Source of the DNA: Spirosoma fluviale
GTDB lineage: Bacteria > Bacteroidota > Bacteroidia > Cytophagales > Cyclobacteriaceae
DNA length: 39,738 nucleotides
NCBI GenBank assembly: GCA_945897085.1
Contig: CAMDEU010000010.1
Span: 1 to 39,738, forward strand
Direction of reading: 5' to 3'
Of the stretch, positions 1 to 39,738 are shown one piece after another (position 1 is the stretch's first letter; every line of letters begins with the position of its first letter). The translations under genes and the position numbers were made by a program. The notes beneath the pieces were generated by a model. It saw only the letters and a program-made list of their open reading frames with translations. It had not been told where the DNA came from and did not search any database.

Positions 1-1097
1 TAGCCATAATGGGCGCCAAAGGCTACCCCTATGTCTATGGGGGCTACGATACCCTGGTAAAAGAATTAGGTGAACGTCTGGTGGAGAAGGGAGTTTCTGT
101 GCGGGTCTACAACCACCGATCCTTGTTCTCCACACGCCCCCGATTTGTCAATGGTATCGAGTGCATCTACACCCCTGCCCTAGAAAGCAAAAGCCTCACG
201 CAGCTAAGCCATACTTTTTTTTCCATGTTACACGCTTGCTTTTCGCATGTGGATGTGATTTTCGTGGTCAACTCTGGGAACGGCCCTTTCGGGTGGCTGG
301 CTCGAATTTTTGGTAAGCCTACCGCCATCAACGTGGACGGCCTCGAATGGCTTCGTCCCAAGTGGAAGGGTTGGGGCGCACGGTATTATAAGTGGGCTTC
401 CAAGATGGCAACCCGATCCTTTGATCAGATCATCAACGATTCGGATGAAATGCGACGAGTTTACCTGGAAGAATTTCAGAAAGATTCGGTCGTGATTGCC
501 TACGGGGCCAACCCCAAGGAGGATGTAGAGGACAGTCCCTTGCAAGCCTGGAACCTCCACTCTCGAGAGTATTACCTGATTGTGGGACGCTTGATACCAG
601 ACAACAATGCCGACCTGATTATCGAAGGATTCCTTCAATCCAAATCAAACAAGCCCCTCGTAATTGTGGGCGACGCTCCTTTTTCGGATGCCTGGGCTCA
701 GCAAGTAAAGAAGTCGGAAGGGCCACGGGTCCTGTTTACCGGCTATGTCACGGATCATCTCGTGCTTGCTTCCTTGTATTCGCATTGTTACGCGTATTTT
801 CATGGGCATGAATTCGGAGGCACAAACCCTGCCATGCTGAAAGCCTTGGGCTATGGCTGTGCGATTCTGGCCTTAAACACGCCCTTCAACCAGGAGATGC
901 TCCAAAATGGAACCCATGGCTGGTATTTTGAAAAAACAGTAGCAGGATTGAAAACCCTAGTTGAATTGGCAGAAGCTGAACCAAACAAAATGGATACTCT
1001 CCGAAAAACTGCGCGTCAAGGCCTTACTGAGAAGTACTCTTGGGATCGTGTAACAGACCAGTACCTGGAAGTTTTCCACAGGCTAGCAAAAAAGTAG
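1..1097 (+). CDS. Glycosyltransferase, DUF1972/GT4 type (5' end cut by window)
   Basis: The product is a GT-B fold glycosyltransferase of the kind that adds a sugar (often rhamnose) during surface polysaccharide assembly in the cytoplasm. The reading frame stays open to the left edge: the codons before the ATG at position 9 read Ala-Ile, so the protein runs ..AIMGAKGYPYVYGGYDT, matching the first strand and glycine loop of the family (usually I-x-G-T-R-G-x-P-x-x-Y-G-G-F-E-T). The ATG at 9 is therefore internal and the start lies outside the window. About 364 codons are present. The GT4 half shows VGRLIPDNN and HEFGGTNPAMLKALGYGC. In related proteins the position of Lys in NPAMLKA is, as I recall, usually Glu, a possible weakening of the donor site. 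The acceptor sugar cannot be read from the sequence. Confidence 0.85.
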   Translation, partial: AIMGAKGYPYVYGGYDTLVKELGERLVEKGVSVRVYNHRSLFSTRPRFVNGIECIYTPALESKSLTQLSHTFFSMLHACFSHVDVIFVVNSGNGPFGWLARIFGKPTAINVDGLEWLRPKWKGWGARYYKWASKMATRSFDQIINDSDEMRRVYLEEFQKDSVVIAYGANPKEDVEDSPLQAWNLHSREYYLIVGRLIPDNNADLIIEGFLQSKSNKPLVIVGDAPFSDAWAQQVKKSEGPRVLFTGYVTDHLVLASLYSHCYAYFHGHEFGGTNPAMLKALGYGCAILALNTPFNQEMLQNGTHGWYFEKTVAGLKTLVELAEAEPNKMDTLRKTARQGLTEKYSWDRVTDQYLEVFHRLAKK

Positions 1098-1154
1098 TCT
1101 TTTTTCACACGGATCTCCATGGAAAATCTCCCTGAATACTTTTTCTGATATGGA

Positions 1155-2066
1155 TCAACGGAGAAAGCTCCAAGCCAAAATCCGACTGCGCTTGTTTCCT
1201 TGCCCCATTTCGATTACTTTTTGAGACTTTACTCCTGCTTTTTCAAGTTGTCCCTGCAAATAGGAAAGGTGAGTGCCTTTGGAAACTAATACCGTAAACC
1301 AGCCTACCTGCGTTTGAACGGTTACACTCTCCTGAATCATTCTTCCAATAAATCCAAGCTCCCCACCAAGGGTACACAATTCTGTTGCCTGTCCCCCAAA
1401 ATTCAACACTGGATTGACGGGAGCTATCCCTTTCAAGTTTTTAATTTTTCGTTTGCTTCCTTCTAGCGATACTTCAGCAGACTCATGGAAGGGCGGGTTG
1501 CAAAGACATGCCTCAAAAAAATCTCCCTCCTCAATCACCGAATCAAAAATAAGTTGAGCATTTGCCTGATACCGTAAGGATATCTTGCCCTCCAATCTTG
1601 GATTGGCAGCAATAAGCGCTGCTGCATTGGAAAGTGCCTTCAGATCTATTTCTGTGCCCGCAAAGTTCCATTCAAATAAAGAGGTTCCCAAAATGGGATA
1701 AATGAGATTGGCGCCAACTCCTAGATCTAGAATATGAACCCCTTCTCCAAATGGAATTTTTCTTCCTTGATCCCTTGCTAGTAAGTCTGCCACATGATGA
1801 AGGTAATCAGCCCTACCTGGTATAGGAGGGCAGAGATATCCATCCGGAATATCCCAATAGCTCACCCCATAGTAGTGGAGTAGCAAAGCTTTGTTGAGCA
1901 GTTTTACCGCAATTGGATTAGCAAAGTCAATACTCTGCTGCCCGTAATCGTTGTCAAAAATAATTTCCCTTAATTCAGGCAAAGTTGCCTCAAGCGCAGC
2001 AAGATCGTAACGGCCTTGGTGGATATTTCTGGGATGAAGTCCAACCCCCTTTTCTTTGCTTTTCAT
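1155..2066 (-). CDS. rlmF: 23S rRNA (adenine(1618)-N6)-methyltransferase RlmF
   Basis: RlmF transfers a methyl group from S-adenosylmethionine to N6 of A1618 in 23S rRNA. The 303-residue protein has the family-specific N-terminal block with NIHQGRYD (residues 14-21), DFANPIAVKLLNKALL (47-62) and YWDIPDGYLCPPIPGRADYLHH (70-91), then the SAM-binding strand DLGVGAN (114-120) and the catalytic NPPFH motif (190-194) typical of N6-adenine methylases. The length matches the family. It ends convergent to the glycosyltransferase and starts 28 bp downstream of the M14 peptidase gene on the same strand, so the two may be co-transcribed, though their functions are unrelated. Confidence 0.93.
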   Translation of the reverse strand: MKSKEKGVGLHPRNIHQGRYDLAALEATLPELREIIFDNDYGQQSIDFANPIAVKLLNKALLLHYYGVSYWDIPDGYLCPPIPGRADYLHHVADLLARDQGRKIPFGEGVHILDLGVGANLIYPILGTSLFEWNFAGTEIDLKALSNAAALIAANPRLEGKISLRYQANAQLIFDSVIEEGDFFEACLCNPPFHESAEVSLEGSKRKIKNLKGIAPVNPVLNFGGQATELCTLGGELGFIGRMIQESVTVQTQVGWFTVLVSKGTHLSYLQGQLEKAGVKSQKVIEMGQGNKRSRILAWSFLR

Positions 2067-2094
2067 AATTTAGGTGAGTGCATTAGTTGAATCA

Positions 2095-3582
2095 TTAATA
2101 GATCCGGTTTCGGAGTTTTTCCGTAGATGGTCTATCTAAATCAACCAAATACCCATTCACAACTGCATATTCGAATTTACCGTCTTTGGTCAAGAAAAAA
2201 TTGGGCACAGCGCCCGTAGTCCAGCCCCCGGAAAATTTAGATCCCAACTTCAACACCACTAGCGGAAGACTATGCATCTCTTTTACAACATCCTTCTTGA
2301 CGTGAATGGCCAAATATCCTTGGCGTAGGAGTTCCGTTGCCTTTTCCATACTCACCTTTTTTACGCTTTTAAAGGACTTTGGGTATACTTTCCCTTCCTT
2401 GTGCTGGAGGCCAGTAGCATCTAAGTTTTCTAGTCCAAAGAAAACCTGCATATCACCTAAGTCTTCTACAGATCCTACAAAAGAATAGCCCCCCTTGCCC
2501 TCTATCTCCCTTCTTCGGATACCAAGATCTATCGGGTACCAGTTGCCATTTAACGGAACTTGCATCTCCTGAATAAGCAAATCCATCAATTGAATCCCAT
2601 TGTCTGGAATAGCAAAATACTGTTCCGTAGTGTATTGCGTATAGCTACGGGTAGCAATAGTGTACAAGGCATCTAAGAGTAGTATAAAATTGATCTTACG
2701 CACCTCTTGCTTTTCTGGATCACCCACTAATCCTCCTGACTCGATCAAAATGGTGCTCGTTCCCCATTTTTGAATATTATCCCCAAAAGCCCGTGGCTCA
2801 AAGGCATCGTCATATTTGCCCACTTGGCCAGGAATCAATTCTTGAAGGAGTTGATTCATGCTGGCAATGGTCTGCATGGCCCGGCCACGAACTTCATTGA
2901 TCTCAGTTGCCTCGTTGTAGGCGGGAGCAAGCAAGGAAATCGTCGCCTGCTTGGGCGTGTTCACCACGTTGTAATAGATCTGCTGGTCGTGAAGGTTAAA
3001 TCCAAATTCGGGCTCAAAGTCATCTCGGGCTTTTTTCAAAACCACCGCCTCTGGAGAAATGAGGGAAATGGCATCCCTGTTCAGGTCAATGTCCAGTGCA
3101 TTCCTCCGCTTGAAAACATCAGCCCCATCGGGATTGAGCATGGGGATAAATTTGAGCCGCAATTGGGAGTTAAGCAGCTGTCTAAACGTATCATATTGAT
3201 CGCCTTTTCCTTCCAGGAAATTGAATAGATCAAACAAGGCCATTGTCGCAGTGCTTTCATTACCATGCATTTGAGACCAGAGCATGACCTTGGTCTCCCC
3301 TTTGCCCCAGTCTAAGGAGGATATGGATTTGCCTAAGACGGAATTTCCCAATGGAATCACCTCAAATTGATCCGAATGCTTTTGAATCAGGGGCTGCAAA
3401 TCGGCATGAGTAAATCGCCTATACGTAATCGCAGGTTCGCGATACTTTTCAAAGGCTTCATCTAGCTGAGAAATTTTAAGTTGAGCAGTAGTGGTCTGGG
3501 CACAGGTAAACGTAGCTCCCAAACCAAAAAAAAGAGCAAAGCCCAAAAGGTGTCTTTTTAGTGCATTAACCCGCATCTTCAT
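2095..3582 (-). CDS. Secreted M14-family zinc carboxypeptidase
   Basis: This is an exported metallopeptidase of the carboxypeptidase A/Zn family M14, probably removing C-terminal residues from peptides outside the cytoplasm. A signal peptide is visible (basic start, hydrophobic stretch about 11-25, ending TCAQ). Zinc ligands are the HGNE motif (residues 106-109) and His198 in NLHDQ; NPDG (150-153) and NRD (168-170) match substrate-binding positions, and Glu281 in ILIESGG is the expected catalytic glutamate. The remaining 200 C-terminal residues have no domain I recognise, though Bacteroidota M14 proteins of about 500 residues are common. Two start codons lie close together (Met1 and Met3). 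Substrate unknown. Confidence 0.88.
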   Translation of the reverse strand: MKMRVNALKRHLLGFALFFGLGATFTCAQTTTAQLKISQLDEAFEKYREPAITYRRFTHADLQPLIQKHSDQFEVIPLGNSVLGKSISSLDWGKGETKVMLWSQMHGNESTATMALFDLFNFLEGKGDQYDTFRQLLNSQLRLKFIPMLNPDGADVFKRRNALDIDLNRDAISLISPEAVVLKKARDDFEPEFGFNLHDQQIYYNVVNTPKQATISLLAPAYNEATEINEVRGRAMQTIASMNQLLQELIPGQVGKYDDAFEPRAFGDNIQKWGTSTILIESGGLVGDPEKQEVRKINFILLLDALYTIATRSYTQYTTEQYFAIPDNGIQLMDLLIQEMQVPLNGNWYPIDLGIRRREIEGKGGYSFVGSVEDLGDMQVFFGLENLDATGLQHKEGKVYPKSFKSVKKVSMEKATELLRQGYLAIHVKKDVVKEMHSLPLVVLKLGSKFSGGWTTGAVPNFFLTKDGKFEYAVVNGYLVDLDRPSTEKLRNRIY

Positions 3583-3665
3583 AATTTTAAGGTATTTTCA
3601 ACTAAAACTAGGGAAAGGACTGCAAAAATTCCGGCTATTTTTATCAAACCCAAAAAAATCTTGCC

Positions 3666-4679
3666 ATGAAGGTACATTTCCAAGGCCTAGACCTTCCCTT
3701 AAAACATCGGTTTACCATTGCGCACCAAAGCCGAGAGGTGCAAGAAACCCTCATCGTCACCCTAGAAGAAGACGGTATCTTCGGACTTGGGGAGTCTACC
3801 ACCAATCCTTTTTATGGCATTACTTTGGAAAATATGCAGGAGGCCCTGGAACTTTTCCGCCCGATCCTTTTGAAGGGAAATTGGTCCAGCCCAACAGAAT
3901 TGTGGGAGCTGGGAAAGGATATTTTTCGGGCCAACCCCTTTGCCCAATGTGCGCTTGACCAAGCCGCTTGGGACTTGTACACCAAGAAGAAAGGGGAAAA
4001 ACTCTACGAGTACTTGGGTCTCAATACTCAGCGTATCCCAACCACGAACTTTACCATTGGAATCGATACGGTTGAAAAAATGTGCGCCAAACTACGGGAA
4101 GTCAACTGGCCGATCTACAAAATAAAGCTCGGTACGGATCAGGATTTGGAAATCGTACGAGAACTTCGGAAAAACACCTCCTCCATTTTTCGAGTGGATG
4201 CCAATTGCGCATGGACAGTAGATCAAGCGATTTCCTATTCCGAAGAGTTGGCCCAACTTGGAGTAGAATTTATAGAACAGCCCCTAGAAAAAGATAATCT
4301 GGACGGCATGCGCGAAGTTTTCGCGCATTCCAAACTCCCTCTTATCGCAGATGAAAGTTGCATCAGCGAATCCGATGTGGAAAAATGCCAGGGCCACTTC
4401 CATGGAATCAACATCAAGTTGGTCAAAGCTGGAGGCATTACCCCTGCACTCCGCATGATCCAAAATGCCAAATCGCTAGGGATGAAAACCATGGTGGGAT
4501 GCATGACCGAATCTTCAGTAGGCATAAGCGCCATCGCCCACATTGCTCCCTTACTTGACTATGTGGATATGGACGGCGCCATGCTCCTCTCCAAAGACCC
4601 TGCTAGAGGCGTGCGCATCTTTCCCGAAAAGGTCCTCTTTCCGGATGGTCCCGGTATCGGCGCCGAGCTCATCGCCTAA
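3666..4679 (+). CDS. Dipeptide epimerase (enolase superfamily, L-Ala-D/L-Glu epimerase type)
   Basis: This enzyme of the muconate-lactonising subgroup of the enolase superfamily probably epimerises dipeptides such as L-Ala-D-Glu from recycled peptidoglycan. The catalytic set is complete: KIK at residues 152-154, the metal ligands Asp178 (VDANCAW), Glu204 (EQPL) and Asp229 (ADES), and the second-side lysine in NIKLVKAGG (251 or 254). The C-terminal DMDGAMLL segment matches the specificity loop of dipeptide epimerases. Length (337 residues) is normal. It is divergent from the M14 peptidase across an 83-bp gap; a peptidase and an epimerase side by side would fit peptide recycling, but that link is inference. 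Exact dipeptide specificity cannot be told from motifs. Confidence 0.85.
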   Translation: MKVHFQGLDLPLKHRFTIAHQSREVQETLIVTLEEDGIFGLGESTTNPFYGITLENMQEALELFRPILLKGNWSSPTELWELGKDIFRANPFAQCALDQAAWDLYTKKKGEKLYEYLGLNTQRIPTTNFTIGIDTVEKMCAKLREVNWPIYKIKLGTDQDLEIVRELRKNTSSIFRVDANCAWTVDQAISYSEELAQLGVEFIEQPLEKDNLDGMREVFAHSKLPLIADESCISESDVEKCQGHFHGINIKLVKAGGITPALRMIQNAKSLGMKTMVGCMTESSVGISAIAHIAPLLDYVDMDGAMLLSKDPARGVRIFPEKVLFPDGPGIGAELIA

Positions 4680-4697
4680 CCACTCGTTTAACAAAAA

Positions 4698-4722
4698 TCC
4701 CAGCACCTAGAAGATGCTGGGA
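4698..4722 (-). terminator. Intrinsic terminator for the response-regulator operon (possibly bidirectional)
   Basis: A perfect 8-bp stem (TCCCAGCA at 4698-4705 with TGCTGGGA at 4715-4722) encloses a 9-nt loop. Read on the minus strand it is followed by TTTTTG, so it ends the kinase/regulator transcript about 25 bp after the regulator stop. On the plus strand the trailing sequence (CAATCTTT) is a poorer U-tract, so termination of the epimerase gene there would be weaker. Confidence 0.75.
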
Positions 4723-4747
4723 CAATCTTTGGAGGGAGAAAGAGTAC

Positions 4748-5443
4748 CTAAGCCTGTCCCACAATCAATTTAAATCCCTCTCCATGCACCGTGATGATCT
4801 GTACCTTGGGGTCATCCTTGAGAATTTTCCGGATTTTGCTGAGGTAAACGTCCATTGAACGCGCATTGAAATAGCTATCGTCTCCCCATATTTGCTTGAG
4901 CGCATGACTTCGGCTAACTAATTTGTTGGTTTCGGAAGCCAACAAACGGATCAACTCGTTCTCTTTGGAGGTTAATTTATGTTTTCCTTGAGGGCCTTCA
5001 ATCACCTGCTCGTCATAGTGCAGTACAAAGTCGCCAAAGGCATAGGTTTTTAATGGGCTAACGGCTGATGATTTTTGCGTTCGCTTGAGGACGGCAGAAA
5101 TCCGCAACAACAACTCCTCCATGCTAAAGGGTTTAGTAAGGTAATCGTCTGCACCAATTTTTAAGCCATCAATCACATCCTCTTTTTGGTTTTTGGCGGT
5201 AAGAAATAAAACAGGCTGATCTTCTTGTACCTTCTTTATTTCTTTGGCCAAGGTAAATCCATCCTTTTTAGGCATCATCACATCGAGAAGACATAGGTCA
5301 AACTTGTCCTTTTTGAACTTATTCCACCCTTCTTCCCCGTCGCGACAAAGCGTGGTGTCATACCCTTTCATTTGAAGGTACTCCTGTAGGATCTCTCCCA
5401 AGTTGGGGTCATCTTCTACAACTAATAGTTTCGCCTTGCTCAT
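4748..5443 (-). CDS. OmpR-family response regulator (RprY-like)
   Basis: This DNA-binding response regulator is the partner of the adjacent kinase. The receiver domain has the acidic pair Asp11/Asp12, phospho-acceptor Asp54 (CLLDVMMPKKDGF), Thr82 (FLTAKN) and Lys104 (LTKPFS). The C-terminal winged helix (about 130-228) contains LTSKENELIRLLAS and the recognition segment ARSMDVYLSKIRKILK. The length of 231 residues is typical. Its ATG overlaps the kinase stop codon by 4 nt (ATGA at 5440-5443), so the two are translationally coupled, with the kinase upstream. The similarity to Bacteroides RprY is a family-level impression; the regulated genes are not evident here. Confidence 0.93.
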   Translation of the reverse strand: MSKAKLLVVEDDPNLGEILQEYLQMKGYDTTLCRDGEEGWNKFKKDKFDLCLLDVMMPKKDGFTLAKEIKKVQEDQPVLFLTAKNQKEDVIDGLKIGADDYLTKPFSMEELLLRISAVLKRTQKSSAVSPLKTYAFGDFVLHYDEQVIEGPQGKHKLTSKENELIRLLASETNKLVSRSHALKQIWGDDSYFNARSMDVYLSKIRKILKDDPKVQIITVHGEGFKLIVGQA

Positions 5444-7158
5444 TGTTTTTTAGGTAAATTAATGGTGAAAGTACTTCCTTTTCCAAGTTCAGATTGAACC
5501 TGAATGTTTCCTTTGTGTGCCTCAAGCATGGTTTTAACATACGATAATCCCAGTCCAAACCCTTTTACATCATGCAGATTGCCCGTAGGAATCCGGTAAA
5601 ATTTGTCAAAAATCTTTTTGACCGCATCACGGCTCATCCCTATTCCCTGATCTCGAAAGGTAATTTGAACCTGCTGACCTTGTTCTTTTACGGCTACAGA
5701 GATCCTGGGGTTGGAAGGAGAATATTTATTCGCATTGTCCAATAAATTATTGAAAAGGTGAGTCAGGTGAAAGACATCTCCGACAATGTGAGGATCTTTC
5801 ATTTCGCCAATAAACTCCATTTTTCCTCCTCGATTTTCTACTTGAAGGGCAAACTGATTCATACAGGCTTGAATCATGGCGGGGAGATGGATGGATTCTA
5901 GTTTAAGTTTAAACTCATTTCTGTCCAATGCCGCTGCTTGAAGCACTTTTTCGACCTGCCCCACCAAGCGTTTGTTTTCCTCTTTGATGATTCCTAAGTA
6001 ACGGGTTCGAAACTTGTCCTGATTACTTAACTCCGGGTCTTGCAAGGCCTCAACCGCAAGACTTACAGTCGCTAGAGGGGTTTTGAACTCGTGGGTCATG
6101 TTGTTGATAAAGTCATTTTTGATATCAGAAAGGGCTTTCTGTTTCAAAATGATGCGTATCGCATAGTAAAAACAAAAAATGATGACCAAAATAAAGAAAA
6201 TAGAACTCGAAATTGGAAGCCAAACCTGTCGGAATAAGTGGCTGCTTTTCTCCGGAAAATACACATAAATAAAATTGTCATTTCCAAGAATGTCATTCGG
6301 AAACAACTTGGATTGGAGCCCTTCTTGTAGCAAAACCTGTGGGTCAAGGATCTCCCCAATACCAATTAGTTTTCCCCCCTCACCAGGCTTTATTCCCAAT
6401 TCAAAATTTTCTGTGATTCCCTGCACTAAAAACTGACTTTTCAACAGGCGACGCAGCTGTACGGTGTCAAGGCGATCCATAATCGCTTGCTGTCCCTCTG
6501 CAAGCTCAGAAAAAGCCTGATTCATCAACTCAATCTTGATGTTAGTCTTTCGAATTTTGTCAAGCGCATCATCCGAAAGATTTACCTGAGTATCAAATTG
6601 AGGCACTATCCCCTTGTAGGGGCGCACTGACTCCCTGGCAAATCTTTGTTTTTGGTTTAAGTACTCCAGCTGCCGCTCTTTTTCCTGTAAAAGAATCTGC
6701 ATCTCATCAGGCGTAAACATCGCAGAAGCCACCTCCGGTGTCATGTACGCAAAAAAGTTCTCCAGCTCAGATAAAATAGTAACATCTAGTCCTCTGGACA
6801 GCAACATCCTACGAAAAGTACTACTTACCTGAGGCACTGGCGCCAAGAGTAACGTGTCTACCAAAGACGGGCGGCTGTAGGTACGGCTGGTATTGATCTG
6901 CAATTCAATGGGATCAATTTTTTTGAAGATAGTCTCCTTAAATGCCGGGTCTTTGATCAATTCATCGAGCAACACGTCCGAAGTTTCTCCTTTCTCCAAT
7001 TCGGCTACTGTTCCAGCTATTGCTTGCAATGCATTTTGATCAAAGCGCTCCTTATTTATTCGAATCGCATTTCGAATCCAATAGTATTGAAAGCCCATCA
7101 AGCCAAAGCTTGCTAGGGACATCAAAACAATAATCAACGTAATGTTGCCTTTGGACAT
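5440..7158 (-). CDS. Membrane sensor histidine kinase (RprX-like)
   Basis: This transmembrane kinase of 572 residues pairs with the regulator it overlaps. A first membrane helix (about 5-25) and a second (about 314-336) bracket a periplasmic sensor region of nearly 290 residues with no domain I recognise. The HisKA motif NMTHEFKTPLATVS carries the phospho-accepting His356. The ATPase domain shows the N box NNLLDNANKYS (about 470-480), the G1 box DQGIGM and the G2 box GFGLGLSYVK. There is no HAMP-like segment between helix 2 and HisKA. The signal sensed is unknown. Confidence 0.92.
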   Translation of the reverse strand: MSKGNITLIIVLMSLASFGLMGFQYYWIRNAIRINKERFDQNALQAIAGTVAELEKGETSDVLLDELIKDPAFKETIFKKIDPIELQINTSRTYSRPSLVDTLLLAPVPQVSSTFRRMLLSRGLDVTILSELENFFAYMTPEVASAMFTPDEMQILLQEKERQLEYLNQKQRFARESVRPYKGIVPQFDTQVNLSDDALDKIRKTNIKIELMNQAFSELAEGQQAIMDRLDTVQLRRLLKSQFLVQGITENFELGIKPGEGGKLIGIGEILDPQVLLQEGLQSKLFPNDILGNDNFIYVYFPEKSSHLFRQVWLPISSSIFFILVIIFCFYYAIRIILKQKALSDIKNDFINNMTHEFKTPLATVSLAVEALQDPELSNQDKFRTRYLGIIKEENKRLVGQVEKVLQAAALDRNEFKLKLESIHLPAMIQACMNQFALQVENRGGKMEFIGEMKDPHIVGDVFHLTHLFNNLLDNANKYSPSNPRISVAVKEQGQQVQITFRDQGIGMSRDAVKKIFDKFYRIPTGNLHDVKGFGLGLSYVKTMLEAHKGNIQVQSELGKGSTFTINLPKKQ

Positions 7159-7346
7159 GGTACAAAATTAAGCGGATAGCGGGGGAAGGAGCCACTATTA
7201 ACATGTTTTAACAAGTAATCTAAAGAATCTTCTTTCATATTCCCCTTTTAGACCGTATTCTAGCAGCACGAATTTGTTTGGTTTTCTAATTACATACCCA
7301 AAAAAAGGAAGGATCTATGCCTTCCTTTTTTATTGTTTAGGTATTT
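7159..7346. promoter_or_regulatory. Divergent intergenic region between the kinase gene and lysA
   Basis: This 188-bp gap must hold the promoters of both divergent genes. Facing the kinase, TAATTTTG (minus strand, 7170-7163) matches the Bacteroidota -7 box TAnnTTTG but lies only a few bases before the ATG and has no TTG 19 bp upstream. Facing lysA, TATTTTTG (7342-7349) also matches the -7 box and overlaps the putative TTG start codon, again without a proper -33 partner. The strongest element is the terminator-like hairpin at 7301-7331, listed separately. Confidence 0.4.
7301..7331 (+). terminator. Terminator-like hairpin directly upstream of lysA
   Basis: A perfect 12-bp stem (AAAAAAGGAAGG at 7301-7312, CCTTCCTTTTTT at 7320-7331) has a 7-nt loop, with the stem's own U-run as tail. 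It would act in either direction. No annotated gene ends here: the kinase gene starts to the left and lysA starts 16 bp to the right. It therefore either terminates an unannotated short RNA or lies in the lysA leader. Confidence 0.6.
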
Positions 7347-8600
7347 TTGCCTTCCAATTCTAACCACTTTCTCCATTTGCTCAAGCCCACCCACATTCAA
7401 GGCGTCTCCATAGAAGACCTCGCTGCACAATTTGGAACACCTCTATACCTCTACGATGGAGAAAAAATCGTTCACCAAATCAATGCCCTTCAGAAAGCAT
7501 TTGCTGCTGTTCCTCTTCGGATAAAATATGCTACTAAAGCCCTTTCCAGCCTAGGAATTCTTCGCCTCATCCGCAAAGCAGGGGCTGAATTAGACGCCGT
7601 ATCCATAGAGGAAGTGAAGCTAGGCCTCCTTGCGGGATCTTCCCCTTCAGAAATCATGTACACCCCTAGCGGAGTGAGCTTTGCAGAAATCCAGGAGGCC
7701 GTTCAGATTGGGGTGATGATCAACTTGGATAGCTTGCCTCTTTTGGAGAGATTTGGACAAACTTACGGGAGCACCGTACCCGTATGCATTCGAATCAACC
7801 CACACATTCTTGCTGGAGGCAATCTGAAAATCTCCACAGGGCACAAGGAAAGTAAGTTTGGAATCTCAATCGAACAGCTTCCCCAAATTCTTGAACTTGT
7901 ACAGCGTTACCAGATCCCTGTAGTAGGACTCCACCTACACACGGGCTCAGACATCTTGGATGCCTCCGTTTTTTTAGAGGGAGGAAACGTCCTTTTTGAA
8001 GCTGCTCTCCACTTTCCTGAACTCAAGTTCTTAGACTTTGGGGGTGGATTTAAGGTGGGATACCATCCCGATGACAAGGCTACCGATGTGGCAGAAGTAG
8101 GACGTATTGTGGGTGAAGCCTTTCAAGCATTTTGTGCCAAATACGGGCGTCAACTGGAGCTTTGGATAGAGCCGGGAAAATTTCTGGTTAGCGAGGCGGG
8201 TTATTTGGTGGTCAAAGCAACCGTGGTTAAGGAAACACCTACCCTACACTTTGTGGGGGTAGATTCCGGGCTCAATCACCTGATTCGCCCCATGATGTAC
8301 GATGCCTACCACCACATCTACAACCTCAGCAATCCTACCGGAGACATTTATACCTACACCGTCGTAGGCTACATTTGTGAGACGGACACGCTAGGATCAC
8401 AGCGTGAACTGAATACGGTGAAAGAAGGAGACCTCTTGGTCATCCAAAATGCTGGTGCTTATGGCTTTACCATGGCGTCCAATTACAATGCACGACTTCG
8501 CCCTTCAGAAGTGCTGGTTTGGGAAGGCAACCCTTTTCTAATTCGGGAAAGAGAGCGGTTTGAAGACCTCCTCCGCAACCAGGTTTCTATCGACATCTAA
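7347..8600 (+). CDS. lysA: Diaminopimelate decarboxylase LysA
   Basis: LysA removes CO2 from meso-diaminopimelate to give L-lysine, the last step of lysine biosynthesis, using pyridoxal phosphate. The PLP lysine is Lys64 in KYATKALS; GGGFKVGYHPDD, EPGKFLVSEAGYLV, the substrate cysteine in YICETDTLG and the C-terminal GAYGFTMASNYN block all fit fold-type III decarboxylases. The start is uncertain. After the in-frame stop at 7338-7340 there is no ATG or GTG before conserved sequence; TTG at 7347 or TTG at 7377 (giving MLKPTHIQGVSIED, close to where homologues begin) are the options. The first in-frame ATG falls far inside the domain. A terminator-like hairpin sits 16 bp before the first TTG. 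Confidence 0.93.
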   Translation: MPSNSNHFLHLLKPTHIQGVSIEDLAAQFGTPLYLYDGEKIVHQINALQKAFAAVPLRIKYATKALSSLGILRLIRKAGAELDAVSIEEVKLGLLAGSSPSEIMYTPSGVSFAEIQEAVQIGVMINLDSLPLLERFGQTYGSTVPVCIRINPHILAGGNLKISTGHKESKFGISIEQLPQILELVQRYQIPVVGLHLHTGSDILDASVFLEGGNVLFEAALHFPELKFLDFGGGFKVGYHPDDKATDVAEVGRIVGEAFQAFCAKYGRQLELWIEPGKFLVSEAGYLVVKATVVKETPTLHFVGVDSGLNHLIRPMMYDAYHHIYNLSNPTGDIYTYTVVGYICETDTLGSQRELNTVKEGDLLVIQNAGAYGFTMASNYNARLRPSEVLVWEGNPFLIRERERFEDLLRNQVSIDI

Positions 8601-8638
8601 GGGCAATTTTGGAATACCGCTAGAAGCAAAACCGCCAG

Positions 8639-8647
8639 TTATCCACA
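8639..8647 (+). other. Isolated perfect DnaA box
   Basis: TTATCCACA matches the DnaA-box consensus at all nine bases. It stands in the noncoding gap between lysA and the photolyase gene, 20 kb from the candidate origin, with no second box nearby. Confidence 0.5.
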
Positions 8648-8665
8648 ATACCAAACATTCTTTTC

Positions 8666-8698
8666 AAAAAAGGACTTTAAAGATAAATCTCCTTTTTT
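8666..8698 (+). terminator. Weak AU-rich terminator-like hairpin after lysA
   Basis: A 9-bp stem (AAAAAAGGA at 8666-8674 with TCCTTTTTT at 8690-8698) has a 15-nt loop, and its T-run abuts the photolyase ATG at 8700. Only three G/C pairs or fewer stabilise it, so it could be a weak terminator for lysA or just part of the photolyase leader. Confidence 0.35.
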
Positions 8699-8699
8699 T

Positions 8700-10229
8700 A
8701 TGCCCATTACCCTCCGATTGATTCTGGGAGACCAGCTCAACAGCCAACACTCCTGGTTTACGACACCAAGCACTTCCGTCACCTACCTCATGCTAGAAAT
8801 GCGGCAGGAAACCGACTATGTGGCCCACCACATTCAAAAAGTGGTTGGCTTTTTTCTATCCATGCGCTCCTTTGCTCAAAAACTGCAAGAGCAAGGTCAT
8901 CAGGTTTTCTACTTGACCTTGGATGATCCCAAAAACCTTCAAGACCTTTCTGCCCAGGTGCATCAACTGGTAAAAAGCGGAGAATACTCCCGATTTGAAT
9001 ACCTACTGCCCGACGAATATAGACTAGATCAACAACTTAAGGCCTGCTGTGGGACGCTTGGCATCCCCTGCGAAGCGGTGGATACGGAGCACTTTTTAAC
9101 TTCTCGGGGTTTTCTGCAGCAACTTTTTGAAGGCAAAAAAACCTACCTAATGGAGACCTTTTACCGTGAAATGAGAAAAAAGTACGCGGTTTTGATGGAT
9201 GGAAAGGAGCCCATAGCTGGACAATGGAACTTCGACGAGGACAACCGGAAGGCACTAAAAGATCGATCCCTACTCAAGAAGCCTCGTGTACACCCCAAGC
9301 AGGTACAGCATATTACCCAGCTGCTAAAGGCTTCTGGAGTGAATTGCATCGGCAGCATTGATCCAAACCACTTTAATTGGCCTACCTCCAGGGAAGAAAG
9401 TTTGGAAGTGCTAAACTATTTTTGCGAAGAGCTACTCTCCAACTTTGGCACCTACCAAGATGCACTAACCACCTGGGATCCCTACCTATTTCACTCCCGC
9501 CTGAGTTTTTCCCTCAACAGCAAGATGCTTTCTCCCCTAGAGGTGATCCAGACCGTCGAGGCCTACTGGCGTGGCCACCAAGAAGAAGTTGGCCTTGCTC
9601 AAGTAGAGGGTTTTATTCGACAAATTTTGGGTTGGAGAGAATACATGCGCGGCATTTACTGGGCCAAAATGCCAGAATTTGCACAACTGAACTACTTTGG
9701 GCACGAACGAAAGCTCCCCAGATGGTTCTGGACAGGAAAAACGAAAATGAATTGCCTTCACCAATCCATCACCCAATCCTTGGATTTGGCTTATGCCCAC
9801 CACATTCAGCGGCTGATGGTAACTGGAAATTTTACCCTACTGGCAGGGATTCACCCCGACGAGGTAGATCAATGGTATCTTGGCATCTACATCGATGCGA
9901 TCGAATGGGTCGAAATCACCAATACGAGAGGGATGAGCCAGTTTGCCGATGGTGGCATCGTCGGCACCAAGCCCTATGTCTCTTCGGCGAACTACATCAA
10001 AAAGCAGGGCAATTACTGCAGCAGCTGCACCTACCAAGCCGAAAAAAAAACAGGGGAGGGTGCCTGCCCCTTCAACAGTCTTTATTGGCACTTTCATGCC
10101 CGCAACCGAGAGTTGCTCGAAAAAAATCCTCGAATTGGGATGGTCTATCGAACCTGGGACAAGATGGGTAACCAGCAGGAATTAGTAGACCAAGCCGAAT
10201 ATTACTTAGAACATCTAGAAGAGCTGTAG
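8700..10229 (+). CDS. FeS-BCP class cryptochrome/(6-4) photolyase (PhrB/CryB family)
   Basis: This is a flavoprotein of the prokaryotic iron-sulfur cryptochrome/photolyase branch; characterised members repair (6-4) photoproducts in DNA with light, others act as photoreceptors. The N-terminal domain starts with LRLILGDQLN, as usual. Four cysteines fall at 352, 440, 443 and 456 (MNCLHQ, NYCSSC, GACPF), the same spacing as the four [4Fe-4S] ligands known for Agrobacterium PhrB (350, 438, 441, 454). The FAD-binding half includes GWREYMRGIYW and MVTGNFTLLAG. Length (509 residues) is that of PhrB. It lies 99 bp after lysA and converges with the TolB-like gene. Whether it is a repair enzyme or a photoreceptor cannot be decided by eye. 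Confidence 0.92.
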   Translation: MPITLRLILGDQLNSQHSWFTTPSTSVTYLMLEMRQETDYVAHHIQKVVGFFLSMRSFAQKLQEQGHQVFYLTLDDPKNLQDLSAQVHQLVKSGEYSRFEYLLPDEYRLDQQLKACCGTLGIPCEAVDTEHFLTSRGFLQQLFEGKKTYLMETFYREMRKKYAVLMDGKEPIAGQWNFDEDNRKALKDRSLLKKPRVHPKQVQHITQLLKASGVNCIGSIDPNHFNWPTSREESLEVLNYFCEELLSNFGTYQDALTTWDPYLFHSRLSFSLNSKMLSPLEVIQTVEAYWRGHQEEVGLAQVEGFIRQILGWREYMRGIYWAKMPEFAQLNYFGHERKLPRWFWTGKTKMNCLHQSITQSLDLAYAHHIQRLMVTGNFTLLAGIHPDEVDQWYLGIYIDAIEWVEITNTRGMSQFADGGIVGTKPYVSSANYIKKQGNYCSSCTYQAEKKTGEGACPFNSLYWHFHARNRELLEKNPRIGMVYRTWDKMGNQQELVDQAEYYLEHLEEL

Positions 10230-10239
10230 GAACTAAAAA

Positions 10240-11337
10240 TCAATCCTCAATCCACTCGGCCACAAATAAGTTGGTGTCCCGTGTGCCGCCATTGTTTCGG
10301 TTAGACGCAAATACCAGATATCTCCCGTCGTTGGAAAATACAGGAAATGCATCAAAAGTGCCGTCGTGAGTGATTCGGGTAAGGCCTGTTCCGTCCAGAT
10401 TGATCATAAAGAGGTTGAAGGGATAGCCGCGCTGCGTTTGGTGGTTGGAGGCAAAAATCAACTTCTTGCCAGACGGGTGAAAGAATGGTGCCCAGTTTGC
10501 TTTGCCCAAATTCGTGATTTTGCGGATATCAGTGCCATCCACATTGGACACATACATTTCCATGTCTGTAGGCTTCACCAGCCCTTCCTTGAGCAGGTCC
10601 TGGTATTCTTGAATCGCTTCTGGTGTTTGTGGACGAGAAGCTCTCCACACCAATTTGCTGCCATCGGGAGAGAAAAATGCACCTCCATCGTAGCCCAAAT
10701 CACTGGTGATCTGCTTTACGTCAGTTCCGTCGATATTCATCGTAAAGAGCTCCAAATCACCGGTTCGCATGGATGTAAACACCATTCTATCTCCTTTTGG
10801 AGAGACGGTAGCTTCCGCATCATAGCCCTCCTCGTTTGTCAATTGGGAAAGTATATTTCCTTTTAGGTCTGCGGTGAAAATATCAAAGCTCGGGTAGATT
10901 GGCCATACATACTTGCCATCTGCCCTCCGCTCAGGCACGGGAGGGCAGGCAGGGTTTACTAGATGAGTAGAGGCATAGACTATTGTTTTATCTCCTGGTA
11001 GGAAATAGGAGCAGGTAGTACGTCCTAATCCTGTGCTTAACCTTACAGGTGTGTTTTTAGATAGATCGTCTTTTTCCCAATCTAGGTAAAACATCTGATC
11101 ACAGGAGTTTCCCCATTTCGCGAAGTCAGACTGAAATACCAGCTTGGAGTCGTCGAAAGACCAATAAGCCTCCGCATTGTTGCCTCCAAAAGTGAGTTGC
11201 TTGATGTTTTTGAGGTACTTCATTTCCTCAGGGTGAAGCAGCACCGAATCTGAAGCGGAACGCTTCTGCTGTGCAAATAAACTAAGAGTACTAAAAATAA
11301 AGGGGAGAATAATTCCCAGTCGGCGTAATGAGTTCAT
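10240..11337 (-). CDS. Exported TolB-like beta-propeller protein (PD40 repeats)
   Basis: This is a 365-residue exported protein built from WD40-like/PD40 propeller blades. A signal peptide is present (about residues 1-22, ending LFAQQ). Repeats of the type F-S-P-D-G-x-x-L/I-V-F-x-S occur at least five times (for example AYWSFDDSKLVFQS, VSPKGDRMVFTS, FSPDGSKLVWRAS, FHPSGKKLIFASN, FSNDGRYLVFASN), each followed by x-N-x-D-G-T-x-x-x-x-I-T. It resembles the propeller part of TolB and of secreted dipeptidyl peptidases, but has no peptidase domain and no TolB N-terminal domain. Its role may be protein or peptide binding in the periplasm. It is divergent from an M28 peptidase gene with which it shares a promoter region. 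Confidence 0.8.
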   Translation of the reverse strand: MNSLRRLGIILPFIFSTLSLFAQQKRSASDSVLLHPEEMKYLKNIKQLTFGGNNAEAYWSFDDSKLVFQSDFAKWGNSCDQMFYLDWEKDDLSKNTPVRLSTGLGRTTCSYFLPGDKTIVYASTHLVNPACPPVPERRADGKYVWPIYPSFDIFTADLKGNILSQLTNEEGYDAEATVSPKGDRMVFTSMRTGDLELFTMNIDGTDVKQITSDLGYDGGAFFSPDGSKLVWRASRPQTPEAIQEYQDLLKEGLVKPTDMEMYVSNVDGTDIRKITNLGKANWAPFFHPSGKKLIFASNHQTQRGYPFNLFMINLDGTGLTRITHDGTFDAFPVFSNDGRYLVFASNRNNGGTRDTNLFVAEWIED

Positions 11338-11367
11338 GTGTAATCTTGACTAGAAAGAAGGTGTCTG

Positions 11368-11391
11368 CAAAGATACTACTTATTATCTTTG
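11368..11391. promoter_or_regulatory. Back-to-back divergent -7 boxes (TolB-like gene / M28 peptidase gene)
   Basis: CAAAGATA (11368-11375) and TATCTTTG (11384-11391) form a perfect 8-bp inverted repeat with an 8-bp spacer. Each half is a perfect TAnnTTTG -7 box of the Bacteroidota housekeeping sigma factor for the gene it faces: predicted starts fall about 25 bp before the TolB-like ATG and about 13 bp before the peptidase ATG. The -33 parts are poor (TTA for the minus promoter at 19 bp, none clear for the plus). Because the boxes are so close, polymerase binding at one would exclude the other. Confidence 0.5.
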
Positions 11392-11409
11392 GCCTAAATA
11401 TTCTGCTCC

Positions 11410-12651
11410 ATGAAACAACATCTTTTGAAATTCATTCCCCTTCTCGTTTTTGGATTACTAATCGGATCCTGTGATGGTCCGCCCAGCGACGAGTCCTTGT
11501 TGACTTCCTTCAAAAAAGACATCGGTTTTCTAGCCGCTGACGAGCGCGGCGGAAGAGCAATTGGTACAGAAGGAGAGCAACAAGCGGCTGAATACCTAGC
11601 CGAAGAGTTTGATAAGCTGGGATTACAGCCCATGGGAACCGATGGTTTTTTCCAAGAGTTTACTGTTTCCAAGCCGAGTAATCCGCACGAAGAGGCGGTA
11701 ATTGGCACAGATGGGGCAGGTATCACCGGTAGAAATGTAATCGCCTATTTGGATAAAAAAGCAAAAAAAACCATTGTGATCGGTGCTCATTTTGATCACT
11801 TGGGCATGGGGGGCCAGGGCTCCCTACATCGAGGAGATTCTGCCATTCACAACGGTGCTGACGACAATGCTTCGGGTACTGCTGCTCTTTTGGCGCTAGC
11901 AAAGATTTTCAAGTACGAAACATTAAAAAGTAACCTTCTTTTTGTTGCCTTTTCTGGCGAAGAAAATGGGCTTTGGGGCTCCAATTATTTTGTTAAAAAC
12001 CCAACCCTAGATCTAAAGACCATCAACTACATGATCAATATGGACATGGTGGGACGACTCAACGAAGAAAAGTCACTAGCTATATATGGAGTAGGTACAA
12101 GCCCAAGTTTTTCAAAGGTTTTAGACCCGATCAATGCGGATAGCCTCAAGCTTGTTCCTTCCGAATCAGGCGTAGGTCCTTCAGATCATACTTCCTTTTA
12201 CCTGCAAGACCTGCCTGTCCTCCACTTCTTCACGGGTCAGCATGCCGACTACCACAAGCCTAGTGACGATGCAGATAAAATCAATTACGAGGGGCTCGTC
12301 CAGGTGGTTCGCTACATTTCACGACTTGTGGCACAGTTAGACACCGAACCAAAGCTCGCCTTCACCAAAACTAAAGACTCAAGCGACTCCCCACGATTCA
12401 CCGTGTCCATGGGAGTGGTACCTGACTACCTGTATAGCGGCAAGGGAATGCGGGTAGATGGCGTCTCGGAAGGCAAGCCAGCACAAGCGGCGGGACTTCA
12501 AAAAGGAGATGTAGTTCTTCAGCTCGGTGATTCTACTATAATTGACATGATGGGCTATATGCGCGCCTTGAGTGTCTTTAAAAAGGGGGACTCCACCCAG
12601 GTTGTCGTAGAGCGTGCCGGACTAAAAATCGCTGCCAAAATAAAGTTTTAG
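11410..12651 (+). CDS. Lipoprotein M28-family zinc peptidase with C-terminal PDZ domain
   Basis: This surface- or periplasm-anchored aminopeptidase has 413 residues. The lipobox LIGSC places the lipidated cysteine at residue 21. The M28 di-zinc site is complete: His127 (GAHFDH), Asp151 (NGADDN), the Glu184/Glu185 pair (SGEENG), Asp212 (MDMVGR) and His282 (ADYHKPSDD). Residues about 320-410 form a PDZ domain (MRVDGVSEGKPAQAAGLQKGDVVLQLGD), often seen in this class and thought to bind substrate or partner peptides. It is divergent from the TolB-like gene. A strong terminator follows. Its natural substrate is unknown. Confidence 0.9.
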   Translation: MKQHLLKFIPLLVFGLLIGSCDGPPSDESLLTSFKKDIGFLAADERGGRAIGTEGEQQAAEYLAEEFDKLGLQPMGTDGFFQEFTVSKPSNPHEEAVIGTDGAGITGRNVIAYLDKKAKKTIVIGAHFDHLGMGGQGSLHRGDSAIHNGADDNASGTAALLALAKIFKYETLKSNLLFVAFSGEENGLWGSNYFVKNPTLDLKTINYMINMDMVGRLNEEKSLAIYGVGTSPSFSKVLDPINADSLKLVPSESGVGPSDHTSFYLQDLPVLHFFTGQHADYHKPSDDADKINYEGLVQVVRYISRLVAQLDTEPKLAFTKTKDSSDSPRFTVSMGVVPDYLYSGKGMRVDGVSEGKPAQAAGLQKGDVVLQLGDSTIIDMMGYMRALSVFKKGDSTQVVVERAGLKIAAKIKF

Positions 12652-12657
12652 GATAAG

Positions 12658-12666
12658 TTATCCACA
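12658..12666 (+). other. Isolated perfect DnaA box
   Basis: TTATCCACA, nine of nine matches to the DnaA-box consensus, lies between the M28 peptidase stop codon and its terminator. It is a single box 16 kb from the candidate origin. Confidence 0.45.
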
Positions 12667-12671
12667 TTTTT

Positions 12672-12706
12672 AAAGCCGTTGGATGATTTCGTCCAACGGC
12701 TTTTTT
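12672..12706 (+). terminator. Strong intrinsic terminator of the M28 peptidase gene
   Basis: A perfect 12-bp stem (12672-12683 with 12692-12703, core AGCCGTTGGA/TCCAACGGCT) with an 8-nt loop is followed by six T. It lies 21 bp after the peptidase stop. Confidence 0.9.
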
Positions 12707-12866
12707 ATTTTTCAATGCCAAATCCGGATGCACAATTTATCTTCTCAATAGCCTGTTTTTTCCGTTTAACACCTTCTAAGCCCCTCATCAAAAAAGAACA
12801 GCAAACACTTGGTATTCTTAGGATTAGGCTTGTAATTGAAAAAATAATTGAAGACCCAAAGCCCCC

Positions 12867-14531
12867 ATGAAATCTAGCAGAAGATCCTTTTTACAGAAAG
12901 TTGGTGTAAGTTCCGCCGCCTTAGCTGCCGCTCCATTTGCCGTAAGCGCTAGCTCCTCTACTACCATAGCCCAAGAAAATGAGGAGGAGCAATACCTTCA
13001 AATTGGGGACGACATTGCAGTAGCGAATACCTCTTTTGGCAAAATAAGAGGCTACCAACTCCACGGCGTATACACCTTTTTGGGTGTCCCCTATGGCGCA
13101 GATACCTCCGGAAAAAACCGTTTCATGCCTCCCCAAAAACCTGGTGCTTGGGAAGGTGTCAAAGACACCATTTGGTGGGGAAATACTGCTCCTCAAATCA
13201 TGGACCGCCGCTATGCCAATGCCCACGCTTCTTTTGCAGATCACTGGAACTACGACGATGTTTCCGAGGATTGCCTCAAGCTAAACCTTTGGACCAATGG
13301 CCTTGCGGATGGTAAAAAAAGACCGGTATTGGTTTGGCTACATGGCGGTGGATTCACGAATGGCAATGGCATTGAACAAGATGGCTATCATGGAGAAAAT
13401 TTTGCCAAAAAAGGAGATGCAGTATTTGTATCCATCAACCACCGGCTCGGCCCCATCGGATTCACAGATCTGTCCGGAGTGGGGGGAGAAAAGTACGCGG
13501 CTTCAGGAAATGTCAGCCAACTGGACATCATCGCGTCCCTGCAATGGGTGCGAGACAATATCGCCAACTTCGGGGGCGACCCAAGCAACGTGACCATCAT
13601 GGGTCAATCCGGCGGTGGCGCCAAAGTTACCTGCACCATGGCCATGCCTGCTTCCAAAGGCCTAGTCCACAAGGGGGTGGCTCTCAGCGGAAGCATGCTC
13701 AAGGCAAATAGCCAAGAGTATAGCCGAAAGCTTGGTAGCTTTGTATTGGAAGCCGCTGGTCTTGGTCCAACAGAAGTAGACAAACTTCAAGACATTCCCT
13801 GGAGAACGTACATTGATATTGCAAATAAAGCGCTGGACCGGATGCGTAAAGAAAATCCGCTACCTGGATTTCGGGGTGGATTTGGTCCTATTGCGGATGG
13901 GGTAAATGTTCCAATGGGAGAATTTTTTAGCGACCCCAAGGACCATTCTTCCTCCATTCCCTTACTTATTTGTACCACCTTTCACGAATGGGGGGCTACG
14001 CGAACAAATGCTGCACTTGAAGCTGCTGGTGAAGCAGAAATCATTGAGGCCATGAAGTCCCGTTTTGCAGATAAGGCGGCGCCGGTTTACCAAGCCTACA
14101 AAAGTAATTTTCCTGGCAAAAAGCCCGCAGAAATCATGACTTTAGCCGCTTCCAACAGACAAGGAGCAGTCGCTTGTGGAAACGCGAAAGCAAAGCAGTC
14201 CGCACCGGTTTACATGGCCTGGTTTGGCTGGGAGCCCAACTTATACAACGGCCGAATGCGTGCGTTCCACTGCATAGACATTTGTTTTTGGTATGACAAC
14301 ACCGATAGAATGTACACGCATACCGGCGGAGGAAAGCGGCCTCAGGCTCTAGCAGATAAAATGTCCGCCTCACTGCTTTCCTTTATGAAAGCCGGAAACC
14401 CGAATGGTGCAGGACTACCTTCCTGGCCCAAATTCAGTGTTGAAAAGGGAGAAACTATGGTACTCAACGATGTTTCAGAAGTTCAAAATGATCCGGATCG
14501 TGCCGCACGTGCGGCACTCCCGAATCCTTAA
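12867..14531 (+). CDS. Tat-exported type B carboxylesterase
   Basis: This serine hydrolase of the carboxylesterase/para-nitrobenzyl esterase family has 554 residues. The N-terminus carries a twin-arginine signal (SRRSFLQK, residues 4-11, then an Ala-rich stretch), so it is probably exported folded through the Tat system. Family signatures are the oxyanion-hole HGGGF (159-163), EDCLKLNLW (134-142) and the nucleophile elbow GQSGGG with Ser248; most relatives have G-E-S-A-G-G, so Gln and Gly replace the usual Glu and Ala. The likely catalytic histidine is in AFHCIDICFWYDN. It is a single-gene unit between two terminators. The ester substrate is unknown. Confidence 0.88.
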   Translation: MKSSRRSFLQKVGVSSAALAAAPFAVSASSSTTIAQENEEEQYLQIGDDIAVANTSFGKIRGYQLHGVYTFLGVPYGADTSGKNRFMPPQKPGAWEGVKDTIWWGNTAPQIMDRRYANAHASFADHWNYDDVSEDCLKLNLWTNGLADGKKRPVLVWLHGGGFTNGNGIEQDGYHGENFAKKGDAVFVSINHRLGPIGFTDLSGVGGEKYAASGNVSQLDIIASLQWVRDNIANFGGDPSNVTIMGQSGGGAKVTCTMAMPASKGLVHKGVALSGSMLKANSQEYSRKLGSFVLEAAGLGPTEVDKLQDIPWRTYIDIANKALDRMRKENPLPGFRGGFGPIADGVNVPMGEFFSDPKDHSSSIPLLICTTFHEWGATRTNAALEAAGEAEIIEAMKSRFADKAAPVYQAYKSNFPGKKPAEIMTLAASNRQGAVACGNAKAKQSAPVYMAWFGWEPNLYNGRMRAFHCIDICFWYDNTDRMYTHTGGGKRPQALADKMSASLLSFMKAGNPNGAGLPSWPKFSVEKGETMVLNDVSEVQNDPDRAARAALPNP

Positions 14532-14537
14532 CTAGCG

Positions 14538-14568
14538 AAAGGCCCCGCACAATACGGGGCCTTTTTTT
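14538..14568 (+). terminator. Intrinsic terminator of the carboxylesterase gene
   Basis: A perfect 10-bp stem AAAGGCCCCG/CGGGGCCTTT (14538-14547 with 14555-14564) with a 7-nt loop is followed by a T-run to 14568, beginning 6 bp after the stop codon. Confidence 0.92.
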
Positions 14569-14649
14569 GTTTTATTTTAAAATTTTTTCTCGTTTCCCCC
14601 TTTTCCAGCATTTGGTTGTAAATTTCGATTCGCTCACCACACAATCGCA

Positions 14650-16305
14650 ATGACACAATTCAACAACTATACGGTTCCTTACCCTCCCGCCCCTGAATAC
14701 TCCAAATCGGTGGCTTACTTTTCCATGGAGTTTGCCGTCCACCAGCCTCTAAAAACCTACAGCGGAGGTCTTGGATTCCTTTCTGGCTCCCATTTGCGTA
14801 GCGCCTATGAATTGAAGCAAAACCTGATCGGCATCGGTATTCTATGGAAATATGGCTATTACGATCAGGTTCGCAACCAAGACCAAACCCTAAAGGCAGA
14901 ATGGTACGAAAAGAATTACAGCTTTTTGGAAGACACGGGAATCAAGTTTACCGTACCCGTACACAACCAGCCTGTATGGGTCAAAGCCTACTACTTAGCT
15001 CCAGAAACCTTCCAGTCGGCTCCTCTTTTTCTACTGAGCACGGATCTTCCCGAAAATGACTACCTCAGTCAAACCATTACTCATCGCCTATACGACTCAG
15101 ATACCGCTGCAAAGATTGCTCAAATGATGCTTTTGGGAATCGGTGGGGCCACCCTGATCGATATCTTGGGCTTTAACCCCTCGGTATACCACCTCAATGA
15201 AGCACATGGGGTAAGCTGTGCCTTTTACCTCCTGAAAAAGTATGGAAAGAAAGAAGAGGTACAAAAGCGGCTAGTCTTCACAACCCACACCCCCGAGGAA
15301 GCAGGAAACGAAAAACACGATTTTTATCTCTGCGATAAAATGAGCTACTTCTATGGACACAGCATCGAAGAAGTTCGACAACTTACCGGCATCGAGGGGG
15401 CCCAATTCAACCACAGTTTAGCGGCCTTACGCTTTTCCCGTGCTGCCAACGGGGTGAGCCAGCTCCACGGAGAGGTGAGCCGTCAAATGTGGGCTGGCTA
15501 TGCTGGAATTCCAACAATTCAATCCATCACCAACGCTCAAAACTGGAAATACTGGTCCGACAAGCAGCTCTACCGTTTTATGGAAGAGGGAGACAACGCT
15601 GGGTTTGATGACAGAAAACGCCACCTCAAAAAGCGGGCTTTTGAGATCATTGCAGATCAAACCGGTAAAATTTTCGATCCAGATGTGCTCACTATTGTTT
15701 GGGCGAGAAGATTTGCTGCCTACAAACGCCCCGATTTGATCACCCGAGATCTTGAGCGATTTGAAGCCTTGGCCAACAATACACAGCTTCCGGTCCAAAT
15801 CATCTGGGCTGGAAAACCCTATCCTATGGACTATGGTGCTATTTCAGTGTTCAATTCATTGGTGCACCTAAGCAAACGCTTCAAGAATGTGGCGGTATGT
15901 GTGGGCTATGAATTAGCGTTAAGCAAGCGTCTCAAGCAAGCTTCAGACCTCTGGCTCAACAATCCCCGAGTACCCAGAGAAGCGTCGGGCACTTCAGGAA
16001 TGACCGCCTCCATGAATGGATCTGTCAATTTCAGTACGGACGATGGATGGATCTGTGAGTTTGCCAAACATGGAGAAAATAGCTTTATCGTACCTCAAGC
16101 TGACTACGAAAACCTTTCCATCGAAGACCAAGACGACCACGATTTGGACCACCTCTATACGATTTTGACTAGCGAGATTCTTCCGCTCTATTACAGCAAC
16201 AAGCGAAAGTGGCGGGATATCGTACAGGCGGGTATGCAAGAAGTCCAAGCCAATTTTGAAAGCAACCGCATGGCGAAGGAATACTACAAGCTGATGTACA
16301 GCTAA
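14650..16305 (+). CDS. Alpha-glucan phosphorylase-like protein lacking the PLP lysine
   Basis: The 551-residue protein clearly belongs to the short alpha-glucan phosphorylase family (GT35), which releases glucose-1-phosphate from glycogen or maltodextrins. Visible motifs are YFSMEFAVHQPLKTYSGGLGFLSG (near 24-47), HLNEAHGVSCAF, TTHTPEEAGNEKHD, WARRFAAYKRPDL and the cofactor segment PREASGTSGMTASMNGSVNFSTDDGW (442-467). In active phosphorylases the residue after GTxxM is the lysine that binds pyridoxal phosphate; here it is Thr452 (codon ACC at 16003-16005). With no lysine at that place it may not be a normal phosphorylase and could be a non-PLP glycosyltransferase or glucan-binding relative. 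No other glycogen gene is nearby. Ends in a terminator shared with the tRNA genes. Confidence 0.85.
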   Translation: MTQFNNYTVPYPPAPEYSKSVAYFSMEFAVHQPLKTYSGGLGFLSGSHLRSAYELKQNLIGIGILWKYGYYDQVRNQDQTLKAEWYEKNYSFLEDTGIKFTVPVHNQPVWVKAYYLAPETFQSAPLFLLSTDLPENDYLSQTITHRLYDSDTAAKIAQMMLLGIGGATLIDILGFNPSVYHLNEAHGVSCAFYLLKKYGKKEEVQKRLVFTTHTPEEAGNEKHDFYLCDKMSYFYGHSIEEVRQLTGIEGAQFNHSLAALRFSRAANGVSQLHGEVSRQMWAGYAGIPTIQSITNAQNWKYWSDKQLYRFMEEGDNAGFDDRKRHLKKRAFEIIADQTGKIFDPDVLTIVWARRFAAYKRPDLITRDLERFEALANNTQLPVQIIWAGKPYPMDYGAISVFNSLVHLSKRFKNVAVCVGYELALSKRLKQASDLWLNNPRVPREASGTSGMTASMNGSVNFSTDDGWICEFAKHGENSFIVPQADYENLSIEDQDDHDLDHLYTILTSEILPLYYSNKRKWRDIVQAGMQEVQANFESNRMAKEYYKLMYS

Positions 16306-16317
16306 GTCTAAAAAATG

Positions 16318-16345
16318 AAAAGCCCCGCATGGTTACGGGGCTTTT
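16318..16345. terminator. Bidirectional terminator between the phosphorylase-like gene and tRNA-Leu
   Basis: A perfect 10-bp stem AAAAGCCCCG/CGGGGCTTTT (16318-16327 with 16336-16345) with an 8-nt loop carries A- and T-runs on both sides. It ends the plus-strand gene and, on the minus strand, begins 1 nt after the tRNA-Leu discriminator base. Confidence 0.92.
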
Positions 16346-16346
16346 G

Positions 16347-16430
16347 TACCAGGAGCGGGAATCGAACCCGCACGGCCATATGGCCACAAGATTTTAAGTC
16401 TTGCGTGTCTACCTATTCCACCATCCCGGC
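16347..16430 (-). tRNA. tRNA-Leu (anticodon UAA)
   Basis: An 84-nt class II tRNA. On the minus strand it begins GCCGGGA and ends TCCTGGT plus discriminator A, giving a closed acceptor stem with two G-U pairs. The anticodon arm is CAAGA-CTTAAAA-TCTTG, anticodon TAA. A long variable arm (GTGGCCATATGGCC region) and the T loop GGTTCGATTCC are present. The CCA end is not encoded. Confidence 0.95.
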
Positions 16431-16480
16431 TTCCTCTACCGATGTAGAGACTTCAGTCAAGTTGCCCCGAACTGAAATGA

Positions 16481-16504
16481 AAAAGCCCTTTCTCAAGGGC
16501 TTTT
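16481..16504 (-). terminator. Terminator directly after tRNA-Gly
   Basis: A perfect 10-bp stem AAAAGCCCTT/AAGGGCTTTT (16481-16490 with 16495-16504) with a TCTC loop. Read on the minus strand it starts 1 nt after the tRNA-Gly discriminator and ends in a T-run. It separates tRNA-Gly from tRNA-Leu, so tRNA-Leu probably has its own promoter in 16431-16480 (a TTGACT motif is there, but no clear -7 box) or relies on read-through. Confidence 0.85.
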
Positions 16505-16505
16505 G

Positions 16506-16578
<73 letters not shown>

Positions 16579-16588
16579 ATTGTGGTTG

Positions 16589-16618
16589 CAAATGTAAGCC
16601 CTCAAAATATTTTTACAA
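16589..16618 (-). promoter_or_regulatory. Bacteroidota-type promoter of tRNA-Gly
   Basis: On the minus strand, TTG (16618-16616), a 19-nt spacer, then TACATTTG (16596-16589) exactly match the TTG-N19-TAnnTTTG pattern of the Bacteroidota primary sigma factor. The predicted start, about 6 nt further, falls only a few bases before the tRNA 5' end at 16578. Confidence 0.75.
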
Positions 16619-16718
16619 GGCAATTGATAACATTTTTTTCGCAGACTAGGAATTTCTTCCCTCATTTTTCCAATAAAACGCGGCTTTTTCGCTACCCCTT
16701 TTCTGGACTAACACCATC

Positions 16719-19322
16719 TTATTCCATTTTCTTTTTCAGTTCGTGAAGCTTCAGCAAGGCTTCAATTGGAGAGATCGTGTTAATATCCAGCTCGTCCAAT
16801 AACTTTTTAGCTTCCGCCAGCTTGGGATCCATTTCAAACAGCTGCAATTGAAAATTGGATTTGGGAACGCTGGCAAGCTTTGCGTTTTTTTCTTTTACAG
16901 ATTTATCTTTCTCTAAATGAGACATGATCTCAGCAGCACGAAGCACGATAGGATTAGGCATTCCCGCCATTTGTGCCACATGAATCCCAAAACTGTGCTC
17001 ACTTCCGCCTTCCTTAAGCGTACGCATGAAGATCACTTTATTTCCCACCTCCTTGACAGACACATTAAAATTTTTGATGCGGGGAAAATCACTCGCAAGC
17101 TGATTCAACTCGTGGTAGTGGGTGGCAAATAGTGTTTTTGCCTTACAATTTGGGTGCTGATGGAGATACTCAACAATTGACCAGGCAATCGAGATGCCGT
17201 CGTAAGTAGAGGTTCCTCTACCGATTTCATCCATTAGTACTAGGCTTCTGTTCGACAGGTTATTTAGAATACTGGCCGTCTCCGTCATTTCCACCATGAA
17301 GGTCGATTCCCCCTTGGAGAGGTTATCGGATGCGCCTACTCGCGTAAAGACCTTGTCGATAATCCCCACCCGAGCATAGGTTGCTGGCACAAAACTACCC
17401 ATCTGCGCCATTAACACGATCAATGCCGTCTGTCGCAGCAAAGCAGATTTTCCTGCCATATTGGGCCCTGTAATAATCAATATTTGCTGGCTATCGTGAT
17501 CCAAGTAGATGTCATTCGGTACATAGGTCTCCCCTACCGGCAACTGCTTTTCAATAACAGGATGCCTTCCTTCCTTGATTTCAAGGGTTTCGGTAGTGGA
17601 AATCTTAGGTCGGCAATAGCCATTGGAACCGGCCACCTTCGCAAAAGAAAGCAGGGCATCCAACATTCCCAGCACCTTCGCATTTTGTTGAATAGGGACG
17701 ACATAGGCCGCCACCTCCACTACAAGTTCTTGAAAATACTTTTGCTCAAGAGCAATCATTCGCTCCTCTGCATGAAGGATTTTCTCCTCGTACTCTTTCA
17801 GCTCAGGTGTGATGTATCGCTCAGCATTCACCAAGGTTTGCTTACGAATCCAGGAATCCGGCACCTTGTCCCTGTGCAAATGGGTCACTTCCAAATAGTA
17901 ACCAAACACCTTGTTGTAGGAGATTTTCAAGGAAGAAATTCCGGTTAGCTGTATTTCTCGCTGCTGAATCTGCAGCAAATAATCCTTGCCTCTATTCGCC
18001 AACCCTCGGTATTCATCCAGGCTTGGGTCTACCCCGTCCTTGATGACTCCTCCCTGATGCAAAAGCATGGGAGCAGACTCTTGCAGCTCTTTTTCAATTT
18101 TTTCTACTAGGAGCTCGCAAGGATGCAGCTGTTCGGATAGGCGCTTAAGAGTAGGATTTGACTGGGCTTTAAGCAAGGCTTTAATGGGAACGACCACATG
18201 AAGTGCCCGCTTGATCTGATTGATCTCTCGAGGATTGGCTCGTCCCACAACGACCTTAGAAATCAAGCGCTCTAGGTCGCCAGTTTGTTTCAGCTGCACC
18301 AGCATTTCCTCGATCAAGGAAGGGTTTTGGTAAAAAAAGTCTACCACATTCAGGCGTTCCTCGATGGCTTGTTTGTCTTTTAGGGGCAGCACCATCCACT
18401 TTTTAAGCATCCTTGAGCCCATCGGGGTCACCGTCTGGTCCAAAATTTGAATCAGCGGCACCCCTCCTTCATGTTGAGGAAAGACCAGCTCAAGATTTCG
18501 AATGGTAAACTTATCCAACCATACGTATTTATCTTCCGGAATGCGGGAAATGGCAGAGATATGCTGGATATCCTTGTGTTCCGTCTCCTCCAAATAATAC
18601 AATATTGCCCCCGCGGCTATACTTGCTGCTGGCAAATCCTCAATTCCAAACCCCTTCAAGCTTTTTGTTCCAAAGTGGTTTTTCAATTTGTCGTAAGTAA
18701 AATCGTACTGGTAAACCCAGTCTTCACAGTGGAAGGTGACAAATTCATTTTTTAAAAATTCCGAAGCAGCTTTTTTGGCAGCTTTTGAGAAAATAAGTTC
18801 GGAGGGAGTAAAGCTTTGCACCAGCTTTTCCAAATAAGAGAGATTCCCTTCTGCGCACATAAACTCCCCTGTGGAGATGTCCAAAAAGGCAATCCCATGG
18901 CTATCCTTTCCAAAATGAATGGACGCCAAGTAATTGTTTTTACGCGTATCGAGTACTTGGTCGTTGTAGGAGAGGCCAGGGGTAACCAATTCTGTCACCC
19001 CTCTTTTTACAATTCCTTTGACGCTTTTCGGGTCCTCGAGCTGATCGCAGATCGCTACTCTGTTGCCTGCGCGTACCAGCTTCGGGAGATAGGTGTCTAG
19101 AGAGTGGTGCGGAAAGCCTGCCAATTCGATGTGCGAGGCCGCACCATTGGCACGCTTGGTCAGCACGATATCCAAGATCCTGCTTGCTACCACCGCATCT
19201 TCACCAAAGGTCTCGTAAAAATCCCCAACGCGAAACAGCAGCAAGGCCCCGGGGTGCTTGGCCTTGATCGCATTGTACTGCTTCATCAAGGGGGTTTCTT
19301 GGCCGTCTTTGGATTTGCTCAT
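16719..19322 (-). CDS. mutS: DNA mismatch repair protein MutS
   Basis: MutS recognises base mismatches and small loops and starts methyl-independent mismatch repair with MutL. The 867-residue protein has the mismatch-reading FYE motif (Phe35-Tyr36-Glu37), the connector and lever domains, and the ABC-type ATPase with Walker A GPNMAGKS (619-626), the signature region SKGESTFMVEM, Walker B LVLMDEIGRGTSTYDG and the ATHYHEL switch. Length and all motifs fit MutS1. It is divergent from the RNA methylase gene across a 77-bp gap. Confidence 0.97.
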   Translation of the reverse strand: MSKSKDGQETPLMKQYNAIKAKHPGALLLFRVGDFYETFGEDAVVASRILDIVLTKRANGAASHIELAGFPHHSLDTYLPKLVRAGNRVAICDQLEDPKSVKGIVKRGVTELVTPGLSYNDQVLDTRKNNYLASIHFGKDSHGIAFLDISTGEFMCAEGNLSYLEKLVQSFTPSELIFSKAAKKAASEFLKNEFVTFHCEDWVYQYDFTYDKLKNHFGTKSLKGFGIEDLPAASIAAGAILYYLEETEHKDIQHISAISRIPEDKYVWLDKFTIRNLELVFPQHEGGVPLIQILDQTVTPMGSRMLKKWMVLPLKDKQAIEERLNVVDFFYQNPSLIEEMLVQLKQTGDLERLISKVVVGRANPREINQIKRALHVVVPIKALLKAQSNPTLKRLSEQLHPCELLVEKIEKELQESAPMLLHQGGVIKDGVDPSLDEYRGLANRGKDYLLQIQQREIQLTGISSLKISYNKVFGYYLEVTHLHRDKVPDSWIRKQTLVNAERYITPELKEYEEKILHAEERMIALEQKYFQELVVEVAAYVVPIQQNAKVLGMLDALLSFAKVAGSNGYCRPKISTTETLEIKEGRHPVIEKQLPVGETYVPNDIYLDHDSQQILIITGPNMAGKSALLRQTALIVLMAQMGSFVPATYARVGIIDKVFTRVGASDNLSKGESTFMVEMTETASILNNLSNRSLVLMDEIGRGTSTYDGISIAWSIVEYLHQHPNCKAKTLFATHYHELNQLASDFPRIKNFNVSVKEVGNKVIFMRTLKEGGSEHSFGIHVAQMAGMPNPIVLRAAEIMSHLEKDKSVKEKNAKLASVPKSNFQLQLFEMDPKLAEAKKLLDELDINTISPIEALLKLHELKKKME

Positions 19323-19341
19323 GCGTAAATTAGAATTGTCG

Positions 19342-19349
19342 TACTTTTG
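19342..19349 (+). promoter_or_regulatory. Candidate -7 box for the SpoU-type methylase gene
   Basis: TACTTTTG matches TAnnTTTG at every defined base, about 50 bp before the methylase ATG. The nearest TTG upstream is 24 bp away, beyond the usual 19-23, so only half of the promoter is convincing. Confidence 0.35.
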
Positions 19350-19399
19350 ACTCGGAAAATAGACCTGAAAATAGCCGATTCAATAAGGAAATAAAAGAG

Positions 19400-19936
19400 A
19401 TGAAGAAATTAAGCATGGAAGAGCTGGAACGCCTGTCCGTTCAGGAGTTTAAAGAAACCAAAAAATCACCCCTAGTACTCGTGCTGGATAATGTGCGCAG
19501 CCTCAACAATGTGGGCTCAGCCTTCCGAACAGGAGATGCTTTTCGAGTGGAAAAAATTTACCTCTGCGGAATTACGGGTACTCCTCCACACCGAGACATT
19601 CAAAAAACGGCCCTTGGCTCCACCGAATCTGTAGATTGGGAATATTGCAGCAGCACCTTAGAAGCCGTTGCCCAATTAAAGACTGAAGGATTTTATTGCT
19701 GTGCCTTGGAACAGGTTGAAAATTCTACCCCCTTGCAGCAGTTTACCCCAAAAAAGGGCAGCAAATACGCACTCATCTTTGGCAATGAAGTCTTCGGAGT
19801 CGAAGAAGAAGTGCTCAAGTTCTGTGACGAGGTCCTTGAAATCCCTCAGCTCGGCACCAAGCACTCCCTCAATATTTCCGTAACACTAGGCATCGCTGTT
19901 TGGGATCTTATGGTGAAATTAGAAGAGTTTGGTTGA
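19400..19936 (+). CDS. TrmH/SpoU-family RNA 2'-O-methyltransferase
   Basis: This is a knotted SPOUT-class methylase that puts a 2'-O-methyl group on tRNA or rRNA using SAM. The 178-residue protein is nearly the bare catalytic domain. Motif 1 is NNVGSAFRTGDAF with the catalytic Arg, motif 2 is FGNEVFGVEEEVL, motif 3 is LNISVTLGIAVWDL, which forms the knot. The short N-terminal extension (about 20 residues) is charged. The family covers several targets (tRNA G18, C34, rRNA G2251), and the sequence alone does not decide between them. Convergent with the fadE-like gene. Confidence 0.88.
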   Translation: MKKLSMEELERLSVQEFKETKKSPLVLVLDNVRSLNNVGSAFRTGDAFRVEKIYLCGITGTPPHRDIQKTALGSTESVDWEYCSSTLEAVAQLKTEGFYCCALEQVENSTPLQQFTPKKGSKYALIFGNEVFGVEEEVLKFCDEVLEIPQLGTKHSLNISVTLGIAVWDLMVKLEEFG

Positions 19937-19959
19937 AAGACAGGGTAAAGAAACACAGC

Positions 19960-20078
19960 GGAAATATGATGGAAATACAATAGAAATAATACGAGCAAGC
20001 TCGTAGAAATAAGGAGTACAATTCGTATTTCTACCTTATTTCACGAAGCAAAGCGAAGTTTATTTCCATCGTATTTCC
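19960..20078. repeat. Nested inverted-repeat element between convergent genes
   Basis: The outer arms 19960-19977 and 20061-20078 are reverse complements at 17 of 18 positions (GGAAATATGATGGAAATA against its partner with one C/T change). Inside are a 9-bp inverted repeat (GAAATAAGG at 20006-20014, CCTTATTTC at 20034-20042) and a short palindrome ACGAGCAAGCTCGT (19991-20004). No ORF of note lies within. It could be a small non-autonomous repeat or a bidirectional terminator structure for the converging methylase and fadE-like genes. Confidence 0.65.
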
Positions 20079-20109
20079 TACTTGGTACTTGGTACCTGGT
20101 ACATTTTAC
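20078..20109 (-). repeat. GTAC heptad array 1 (3' of the fadE-like gene)
   Basis: GTAC at 20085, 20092 and 20099 repeats with an exact 7-bp period; degenerate units CTAC (20078) and TTAC (20106) keep the same phase. The last unit directly touches the fadE-like stop codon at 20110-20112. Confidence 0.8.
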
Positions 20110-21903
20110 TTAAAAAGGATATTTCCCTTCCCCAATCATCACATCCGCCACTTGTCTACGTAGCTCCTTGGTATTGATAAAGTCAGGCTTCGTAAATCGC
20201 TTTAAGCCCATCAGCATCACTTTTTGTTCGTCGCCTTTGGCAAAGGAAACGATCGCTTCTTTGGCAGCAGCCTCCACCTTGTCAATAGCTTCGTACAAGT
20301 AAATCTTGGACATCGCTATTTGGGCCGCACAGGCTGCTTCACCTCGTTGATTGACTAGTTTTTCAGTTCGTAGCAACACCGACTCTGCAGCATAGATTTC
20401 AATCATCACATCTGCCAAATTCATCATGATTTCTTGCTCGTCCTCAATCCGGTCCTGCAAGGCCATTGCTGCCTTTCCGCCGACCATTAGAAACACCTTC
20501 TTTAGTTTATAAACTAGGTCCTTCTCCATCGCAAAGAGCTCGGAAGTATCGATGCTTTCAAAGGAAGGAACTGACACCAATTCTGAAGCCACTGCCATCG
20601 CGGGCTCAAACAAATTAATCTCTCCCTTCATCGCACGCTTGAGCACCATGCCCACCATCAGCATGCGGTTAATTTCGTTGGTGCCCTCGTAAATACGGGA
20701 AATTCGAGCATCTCGATAAGCTCTTTCCATCGGCGCATCAGCAGAGTAGCCCATGCCTCCATAAATCTGCACTCCCTGATCCACAATGTAGTCCAGCACT
20801 TCGGATCCATGAACTTTGGCGATTGCACATTCGATGGCAAACTGTTCCATGGCCTTCAACTTGGCTTCGGAATCAGAAAGCCCCTGTGCAGCCAAGGCGC
20901 CCATGCGGTCTTCAATATCTTGACCTGCACGGTAGCATAGAGACTCCGTTGCATAGATTCGGGTGGCCATCTCCGCCAACTTTGCTTTGATCGCCCCAAA
21001 GGTGTTGATCGATACACCAAACTGCTTTCTTTCACCAGAATAGCGGACGCACTGAGAAGTAACCGTTCTAGCGCCTCCAAGTATTCCTGCTCCTAACTTC
21101 ACTCGCCCGATATTGAGAATGTTTACGGCGATTTTAAAGCCATTTCCTCGGTCTGAAAGCATATTCGCTACAGGTACCGGACAGTCGTTGAAAAACACCT
21201 GGCGGGTAGAGGAACCTTTGATACCCAATTTCTTCTCCTCCTCATTCATGGTGATTCCCCCGAAGGTTTTTTCCACAATAAATGCAGTTAGGTTTTTATC
21301 GTCGGCAATCTTGGCAAACACAATAAATAAGTCTGCAAAGCCCGCATTGGAAATCCACATCTTCTGGCCTGTAATCAGGTACTGGGTTCCATCCGCAGAA
21401 AGGACAGCCTTGGTTTTGCCGCTGTTGGCATCAGATCCCGCATCTGGCTCAGTCAAGCAGTAGCAAGCGGCCCATTCACCAGTAGCCAGCTTGGGGAGAT
21501 ACGTTTGCTTTTGGTCTTCCGTACCGTAGTACAAAATTGGTAAAGTGCCAATCCCTGTATGTGCGCCATAGGTGGTGGAAAAAGAACCGGAAGCACCAAT
21601 GATATCCGCAATCAGCATGGAGGTATTGAAACTCATGCCCAGTCCACCATATTCCTCAGGAACGGCGATGCCAAGCAGGCCCAGGTCTCCCGCCTTTTTG
21701 AAAAGCGCCGGCACCAACTCCGGGTGCTTCATGCTGTCAATGGCTTCTACGTTGGGATTGATCTCCGTCTCAATAAAATCTTGACAGGCTTGAGCCATCA
21801 TTTTTTGCTCTTCACTGAATTCCTCAGGAATAAAAATGTCCTGTGCTGGGGTTTCTCTCACAAGAAACTCTCCGCCTTGGATGCTGTTGGTTTGTGTTGA
21901 CAT
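20110..21903 (-). CDS. fadE: Acyl-CoA dehydrogenase (FadE type)
   Basis: This FAD enzyme catalyses the first step of beta-oxidation, turning acyl-CoA into trans-2-enoyl-CoA. At 597 residues it is of the long form with a C-terminal extension beyond the usual 380-residue core, as in VLCAD and Bacillus FadE. Motifs include CLTEPDAGSDANSGKTKA with the flavin-contacting loop, WISNAGFADLFIVFAK, RKQFGVSINTFGAIKAKLAEMA, and YEGTNEINRMLMVGM, whose Glu is the expected catalytic base. It is the last gene of the minus-strand fatty-acid locus. The 339-bp gap upstream is full of repeats, so it may be transcribed separately. Confidence 0.92.
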   Translation of the reverse strand: MSTQTNSIQGGEFLVRETPAQDIFIPEEFSEEQKMMAQACQDFIETEINPNVEAIDSMKHPELVPALFKKAGDLGLLGIAVPEEYGGLGMSFNTSMLIADIIGASGSFSTTYGAHTGIGTLPILYYGTEDQKQTYLPKLATGEWAACYCLTEPDAGSDANSGKTKAVLSADGTQYLITGQKMWISNAGFADLFIVFAKIADDKNLTAFIVEKTFGGITMNEEEKKLGIKGSSTRQVFFNDCPVPVANMLSDRGNGFKIAVNILNIGRVKLGAGILGGARTVTSQCVRYSGERKQFGVSINTFGAIKAKLAEMATRIYATESLCYRAGQDIEDRMGALAAQGLSDSEAKLKAMEQFAIECAIAKVHGSEVLDYIVDQGVQIYGGMGYSADAPMERAYRDARISRIYEGTNEINRMLMVGMVLKRAMKGEINLFEPAMAVASELVSVPSFESIDTSELFAMEKDLVYKLKKVFLMVGGKAAMALQDRIEDEQEIMMNLADVMIEIYAAESVLLRTEKLVNQRGEAACAAQIAMSKIYLYEAIDKVEAAAKEAIVSFAKGDEQKVMLMGLKRFTKPDFINTKELRRQVADVMIGEGKYPF

Positions 21904-21948
21904 GGTAGTGTATGTTTTCGTTTTTTTTAATCAAAATGCTAGTGTTTT

Positions 21949-21973
21949 GTACGAAGTACCAAGTACAATGTAC
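21949..21973 (+). repeat. GTAC heptad array 2
   Basis: Four GTAC units start at 21949, 21956, 21963 and 21970, an exact 7-bp period, with spacers GAA, CAA and AAT. It lies upstream of the fadE-like start and is opposite in orientation to the arrays that follow stop codons. Confidence 0.85.
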
Positions 21974-22055
21974 CAAGATTAATAAGTCGCTAGTATCAAG
22001 TAAAAGGTATTCTACCTTACTTCGGCAGGCAGTATTCATGTCTTACGGCGAATCC

Positions 22056-22087
22056 CTACATTGTACTTCGTTCTTGGTACTTTGTAC
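22056..22087 (-). repeat. GTAC heptad array 3
   Basis: Units at 22063, 22077 and 22084 are GTAC; the 22070 unit is GTTC and the 22056 unit CTAC, all in 7-bp phase. It is inverted relative to array 2. Confidence 0.75.
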
Positions 22088-22090
22088 AAT

Positions 22091-22187
22091 CTTCTTCATT
22101 CTTCAATCGGTGTTCAGCGTTCAACATTAGTTAAATCCCGTATTCCGCCTGCCTACGGCAGGTAGGCCTGCCCGCCGCGGCGGGTAC
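22091..22187 (+). repeat. Composite dispersed repeat, copy 1
   Basis: It begins with TCTTCATTCTTCAATCGG and GTTCAGCGTTCAACATTAG, passes through ATCCCGTATTCCG, and ends in two GC-rich palindromic parts: a hairpin CCTGCC-TAC-GGCAGG (22148-22162) and the perfect palindrome CCCGCCGCGGCGGG (22171-22184). A diverged copy lies at 39079-39197 in inverse orientation; bases 22161-22184 are identical there over 24 nt. Confidence 0.75.
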
Positions 22188-22209
22188 TTCGTAGATCGCA
22201 CTTGACTCC

Positions 22210-22241
22210 CTACTTGGTACTTTGTACTTAGTTCTTCGTAC
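22210..22241 (-). repeat. GTAC heptad array 4 (3' of the fadA-like gene)
   Basis: GTAC at 22217, 22224 and 22238 with GTTC at 22231 and CTAC at 22210, all in 7-bp phase. The array ends 1 bp before the fadA-like stop codon at 22243-22245. Confidence 0.8.
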
Positions 22242-22242
22242 T

Positions 22243-23418
22243 TTATTTTAATAATTCGTATATCCCCGCTACTCCCTGGCCGCCGCCAACGCAAGCGGTC
22301 ACGAGACCGTATTTTTTGTTTTGTCGACGGAGTTCATTGAATAGTTGTATAGAAAGCTTAGCTCCAGTACATCCCAGCGGGTGTCCCAAAGCTACCGCGC
22401 CTCCATTGACATTAACTAAGGATGGATTGATGTCCAAGGACTTCATCACAGCCAAACCTTGCGCAGCAAAGGCCTCATTGAGTTCAATTAGGTCAATGTC
22501 CTGAAGACTAAGTCCTGCCTGCTTCAGCGCCTTGGGAACCGCCTCTTTGGGTCCAATGCCCATGATGCGCGGATCCACCCCTGCTACGGAGTAAGACATC
22601 ATACGCGCAATAGGGTCTAGGCCAAGGGATTTCATCAAACGCTCGGACATCACGACCACAAAGGCGGCCCCATCGGAGGTTTGAGAGGAGTTTCCTGCAG
22701 TCACCTGTCCACCAAGTCTGAATGCAGGTTTCAACGCCGCCAAGGCCTCCATGGTTGTGCCTGCACGAGGGCCTTCATCCATGTCGACGATAAACTTTCG
22801 GGTTTTCTTTCTTCCTTTTTCATCCAGGTAGGTTTCTTCTACCTCCACAGGTACAATTTCGTCTTTAAACTTACCCGCGGCTATCGCCGCAAGGGCTTTT
22901 TCGTGAGAGCGCACAGAAAAGGCATCTGCCTCCTCCCGTGTGATGCTATAGTCCTTGGCAAGCTCCTCAGCGGTCAATCCCATGCTGAGGTAGTAGGATG
23001 GGTGCTGAGAGGCAATCTTCCAGTTGAGCGCCGTCTTGTAGCCCATCATGGGCACCAAAGACATGGACTCTGTACCGCCCGCAATGATGCAATCGGCCAT
23101 CCCGGCTTTGATTTTACCCACAGCGAGAGCGATGGCTTCCAAACCAGAACCACAGTAGCGGTTCATCACAAATCCAGGAACATCTATTCCCAGAGCCATG
23201 AGCGAAATCATCCGGCCCATTTGCATTCCTTGTTCGGCTTCAGGAACCGCGTTGCCCACGATGAGGTCATCGACTAGTTTGGGCTCAAGCCCAGGAGTAT
23301 TGGCGACCAAATGCTTGATCACATCTGCTGCCAAATCATCCGGACGGTAAAAACGAAATCCTCCTTTTTTGGACTTTCCAACTGCTGACCTATATCCGTT
23401 TATAATGTATGCATCCAT
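22243..23418 (-). CDS. fadA: Acetyl-CoA acyltransferase (thiolase, FadA type)
   Basis: This thiolase catalyses the last step of beta-oxidation, cleaving 3-ketoacyl-CoA with CoA into acetyl-CoA and a shortened acyl-CoA. The nucleophilic Cys is in NRYCGSGLEAIALA, the His in GGAVALGHPLGCTGAK and the second Cys in ACVGGGQGVAGI. I place the start at the ATG at 23418 (MDAYIINGYRSAVGK), giving 391 residues as usual for the family. The reading frame extends 14 codons further to a TTG (23460), but that extension (ILFIYNKQKIRYK) is not family-like. It lies between the fadN-like and fadE-like genes, the order known for the Bacillus subtilis fadNAE operon. Confidence 0.93.
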   Translation of the reverse strand: MDAYIINGYRSAVGKSKKGGFRFYRPDDLAADVIKHLVANTPGLEPKLVDDLIVGNAVPEAEQGMQMGRMISLMALGIDVPGFVMNRYCGSGLEAIALAVGKIKAGMADCIIAGGTESMSLVPMMGYKTALNWKIASQHPSYYLSMGLTAEELAKDYSITREEADAFSVRSHEKALAAIAAGKFKDEIVPVEVEETYLDEKGRKKTRKFIVDMDEGPRAGTTMEALAALKPAFRLGGQVTAGNSSQTSDGAAFVVVMSERLMKSLGLDPIARMMSYSVAGVDPRIMGIGPKEAVPKALKQAGLSLQDIDLIELNEAFAAQGLAVMKSLDINPSLVNVNGGAVALGHPLGCTGAKLSIQLFNELRRQNKKYGLVTACVGGGQGVAGIYELLK

Positions 23419-23549
23419 TTTGTATCGAATTTTTTGTTTGTTGTAAATGAAGAGTATCAAGTCTCTAGTATGAAATAGGAATTGTCTTTAAGACATAAAT
23501 TCCACTTTCATGGGGTCTTTTACTTGATACTCGCGATTTAGAAATCTTT

Positions 23550-23574
23550 GTACATTGTACTTGGTACTTCGTAC
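23550..23574 (-). repeat. GTAC heptad array 5 (3' of the fadN-like gene)
   Basis: Four perfect GTAC units at 23550, 23557, 23564 and 23571, an exact 7-bp period with spacers ATT, TTG and TTC. It begins 22 bp past the fadN-like stop codon. Confidence 0.85.
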
Positions 23575-23596
23575 AAATTTTATCTTGATACTTTTA

Positions 23597-26002
23597 TTAA
23601 TTTCTCAATGGTTTTCCCTTAAACAAAATACTATGTATTCGCTCCAGCGTCTTTTTCTCTCCAGTCAAACTAAGGAAGGCTTCGCGCTCCAAGTCCAACA
23701 AGTACTGTTCCGTAACCTCTGTAGGGGAAGACAGGTCGCCTCCAGCCATCACATTGGCTAGCTTTTTGGCAATCTTGGCATCGTGCTCGGAGATGTAGCC
23801 CCCATAGATCATTCCCATTACCCCTGCTTCAAAGTAGGCTAGGGCGCTTTTGCCCAATACTTTGATGTTGCGCTGAGGAAGAGGTTGGGTATAGCCTAGA
23901 TCTGAGCGCGAAATAACCTTTGATTTCGCGTCTGCCAACTGTCTTTTCCGGTTGAGAGAAATTCCGTCACTGACCCGCAAGTAGCCCAGTCCTCTCGCCT
24001 CTTCTGCTGAAGTAGACACCTTGGCGGTAGCAATATTCATGAAGTACTCCTGAAGCTGGTTGAGCTCTACGTCACCCCCAATGATGCCATTGGAGAAGCG
24101 GAGGGTCATCTCCTTGGTTCCTCCTCCGGCAGGGATTAGGCCTACCCCTACTTCGACCAAGCCCATGTACAGTTCAGCATGTGCCTGAATGTGATCGGCA
24201 TGGAGCGACAATTCGCATCCACCACCGAGCGCCATATTATGCGGCGCTACCACTACGGGTACGGAGGAGAAACGTGCCCGAGTCATCGTATTTTGAAACT
24301 GGGCTATCATCAAGTTTATTTCGTCAAACTCCTGGTCTCCGGCAAACATAAAGAGCATGGCCAAGTTGGCTCCTGCAGAGAAATTGCCTCCTTCGTTGCC
24401 GATTACAAGTCCTTTGTAGGATTTTTCGGCCATGCCAATCGCCGTATTGATGCCCTCAATAACTTCAGCGCCCATGGAATTCATTTTGCTATGAAACTCA
24501 AGGCCAATGACCTCGTCTCCTAGGTCCACGACAGTAGCTCCTGCATTTCCCCAGACCTTCTTACCCGCAGACTTCAGTGTATCCAAAATGACAAACTCCT
24601 CCATTCCAGGAATCTCCTTGTAAGACTTGGAGGGGATGTCGTAGTATGTTTTTTTGCCATTCACAATCTTGTAGAAAGACTCGTGGCCGGCAGCCAGAAG
24701 TTCGTGTACCCAGGTTGCCGCCTTTTCTCCGGCTGCTTCCATCTTTGCAACGGTCTCCTTTACGCCAAGCGCATCCCAAGTTTCAAATGGACCAAGCTCC
24801 CAGCCAAAGCCGGCGCCTACCGCTTGATCTATGCGATAGAGCTCGTCAGAGATTTCTGGAATACGGTGAGAGCAATACTTAAACAAGTCGTAAAAAGAGG
24901 CTCGGTAAAACTCACCTGCTCGATCTTCAAAGTTGACAAGTAAGCGGAGGCGTTTTTTCAAGTCGTCTACTTCCTTGGCCGCCTCAAGCGCTTTAAACTT
25001 CGGCTTCTCTACGTCTTTGTAGGTGAAGGTCTTTAAATCTAGTTCTTGAAGCTCCTTGGTTCCGTCCGGGTGACGGGTCATTTTGAAATATCCTTGACCG
25101 GTCTTGTCCCCAAACCATTTGTTGTTGTACAAGACCTCCACAATTTTGGGAAGGATAAATTTGTCTCTGGATTCGTCGTGCGGAAGGGCGTTGTAGAGGT
25201 TATTGGATACGTTGACCGTGGTGTCCAGTCCCACTACATCCATGGTGCGGAAGGTGGCGGACTTGGCTCTGCCAATTACCGGACCGGTAAGCTTGTCTAC
25301 TTCGGAAACTCCAAAACCCATCTTCTCAATCGCGTGCATGCCCGAAATGATGGCATAGACGCCGATTCGGTTGGCGATAAAGGCTGGAGTATCCTTACAA
25401 AGAACTGTCTCCTTGCCTAGATACAGGTCTCCATAGGCCATCAAAAAGTCAATTAGCTCCGGTTTGGTTTTTGGACCCGGAATAATTTCCAATAGTTTCA
25501 GGTAGCGGGGGGGATTGAAAAAGTGGGTGCCTGCAAAATGCGCCTGGAAATCTTCAGACCGGCCTTCCGACATCAAGTGCATCGGGATACCTGAAGTATT
25601 AGAGGTAATCAACGTGCCTGGCTTTCTGTATTTTTCTACTTTTTCAAATAGCTGCTGTTTGATATCCAAGCGCTCTACCACCACCTCAATGACCCAATCG
25701 TAGTCCTTGATTTTGGGAAGGTCGTCGTCAAAATTGCCTGTGGTGATTCTTGAAGCAAAGGCTTTGTCATAGATAGAAGAGGGGTTTGCTTTTAGCGTAT
25801 TTTGGAGGGCAGTGGTCACGATTCGGTTCCGAACAAACGGAGACTCCTTCGTCAGCCCTTTCTTTTGTTCCTCCTCATTGAGTTCAAAAGGGACAATGTC
25901 CAGCAAAAGTACCTGCACGCCAATGTTGGCAAAGTGACAGGCAATTCTGGATCCCATTACCCCTGAGCCTAAAATGGCTACTTTTTTAATGGTTCTATTC
26001 AT
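23597..26002 (-). CDS. fadN: 3-Hydroxyacyl-CoA dehydrogenase / enoyl-CoA hydratase fusion (FadN type)
   Basis: This bifunctional beta-oxidation enzyme hydrates enoyl-CoA and oxidises 3-hydroxyacyl-CoA with NAD. Domain order is NAD-binding dehydrogenase first (GSGVMGSRIACHFANIG near residue 12; catalytic His in AGTHFFNPPRYLKLLEIIPG; LCKDTPAFIANRIG), then its C-terminal domains (about 190-430), and the hydratase last (about 490-720), with NEGGNFSAGANL and both expected acidic residues in ALGGGCEL and GLVEVGVGLIP. This order is the reverse of E. coli FadB and the same as Bacillus FadN; length (801) is close to FadN. It starts 11 bp downstream of the marR gene, so the two share a transcript. Confidence 0.92.
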   Translation of the reverse strand: MNRTIKKVAILGSGVMGSRIACHFANIGVQVLLLDIVPFELNEEEQKKGLTKESPFVRNRIVTTALQNTLKANPSSIYDKAFASRITTGNFDDDLPKIKDYDWVIEVVVERLDIKQQLFEKVEKYRKPGTLITSNTSGIPMHLMSEGRSEDFQAHFAGTHFFNPPRYLKLLEIIPGPKTKPELIDFLMAYGDLYLGKETVLCKDTPAFIANRIGVYAIISGMHAIEKMGFGVSEVDKLTGPVIGRAKSATFRTMDVVGLDTTVNVSNNLYNALPHDESRDKFILPKIVEVLYNNKWFGDKTGQGYFKMTRHPDGTKELQELDLKTFTYKDVEKPKFKALEAAKEVDDLKKRLRLLVNFEDRAGEFYRASFYDLFKYCSHRIPEISDELYRIDQAVGAGFGWELGPFETWDALGVKETVAKMEAAGEKAATWVHELLAAGHESFYKIVNGKKTYYDIPSKSYKEIPGMEEFVILDTLKSAGKKVWGNAGATVVDLGDEVIGLEFHSKMNSMGAEVIEGINTAIGMAEKSYKGLVIGNEGGNFSAGANLAMLFMFAGDQEFDEINLMIAQFQNTMTRARFSSVPVVVAPHNMALGGGCELSLHADHIQAHAELYMGLVEVGVGLIPAGGGTKEMTLRFSNGIIGGDVELNQLQEYFMNIATAKVSTSAEEARGLGYLRVSDGISLNRKRQLADAKSKVISRSDLGYTQPLPQRNIKVLGKSALAYFEAGVMGMIYGGYISEHDAKIAKKLANVMAGGDLSSPTEVTEQYLLDLEREAFLSLTGEKKTLERIHSILFKGKPLRN

Positions 26003-26013
26003 GGTATATCTTG

Positions 26014-26496
26014 TTAGAATGCGTTGCTGTGGATTTCCTGCTCTCTAAATCCGGAAATGGATTCCTTATTTTGAATTTGATCGATTACTTTTTGAATTTT
26101 TGAAATCACCCCAAGAAAACTAGCGAGCTCTTGTTCGCTGAGAGCTAAACGAATCTGCTCATTAAACCGCTTTACACTTTGAACAGAAATTTCTTTTTTA
26201 CGTTTTCCTTCCTCCGTCAAAAACATGCGGACGGAACGTTTATCTACGGGATCCGCTTTTTTGAAAATCAACCCTTTTTCCTCCATGGTCTTCAACATGC
26301 GCGTAAGGCTACGCGTCTCCAGGCCAATCAGGGGTGCTATTTTGGTGGCCTGTGTACCTTCCTTTGAATTGATGTTAATCAGCACAAAGCCAATGGCAGT
26401 AGTAAAGCCCTCCTCGGCGGCTTGCTGATTGTACATCCTTGAAATGGCATGCCAAGCGCTTTTAATGGGATAATCAACTGTCTCTTCTTTTTTCAT
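26014..26496 (-). CDS. MarR-family transcriptional regulator of the fatty-acid locus
   Basis: This 160-residue winged-helix regulator has the MarR pattern: an N-terminal dimer helix, a DNA-binding part with GTQATKIAPLIGLETRSLTRMLKTMEEKGLIFKKAD and the wing DKRSVRMFLTEEGKRKKE. Only 11 bp separate it from the fadN-like gene, so it is the first gene of that operon and probably regulates it and itself. The ligand may be an acyl-CoA, as for other regulators of fatty-acid degradation, but nothing in the sequence proves this. A 14-bp perfect palindrome 45 bp upstream is the obvious operator candidate. Confidence 0.88.
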   Translation of the reverse strand: MKKEETVDYPIKSAWHAISRMYNQQAAEEGFTTAIGFVLININSKEGTQATKIAPLIGLETRSLTRMLKTMEEKGLIFKKADPVDKRSVRMFLTEEGKRKKEISVQSVKRFNEQIRLALSEQELASFLGVISKIQKVIDQIQNKESISGFREQEIHSNAF

Positions 26497-26522
26497 AGGT
26501 CTTTCCGTGCTAGGATAGAAAG

Positions 26523-26555
26523 CCTAAATTAGAAAAATTTTGTATGCATGCATAC
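26523..26555 (-). promoter_or_regulatory. marR promoter with perfect palindromic operator candidate
   Basis: GTATGCATGCATAC (26542-26555) is a perfect 14-bp palindrome flanked by A/T-rich sequence. On the minus strand, TAATTTAG (26530-26523) lies 11 bp further towards marR and matches the -7 box TAnnTTTG except for one base. The palindrome would then cover the -33 region, a typical site for repression by a dimeric MarR protein. Confidence 0.6.
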
Positions 26556-26571
26556 TATTTTGGAAAAAATT

Positions 26572-26603
26572 GTACCATGTACCAAGTACGAAGTACCATG
26601 TAT
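26572..26603 (+). repeat. GTAC heptad array 6
   Basis: Perfect GTAC at 26572, 26579, 26586 and 26593 plus GTAT at 26600, all in 7-bp phase, spacers CAT, CAA, GAA, CAT. It is inverted relative to array 7, which lies at the other end of the same gap. Confidence 0.85.
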
Positions 26604-26676
26604 AAAACATCGTATCAGATACCTGCATTACGTAGGCCTGCTTTGTTTTTAGATAATCACTTGGAAGAAAAGTTAA

Positions 26677-26727
26677 AAACCACATAGGAGGCACATAGGT
26701 TTTAACTATATGCCTCCTATGTGGTTT
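26677..26727. repeat. 17-bp inverted repeat (ACCACATAGGAGGCA family)
   Basis: AAACCACATAGGAGGCA (26677-26693) and its exact reverse complement (26711-26727) enclose a 17-nt loop. The left arm continues as CATAGG, so the word CACATAGG occurs twice in a row. A related sequence in inverse orientation is at 39432-39460. It may be a terminator or a small mobile repeat; the trailing AAAAA favours a structured RNA only on one strand. Confidence 0.7.
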
Positions 26728-26795
26728 AAAAAGCCTCTTTACTCTTTTCTTCCCTCTGCTGCCAGTACGAAAGATTAAAGTCTTATTGGGAATTT

Positions 26796-26827
26796 CTACT
26801 TGGTACTTTGTACCTGGTACATTGTAC
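26796..26827 (-). repeat. GTAC heptad array 7 (3' of the acyl-CoA ligase gene)
   Basis: GTAC at 26803, 26810, 26817 and 26824, exact 7-bp period, with CTAC at 26796 in phase. The last unit directly touches the ligase stop codon (26828-26830). Confidence 0.85.
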
Positions 26828-28576
26828 TTATTTCGTATACAAAGCCTCTACTCGATCCGCGTACTTTTCCATGATTACCTTTCTTTTAAGTTTCATGGTA
26901 GGAGTAAGCTCCCCGGTCTCAATTCCCCAAGAGGTATCCAGCAATTCAAATCGCTTGATCTGTTCCCAGTTGCCAAAAAACTGATTAAACTGCTCTACTT
27001 CGTTCAAGAACTTCTCCTGAACTTTTTCGTTTTGAATCATTTCGGCATCCGTGGTATAGGCAATATCATTTCGTTTGCAGAACTCTTTTAATCCATCGAA
27101 GCTAGGTACAATCAGGGCCCCTGGATAGTTACGGTCGGCGCCCACAACAATCAATTGCTCAATAATGGGTGATTCCTTAAACTTATTTTCCATCGCCTGT
27201 GGAGCAATATATTTACCTCCAGAGGTTTTGAACATCTCTTTCTTTCGATCGGTAATCTTCAAATACCTTCCATCAAGCACTCCAATATCTCCGGTATGGA
27301 ACCAGCCATTTTTAATTACCTCAGCGGTCATCTCTGGCTCCTTATAGTAGCCCTGCATTACGTTCGGTCCCTTTACGAGAATCTCCCCATCCTGAGCTAT
27401 TTTCACTTCTACATCTTTTACAATCTTCCCCACATATCCAATGCGTATTTCTTCTTTAGTGCCTATTGAAGCAGTGACGACTGGTGAAGTTTCCGTAAGA
27501 CCATAACCTTCACATACCTTGATGCCTGCGGCCCAAAAAACGCGAGCCAAACGTGGCTGTAACGCAGAAGCTCCCGAATTAATTTGCAGGATATTTCCTC
27601 CCAAGGCCTCTCTCCATTTCGAGAAAATAAGTTTGTTGGCAATCTTCAACTGAAAATCATACCAGCTTCCCATATTTGCTGCAGGGTCGTTTCTAAGCCC
27701 TAATTCCAAGGCCCAGAAAAACAGTTTTTTCTTAACTCCTGTGAGTTCATAACCTTTCGCTACAATTTTATCGTAGACTTTTTCAAGCAAACGAGGAACT
27801 GTATTGAAAAGATGGGGCTGGACTTCTTTCAGGTTATCTCCAATAGTTTCCATATTTTCAGCATAGTAAACTGAGTAACCCATGTACATAAAACAGAAAG
27901 AAGCTGTTCGCTCAAAAATATGGCAGAGGGGAAGGAAGCTCAAAACTTTGGATGTTCCTATTGGAGGAGACATAATATGCGATACTGATATCAAATTTGA
28001 AAGCACATTTGCATGAGTCAACATCACTCCTTTAGGTTTACCAGTAGTTCCAGAAGTATAAATAATCGTAAATAAGTCTTCGGGCTTTACACTCGATTTG
28101 TGAGCCGCTAAAGAATTAAAATCACCCGATTTTCCTTGTCCTTGCACTTCTGTCCAATGTGCCACTTCAGACAAACGATCAAACGAGTAGATCTTTCTTC
28201 CACTGGACGCCTGTAGCGCTTTGTCATAGATCGTCTGATCTCCAGCAAAAATGAGCTTCACTTCCGCATGGTCAAAAATATAGGCATAATCCGCAATCGT
28301 GATGGTTGGATACATCGGAACTGATATCACCCCTATTTGCTGCAAGGCCAAATCGATAAAATTCCATTCTGGACGATTTTCAGAAATGATGGCCACTTTT
28401 TCTCCTGGCTGTATTCCCTGCTCCAAAAAACCCAAACTCAATTCATCGATGATGTTTTGAACTTCTTTTGACGAGTACGTTTTCCAAATGCCTTCTTCCT
28501 TTCTTCCGAAAGCGATCTCCTTATTAAATTTGCTAATCTGATAGGGAATAATATCAAATAAACGGGTAAGTTCCAT
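26828..28576 (-). CDS. Long-chain fatty-acid-CoA ligase (AMP-forming)
   Basis: This adenylate-forming enzyme activates fatty acids to acyl-CoA with ATP, feeding the beta-oxidation genes downstream. The 582-residue protein has the P-loop-like motif IIYTSGTTGKPKGVMLTH, GYGLTETSPVV, the FHTGDIGVLDGRYLKITDRKKEMFKTSGGKYIAPQ block with the hinge and the C-terminal catalytic lysine region, as in the long-chain (FadD15/FACL) subgroup. There is no obvious membrane segment. It is on the same strand as marR-fadN, 331 bp upstream of marR, and is probably a separate transcript. It is the first gene to the left of the candidate origin. Confidence 0.92.
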   Translation of the reverse strand: MELTRLFDIIPYQISKFNKEIAFGRKEEGIWKTYSSKEVQNIIDELSLGFLEQGIQPGEKVAIISENRPEWNFIDLALQQIGVISVPMYPTITIADYAYIFDHAEVKLIFAGDQTIYDKALQASSGRKIYSFDRLSEVAHWTEVQGQGKSGDFNSLAAHKSSVKPEDLFTIIYTSGTTGKPKGVMLTHANVLSNLISVSHIMSPPIGTSKVLSFLPLCHIFERTASFCFMYMGYSVYYAENMETIGDNLKEVQPHLFNTVPRLLEKVYDKIVAKGYELTGVKKKLFFWALELGLRNDPAANMGSWYDFQLKIANKLIFSKWREALGGNILQINSGASALQPRLARVFWAAGIKVCEGYGLTETSPVVTASIGTKEEIRIGYVGKIVKDVEVKIAQDGEILVKGPNVMQGYYKEPEMTAEVIKNGWFHTGDIGVLDGRYLKITDRKKEMFKTSGGKYIAPQAMENKFKESPIIEQLIVVGADRNYPGALIVPSFDGLKEFCKRNDIAYTTDAEMIQNEKVQEKFLNEVEQFNQFFGNWEQIKRFELLDTSWGIETGELTPTMKLKRKVIMEKYADRVEALYTK

Positions 28577-29048
28577 GTCCTACGATTTTGGGTTGATTGA
28601 TTTTATAATATTAACAAATCATTCGTAATTCCACAAGAATAGGATATCCACAGCATTTTATTTACTATATGTATATTAAATTATTTAATTATTAAAACAT
28701 ATAATAGTTATTAAGGCTGTGGACATGTGGAAAAGCTTCTTTTTTAAGCTTAGTCACAATATCATTCTAGTTTTCCTGTTATTTTACACCTGTTATCCAC
28801 AGGATTTCCACTTTGAAGCTCCTGTGCATCAGCGCACTAACTCAAGACCTTGTTTTTTGGGGATGAAGCGCTATCTCCGTGACGTGTACAATCACCCTGT
28901 GGACAATATGCTTTTGGATAGTGGATAAACTAGCATTTATTCCCAATTATTTTTCCAGAATGAGGATCGCAATTTTACTGGTGGAAAACTCCTGATTCTC
29001 AAGATATTTAAACGTGCTTATCCACAAAAAATTTATGGGTTATCCACT
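28577..29048. other. Candidate chromosomal replication origin (oriC)
   Basis: The 456-bp noncoding gap is rich in DnaA boxes (consensus TTATCCACA). Perfect: 28793-28801 and 29018-29026. One mismatch: 28644-28652 (ATATCCACA), 28726-28734 (reverse, TTTTCCACA), 28898-28906 (reverse, TTGTCCACA), 28920-28928 (reverse, TTATCCACT) and 29040-29048 (TTATCCACT, which overlaps the 3' end of the lipoprotein gene). Two mismatches: 28718-28726 and 28980-28988. Both orientations occur. The block 28655-28714 has only 4 G/C in 60 bases and borders the boxes, as expected of a duplex-unwinding element. mnmG, a gene often near bacterial origins, and two parS sites lie within 5 kb to the right. dnaA is not in the window. 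Confidence 0.82.
28655..28714. other. Candidate DNA unwinding element of oriC
   Basis: Sixty bases with only four G/C, flanked on the left by the DnaA-like box at 28644-28652 and on the right by the pair at 28718-28734. Confidence 0.7.
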
Positions 29049-30724
29049 GATTTTTTTTCAGTTTTTCGTAATCCAGAAGGATTATTTGCTCGAATAACTA
29101 GGTCCTCTACCGTCCAGCCTCCTCGAACCACAAGATCTCTTGTCTGTTCTTCTCCTTCGTAATAGAAGACTCGTTCCGCAGATCTACGCGTCTGGTAATT
29201 TGAAGGATCCCAAATCCCATTTCCATTTCGATCTTCAATTACTCGTAAACTATAGGTTCCAGGGTCTAGAAGGCTAAAAGAAAATTTGCTCTCGTTGTCG
29301 AGTTTCAGCTCGTACTCAATCTCCTTTTTCCCACTGATTAACTGAACGACTAATTTTCCGTCGGTACCCCTGATCTCTCCGCTTATGCCATCTGCTAAAT
29401 TTTTTCGTTTTAACTTCCTATAGTTGGCCTGTATGGGCTTTTCGTTTACTTCTCCTTCGATGTCCTGAAAGGTAGAATCTGCGGCAATTAACGATATTAA
29501 GTCCGTTTCTATGGAATCTGGAAGAAATAGGTTTATCCGTAATAGATCCCTTTTGCTTGAATCTGCAAAGCTGAGCATCTCTTTACGGATTGGAATTAAA
29601 ATACTATCGGCTTTAATGGCCAAAGAATCCATTCGAATTTGTGTAATGGGCTTATTAAAATTTAATTCCATCGACAATTTTTGATAGAAGCTCTTCCCTG
29701 AATTCACCTGAATGGTTAGCTTCTCTGCTTTTCTATCCGATGGAGGAAACTTGGCCCATACTAGAGAATCCTTGCTAAATCCCACAGAATCCTTGAGGGA
29801 AATTTTCAACGGAATGCTATCTGAAATGGGGCTTTTTTTGAAAAAACGAAGGCGCTTGTCTCCTTGAACGTAAAATATACGGTCTCCTAGACCTTCGATT
29901 TCGACCTGTGTTTGGAGCGGATTCCGGTTGAGCACTACATCAAAATTCTTTCCAAATGAGGCTGTGCGGAGGAATTTGATGGGGTTGAGATCTGCTTTAG
30001 ATAGGTTGAAAAAGGCAGAATCACTACTGTTAGCATCCAAATTAAGCGTGTCTGGCAAGAAATCATAATCCTCGCTCTTGTACTCTGCTTTTAGGTTTCC
30101 GTTGTTGTCTCTCCAGGCATAGGCCCTGTAAGCGCCCGCTTTTAGGTTAGTCAGGTTAAAATTACCCAGGGTATCCACTTGTCCTAGGTAGTAGGGTGGC
30201 GCAGTAAATACATCTGTACTATCGTCTAATGGATAAATGCCTACCAATACATTTCTGTAATCTTCGGATTGCTCTGAATAGGGAAATCGAAGCGATCCAG
30301 AGAGGTTTAAGCTGTCAATTTGATTCCCTGTTGAAATGACCAATTTTAGTTTTTCTGCCGGATTTCGTTCTGAAATATCCACCACTGATTTTTGAAAGTC
30401 AAATACATAGGTGGTACTGTCCTCCAGCTCTTGTTTAAGAAGTACGGTAATTGTGTTTTTGAGTGCGATAAATTCCACCAGATCTTTGTTGATCTTTGGG
30501 GTGATTACCACGCCCTTCGCTGGATTTTCTAAGCCTACATATTCATCAAAGGTCAACACAATTCTTTCAGGACTGATTGATGTGCTCTGATCTTTAGGGC
30601 TGCTTTCAATTAGTTTTGGGGGATCTTCGTCGCTTGGCCCGCCCATTGGCGAACTTTGCTTGGCACAGGAAAGGAAAACCAGGCAGGTAAAAAAGAGTAG
30701 CGCTATGTAAAAGAGGTTTTTCAC
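29033..30724 (-). CDS. Lipoprotein with N-terminal SbsA-type Ig-like domain, function unknown
   Basis: This 563-residue protein begins with a lipoprotein signal (LFFTCLVFLSC, lipidated Cys near residue 20). Residues about 35-130 look like an SbsA/Big_5 Ig-like domain (DPPKLIESSPKDQS, RIVLTFDEYV, VVITPKI, TTYVFDF). The rest is beta-rich, with a prealbumin/carboxypeptidase-regulatory-like segment (GNFNLTNLKAGAYRAYAWRDNNGN and later GTYSLRVIEDRNGNGIWDP). No catalytic motif is evident. The start is GTG (30724-30722), overlapping the methyltransferase stop by 4 nt (GTGA); the next Met is beyond the lipobox, so this start is firm. It is the last gene of the mnmG run and its 3' end carries a DnaA-like box. 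Confidence 0.8.
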   Translation of the reverse strand: MKNLFYIALLFFTCLVFLSCAKQSSPMGGPSDEDPPKLIESSPKDQSTSISPERIVLTFDEYVGLENPAKGVVITPKINKDLVEFIALKNTITVLLKQELEDSTTYVFDFQKSVVDISERNPAEKLKLVISTGNQIDSLNLSGSLRFPYSEQSEDYRNVLVGIYPLDDSTDVFTAPPYYLGQVDTLGNFNLTNLKAGAYRAYAWRDNNGNLKAEYKSEDYDFLPDTLNLDANSSDSAFFNLSKADLNPIKFLRTASFGKNFDVVLNRNPLQTQVEIEGLGDRIFYVQGDKRLRFFKKSPISDSIPLKISLKDSVGFSKDSLVWAKFPPSDRKAEKLTIQVNSGKSFYQKLSMELNFNKPITQIRMDSLAIKADSILIPIRKEMLSFADSSKRDLLRINLFLPDSIETDLISLIAADSTFQDIEGEVNEKPIQANYRKLKRKNLADGISGEIRGTDGKLVVQLISGKKEIEYELKLDNESKFSFSLLDPGTYSLRVIEDRNGNGIWDPSNYQTRRSAERVFYYEGEEQTRDLVVRGGWTVEDLVIRANNPSGLRKTEKKSVDNP

Positions 30725-31614
30725 TTCTTTTTAAAGATAAAGATGTTGCTGGAGTAATTTCCTGGCTTTCCGGCCTTTTGATTGGAGCGATATCCTTGCA
30801 TGACCGCCTTGAAATAGCGTGAAATGAGACCCGATTTTGGGTTTTTGTATCCCTCAGAAAGCAGGCTTACATAATAGGAATCATAGGCAAGGGGTTCTAT
30901 CCGTACCAATTCTAGTCCAAATTGTGCTTGGAAGATGGTCATGGACTTTTCAGAGAAGTGGTACAAGTGCCTTGGTACATCGTAGCCAGCCCAATCATTC
31001 CCGTAGTGTTTGGCGTCTGCCGATTCAGGATTTGGAACAGCAATTACCAAGTAACCATTTGATTTTAAATGACTTGTGATTTTTTTAACTGTCTTTCTGA
31101 GACTGTGAATGTGTTCCAATACATGAAACAGGGTGACCACATCGTAACTTTCAAGTTCAGATACCTCACTTAAATTTTCTAATACCTCAGTAGGCAATTT
31201 GCCTAAAGCGTGAATTCGGGCTTTTTCACTCGGCTCAATTCCGCTGACCGTCCAGTGTTGCCTTTTTGCTTCTTGGAGAAACTCTCCGGTGCCACATCCA
31301 TAATCCAAGAGGGCCCCACTATTACTTAAGCGGTTGATCAATCCAACCTTTCTTCTGATGCTGGACTTTCTAATTTTTTGGTAGAGCCACTGTGTAAAAT
31401 TCTGAACTTTATCCCCATGTGAGTAGTACTCTTTAAAATCGTAGTAGGGGCCGATCTCTTCCTCCTCGGGACGAGGGTTTGTAAATTGTAGTTCGCAGTC
31501 ACCACAGCGGCATAGCGTAAATTCCTTTTTACTTACTGCATGATCCTTGACTAGAAGGTGGTTGAGGATATTTCCGCTTTTGCAGAGGGGGCATTTTAGG
31601 AGGCGTTCCGACAT
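30721..31614 (-). CDS. Class I SAM-dependent methyltransferase with N-terminal zinc-ribbon-like motif
   Basis: This is a 297-residue methyltransferase of the Methyltransf_23/UbiE-like type. The N-terminus has two CxxC pairs (CPLC at residues 8-11 and CRCGDC near 34-39), typical of a small zinc ribbon, followed by QFTNPRP. The SAM site is LLDYGCGTGEFLQ, with the acidic residue in GIEPSEKA, then YDVVTLFHVLEHIHSL and YLVIAVPNPES. Such proteins with a zinc ribbon often act on sugars or lipid-linked glycans, but the substrate is not evident. Its ATG overlaps the mnmG stop by one base (TAATG), and its stop overlaps the following lipoprotein start, so all three are translationally coupled. Confidence 0.86.
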   Translation of the reverse strand: MSERLLKCPLCKSGNILNHLLVKDHAVSKKEFTLCRCGDCELQFTNPRPEEEEIGPYYDFKEYYSHGDKVQNFTQWLYQKIRKSSIRRKVGLINRLSNSGALLDYGCGTGEFLQEAKRQHWTVSGIEPSEKARIHALGKLPTEVLENLSEVSELESYDVVTLFHVLEHIHSLRKTVKKITSHLKSNGYLVIAVPNPESADAKHYGNDWAGYDVPRHLYHFSEKSMTIFQAQFGLELVRIEPLAYDSYYVSLLSEGYKNPKSGLISRYFKAVMQGYRSNQKAGKPGNYSSNIFIFKKK

Positions 31615-33479
31615 TATCTTCCTAGGTATACGGTGACGATGGAAAGGTCTGCGGGTGACACTCCGCTTATTCGAGAAGCTTGGCCGAGTGTCTCTGGGCG
31701 AATCTTGTGCAACTTCTGTCTACCTTCGTTGGATAGTGCTGTAATAGCGATATAGTCGAAGCTGGTAGGAATTTTGAAGTCTTCCATATTGGCTAGCTTT
31801 TCCACCATGAGCTGTTCTTTTTCTAGATAGCTCTCGTATTTGATTTGGATTTCCGCCTGTTCAATCACTTCATTTGGATATTTAGTGAGGTATTCGGCAA
31901 GTTCGTCTGAAAGGGTAGCGAGCTCCTTAATGCCCAATTGTGGTCTTTTGAGTAGCTTTTCTGCGCTAATTTTTTCATTGATGGTGGCGGTTTCGAGTCG
32001 TTTTAGTCCTCCGTTAATTGTGTCTGGGCTGAATTTTTTCTGCTTCAAATCATTTACCAGTTTTGCGGTTTCGGTCTTTTTGGAGACCATTTTATTGAAG
32101 CGATCGGTACTAGCTAAACCAAGTGCATGTCCTATAGCGGTCAGTCTTAAATCTGCATTGTCTTGTCTGAGGGAGAGTCGGAACTCTGCCCTTGAGGTAA
32201 ACATGCGGTAGGGCTCTTCCGTCCCTTTGGTGATCAAATCATCAATCAATACGCCGATGTAAGCCTCGGATCTTTTTAGAATTAAGGGTTCTTTCTCTTG
32301 TACCCGAAGGCTAGCATTTATGCCTGCCATTAAACCCTGGCAAGCAGCTTCTTCGTAACCGGTGGTGCCATTTATTTGTCCAGCAAAATACAAGTTTGGT
32401 ATTGCTAGAGTTTCAAGGGTCAGACTCAACTGTGTAGGAGGAAAAAAATCGTATTCAATTGCATAACCAGGGCGGAACATTTTAGCCTGTTCGAAGCCGG
32501 GTATTTTGCGTAAAGCAGCATATTGTACATCTTCTGGTAGTGAGGTAGAAAAGCCATTTACATAGATCTCTACCGTGTTCCAGCCTTCTGGCTCCACAAA
32601 TATTTGGTGTCGTTCTCGTTCCGCAAAACGGTTGATTTTATCTTCTATACTTGGGCAATAACGTGGCCCTAAACCCTGAATACGGCCATTGAACATCGGA
32701 GAGCGGTCAAATCCAGTTTCTAAAGTTTGATGAACATCTTTATTGGTATAGGTAATCCAGCAGCTCTTTTGGGTTTGCAATGGACTCGTACTATCGAGGT
32801 AAGAGAACTTTTCAGGCTTTTCATCACCGAGCTGTTCTTCCATTTTGGAATAGTCCAAACTTCTTCCATCTACACGCGGTGGAGTTCCCGTTTTCATTCT
32901 TCCAGCTTCTAGGCCTAAGGATACGAGTTGTTCCGTGATTCCCTTGGCCGCCCCTTCACCAGTTCTCCCTCCTCCAAATTGTTTTTCACCAATATGGATG
33001 ATTCCGTTCAGGAAGGTTCCATTGGTAAGCACGACCGTTTTCGATTCTATTTCGATTCCTATGCCGGTTTGAACACCGCAAACCACTCCGTTTTTCACCA
33101 ATAGGCCAGTAATCATCTCTTGCCAGAAATCTACATTCGGCGTGTATTCCAATGCCAATCTCCACTCTTCAGCGAATCGCATGCGGTCGTTTTGGGTTCT
33201 TGGAGACCACATTGCCGGTCCTTTGGAACGATTCAACATACGAAATTGAATCATAGACTTATCGGAAATGATGCCCGAAAGACCCCCTAACGCATCAATT
33301 TCGCGTATTATCTGTCCTTTTGCTACTCCTCCCATCGCTGGATTACAGGACATTTGTGCAATGGTATTCATGTTCATGGTACACAAGAGTACCGATGAAC
33401 CCATCTTGGCGGCGGCATGTGCCGCCTCGCAACCCGCGTGTCCCGCGCCTACTACGATGACATCGTATTTTGGAAACAT
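31614..33479 (-). CDS. mnmG: tRNA uridine 5-carboxymethylaminomethyl modification enzyme MnmG (GidA)
   Basis: MnmG works with MnmE to add the carboxymethylaminomethyl group to U34 of certain tRNAs, using FAD and a folate methylene donor. The 621-residue protein starts with the FAD-binding VVGAGHAGCEAAHAAAKMG, then SCNPAMGGVAKGQIIREIDALGG, GTFLNGIIHIGEKQFGGGRTGE, RMKTGTPPRVDGRSLDYS and PCIL-region equivalents including YCPSIEDKINRF; the C-terminal helical part is complete. mnmG is classically origin-linked in many bacteria, which fits the DnaA-box cluster 2.6 kb away. Upstream, two parS sites lie in the 76-bp gap to ybeY. Confidence 0.97.
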   Translation of the reverse strand: MFPKYDVIVVGAGHAGCEAAHAAAKMGSSVLLCTMNMNTIAQMSCNPAMGGVAKGQIIREIDALGGLSGIISDKSMIQFRMLNRSKGPAMWSPRTQNDRMRFAEEWRLALEYTPNVDFWQEMITGLLVKNGVVCGVQTGIGIEIESKTVVLTNGTFLNGIIHIGEKQFGGGRTGEGAAKGITEQLVSLGLEAGRMKTGTPPRVDGRSLDYSKMEEQLGDEKPEKFSYLDSTSPLQTQKSCWITYTNKDVHQTLETGFDRSPMFNGRIQGLGPRYCPSIEDKINRFAERERHQIFVEPEGWNTVEIYVNGFSTSLPEDVQYAALRKIPGFEQAKMFRPGYAIEYDFFPPTQLSLTLETLAIPNLYFAGQINGTTGYEEAACQGLMAGINASLRVQEKEPLILKRSEAYIGVLIDDLITKGTEEPYRMFTSRAEFRLSLRQDNADLRLTAIGHALGLASTDRFNKMVSKKTETAKLVNDLKQKKFSPDTINGGLKRLETATINEKISAEKLLKRPQLGIKELATLSDELAEYLTKYPNEVIEQAEIQIKYESYLEKEQLMVEKLANMEDFKIPTSFDYIAITALSNEGRQKLHKIRPETLGQASRISGVSPADLSIVTVYLGR

Positions 33480-33492
33480 TTATTTTCAGTTA

Positions 33493-33508
33493 TGTTTCAC
33501 GTGGAACA
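33493..33508. other. parS centromere site 1
   Basis: TGTTTCACGTGGAACA. Its reverse complement TGTTCCACGTGAAACA fits the ParB-binding parS consensus TGTTNCACGTGAAACA at every defined base. It lies 14 bp upstream of the mnmG start. Confidence 0.88.
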
Positions 33509-33538
33509 GTTCTCTTTCAATTTCTAGAGTACTGTGAA

Positions 33539-33554
33539 TGTTTCACGTGGAACA
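33539..33554. other. parS centromere site 2
   Basis: An identical copy of the 16-mer TGTTTCACGTGGAACA, 46 bp from site 1; the identity extends to 19 bp (A before, GT... after). It ends 1 bp before the ybeY stop codon. Confidence 0.88.
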
Positions 33555-33555
33555 G

Positions 33556-33981
33556 TCAGTTTAAGCGATACAATTGAATAGCCTCTTCTTCCTTGGTTCG
33601 CATCAAAGAAGCCTCTTCTTTGGATTTGTCTTTATAGCCCATGAGGTGCAACATTCCATGAGCGAGGACTCTAGATAGTTCGGATTCCTCATTTTGTGCA
33701 TGGACCTTAGCATTTTCTCGAACACGGTCAATGCTTATAAAGATATCTCCTTCTAACGCAAATGCCTTTTCCGAGTTGTCAAAGGTGATAATGTCGGTAT
33801 AGGTATCGTGTTTTAGGTAGTTCATATTCATTTGATACAAGTACTCGTCTGAACAAAACACATAATTCAACTCCTTTACTTGATATCCGGCCGTTGCGGC
33901 GAAATTTTTTAACCAGCGTTTGCGCCGAAACTTTTCTAACAATTCAAACGGAACATCTTCTGAAAAAAAATGAATGGCCAT
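33556..33981 (-). CDS. ybeY: Endoribonuclease/16S rRNA maturation factor YbeY
   Basis: YbeY is a small zinc-dependent endoribonuclease needed for 16S rRNA 3'-end processing and ribosome quality control. The 141-residue protein has the conserved YLYQMNMNYLKHDTYTDIITF region and the metal motif HGMLHLMGYKDKSKEE. The usual form is HGxLHLxGYDH; the first two histidines are kept, but the third metal ligand position reads Asp (KD instead of DH), a variant I believe is common in Bacteroidota. It starts 2 bp after the stop of the ATPase-like gene and ends next to parS site 2. Confidence 0.93.
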   Translation of the reverse strand: MAIHFFSEDVPFELLEKFRRKRWLKNFAATAGYQVKELNYVFCSDEYLYQMNMNYLKHDTYTDIITFDNSEKAFALEGDIFISIDRVRENAKVHAQNEESELSRVLAHGMLHLMGYKDKSKEEASLMRTKEEEAIQLYRLN

Positions 33982-33983
33982 GT

Positions 33984-34385
33984 CTAGTCGAGGTAAAAGG
34001 ACAGGACTGTTTTCCTCCCCCCTTCTTCAAATTTTACTTCGTCACTTAGGTGGCGCATTAAAAAGATGCCTCTGCCGCCTATTTTCTCTATGTTTTCTGG
34101 TTCAGTAGGATCTGGAAGGTTACTAAAATCGAAACCCATTCCCTCGTCTTCTATACTACAGCGCAGTAGCCCTGGCTCCATATATAACTGCAAGTGAACC
34201 ATTTTATCCGGGTTACTTTGATTCCCATGAACAATCGCGTTACTGATGCACTCCGTCACCGATATCATGATGTTACCGTAGAGATCGTCGTTGATTTCGA
34301 ACTCTTCTTTGGCATTGTCGATAAAACTCTCAATGACTTGAATGTTGTCAATCAAAGATGGAATAGAAATTTTTATGGATTTCAT
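33984..34385 (-). CDS. RsbW/SpoIIAB-like ATP-binding anti-sigma-type protein
   Basis: This small GHKL ATPase has 133 residues, related to serine kinases and anti-sigma factors such as RsbW. The N box is TECISNAIVHGNQ, G1 is DEGMGFDFSNLP and G2 is IGGRGIFLMRHLSDEV. There is no other domain. In partner-switching systems such proteins bind a sigma factor or phosphorylate an STAS anti-antagonist; neither partner is in the window, so the target is unknown. It is directly upstream of ybeY (2-bp gap), an arrangement I believe recurs in Bacteroidota. Promoter likely in the 40-bp gap to exonuclease III, though I see no good -7 box. Confidence 0.87.
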   Translation of the reverse strand: MKSIKISIPSLIDNIQVIESFIDNAKEEFEINDDLYGNIMISVTECISNAIVHGNQSNPDKMVHLQLYMEPGLLRCSIEDEGMGFDFSNLPDPTEPENIEKIGGRGIFLMRHLSDEVKFEEGGRKTVLSFYLD

Positions 34386-34425
34386 CTGAATAATACGGCG
34401 CTAAGTGTATAGGTTTCTCTTTTTC

Positions 34426-35187
34426 TTAGTGAAGCTCAAGTACTACAGGACAATGATCTGAATGGATCACATCCGGCAAAATTACGGCACTTTTTAGTTT
34501 GTTTTGCAATTCTTTACTAGCCATCTGGTAATCAATTCTCCAACCTAGATTTTTCTCCCGCGAATTTGCCCGATAACTCCACCAGGAATAATGTCCAGCC
34601 TCTTTATTGTGTTCTCTAAAGGTGTCGATAAAACCTAATTCTACAAACTTATCCATCCATGCCCGCTCTTCTGGTAAAAACCCAGAGGTGTTTTTGTTGG
34701 AAATGGGATTATGAATGTCAATTGCCTTGTGGCAAATGTTGTAATCCCCGCTTAGGATAAGGCCTGAGTTTTCCTCTTTCAGGTCTTGCATGTATCCGTA
34801 TACATCGTCCAAGAAGGCGTATTTAAAGTCTTGACGCATGTCGCCAGTAGTTCCTGAAGGAAAATAAGCAGAAATAAAGGAAAAACCGTCAAAATCTGCC
34901 CGAATTATCCTCCCCTCATCGTCGTATGCGGAGATGCCCATGCCGTAATGCACCGCTTTGGGCGCTATCTTGGTCAAGATGGCTACGCCACTGTATCCTT
35001 TTTTTACCGCAGGATACCAGTATACCTGGTAGCCTTGGTCTTGAAAAATGCGAAAATCTACATCGGTCTCAAGAGCTTTAATCTCTTGTAAACCAATCAC
35101 ATCGGGAGATTCTTTGGCTAGCCAGTCCACAAAACCTTTGTTCATCGCGGCTCGAATTCCGTTAACGTTGTAGGATATTAGTTTCAT
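34426..35187 (-). CDS. xth: Exodeoxyribonuclease III (AP endonuclease)
   Basis: This Mg-dependent DNA repair enzyme of the exonuclease III family incises at abasic sites and trims 3' ends. The 253-residue protein has KLISYNVNGIRAAM, the metal-binding Glu in GLQEIKA, SGDYNICHKAIDIHNP, WWSYRANSREKNLGWRIDY and the C-terminal catalytic SDHCPVVLEL. I chose the ATG at 35187 (MKLISYN); the codon before it is TTG. This ATG overlaps the TGA stop of the upstream gene by one base (TGATG), indicating coupled translation. Confidence 0.95.
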   Translation of the reverse strand: MKLISYNVNGIRAAMNKGFVDWLAKESPDVIGLQEIKALETDVDFRIFQDQGYQVYWYPAVKKGYSGVAILTKIAPKAVHYGMGISAYDDEGRIIRADFDGFSFISAYFPSGTTGDMRQDFKYAFLDDVYGYMQDLKEENSGLILSGDYNICHKAIDIHNPISNKNTSGFLPEERAWMDKFVELGFIDTFREHNKEAGHYSWWSYRANSREKNLGWRIDYQMASKELQNKLKSAVILPDVIHSDHCPVVLELH

Positions 35188-35546
35188 CAAATTTCCAATT
35201 GATATTCCTTTTCAAAATACTCTATAACTTGCAACTTTAGTAACTTTTCTTGTTCCAAGATGTCGAAATGTGGCAATTCCTTTGCCAGCTTCCAGTGTGG
35301 CCAACCATCCTGATCGACAAAATCTAAGGTATAAAATCCAGCATAACTGAGCACTTTGCAAATCGCTATGTGCATCAGGTCTTGCTTTTGCTCCTTGGTG
35401 AATGGACGCGTCCCTTGGCCAAGTTCTTGAAGGCCGATTAGAAATAAGACCCCATTCAAGTCATTCGGCTTTTTACCAATGGTCTCTTGAAGACCATCTA
35501 ACAGTCGGCCCCAGCGCTTTTCAAGGTCTAAATCCCGTTTAAACAT
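35187..35546 (-). CDS. Conserved-looking protein of unknown function (119 aa)
   Basis: I do not recognise this family. The protein is mostly alpha-helical by eye, with LEKRWGRLLDGLQETIGKKPNDLNGVLFLIGLQELGQG, a second part YAGFYTLDFVDQDGWPHWKLAKELPHFD and a basic/acidic C-terminus. No signal peptide or membrane helix. The ATG at 35546 is preferred over an upstream TTG (35567); it overlaps the stop of the AhpD-like gene by 8 nt (ATGTTTAA), and its own stop overlaps exonuclease III, so it sits within a three-gene coupled unit. The gene is real judging by this packing; function unknown. Confidence 0.75.
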   Translation of the reverse strand: MFKRDLDLEKRWGRLLDGLQETIGKKPNDLNGVLFLIGLQELGQGTRPFTKEQKQDLMHIAICKVLSYAGFYTLDFVDQDGWPHWKLAKELPHFDILEQEKLLKLQVIEYFEKEYQLEI

Positions 35547-35895
35547 CGGTAACGCCTTGTTTTTCAAGCTCCTCCCAATACTCTACCGCACGACGAAGGT
35601 GTGGTACTACGATCGAGCCGCCGATGACCATGGCAATGGAGAAGACTTCAAAGACTTCCTTGCGGCCTACGCCAGCCTCAAAGGACTTGCCCAAATGGTA
35701 TTTGATGCAGTCGTCACAGCGAAGGACCATGGAGCAGGCTAGGCCAATCATCTCCTTGGTTTTCACATCGATTTCCCCTTCCGCGTAGGTATTGGTGTCC
35801 AAATTGAAAAAGCGCTTGATGACTTTGTTGTCTTCTGCCAAGATCCGCTCGTTCATCTTGCTACGGTAATCGTTGAATTCCTCTATTAGATTCAT
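35539..35895 (-). CDS. AhpD/carboxymuconolactone decarboxylase-family protein
   Basis: This small all-helical protein of the AhpD-like family has 118 residues. The core is KEMIGLACSMVLRCDDCIKYHLGKSFEAGVGRKEVFEVFSIAMVIGGS, with the redox-active-looking CxxC (RCDDC) followed by the conserved His of YHL, as in AhpD-type peroxidase partners. No decarboxylase activity is implied. The ATG at 35895 (MNLIEEFNDYRSK) is preferred; the frame extends 16 codons upstream to a TTG, but that part is not family-like. First gene of the unit AhpD-like, unknown, exonuclease III; divergent from the ComF gene. Confidence 0.87.
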   Translation of the reverse strand: MNLIEEFNDYRSKMNERILAEDNKVIKRFFNLDTNTYAEGEIDVKTKEMIGLACSMVLRCDDCIKYHLGKSFEAGVGRKEVFEVFSIAMVIGGSIVVPHLRRAVEYWEELEKQGVTDV

Positions 35896-35972
35896 TATCT
35901 TAATCTTTTTTTGCGTGCAGAGGGTAAATATACGGCATATCAACCCATTGGAGGCTAACCTGATTTCCCGCG

Positions 35973-36668
35973 ATGCAATTATTTTTTTGGAAAGACTTTA
36001 TCGATCTTATTTTCCCCCGCAACTGTCCGCTTTGTAAACAGGCACTATTCGATTTTGAGCCCTGTTTGTGTACCATTTGCCAGGGGATGCTCCCTCGAGC
36101 CAACTTTCACCTCCGTCCCTATGACAATGAGCTGACATCCAAGCTGCAGGGTCTAATGCCGGTGCACCGAGTGATGGCTTTTTTGCGTTTTACCAAAAAA
36201 GGAAAAAGCCAAGCGTTACTCCACTTGCTCAAATACAAAAACAAGCCCGAATTGGGGGAGGAATTGGGGCGACTGTATGGCCTTAGCTTGTTGGAGAAGG
36301 GCTATGCAGGCCTCTGGGATGTGCTGGTGGCCGTGCCGCTGCACCCGCTCAAGAAACAGCGTAGAGGCTACAATCAAAGCGAATGCTTCGCTCGTGGCCT
36401 TTCCAAAGTTATGGGAATTCCCTACCGAGAGGTATTGGTGCGGAGGAAGTTTACGACTACCCAAACTAACAAATCTCGACTTGAACGACTTGAAAATGTG
36501 GATGACGTATTTGCCTTGAATGAAGGCCAGGCCACACAAGGGCTTCGCATCTTGCTGGTAGATGATATACTCACTACTGGAGCAACGCTCTGCGCTTGTG
36601 CACAAACCCTTTTGCGAGGCGGTGCAAAACATGTAGATTTGGCTACCATAGCTGCAGGTGGCAAATAA
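35973..36668 (+). CDS. ComF-family amidophosphoribosyltransferase-like protein
   Basis: This 231-residue protein has an N-terminal zinc-finger region (NCPLC at 17-21 and CLCTIC near 35-40) and a phosphoribosyltransferase domain with the PRPP loop ILLVDDILTTGATLCACA near residue 190. ComF proteins are linked to DNA uptake in Gram-positive bacteria and are widespread elsewhere with unclear roles. Also visible is the family block VPLHPLKKQRRGYNQSECFARGLS. It begins a plus-strand run (ComF, YfiT/DinB, SDR) with gaps of 12 and 9 bp. Confidence 0.9.
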   Translation: MQLFFWKDFIDLIFPRNCPLCKQALFDFEPCLCTICQGMLPRANFHLRPYDNELTSKLQGLMPVHRVMAFLRFTKKGKSQALLHLLKYKNKPELGEELGRLYGLSLLEKGYAGLWDVLVAVPLHPLKKQRRGYNQSECFARGLSKVMGIPYREVLVRRKFTTTQTNKSRLERLENVDDVFALNEGQATQGLRILLVDDILTTGATLCACAQTLLRGGAKHVDLATIAAGGK

Positions 36669-36680
36669 GACCAATTCCCA

Positions 36681-37220
36681 ATGATTCACGACTTAGAAAC
36701 ACTCAAATACCCGATAGGGAAATTTACCGTACCACAAGCTGTGGAAGAGGAAGCGGTCAAGGCTGCGATTGTAAGTATTTCCGCCCTTCCCAAGGCCCTA
36801 TTTGAAGTGGCCAGCCCACTTACTCCTGCGCAACTGGAGCGCTCTTACCGTCCAGGAGGATGGACCGTCCGGCAATTGCTTCACCATTGTGCGGATAGCC
36901 ATGGGCAAGCCTTGTTCCGGTTTAAGCATGCGCTTACCGAAGAAAACCCGAGCATCAAAGCCTATGACGAGGGGGCATGGGCACAACTTCCTGACTATCA
37001 ACTCCCGGCAGCCGATGCGCTCGATACCATTCGGCTTGTTCATGCTAAGTGGGTTCATTTGCTTCACAGCATGAGTCCTGCCGACTTTAGTCGAACCTAT
37101 TACCACCCAGAAAAGCAACGAACACAGACCCTTGCTGAGGTGACATTCATGTATGCCTGGCATGGAAACCATCACCTGGCCCATATTTCCGGGTTGATTG
37201 ACCGAAATTTTGATCTTTAA
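36681..37220 (+). CDS. YfiT/BstA-family (DinB superfamily) bacillithiol-transferase-type protein
   Basis: This 179-residue four-helix DinB-fold protein is of the YfiT/BstA type, putative metal-dependent bacillithiol S-transferases used in detoxification. The opening LKYPIGKF, RPGGWTVRQLLHHCADSHGQALFRFK, and WHGNHHLAHI are the family signature; His in LLHH and the H-xxx-H pair in the last motif form the expected metal site. Bacillithiol occurs in several Bacteroidota, but its synthesis genes are not here. It lies 12 bp after the ComF gene. Confidence 0.9.
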   Translation: MIHDLETLKYPIGKFTVPQAVEEEAVKAAIVSISALPKALFEVASPLTPAQLERSYRPGGWTVRQLLHHCADSHGQALFRFKHALTEENPSIKAYDEGAWAQLPDYQLPAADALDTIRLVHAKWVHLLHSMSPADFSRTYYHPEKQRTQTLAEVTFMYAWHGNHHLAHISGLIDRNFDL

Positions 37221-37229
37221 CGCTAACCC

Positions 37230-37988
37230 ATGCAGATCTCCCTTGCCAACCAACGCATCCTAGTTACTGGTGCTTCTCGCGGAATCGGTCGTGCCATTGC
37301 GCAGCAGTTATCCGCCTCCGGAGCCGAGGTGATTCTGCATTACAACGCCAATAAAGAAGCCGCAAGGGCTGTGCTGGCGGAACTTCCTACCAAAGCCCAT
37401 CTCGAGCCCTGCAACCTGGCTAATCCCAAGGAGGTAAGTGGCTTTATTCCGCGCTTGGTGGAGAAATATGGCCCGATAAGCGCTTTGGTCAACAATGCGG
37501 GCATTTCTCCAGCGGCTCCAGATACCCTTCCCACTGCCGATTGGCTTGAGGTCTGGGAAAAAGTCTTTGCGGTGAACACTACTGCTGTAGGAATTCTCTG
37601 CAAAGAATTTGTGGATCATGCACGAATCCAGGGCAATGGCCGTATTGTGATGATTTCCTCTCGTGCTGCCTTTCGGGGCGACACACCCGATTACATGGCC
37701 TATGCAGCTTCCAAGGGAGCGCTGGTGAGCTTAATGCGCTCGATAGCAAGGCATTACGGTAAGGAAGGAATCAAAGCATTTCTGATTGCTCCAGGCTTCA
37801 CGCGCACGGATATGGCCGCGGAGATTTTGGCGCAGTATGGGGAAGATTTTGCCTTGCGCGACATTGCGCTCTCCGAGCTCACCTGCCCTGAGGATTTGGC
37901 ACCGATGGTCACCTTGCTGTGCTCGGGTCTTGCGGATCATGCCACCGGCACCTCCATTGATATGAATGCAGGTTCGTACGTGCGCTAG
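37230..37988 (+). CDS. Short-chain dehydrogenase/reductase (3-oxoacyl-ACP reductase-like)
   Basis: This classical SDR oxidoreductase has 252 residues. The nucleotide site TGASRGIGRAIA is at 12-23, NNAG at about 89-92, and the catalytic Ser (MISSRAAF), Tyr and Lys (YMAYAASKGAL) are in place, followed by APGFTRTDM. Closest in style to FabG-type enzymes; the Asn in place of an acidic residue after strand 2 (LHYNANKEA) suggests NADP rather than NAD preference. The substrate is unknown. It starts 9 bp after the YfiT-like gene and is probably co-transcribed. Confidence 0.9.
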   Translation: MQISLANQRILVTGASRGIGRAIAQQLSASGAEVILHYNANKEAARAVLAELPTKAHLEPCNLANPKEVSGFIPRLVEKYGPISALVNNAGISPAAPDTLPTADWLEVWEKVFAVNTTAVGILCKEFVDHARIQGNGRIVMISSRAAFRGDTPDYMAYAASKGALVSLMRSIARHYGKEGIKAFLIAPGFTRTDMAAEILAQYGEDFALRDIALSELTCPEDLAPMVTLLCSGLADHATGTSIDMNAGSYVR

Positions 37989-38034
37989 GCAAACAATGCC
38001 CTAGAACGCGAGTTTTAGTATAAGCCCAGTCTTT

Positions 38035-38622
38035 ATGTCTTCCAAAGCCCCTGTATTTACGCCCGACTTGATCAAGGTCCTGAAGATTTTTCTGGGCTCC
38101 GCTTTGGGTTTGGTGCTGCTGCTATCCTTTTTTGATGGCTATCGAGCCAACAATACTGGAAAGGACAGAACCTTTCAGGTAGCAGATGCTGACCGGCTCT
38201 TTTTTGTGAATTTGCGCAGCATTCATTACGATCGGGAAGTTCGTCAGGAAGCCGAGATGGAGCTCTTTCGGCATGGGAAAAGGCGAAAATTCGATACGAT
38301 TCCCTCTTTCTTTCCCGCAATTTTACTCCCTTCCAAAACCAAGGAGGCCTACCTGTTCTTTGAACTAGAAGGAGCGGACTACCCGATTCAGATTCAAGCA
38401 ATTTTAGGTGATGAAGTCATTCAAATCCCCTTTGATTTGAGCGGAAACACGGCCCACAATTCCTTAGGGGAGCAATTGTGGCCCTTGTTGCAACAAAAGG
38501 CCTCCTTCAAATTGCTTGTGGAAGGAAAAGAATATCCGCTTTGGCAGACAGAATCCGATAAAGAAGTTTTAAAAACCGTCTTGACCGACTATTTTCGAAT
38601 TCTCAATCATCCTCAACACTAG
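38035..38622 (+). CDS. Membrane-anchored protein of unknown function (195 aa)
   Basis: I do not recognise this family. One hydrophobic segment (about 14-34, KVLKIFLGSALGLVLLLSFFDGY) looks like a signal anchor, leaving a 160-residue domain probably outside the cytoplasm with alternating polar and aromatic residues (FFVNLRSIHYDREVRQEAEMELFRHGKRRKF, YLFFELEGADYPIQIQAI). No cysteine or catalytic motif stands out. Its stop overlaps the GTG start of the thioesterase gene by one base, so the two are coupled. Confidence 0.75.
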   Translation: MSSKAPVFTPDLIKVLKIFLGSALGLVLLLSFFDGYRANNTGKDRTFQVADADRLFFVNLRSIHYDREVRQEAEMELFRHGKRRKFDTIPSFFPAILLPSKTKEAYLFFELEGADYPIQIQAILGDEVIQIPFDLSGNTAHNSLGEQLWPLLQQKASFKLLVEGKEYPLWQTESDKEVLKTVLTDYFRILNHPQH

Positions 38623-39077
38623 TGGAAAACACCCCCAATACCCCGCTTGATTATTTTGAAAGCCAGATAGGTAAGACCCTGGATCGTACCCCTTCTGCTG
38701 CCGGCAACTGGCTAGCAGGAACCCTTTTGGAGGTAGATGTTCATGCAATCAAGGTGGCCTATACGGTCCGTCCTGACCAATGCAATCCTGGCCGAATCTT
38801 GCACGGTGGCATCGCTTCGTTGATGCTGGATGATGTAATCGGGATGGGCAATTTTGTGGCCGGATCTGAGTTCCTTATGACCAGCATCAACTTGTCTGTC
38901 GATTTTTTATCTGCTGCACAGGTAGGCGAGCGACTGGAAGTAAGCGCAAGGCTGGTTCGTTCCGGTGCCAACCTGAATCACTGGGAAGCCGAAATCCGCA
39001 AGGAATCAGGCAAGCTTGTGGCCAAGGCCAGCTCGAATTTGATTAAGACGCATGTGAGGATTGCGGATTTGAAATGA
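38622..39077 (+). CDS. PaaI-family hotdog thioesterase
   Basis: This 151-residue hotdog-fold protein probably hydrolyses acyl- or aryl-CoA thioesters. The PaaI/4HBT core is CNPGRILHGGIASLMLDDVIG with the HGG motif and the acidic residue of the central helix (Asp in LDD), then SINLSVDFLSAAQVGERLEVSARLVRSG and KLVAKASSNL. The start is GTG at 38622 sharing a base with the upstream TAG; no ATG is available before the conserved core. It might serve CoA recycling together with the fatty-acid genes, but it is not next to them. Confidence 0.88.
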   Translation: MENTPNTPLDYFESQIGKTLDRTPSAAGNWLAGTLLEVDVHAIKVAYTVRPDQCNPGRILHGGIASLMLDDVIGMGNFVAGSEFLMTSINLSVDFLSAAQVGERLEVSARLVRSGANLNHWEAEIRKESGKLVAKASSNLIKTHVRIADLK

Positions 39078-39078
39078 G

Positions 39079-39197
39079 ATACCCGCCGCGGCGGGCAGGC
39101 CTACCTACGGCGGGCAGGTCGACCTGCCGTAGGCAGTCGAAATACGGAAATTAAACTAATGTCGAACGTTGAACGCCGATTGAAGAATAATGAAGTA
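39079..39197 (-). repeat. Composite dispersed repeat, copy 2
   Basis: Inverse and somewhat longer copy of 22091-22187. It contains the perfect palindromes CCCGCCGCGGCGGG (39082-39095) and GGCAGGTCGACCTGCC (39113-39128), then a diverged match to the AT-richer part (AATACGGAAATTAAACTAATGT and GAACGCCGATTGAAGAAT). Confidence 0.72.
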
Positions 39198-39277
39198 AGA
39201 AAAATGGGATTGAACAGCAAGATCGCTTCGGAGCCTCTTGGCGGTTTTGCGACTTGGCGAGCCTATTATTTTTCTTC

Positions 39278-39301
39278 TCGCAAAGGCGCAGAGACGCAAA
39301 G
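39278..39301. repeat. CGCAAAGGCGCAGAGACGCAAAG repeat
   Basis: A short imperfect tandem of the word CGCAAAG (CGCAAAG-GCGCAGAGA-CGCAAAG). Similar words are familiar as dispersed noncoding repeats in Bacteroidota genomes; this is memory, not a search. Only one copy is present in the window. Confidence 0.55.
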
Positions 39302-39499
39302 AAATCGTGGTCCGCTCTTACCTCAAGTAGGGACCTTAATTATCGCCTCGAAAGAACTAAAAACTACATAAGGATAATCTGATGCCCACGAGTCAAGTTT
39401 AAAACTAGCTTTCAGATCGCTTCACCTTTTACTATGTGCCTTCTATGTGGTTATTTTTAACCCGCTTGGTTTTTATTTAAAAAATTAGATCTTAGTTCT

Positions 39500-39738
39500 A
39501 TGAATAAATTGAGCATCTTCTGTTTACTTCTATTGCCGTTTGTCTTTGCCTGCAGCCCTGAGAAAAAAGAGTTTGGAACGGATATTTCGACTGAGTCGAG
39601 TCAGATCACGAAAGGCAAGCAACTTTTTGAGCAGCACTGTTCCTCTTGTCATCGCTTTGATCAGGATGCCATCGGACCAAACCTCAGTGGGCTTACTCGA
39701 CAGGTGGAATCGAGTTGGATCCGTGCCTTTATCCAAAA
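39500..39738 (+). CDS. Cytochrome c-type lipoprotein (3' end cut by window)
   Basis: An open frame begins at ATG 39500 and runs off the right edge after 79 codons. A lipoprotein signal is visible (MNKLSIFCLLLLPFVFAC, lipidated Cys18), followed by a short linker and a class I cytochrome c domain with the haem-binding CSSCH (residues 47-51) and the IGPNLSGL segment. It would be a membrane-tethered electron carrier outside the cytoplasm. Its length and axial Met are outside the window. Confidence 0.88.
   Translation, partial: MNKLSIFCLLLLPFVFACSPEKKEFGTDISTESSQITKGKQLFEQHCSSCHRFDQDAIGPNLSGLTRQVESSWIRAFIQ

What the first reader, a model, noticed from the sequence alone, without database searches (positions are those of the whole stretch)
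28577..29048. Probable chromosomal origin of replication between an acyl-CoA ligase and a lipoprotein gene
Two perfect and five one-mismatch DnaA boxes in both orientations fall in 456 noncoding bp, next to a 60-bp block with 4 G/C. This is the organisation of a bacterial oriC. It is not beside dnaA but beside an uncharacterised lipoprotein-methyltransferase-mnmG run. The box sequences are read directly; their function is inferred from known DnaA biology.
Basis: partly seen in the sequence, partly recalled or inferred. Interest (0 to 1): 0.75.

Follow-up and report, generated by a model that had tools for sequence, protein, structure and literature searches.

The report
Chromosome replication origin of Algoriphagus relatives
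The gap is almost certainly the place where this bacterium starts copying its chromosome; relatives keep the same place and layout, so it is a good new example of a known kind rather than a surprise.

Summary
The window is a contig of an Algoriphagus-like (Cyclobacteriaceae) draft genome. Gap 28577-29032 holds two perfect and four one-mismatch TTATCCACA boxes (the fifth, 29040-29048, lies in the lipoprotein's last codons) and the most AT-rich 60 bp of the window. In four single-contig relatives of four genera, sampled GC skew turns from minus to plus at this locus and back roughly half a chromosome away; dnaA is 1.0-1.4 Mb off. Genus member G176 agrees; G130 is compatible but ambiguous. Both exact parS-like sites of the assembly lie 4.5 kb away, upstream of mnmG, and at the same spot in 7 of 9 relatives tested. 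A core (two head-to-tail boxes 8 bp apart, short GC step, nearly invariant TTATTA, AT-rich stretch) is kept in 42-43 of 47 gaps. It is a separate one-per-genome element, found in 68 of 72 genus genomes and in none of 386 genomes sampled outside the family, possibly datA/DARS-like; it is the more novel lead.

The parts
28577..29032 (.). oriC: noncoding gap between acyl-CoA ligase start and lipoprotein stop
   Evidence: box cluster and AT block; skew switch in relatives; gap of 396-517 bp in the 32 distinct loci where the ligase follows
28655..28714 (.). AT-rich unwinding region (4 G/C in 60 bp, lowest of the window)
   Evidence: AT-rich in the aligned relatives
28708..28713 (+). TTATTA motif next to the tandem boxes
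   Evidence: loose core regex in 43 of 47 gaps, 42 with this exact hexamer; place fixed
28718..28726 (-). second box of the head-to-tail pair (ATGTCCACA, two mismatches), 8 bp from the first
28726..28734 (-). first box of the head-to-tail pair (TTTTCCACA)
28644..28652 (+). DnaA box ATATCCACA on the far side of the AT block, facing it
28793..28801 (+). perfect DnaA box TTATCCACA
28898..28906 (-). DnaA box TTGTCCACA
28920..28928 (-). DnaA box TTATCCACT
29018..29026 (+). perfect DnaA box TTATCCACA
29040..29048 (+). DnaA box TTATCCACT inside the last codons of the lipoprotein ORF
33493..33508 (.). parS-like site TGTTTCACGTGGAACA, upstream of mnmG
33539..33554 (.). second parS-like site, same sequence
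26828..28576 (-). acyl-CoA ligase-type AMP-binding enzyme (flanking gene)
29033..30724 (-). protein with bacterial Ig-like domain (Big_5), called lipoprotein here; flanking gene and synteny anchor
   Evidence: PF13205; lipoprotein signal read by eye
30721..31614 (-). methyltransferase
   Evidence: PF13489
31614..33479 (-). mnmG/gidA
   Evidence: PF01134

Best explanation
The gap is the chromosomal origin oriC. DnaA binds the array of strong and weak boxes on the lipoprotein side; two head-to-tail boxes 8 bp apart (28718-28734, minus strand) then direct DnaA across a short GC step onto a single strand of the adjacent TTATTA motif and the AT-rich block (28655-28714), which melts and lets the helicase load, sending forks out both ways. 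The two parS-like sites 4.5 kb away would serve as the origin-linked partition site for ParB. Shown here: box cluster, AT block, conserved core, skew switch in relatives, parS co-location. Inferred: DnaA binding, order of assembly, melting, bidirectional firing, ParB binding, and that the window's own chromosome behaves like its relatives'.
For: Boxes and AT block beyond chance. In 47 distinct gaps of genus and family (three further loci dropped because their contig ends in or before the gap: L011, L013, L025; two duplicates removed) the box count exceeds all 200 shuffles in 45; in L015 2 and in L032 1 of 200 shuffles reach it. A loose regex for tandem boxes plus T[AT]ATAA holds in 43 of 47, 42 with exact TAATAA, and in 0 of 47 reversed and 0 of 47 complement-strand controls. 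A stricter core pattern occurs in 30 of 148 family genomes, once each, and in 29 of those 30 lies 275-900 bp downstream of the lipoprotein match on the same strand (reversed control: 1 hit in the 148). Skew in four single-contig genomes of four genera (10 or 20 samples of 20 kb over the chromosome plus 200 kb contiguous): local minimum 7-20 kb to the mnmG side of the lipoprotein end, return switch roughly antipodal. Genus member G176: seven samples negative from 410 to 602 kb, three positive from 620 kb, gap at about 618.5 kb. parS-like sites: 2 in the own assembly, both here; in 7 of 9 single-contig relatives the 1-3 sites found all lie about 2.8 kb upstream of the lipoprotein start. Boxes stay in 13 family loci where no ligase match was found in the 1.5 kb held beyond the lipoprotein, so they are not simply the ligase's promoter.
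Against: No skew for the window's own chromosome: the assembly has 167 contigs and is 77% complete, and the window itself is mostly negative on both sides of the gap. Skew minima sit 7-20 kb off the gap, probably from coding-strand bias (inference). Samples that do not fit a clean switch: G114 924 kb (+0.022); G096 1896 kb (-0.042); G047 1130 kb (+0.025); G085 1103-1143 kb (weakly +) and 1243-1283 kb (-); G176 370 kb (+0.142); G130 100-220 kb (+). In G130 the true minimum could be near 90 kb. The samples cover only a small part of each chromosome. Two of nine relatives (G085, G202) have no exact parS match. The strict core pattern misses 118 of 148 family genomes (boxes drift); G101 has it 324 kb from the lipoprotein match. 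dnaA is elsewhere.
Confidence: 0.95

Rival explanations
1. The true origin is the C70 cluster (three perfect boxes in 106 bp downstream of an mtgA-like gene), and the window gap is a secondary DnaA site.
For: Boxes there are perfect and the spacing recurs once per genome in 68 of 72 genus genomes; AT-rich.
Against: In G130 the element (548.5 kb) has plus skew from 360 kb to 560 kb, a slightly negative sample at 560-580 kb (-0.012) and plus again at 580 kb. In G176 (455 kb) the samples at 410, 435 and 470-602 kb are all minus. In G047 (1556 kb) it lies beyond 100 kb of plus skew that begins at the gap, and the next sample beyond it, at 1695 kb, is plus too. The exact pattern is not found in 112 of 148 family genomes and in 386 of 386 genomes sampled outside the family. 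The parS-like sites lie by the window gap.
Confidence: 0.03
2. The boxes are a DnaA-controlled promoter of the acyl-CoA ligase, not an origin.
For: The gap lies upstream of the ligase start.
Against: The array persists (6-12 relaxed boxes in 900 bp) in 13 family loci with no ligase match in the 1.5 kb held there; skew switch and parS are not explained.
Confidence: 0.01
3. Chance cluster in an AT-rich intergenic stretch.
For: The whole-window excess of the relaxed pattern is mild.
Against: 0 of 200 shuffles of the gap reach 9; the largest is 3; box places recur across 32 aligned gaps.
Confidence: 0.01

Closest known systems
oriC of other Bacteroidetes, far from dnaA (PMC4755523, passages seen) and labelled by mnmG (PMC12843772, figure legend seen)
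   Same: box cluster at a skew switch, far from dnaA; near mnmG as in the Flavobacteriaceae example
   Different: here the gap is two genes downstream of mnmG, between an Ig-like lipoprotein and often an acyl-CoA ligase; this genus is not treated in the passages seen
Bacillus subtilis-type basal unwinding system, BUS (PMC8287927, PMC10721633, passages seen)
   Same: two head-to-tail boxes, short GC step, then AT-rich DNA
   Different: no run of three or more DnaA-trios directly after the tandem boxes in the window
Escherichia coli oriC unwinding region (PMC10380432, passages seen; base-level layout recalled)
   Same: TT[A/G]T(T)-type motif in the AT-rich region beside a box array
   Different: Dam or IHF sites were not looked for; sequence not compared by any search

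Membership tests
bacterial oriC (DnaA-dependent) | DnaA-box cluster in noncoding DNA beyond chance | tested here: met
bacterial oriC (DnaA-dependent) | adjacent AT-rich unwinding element | tested here: met
   (composition only; melting not tested)
bacterial oriC (DnaA-dependent) | GC-skew minimum at the locus | tested here: met
   met within 7-20 kb in four relatives of four genera and in G176; G130 ambiguous; own chromosome not testable
bacterial oriC (DnaA-dependent) | origin-proximal parS (common, not defining) | tested here: met
   own genome and 7 of 9 relatives; parS consensus recalled
bacterial oriC (DnaA-dependent) | DnaA binding, strand opening, autonomous replication, copy-number peak | not testable with these tools
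   bench work
bacterial oriC (DnaA-dependent) | beside dnaA (common, not defining in Bacteroidetes) | tested here: not met
   dnaA on another contig; about 0.97-1.43 Mb away in four relatives (positions)
BUS / DnaA-trio origin | tandem head-to-tail boxes next to the opening region | tested here: met
BUS / DnaA-trio origin | at least three consecutive trios with central adenine within 16 nt of the box | tested here: not met
   at the core the run in the window breaks after two; the longest run reported for the window (4) is elsewhere in the gap; some relatives have 4-6 just after the core
datA/DARS (for the C70 element only) | DnaA-box cluster at a recurrent chromosomal locus apart from oriC | tested here: met
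datA/DARS (for the C70 element only) | ATP hydrolysis or ADP release by DnaA on the element | not testable with these tools
   bench work
datA/DARS (for the C70 element only) | IHF/Fis binding sites | not tested
   no site search was made

The most novel reading that the evidence does not exclude
Cyclobacteriaceae control initiation with a two-part system: this oriC, whose boxes have drifted from consensus, plus a separate DnaA-binding element kept once per genome (boxes > > facing a box < about 68 bp on, with a short palindrome-like centre), 18-551 kb from oriC in 17 of 18 family genomes where both lie on one contig, that stores or resets DnaA as datA/DARS do in E. coli. In the window's own genome it appears to have outlived the chloride-channel gene that adjoins it in relatives, of which only a fragmentary tail was found.
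Probability: 0.35. Interest if true: 0.65.

Novelty: new member of a known kind. Interest (0 to 1): 0.42.

Why it matters
It fixes the origin, and hence the replication arms, for relatives in which dnaA is a fifth to a quarter of the chromosome away; 3 of 14 single-contig family genomes are numbered from dnaA, two of which (G047, G085) are among the four whose skew origin was placed here instead. That bears on growth-rate estimates from metagenome coverage. The conserved core is a ready target for strand-opening tests in Bacteroidota. The second element offers a test of whether a DnaA-resetting locus exists in this family.

Tried and rejected
Tried: near-match of 26828-31614 in plasmid records (none). 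Rfam on 28300-29300 (none). DnaA-trio search: label rejected, because the run at the core breaks after two. C117 pair of perfect boxes (567, 614): lies inside an ORF that looks like a photolyase by eye, not pursued. Skew of the window itself: mostly negative, too short to decide. A strand-polar hexamer GTGGAG (444 against 154 on the putative leading strand, 67 samples) was tried as a finer skew marker; counts per sample were too few in G176. Paper searches in the held library: Algoriphagus with 'replication origin' (one paper, on Leptospira plasmids), Cyclobacteriaceae with oriC (none), further searches on Bacteroidetes oriC, Cytophaga oriC, parS (nothing on this family seen in the listings). 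For a datA/DARS-like locus nothing on point was listed, but 'datA' also matched the word 'data', so that search is weak. DoriC itself could not be searched.

Dropped before counts: L011, L013 and L025 (contig ends in or before the gap) and the duplicates L028 (window) and L029 (same gap as L021).

Full report
What was claimed and whether it is there. With a relaxed pattern the gap holds 9 boxes against a shuffle mean of 0.8 and maximum of 3 in 200 shuffles. Among 456-bp stretches taken every 50 bp, none away from the gap holds more than 2 strict boxes.

What it belongs to. The window is contig C10 of a 2.24-Mb, 167-contig, 77% complete assembly. The lipoprotein finds Algoriphagus and close kin (21 loci; some are titled Spirosoma, Cyclobacteriaceae or Bacteroidetes MAGs, one Aquiflexum). 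The run mnmG - methyltransferase - Ig-like lipoprotein - gap - acyl-CoA ligase recurs in the genus and in part of the family (Pfam names). In 13 family loci no ligase match was found in the 1.5 kb held beyond the lipoprotein, yet 6-12 relaxed boxes lie in the next 900 bp.

Is it the origin? The own assembly is too broken for a skew plot, so I used relatives. In G114 and G096 twenty 20-kb samples each, in G047 and G085 ten each, plus 200 kb contiguous around the locus in all four (4 genomes, 4 genera). Skew changes from minus to plus at the locus, with the local cumulative minimum 15.4, 16.1, 7.2 and 19.7 kb (G114, G096, G047, G085) to the mnmG side of the lipoprotein end, and back near the opposite side of the chromosome. 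Exceptions: G114 at 924 kb (+0.022), G096 at 1896 kb (-0.042), G047 at 1130 kb (+0.025), and G085, whose 200 kb are untidy (weakly plus at 1103-1143 kb, minus at 1243-1283 kb). Within the genus, G176 is minus in seven samples from 410 to 602 kb and plus in three from 620 to 697 kb, with the gap at about 618.5 kb; its sample at 370 kb is +0.142, unexplained. G130 is plus from 260 to 600 kb except two samples slightly below zero (340 and 560 kb), minus at 220-260 kb, but plus again at 100-220 kb, so its minimum is uncertain. dnaA lies 0.97-1.43 Mb from the locus in the four genomes (positions; G096 counted round the circle).

Independent support. The parS-type pattern TGTTNCACGTGNAACA (consensus recalled) has exactly two places in the own assembly, 33493-33508 and 33539-33554 of this window, between mnmG and ybeY. 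In 7 of 9 single-contig relatives the sites found (1-3 each) lie about 2.8 kb upstream of the lipoprotein start; G085 and G202 have none.

Anatomy. Aligning 32 gaps (printed output partly cut) shows a core, read on the window's minus strand: two head-to-tail boxes 8 bp apart, a short C/G-rich step, then CTTAATAAC or similar, a second AATAG-like repeat, then an A/T block, then in close relatives a facing box. A loose core regex holds in 43 of 47 distinct gaps, 42 with exact TAATAA; L015, L032, L037 and L044 fail, L046 has a variant; reversed and complement-strand controls give 0 of 47 each. A stricter pattern is found in 30 of 148 family genomes, once each (reversed control 1), and in 29 of 30 lies 275-900 bp downstream of the lipoprotein match. 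The layout resembles the B. subtilis unwinding system (PMC8287927, PMC10721633, passages seen), but the trio criterion is not met at the core in the window. TTATTA on the other strand fits the E. coli TT[A/G]T(T) motif (PMC10380432, figure legend seen).

The genome does hold a tighter cluster of perfect boxes: C70:3183-3288, with a fourth, one-mismatch box near 3333. The pattern box-N6..16-box-N50..80-reversed box is found once in 68 of 72 genus genomes (50 of 50 near-complete), once in 36 of 148 family genomes (25 of 84 genera) and, in a phylum sample of 395, only in the 4 genus members, so 0 of 386 outside the family and 0 of 5 other family members there; the reversed-pattern control gave none in these three calls. 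Diverged copies would be missed. In 32 genus genomes with both on one contig it lies 67-304 kb from the gap, 27 of 32 oriented with the fork if the gap is the origin (contig length biases this set). In 18 genomes of the family search with both on one contig (G130 is in both sets) distances are 18-551 kb in 17, and 4,034 kb in G068, not examined further. In G130, G176 and G047 it lies inside an arm rather than at a switch, so it is unlikely to be the origin. In 7 of 12 flanks examined (two genus members and ten genomes of nine further genera) the longest ORF on one side looks like a voltage-gated chloride channel (confirmed by Pfam for two). In the own genome tblastn finds only about 65 residues of that gene, in two frames (an assembly error is not excluded), while the boxes are intact. 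A datA/DARS-like role is a guess from anatomy.

Known or new. Bacteroidetes origins far from dnaA are in print (PMC4755523, passages) and an origin labelled by mnmG is shown for a Flavobacteriaceae strain (PMC12843772, legend). The origin is therefore a new member of a known kind; the searches named in Tried and rejected listed no description for this family in the held library.

Noticed in passing
L002 (own contig C70) 3183-3288, fourth box near 3333; also L210-L239, L256-L265: A second DnaA-box element of near-fixed spacing, once per genome in 68 of 72 genus genomes and 36 of 148 family genomes, 0 of 386 sampled outside the family; not at a skew switch in the three genomes checked. Possible datA/DARS-like locus.
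   Followed up: partly
L002 3378-3573: Apparent remnant of a chloride-channel gene tail (about 65 residues in two frames) next to the intact box element in the own genome; relatives such as L226 and L256 have a long open frame there whose far end lies beyond the locus.
   Followed up: partly
window 33493-33508 and 33539-33554: Two identical parS-like sites, the only exact matches in the assembly, between mnmG and ybeY.
   Followed up: yes
G114, G096, G047, G085, G130 samples: Hexamer GTGGAG is strongly strand-polar (444 against 154 on the putative leading strand); a possible polarity motif.
   Followed up: partly
L003 567-622: Two perfect DnaA boxes 47 bp apart inside the end of a photolyase-like ORF (named by eye).
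   Followed up: no
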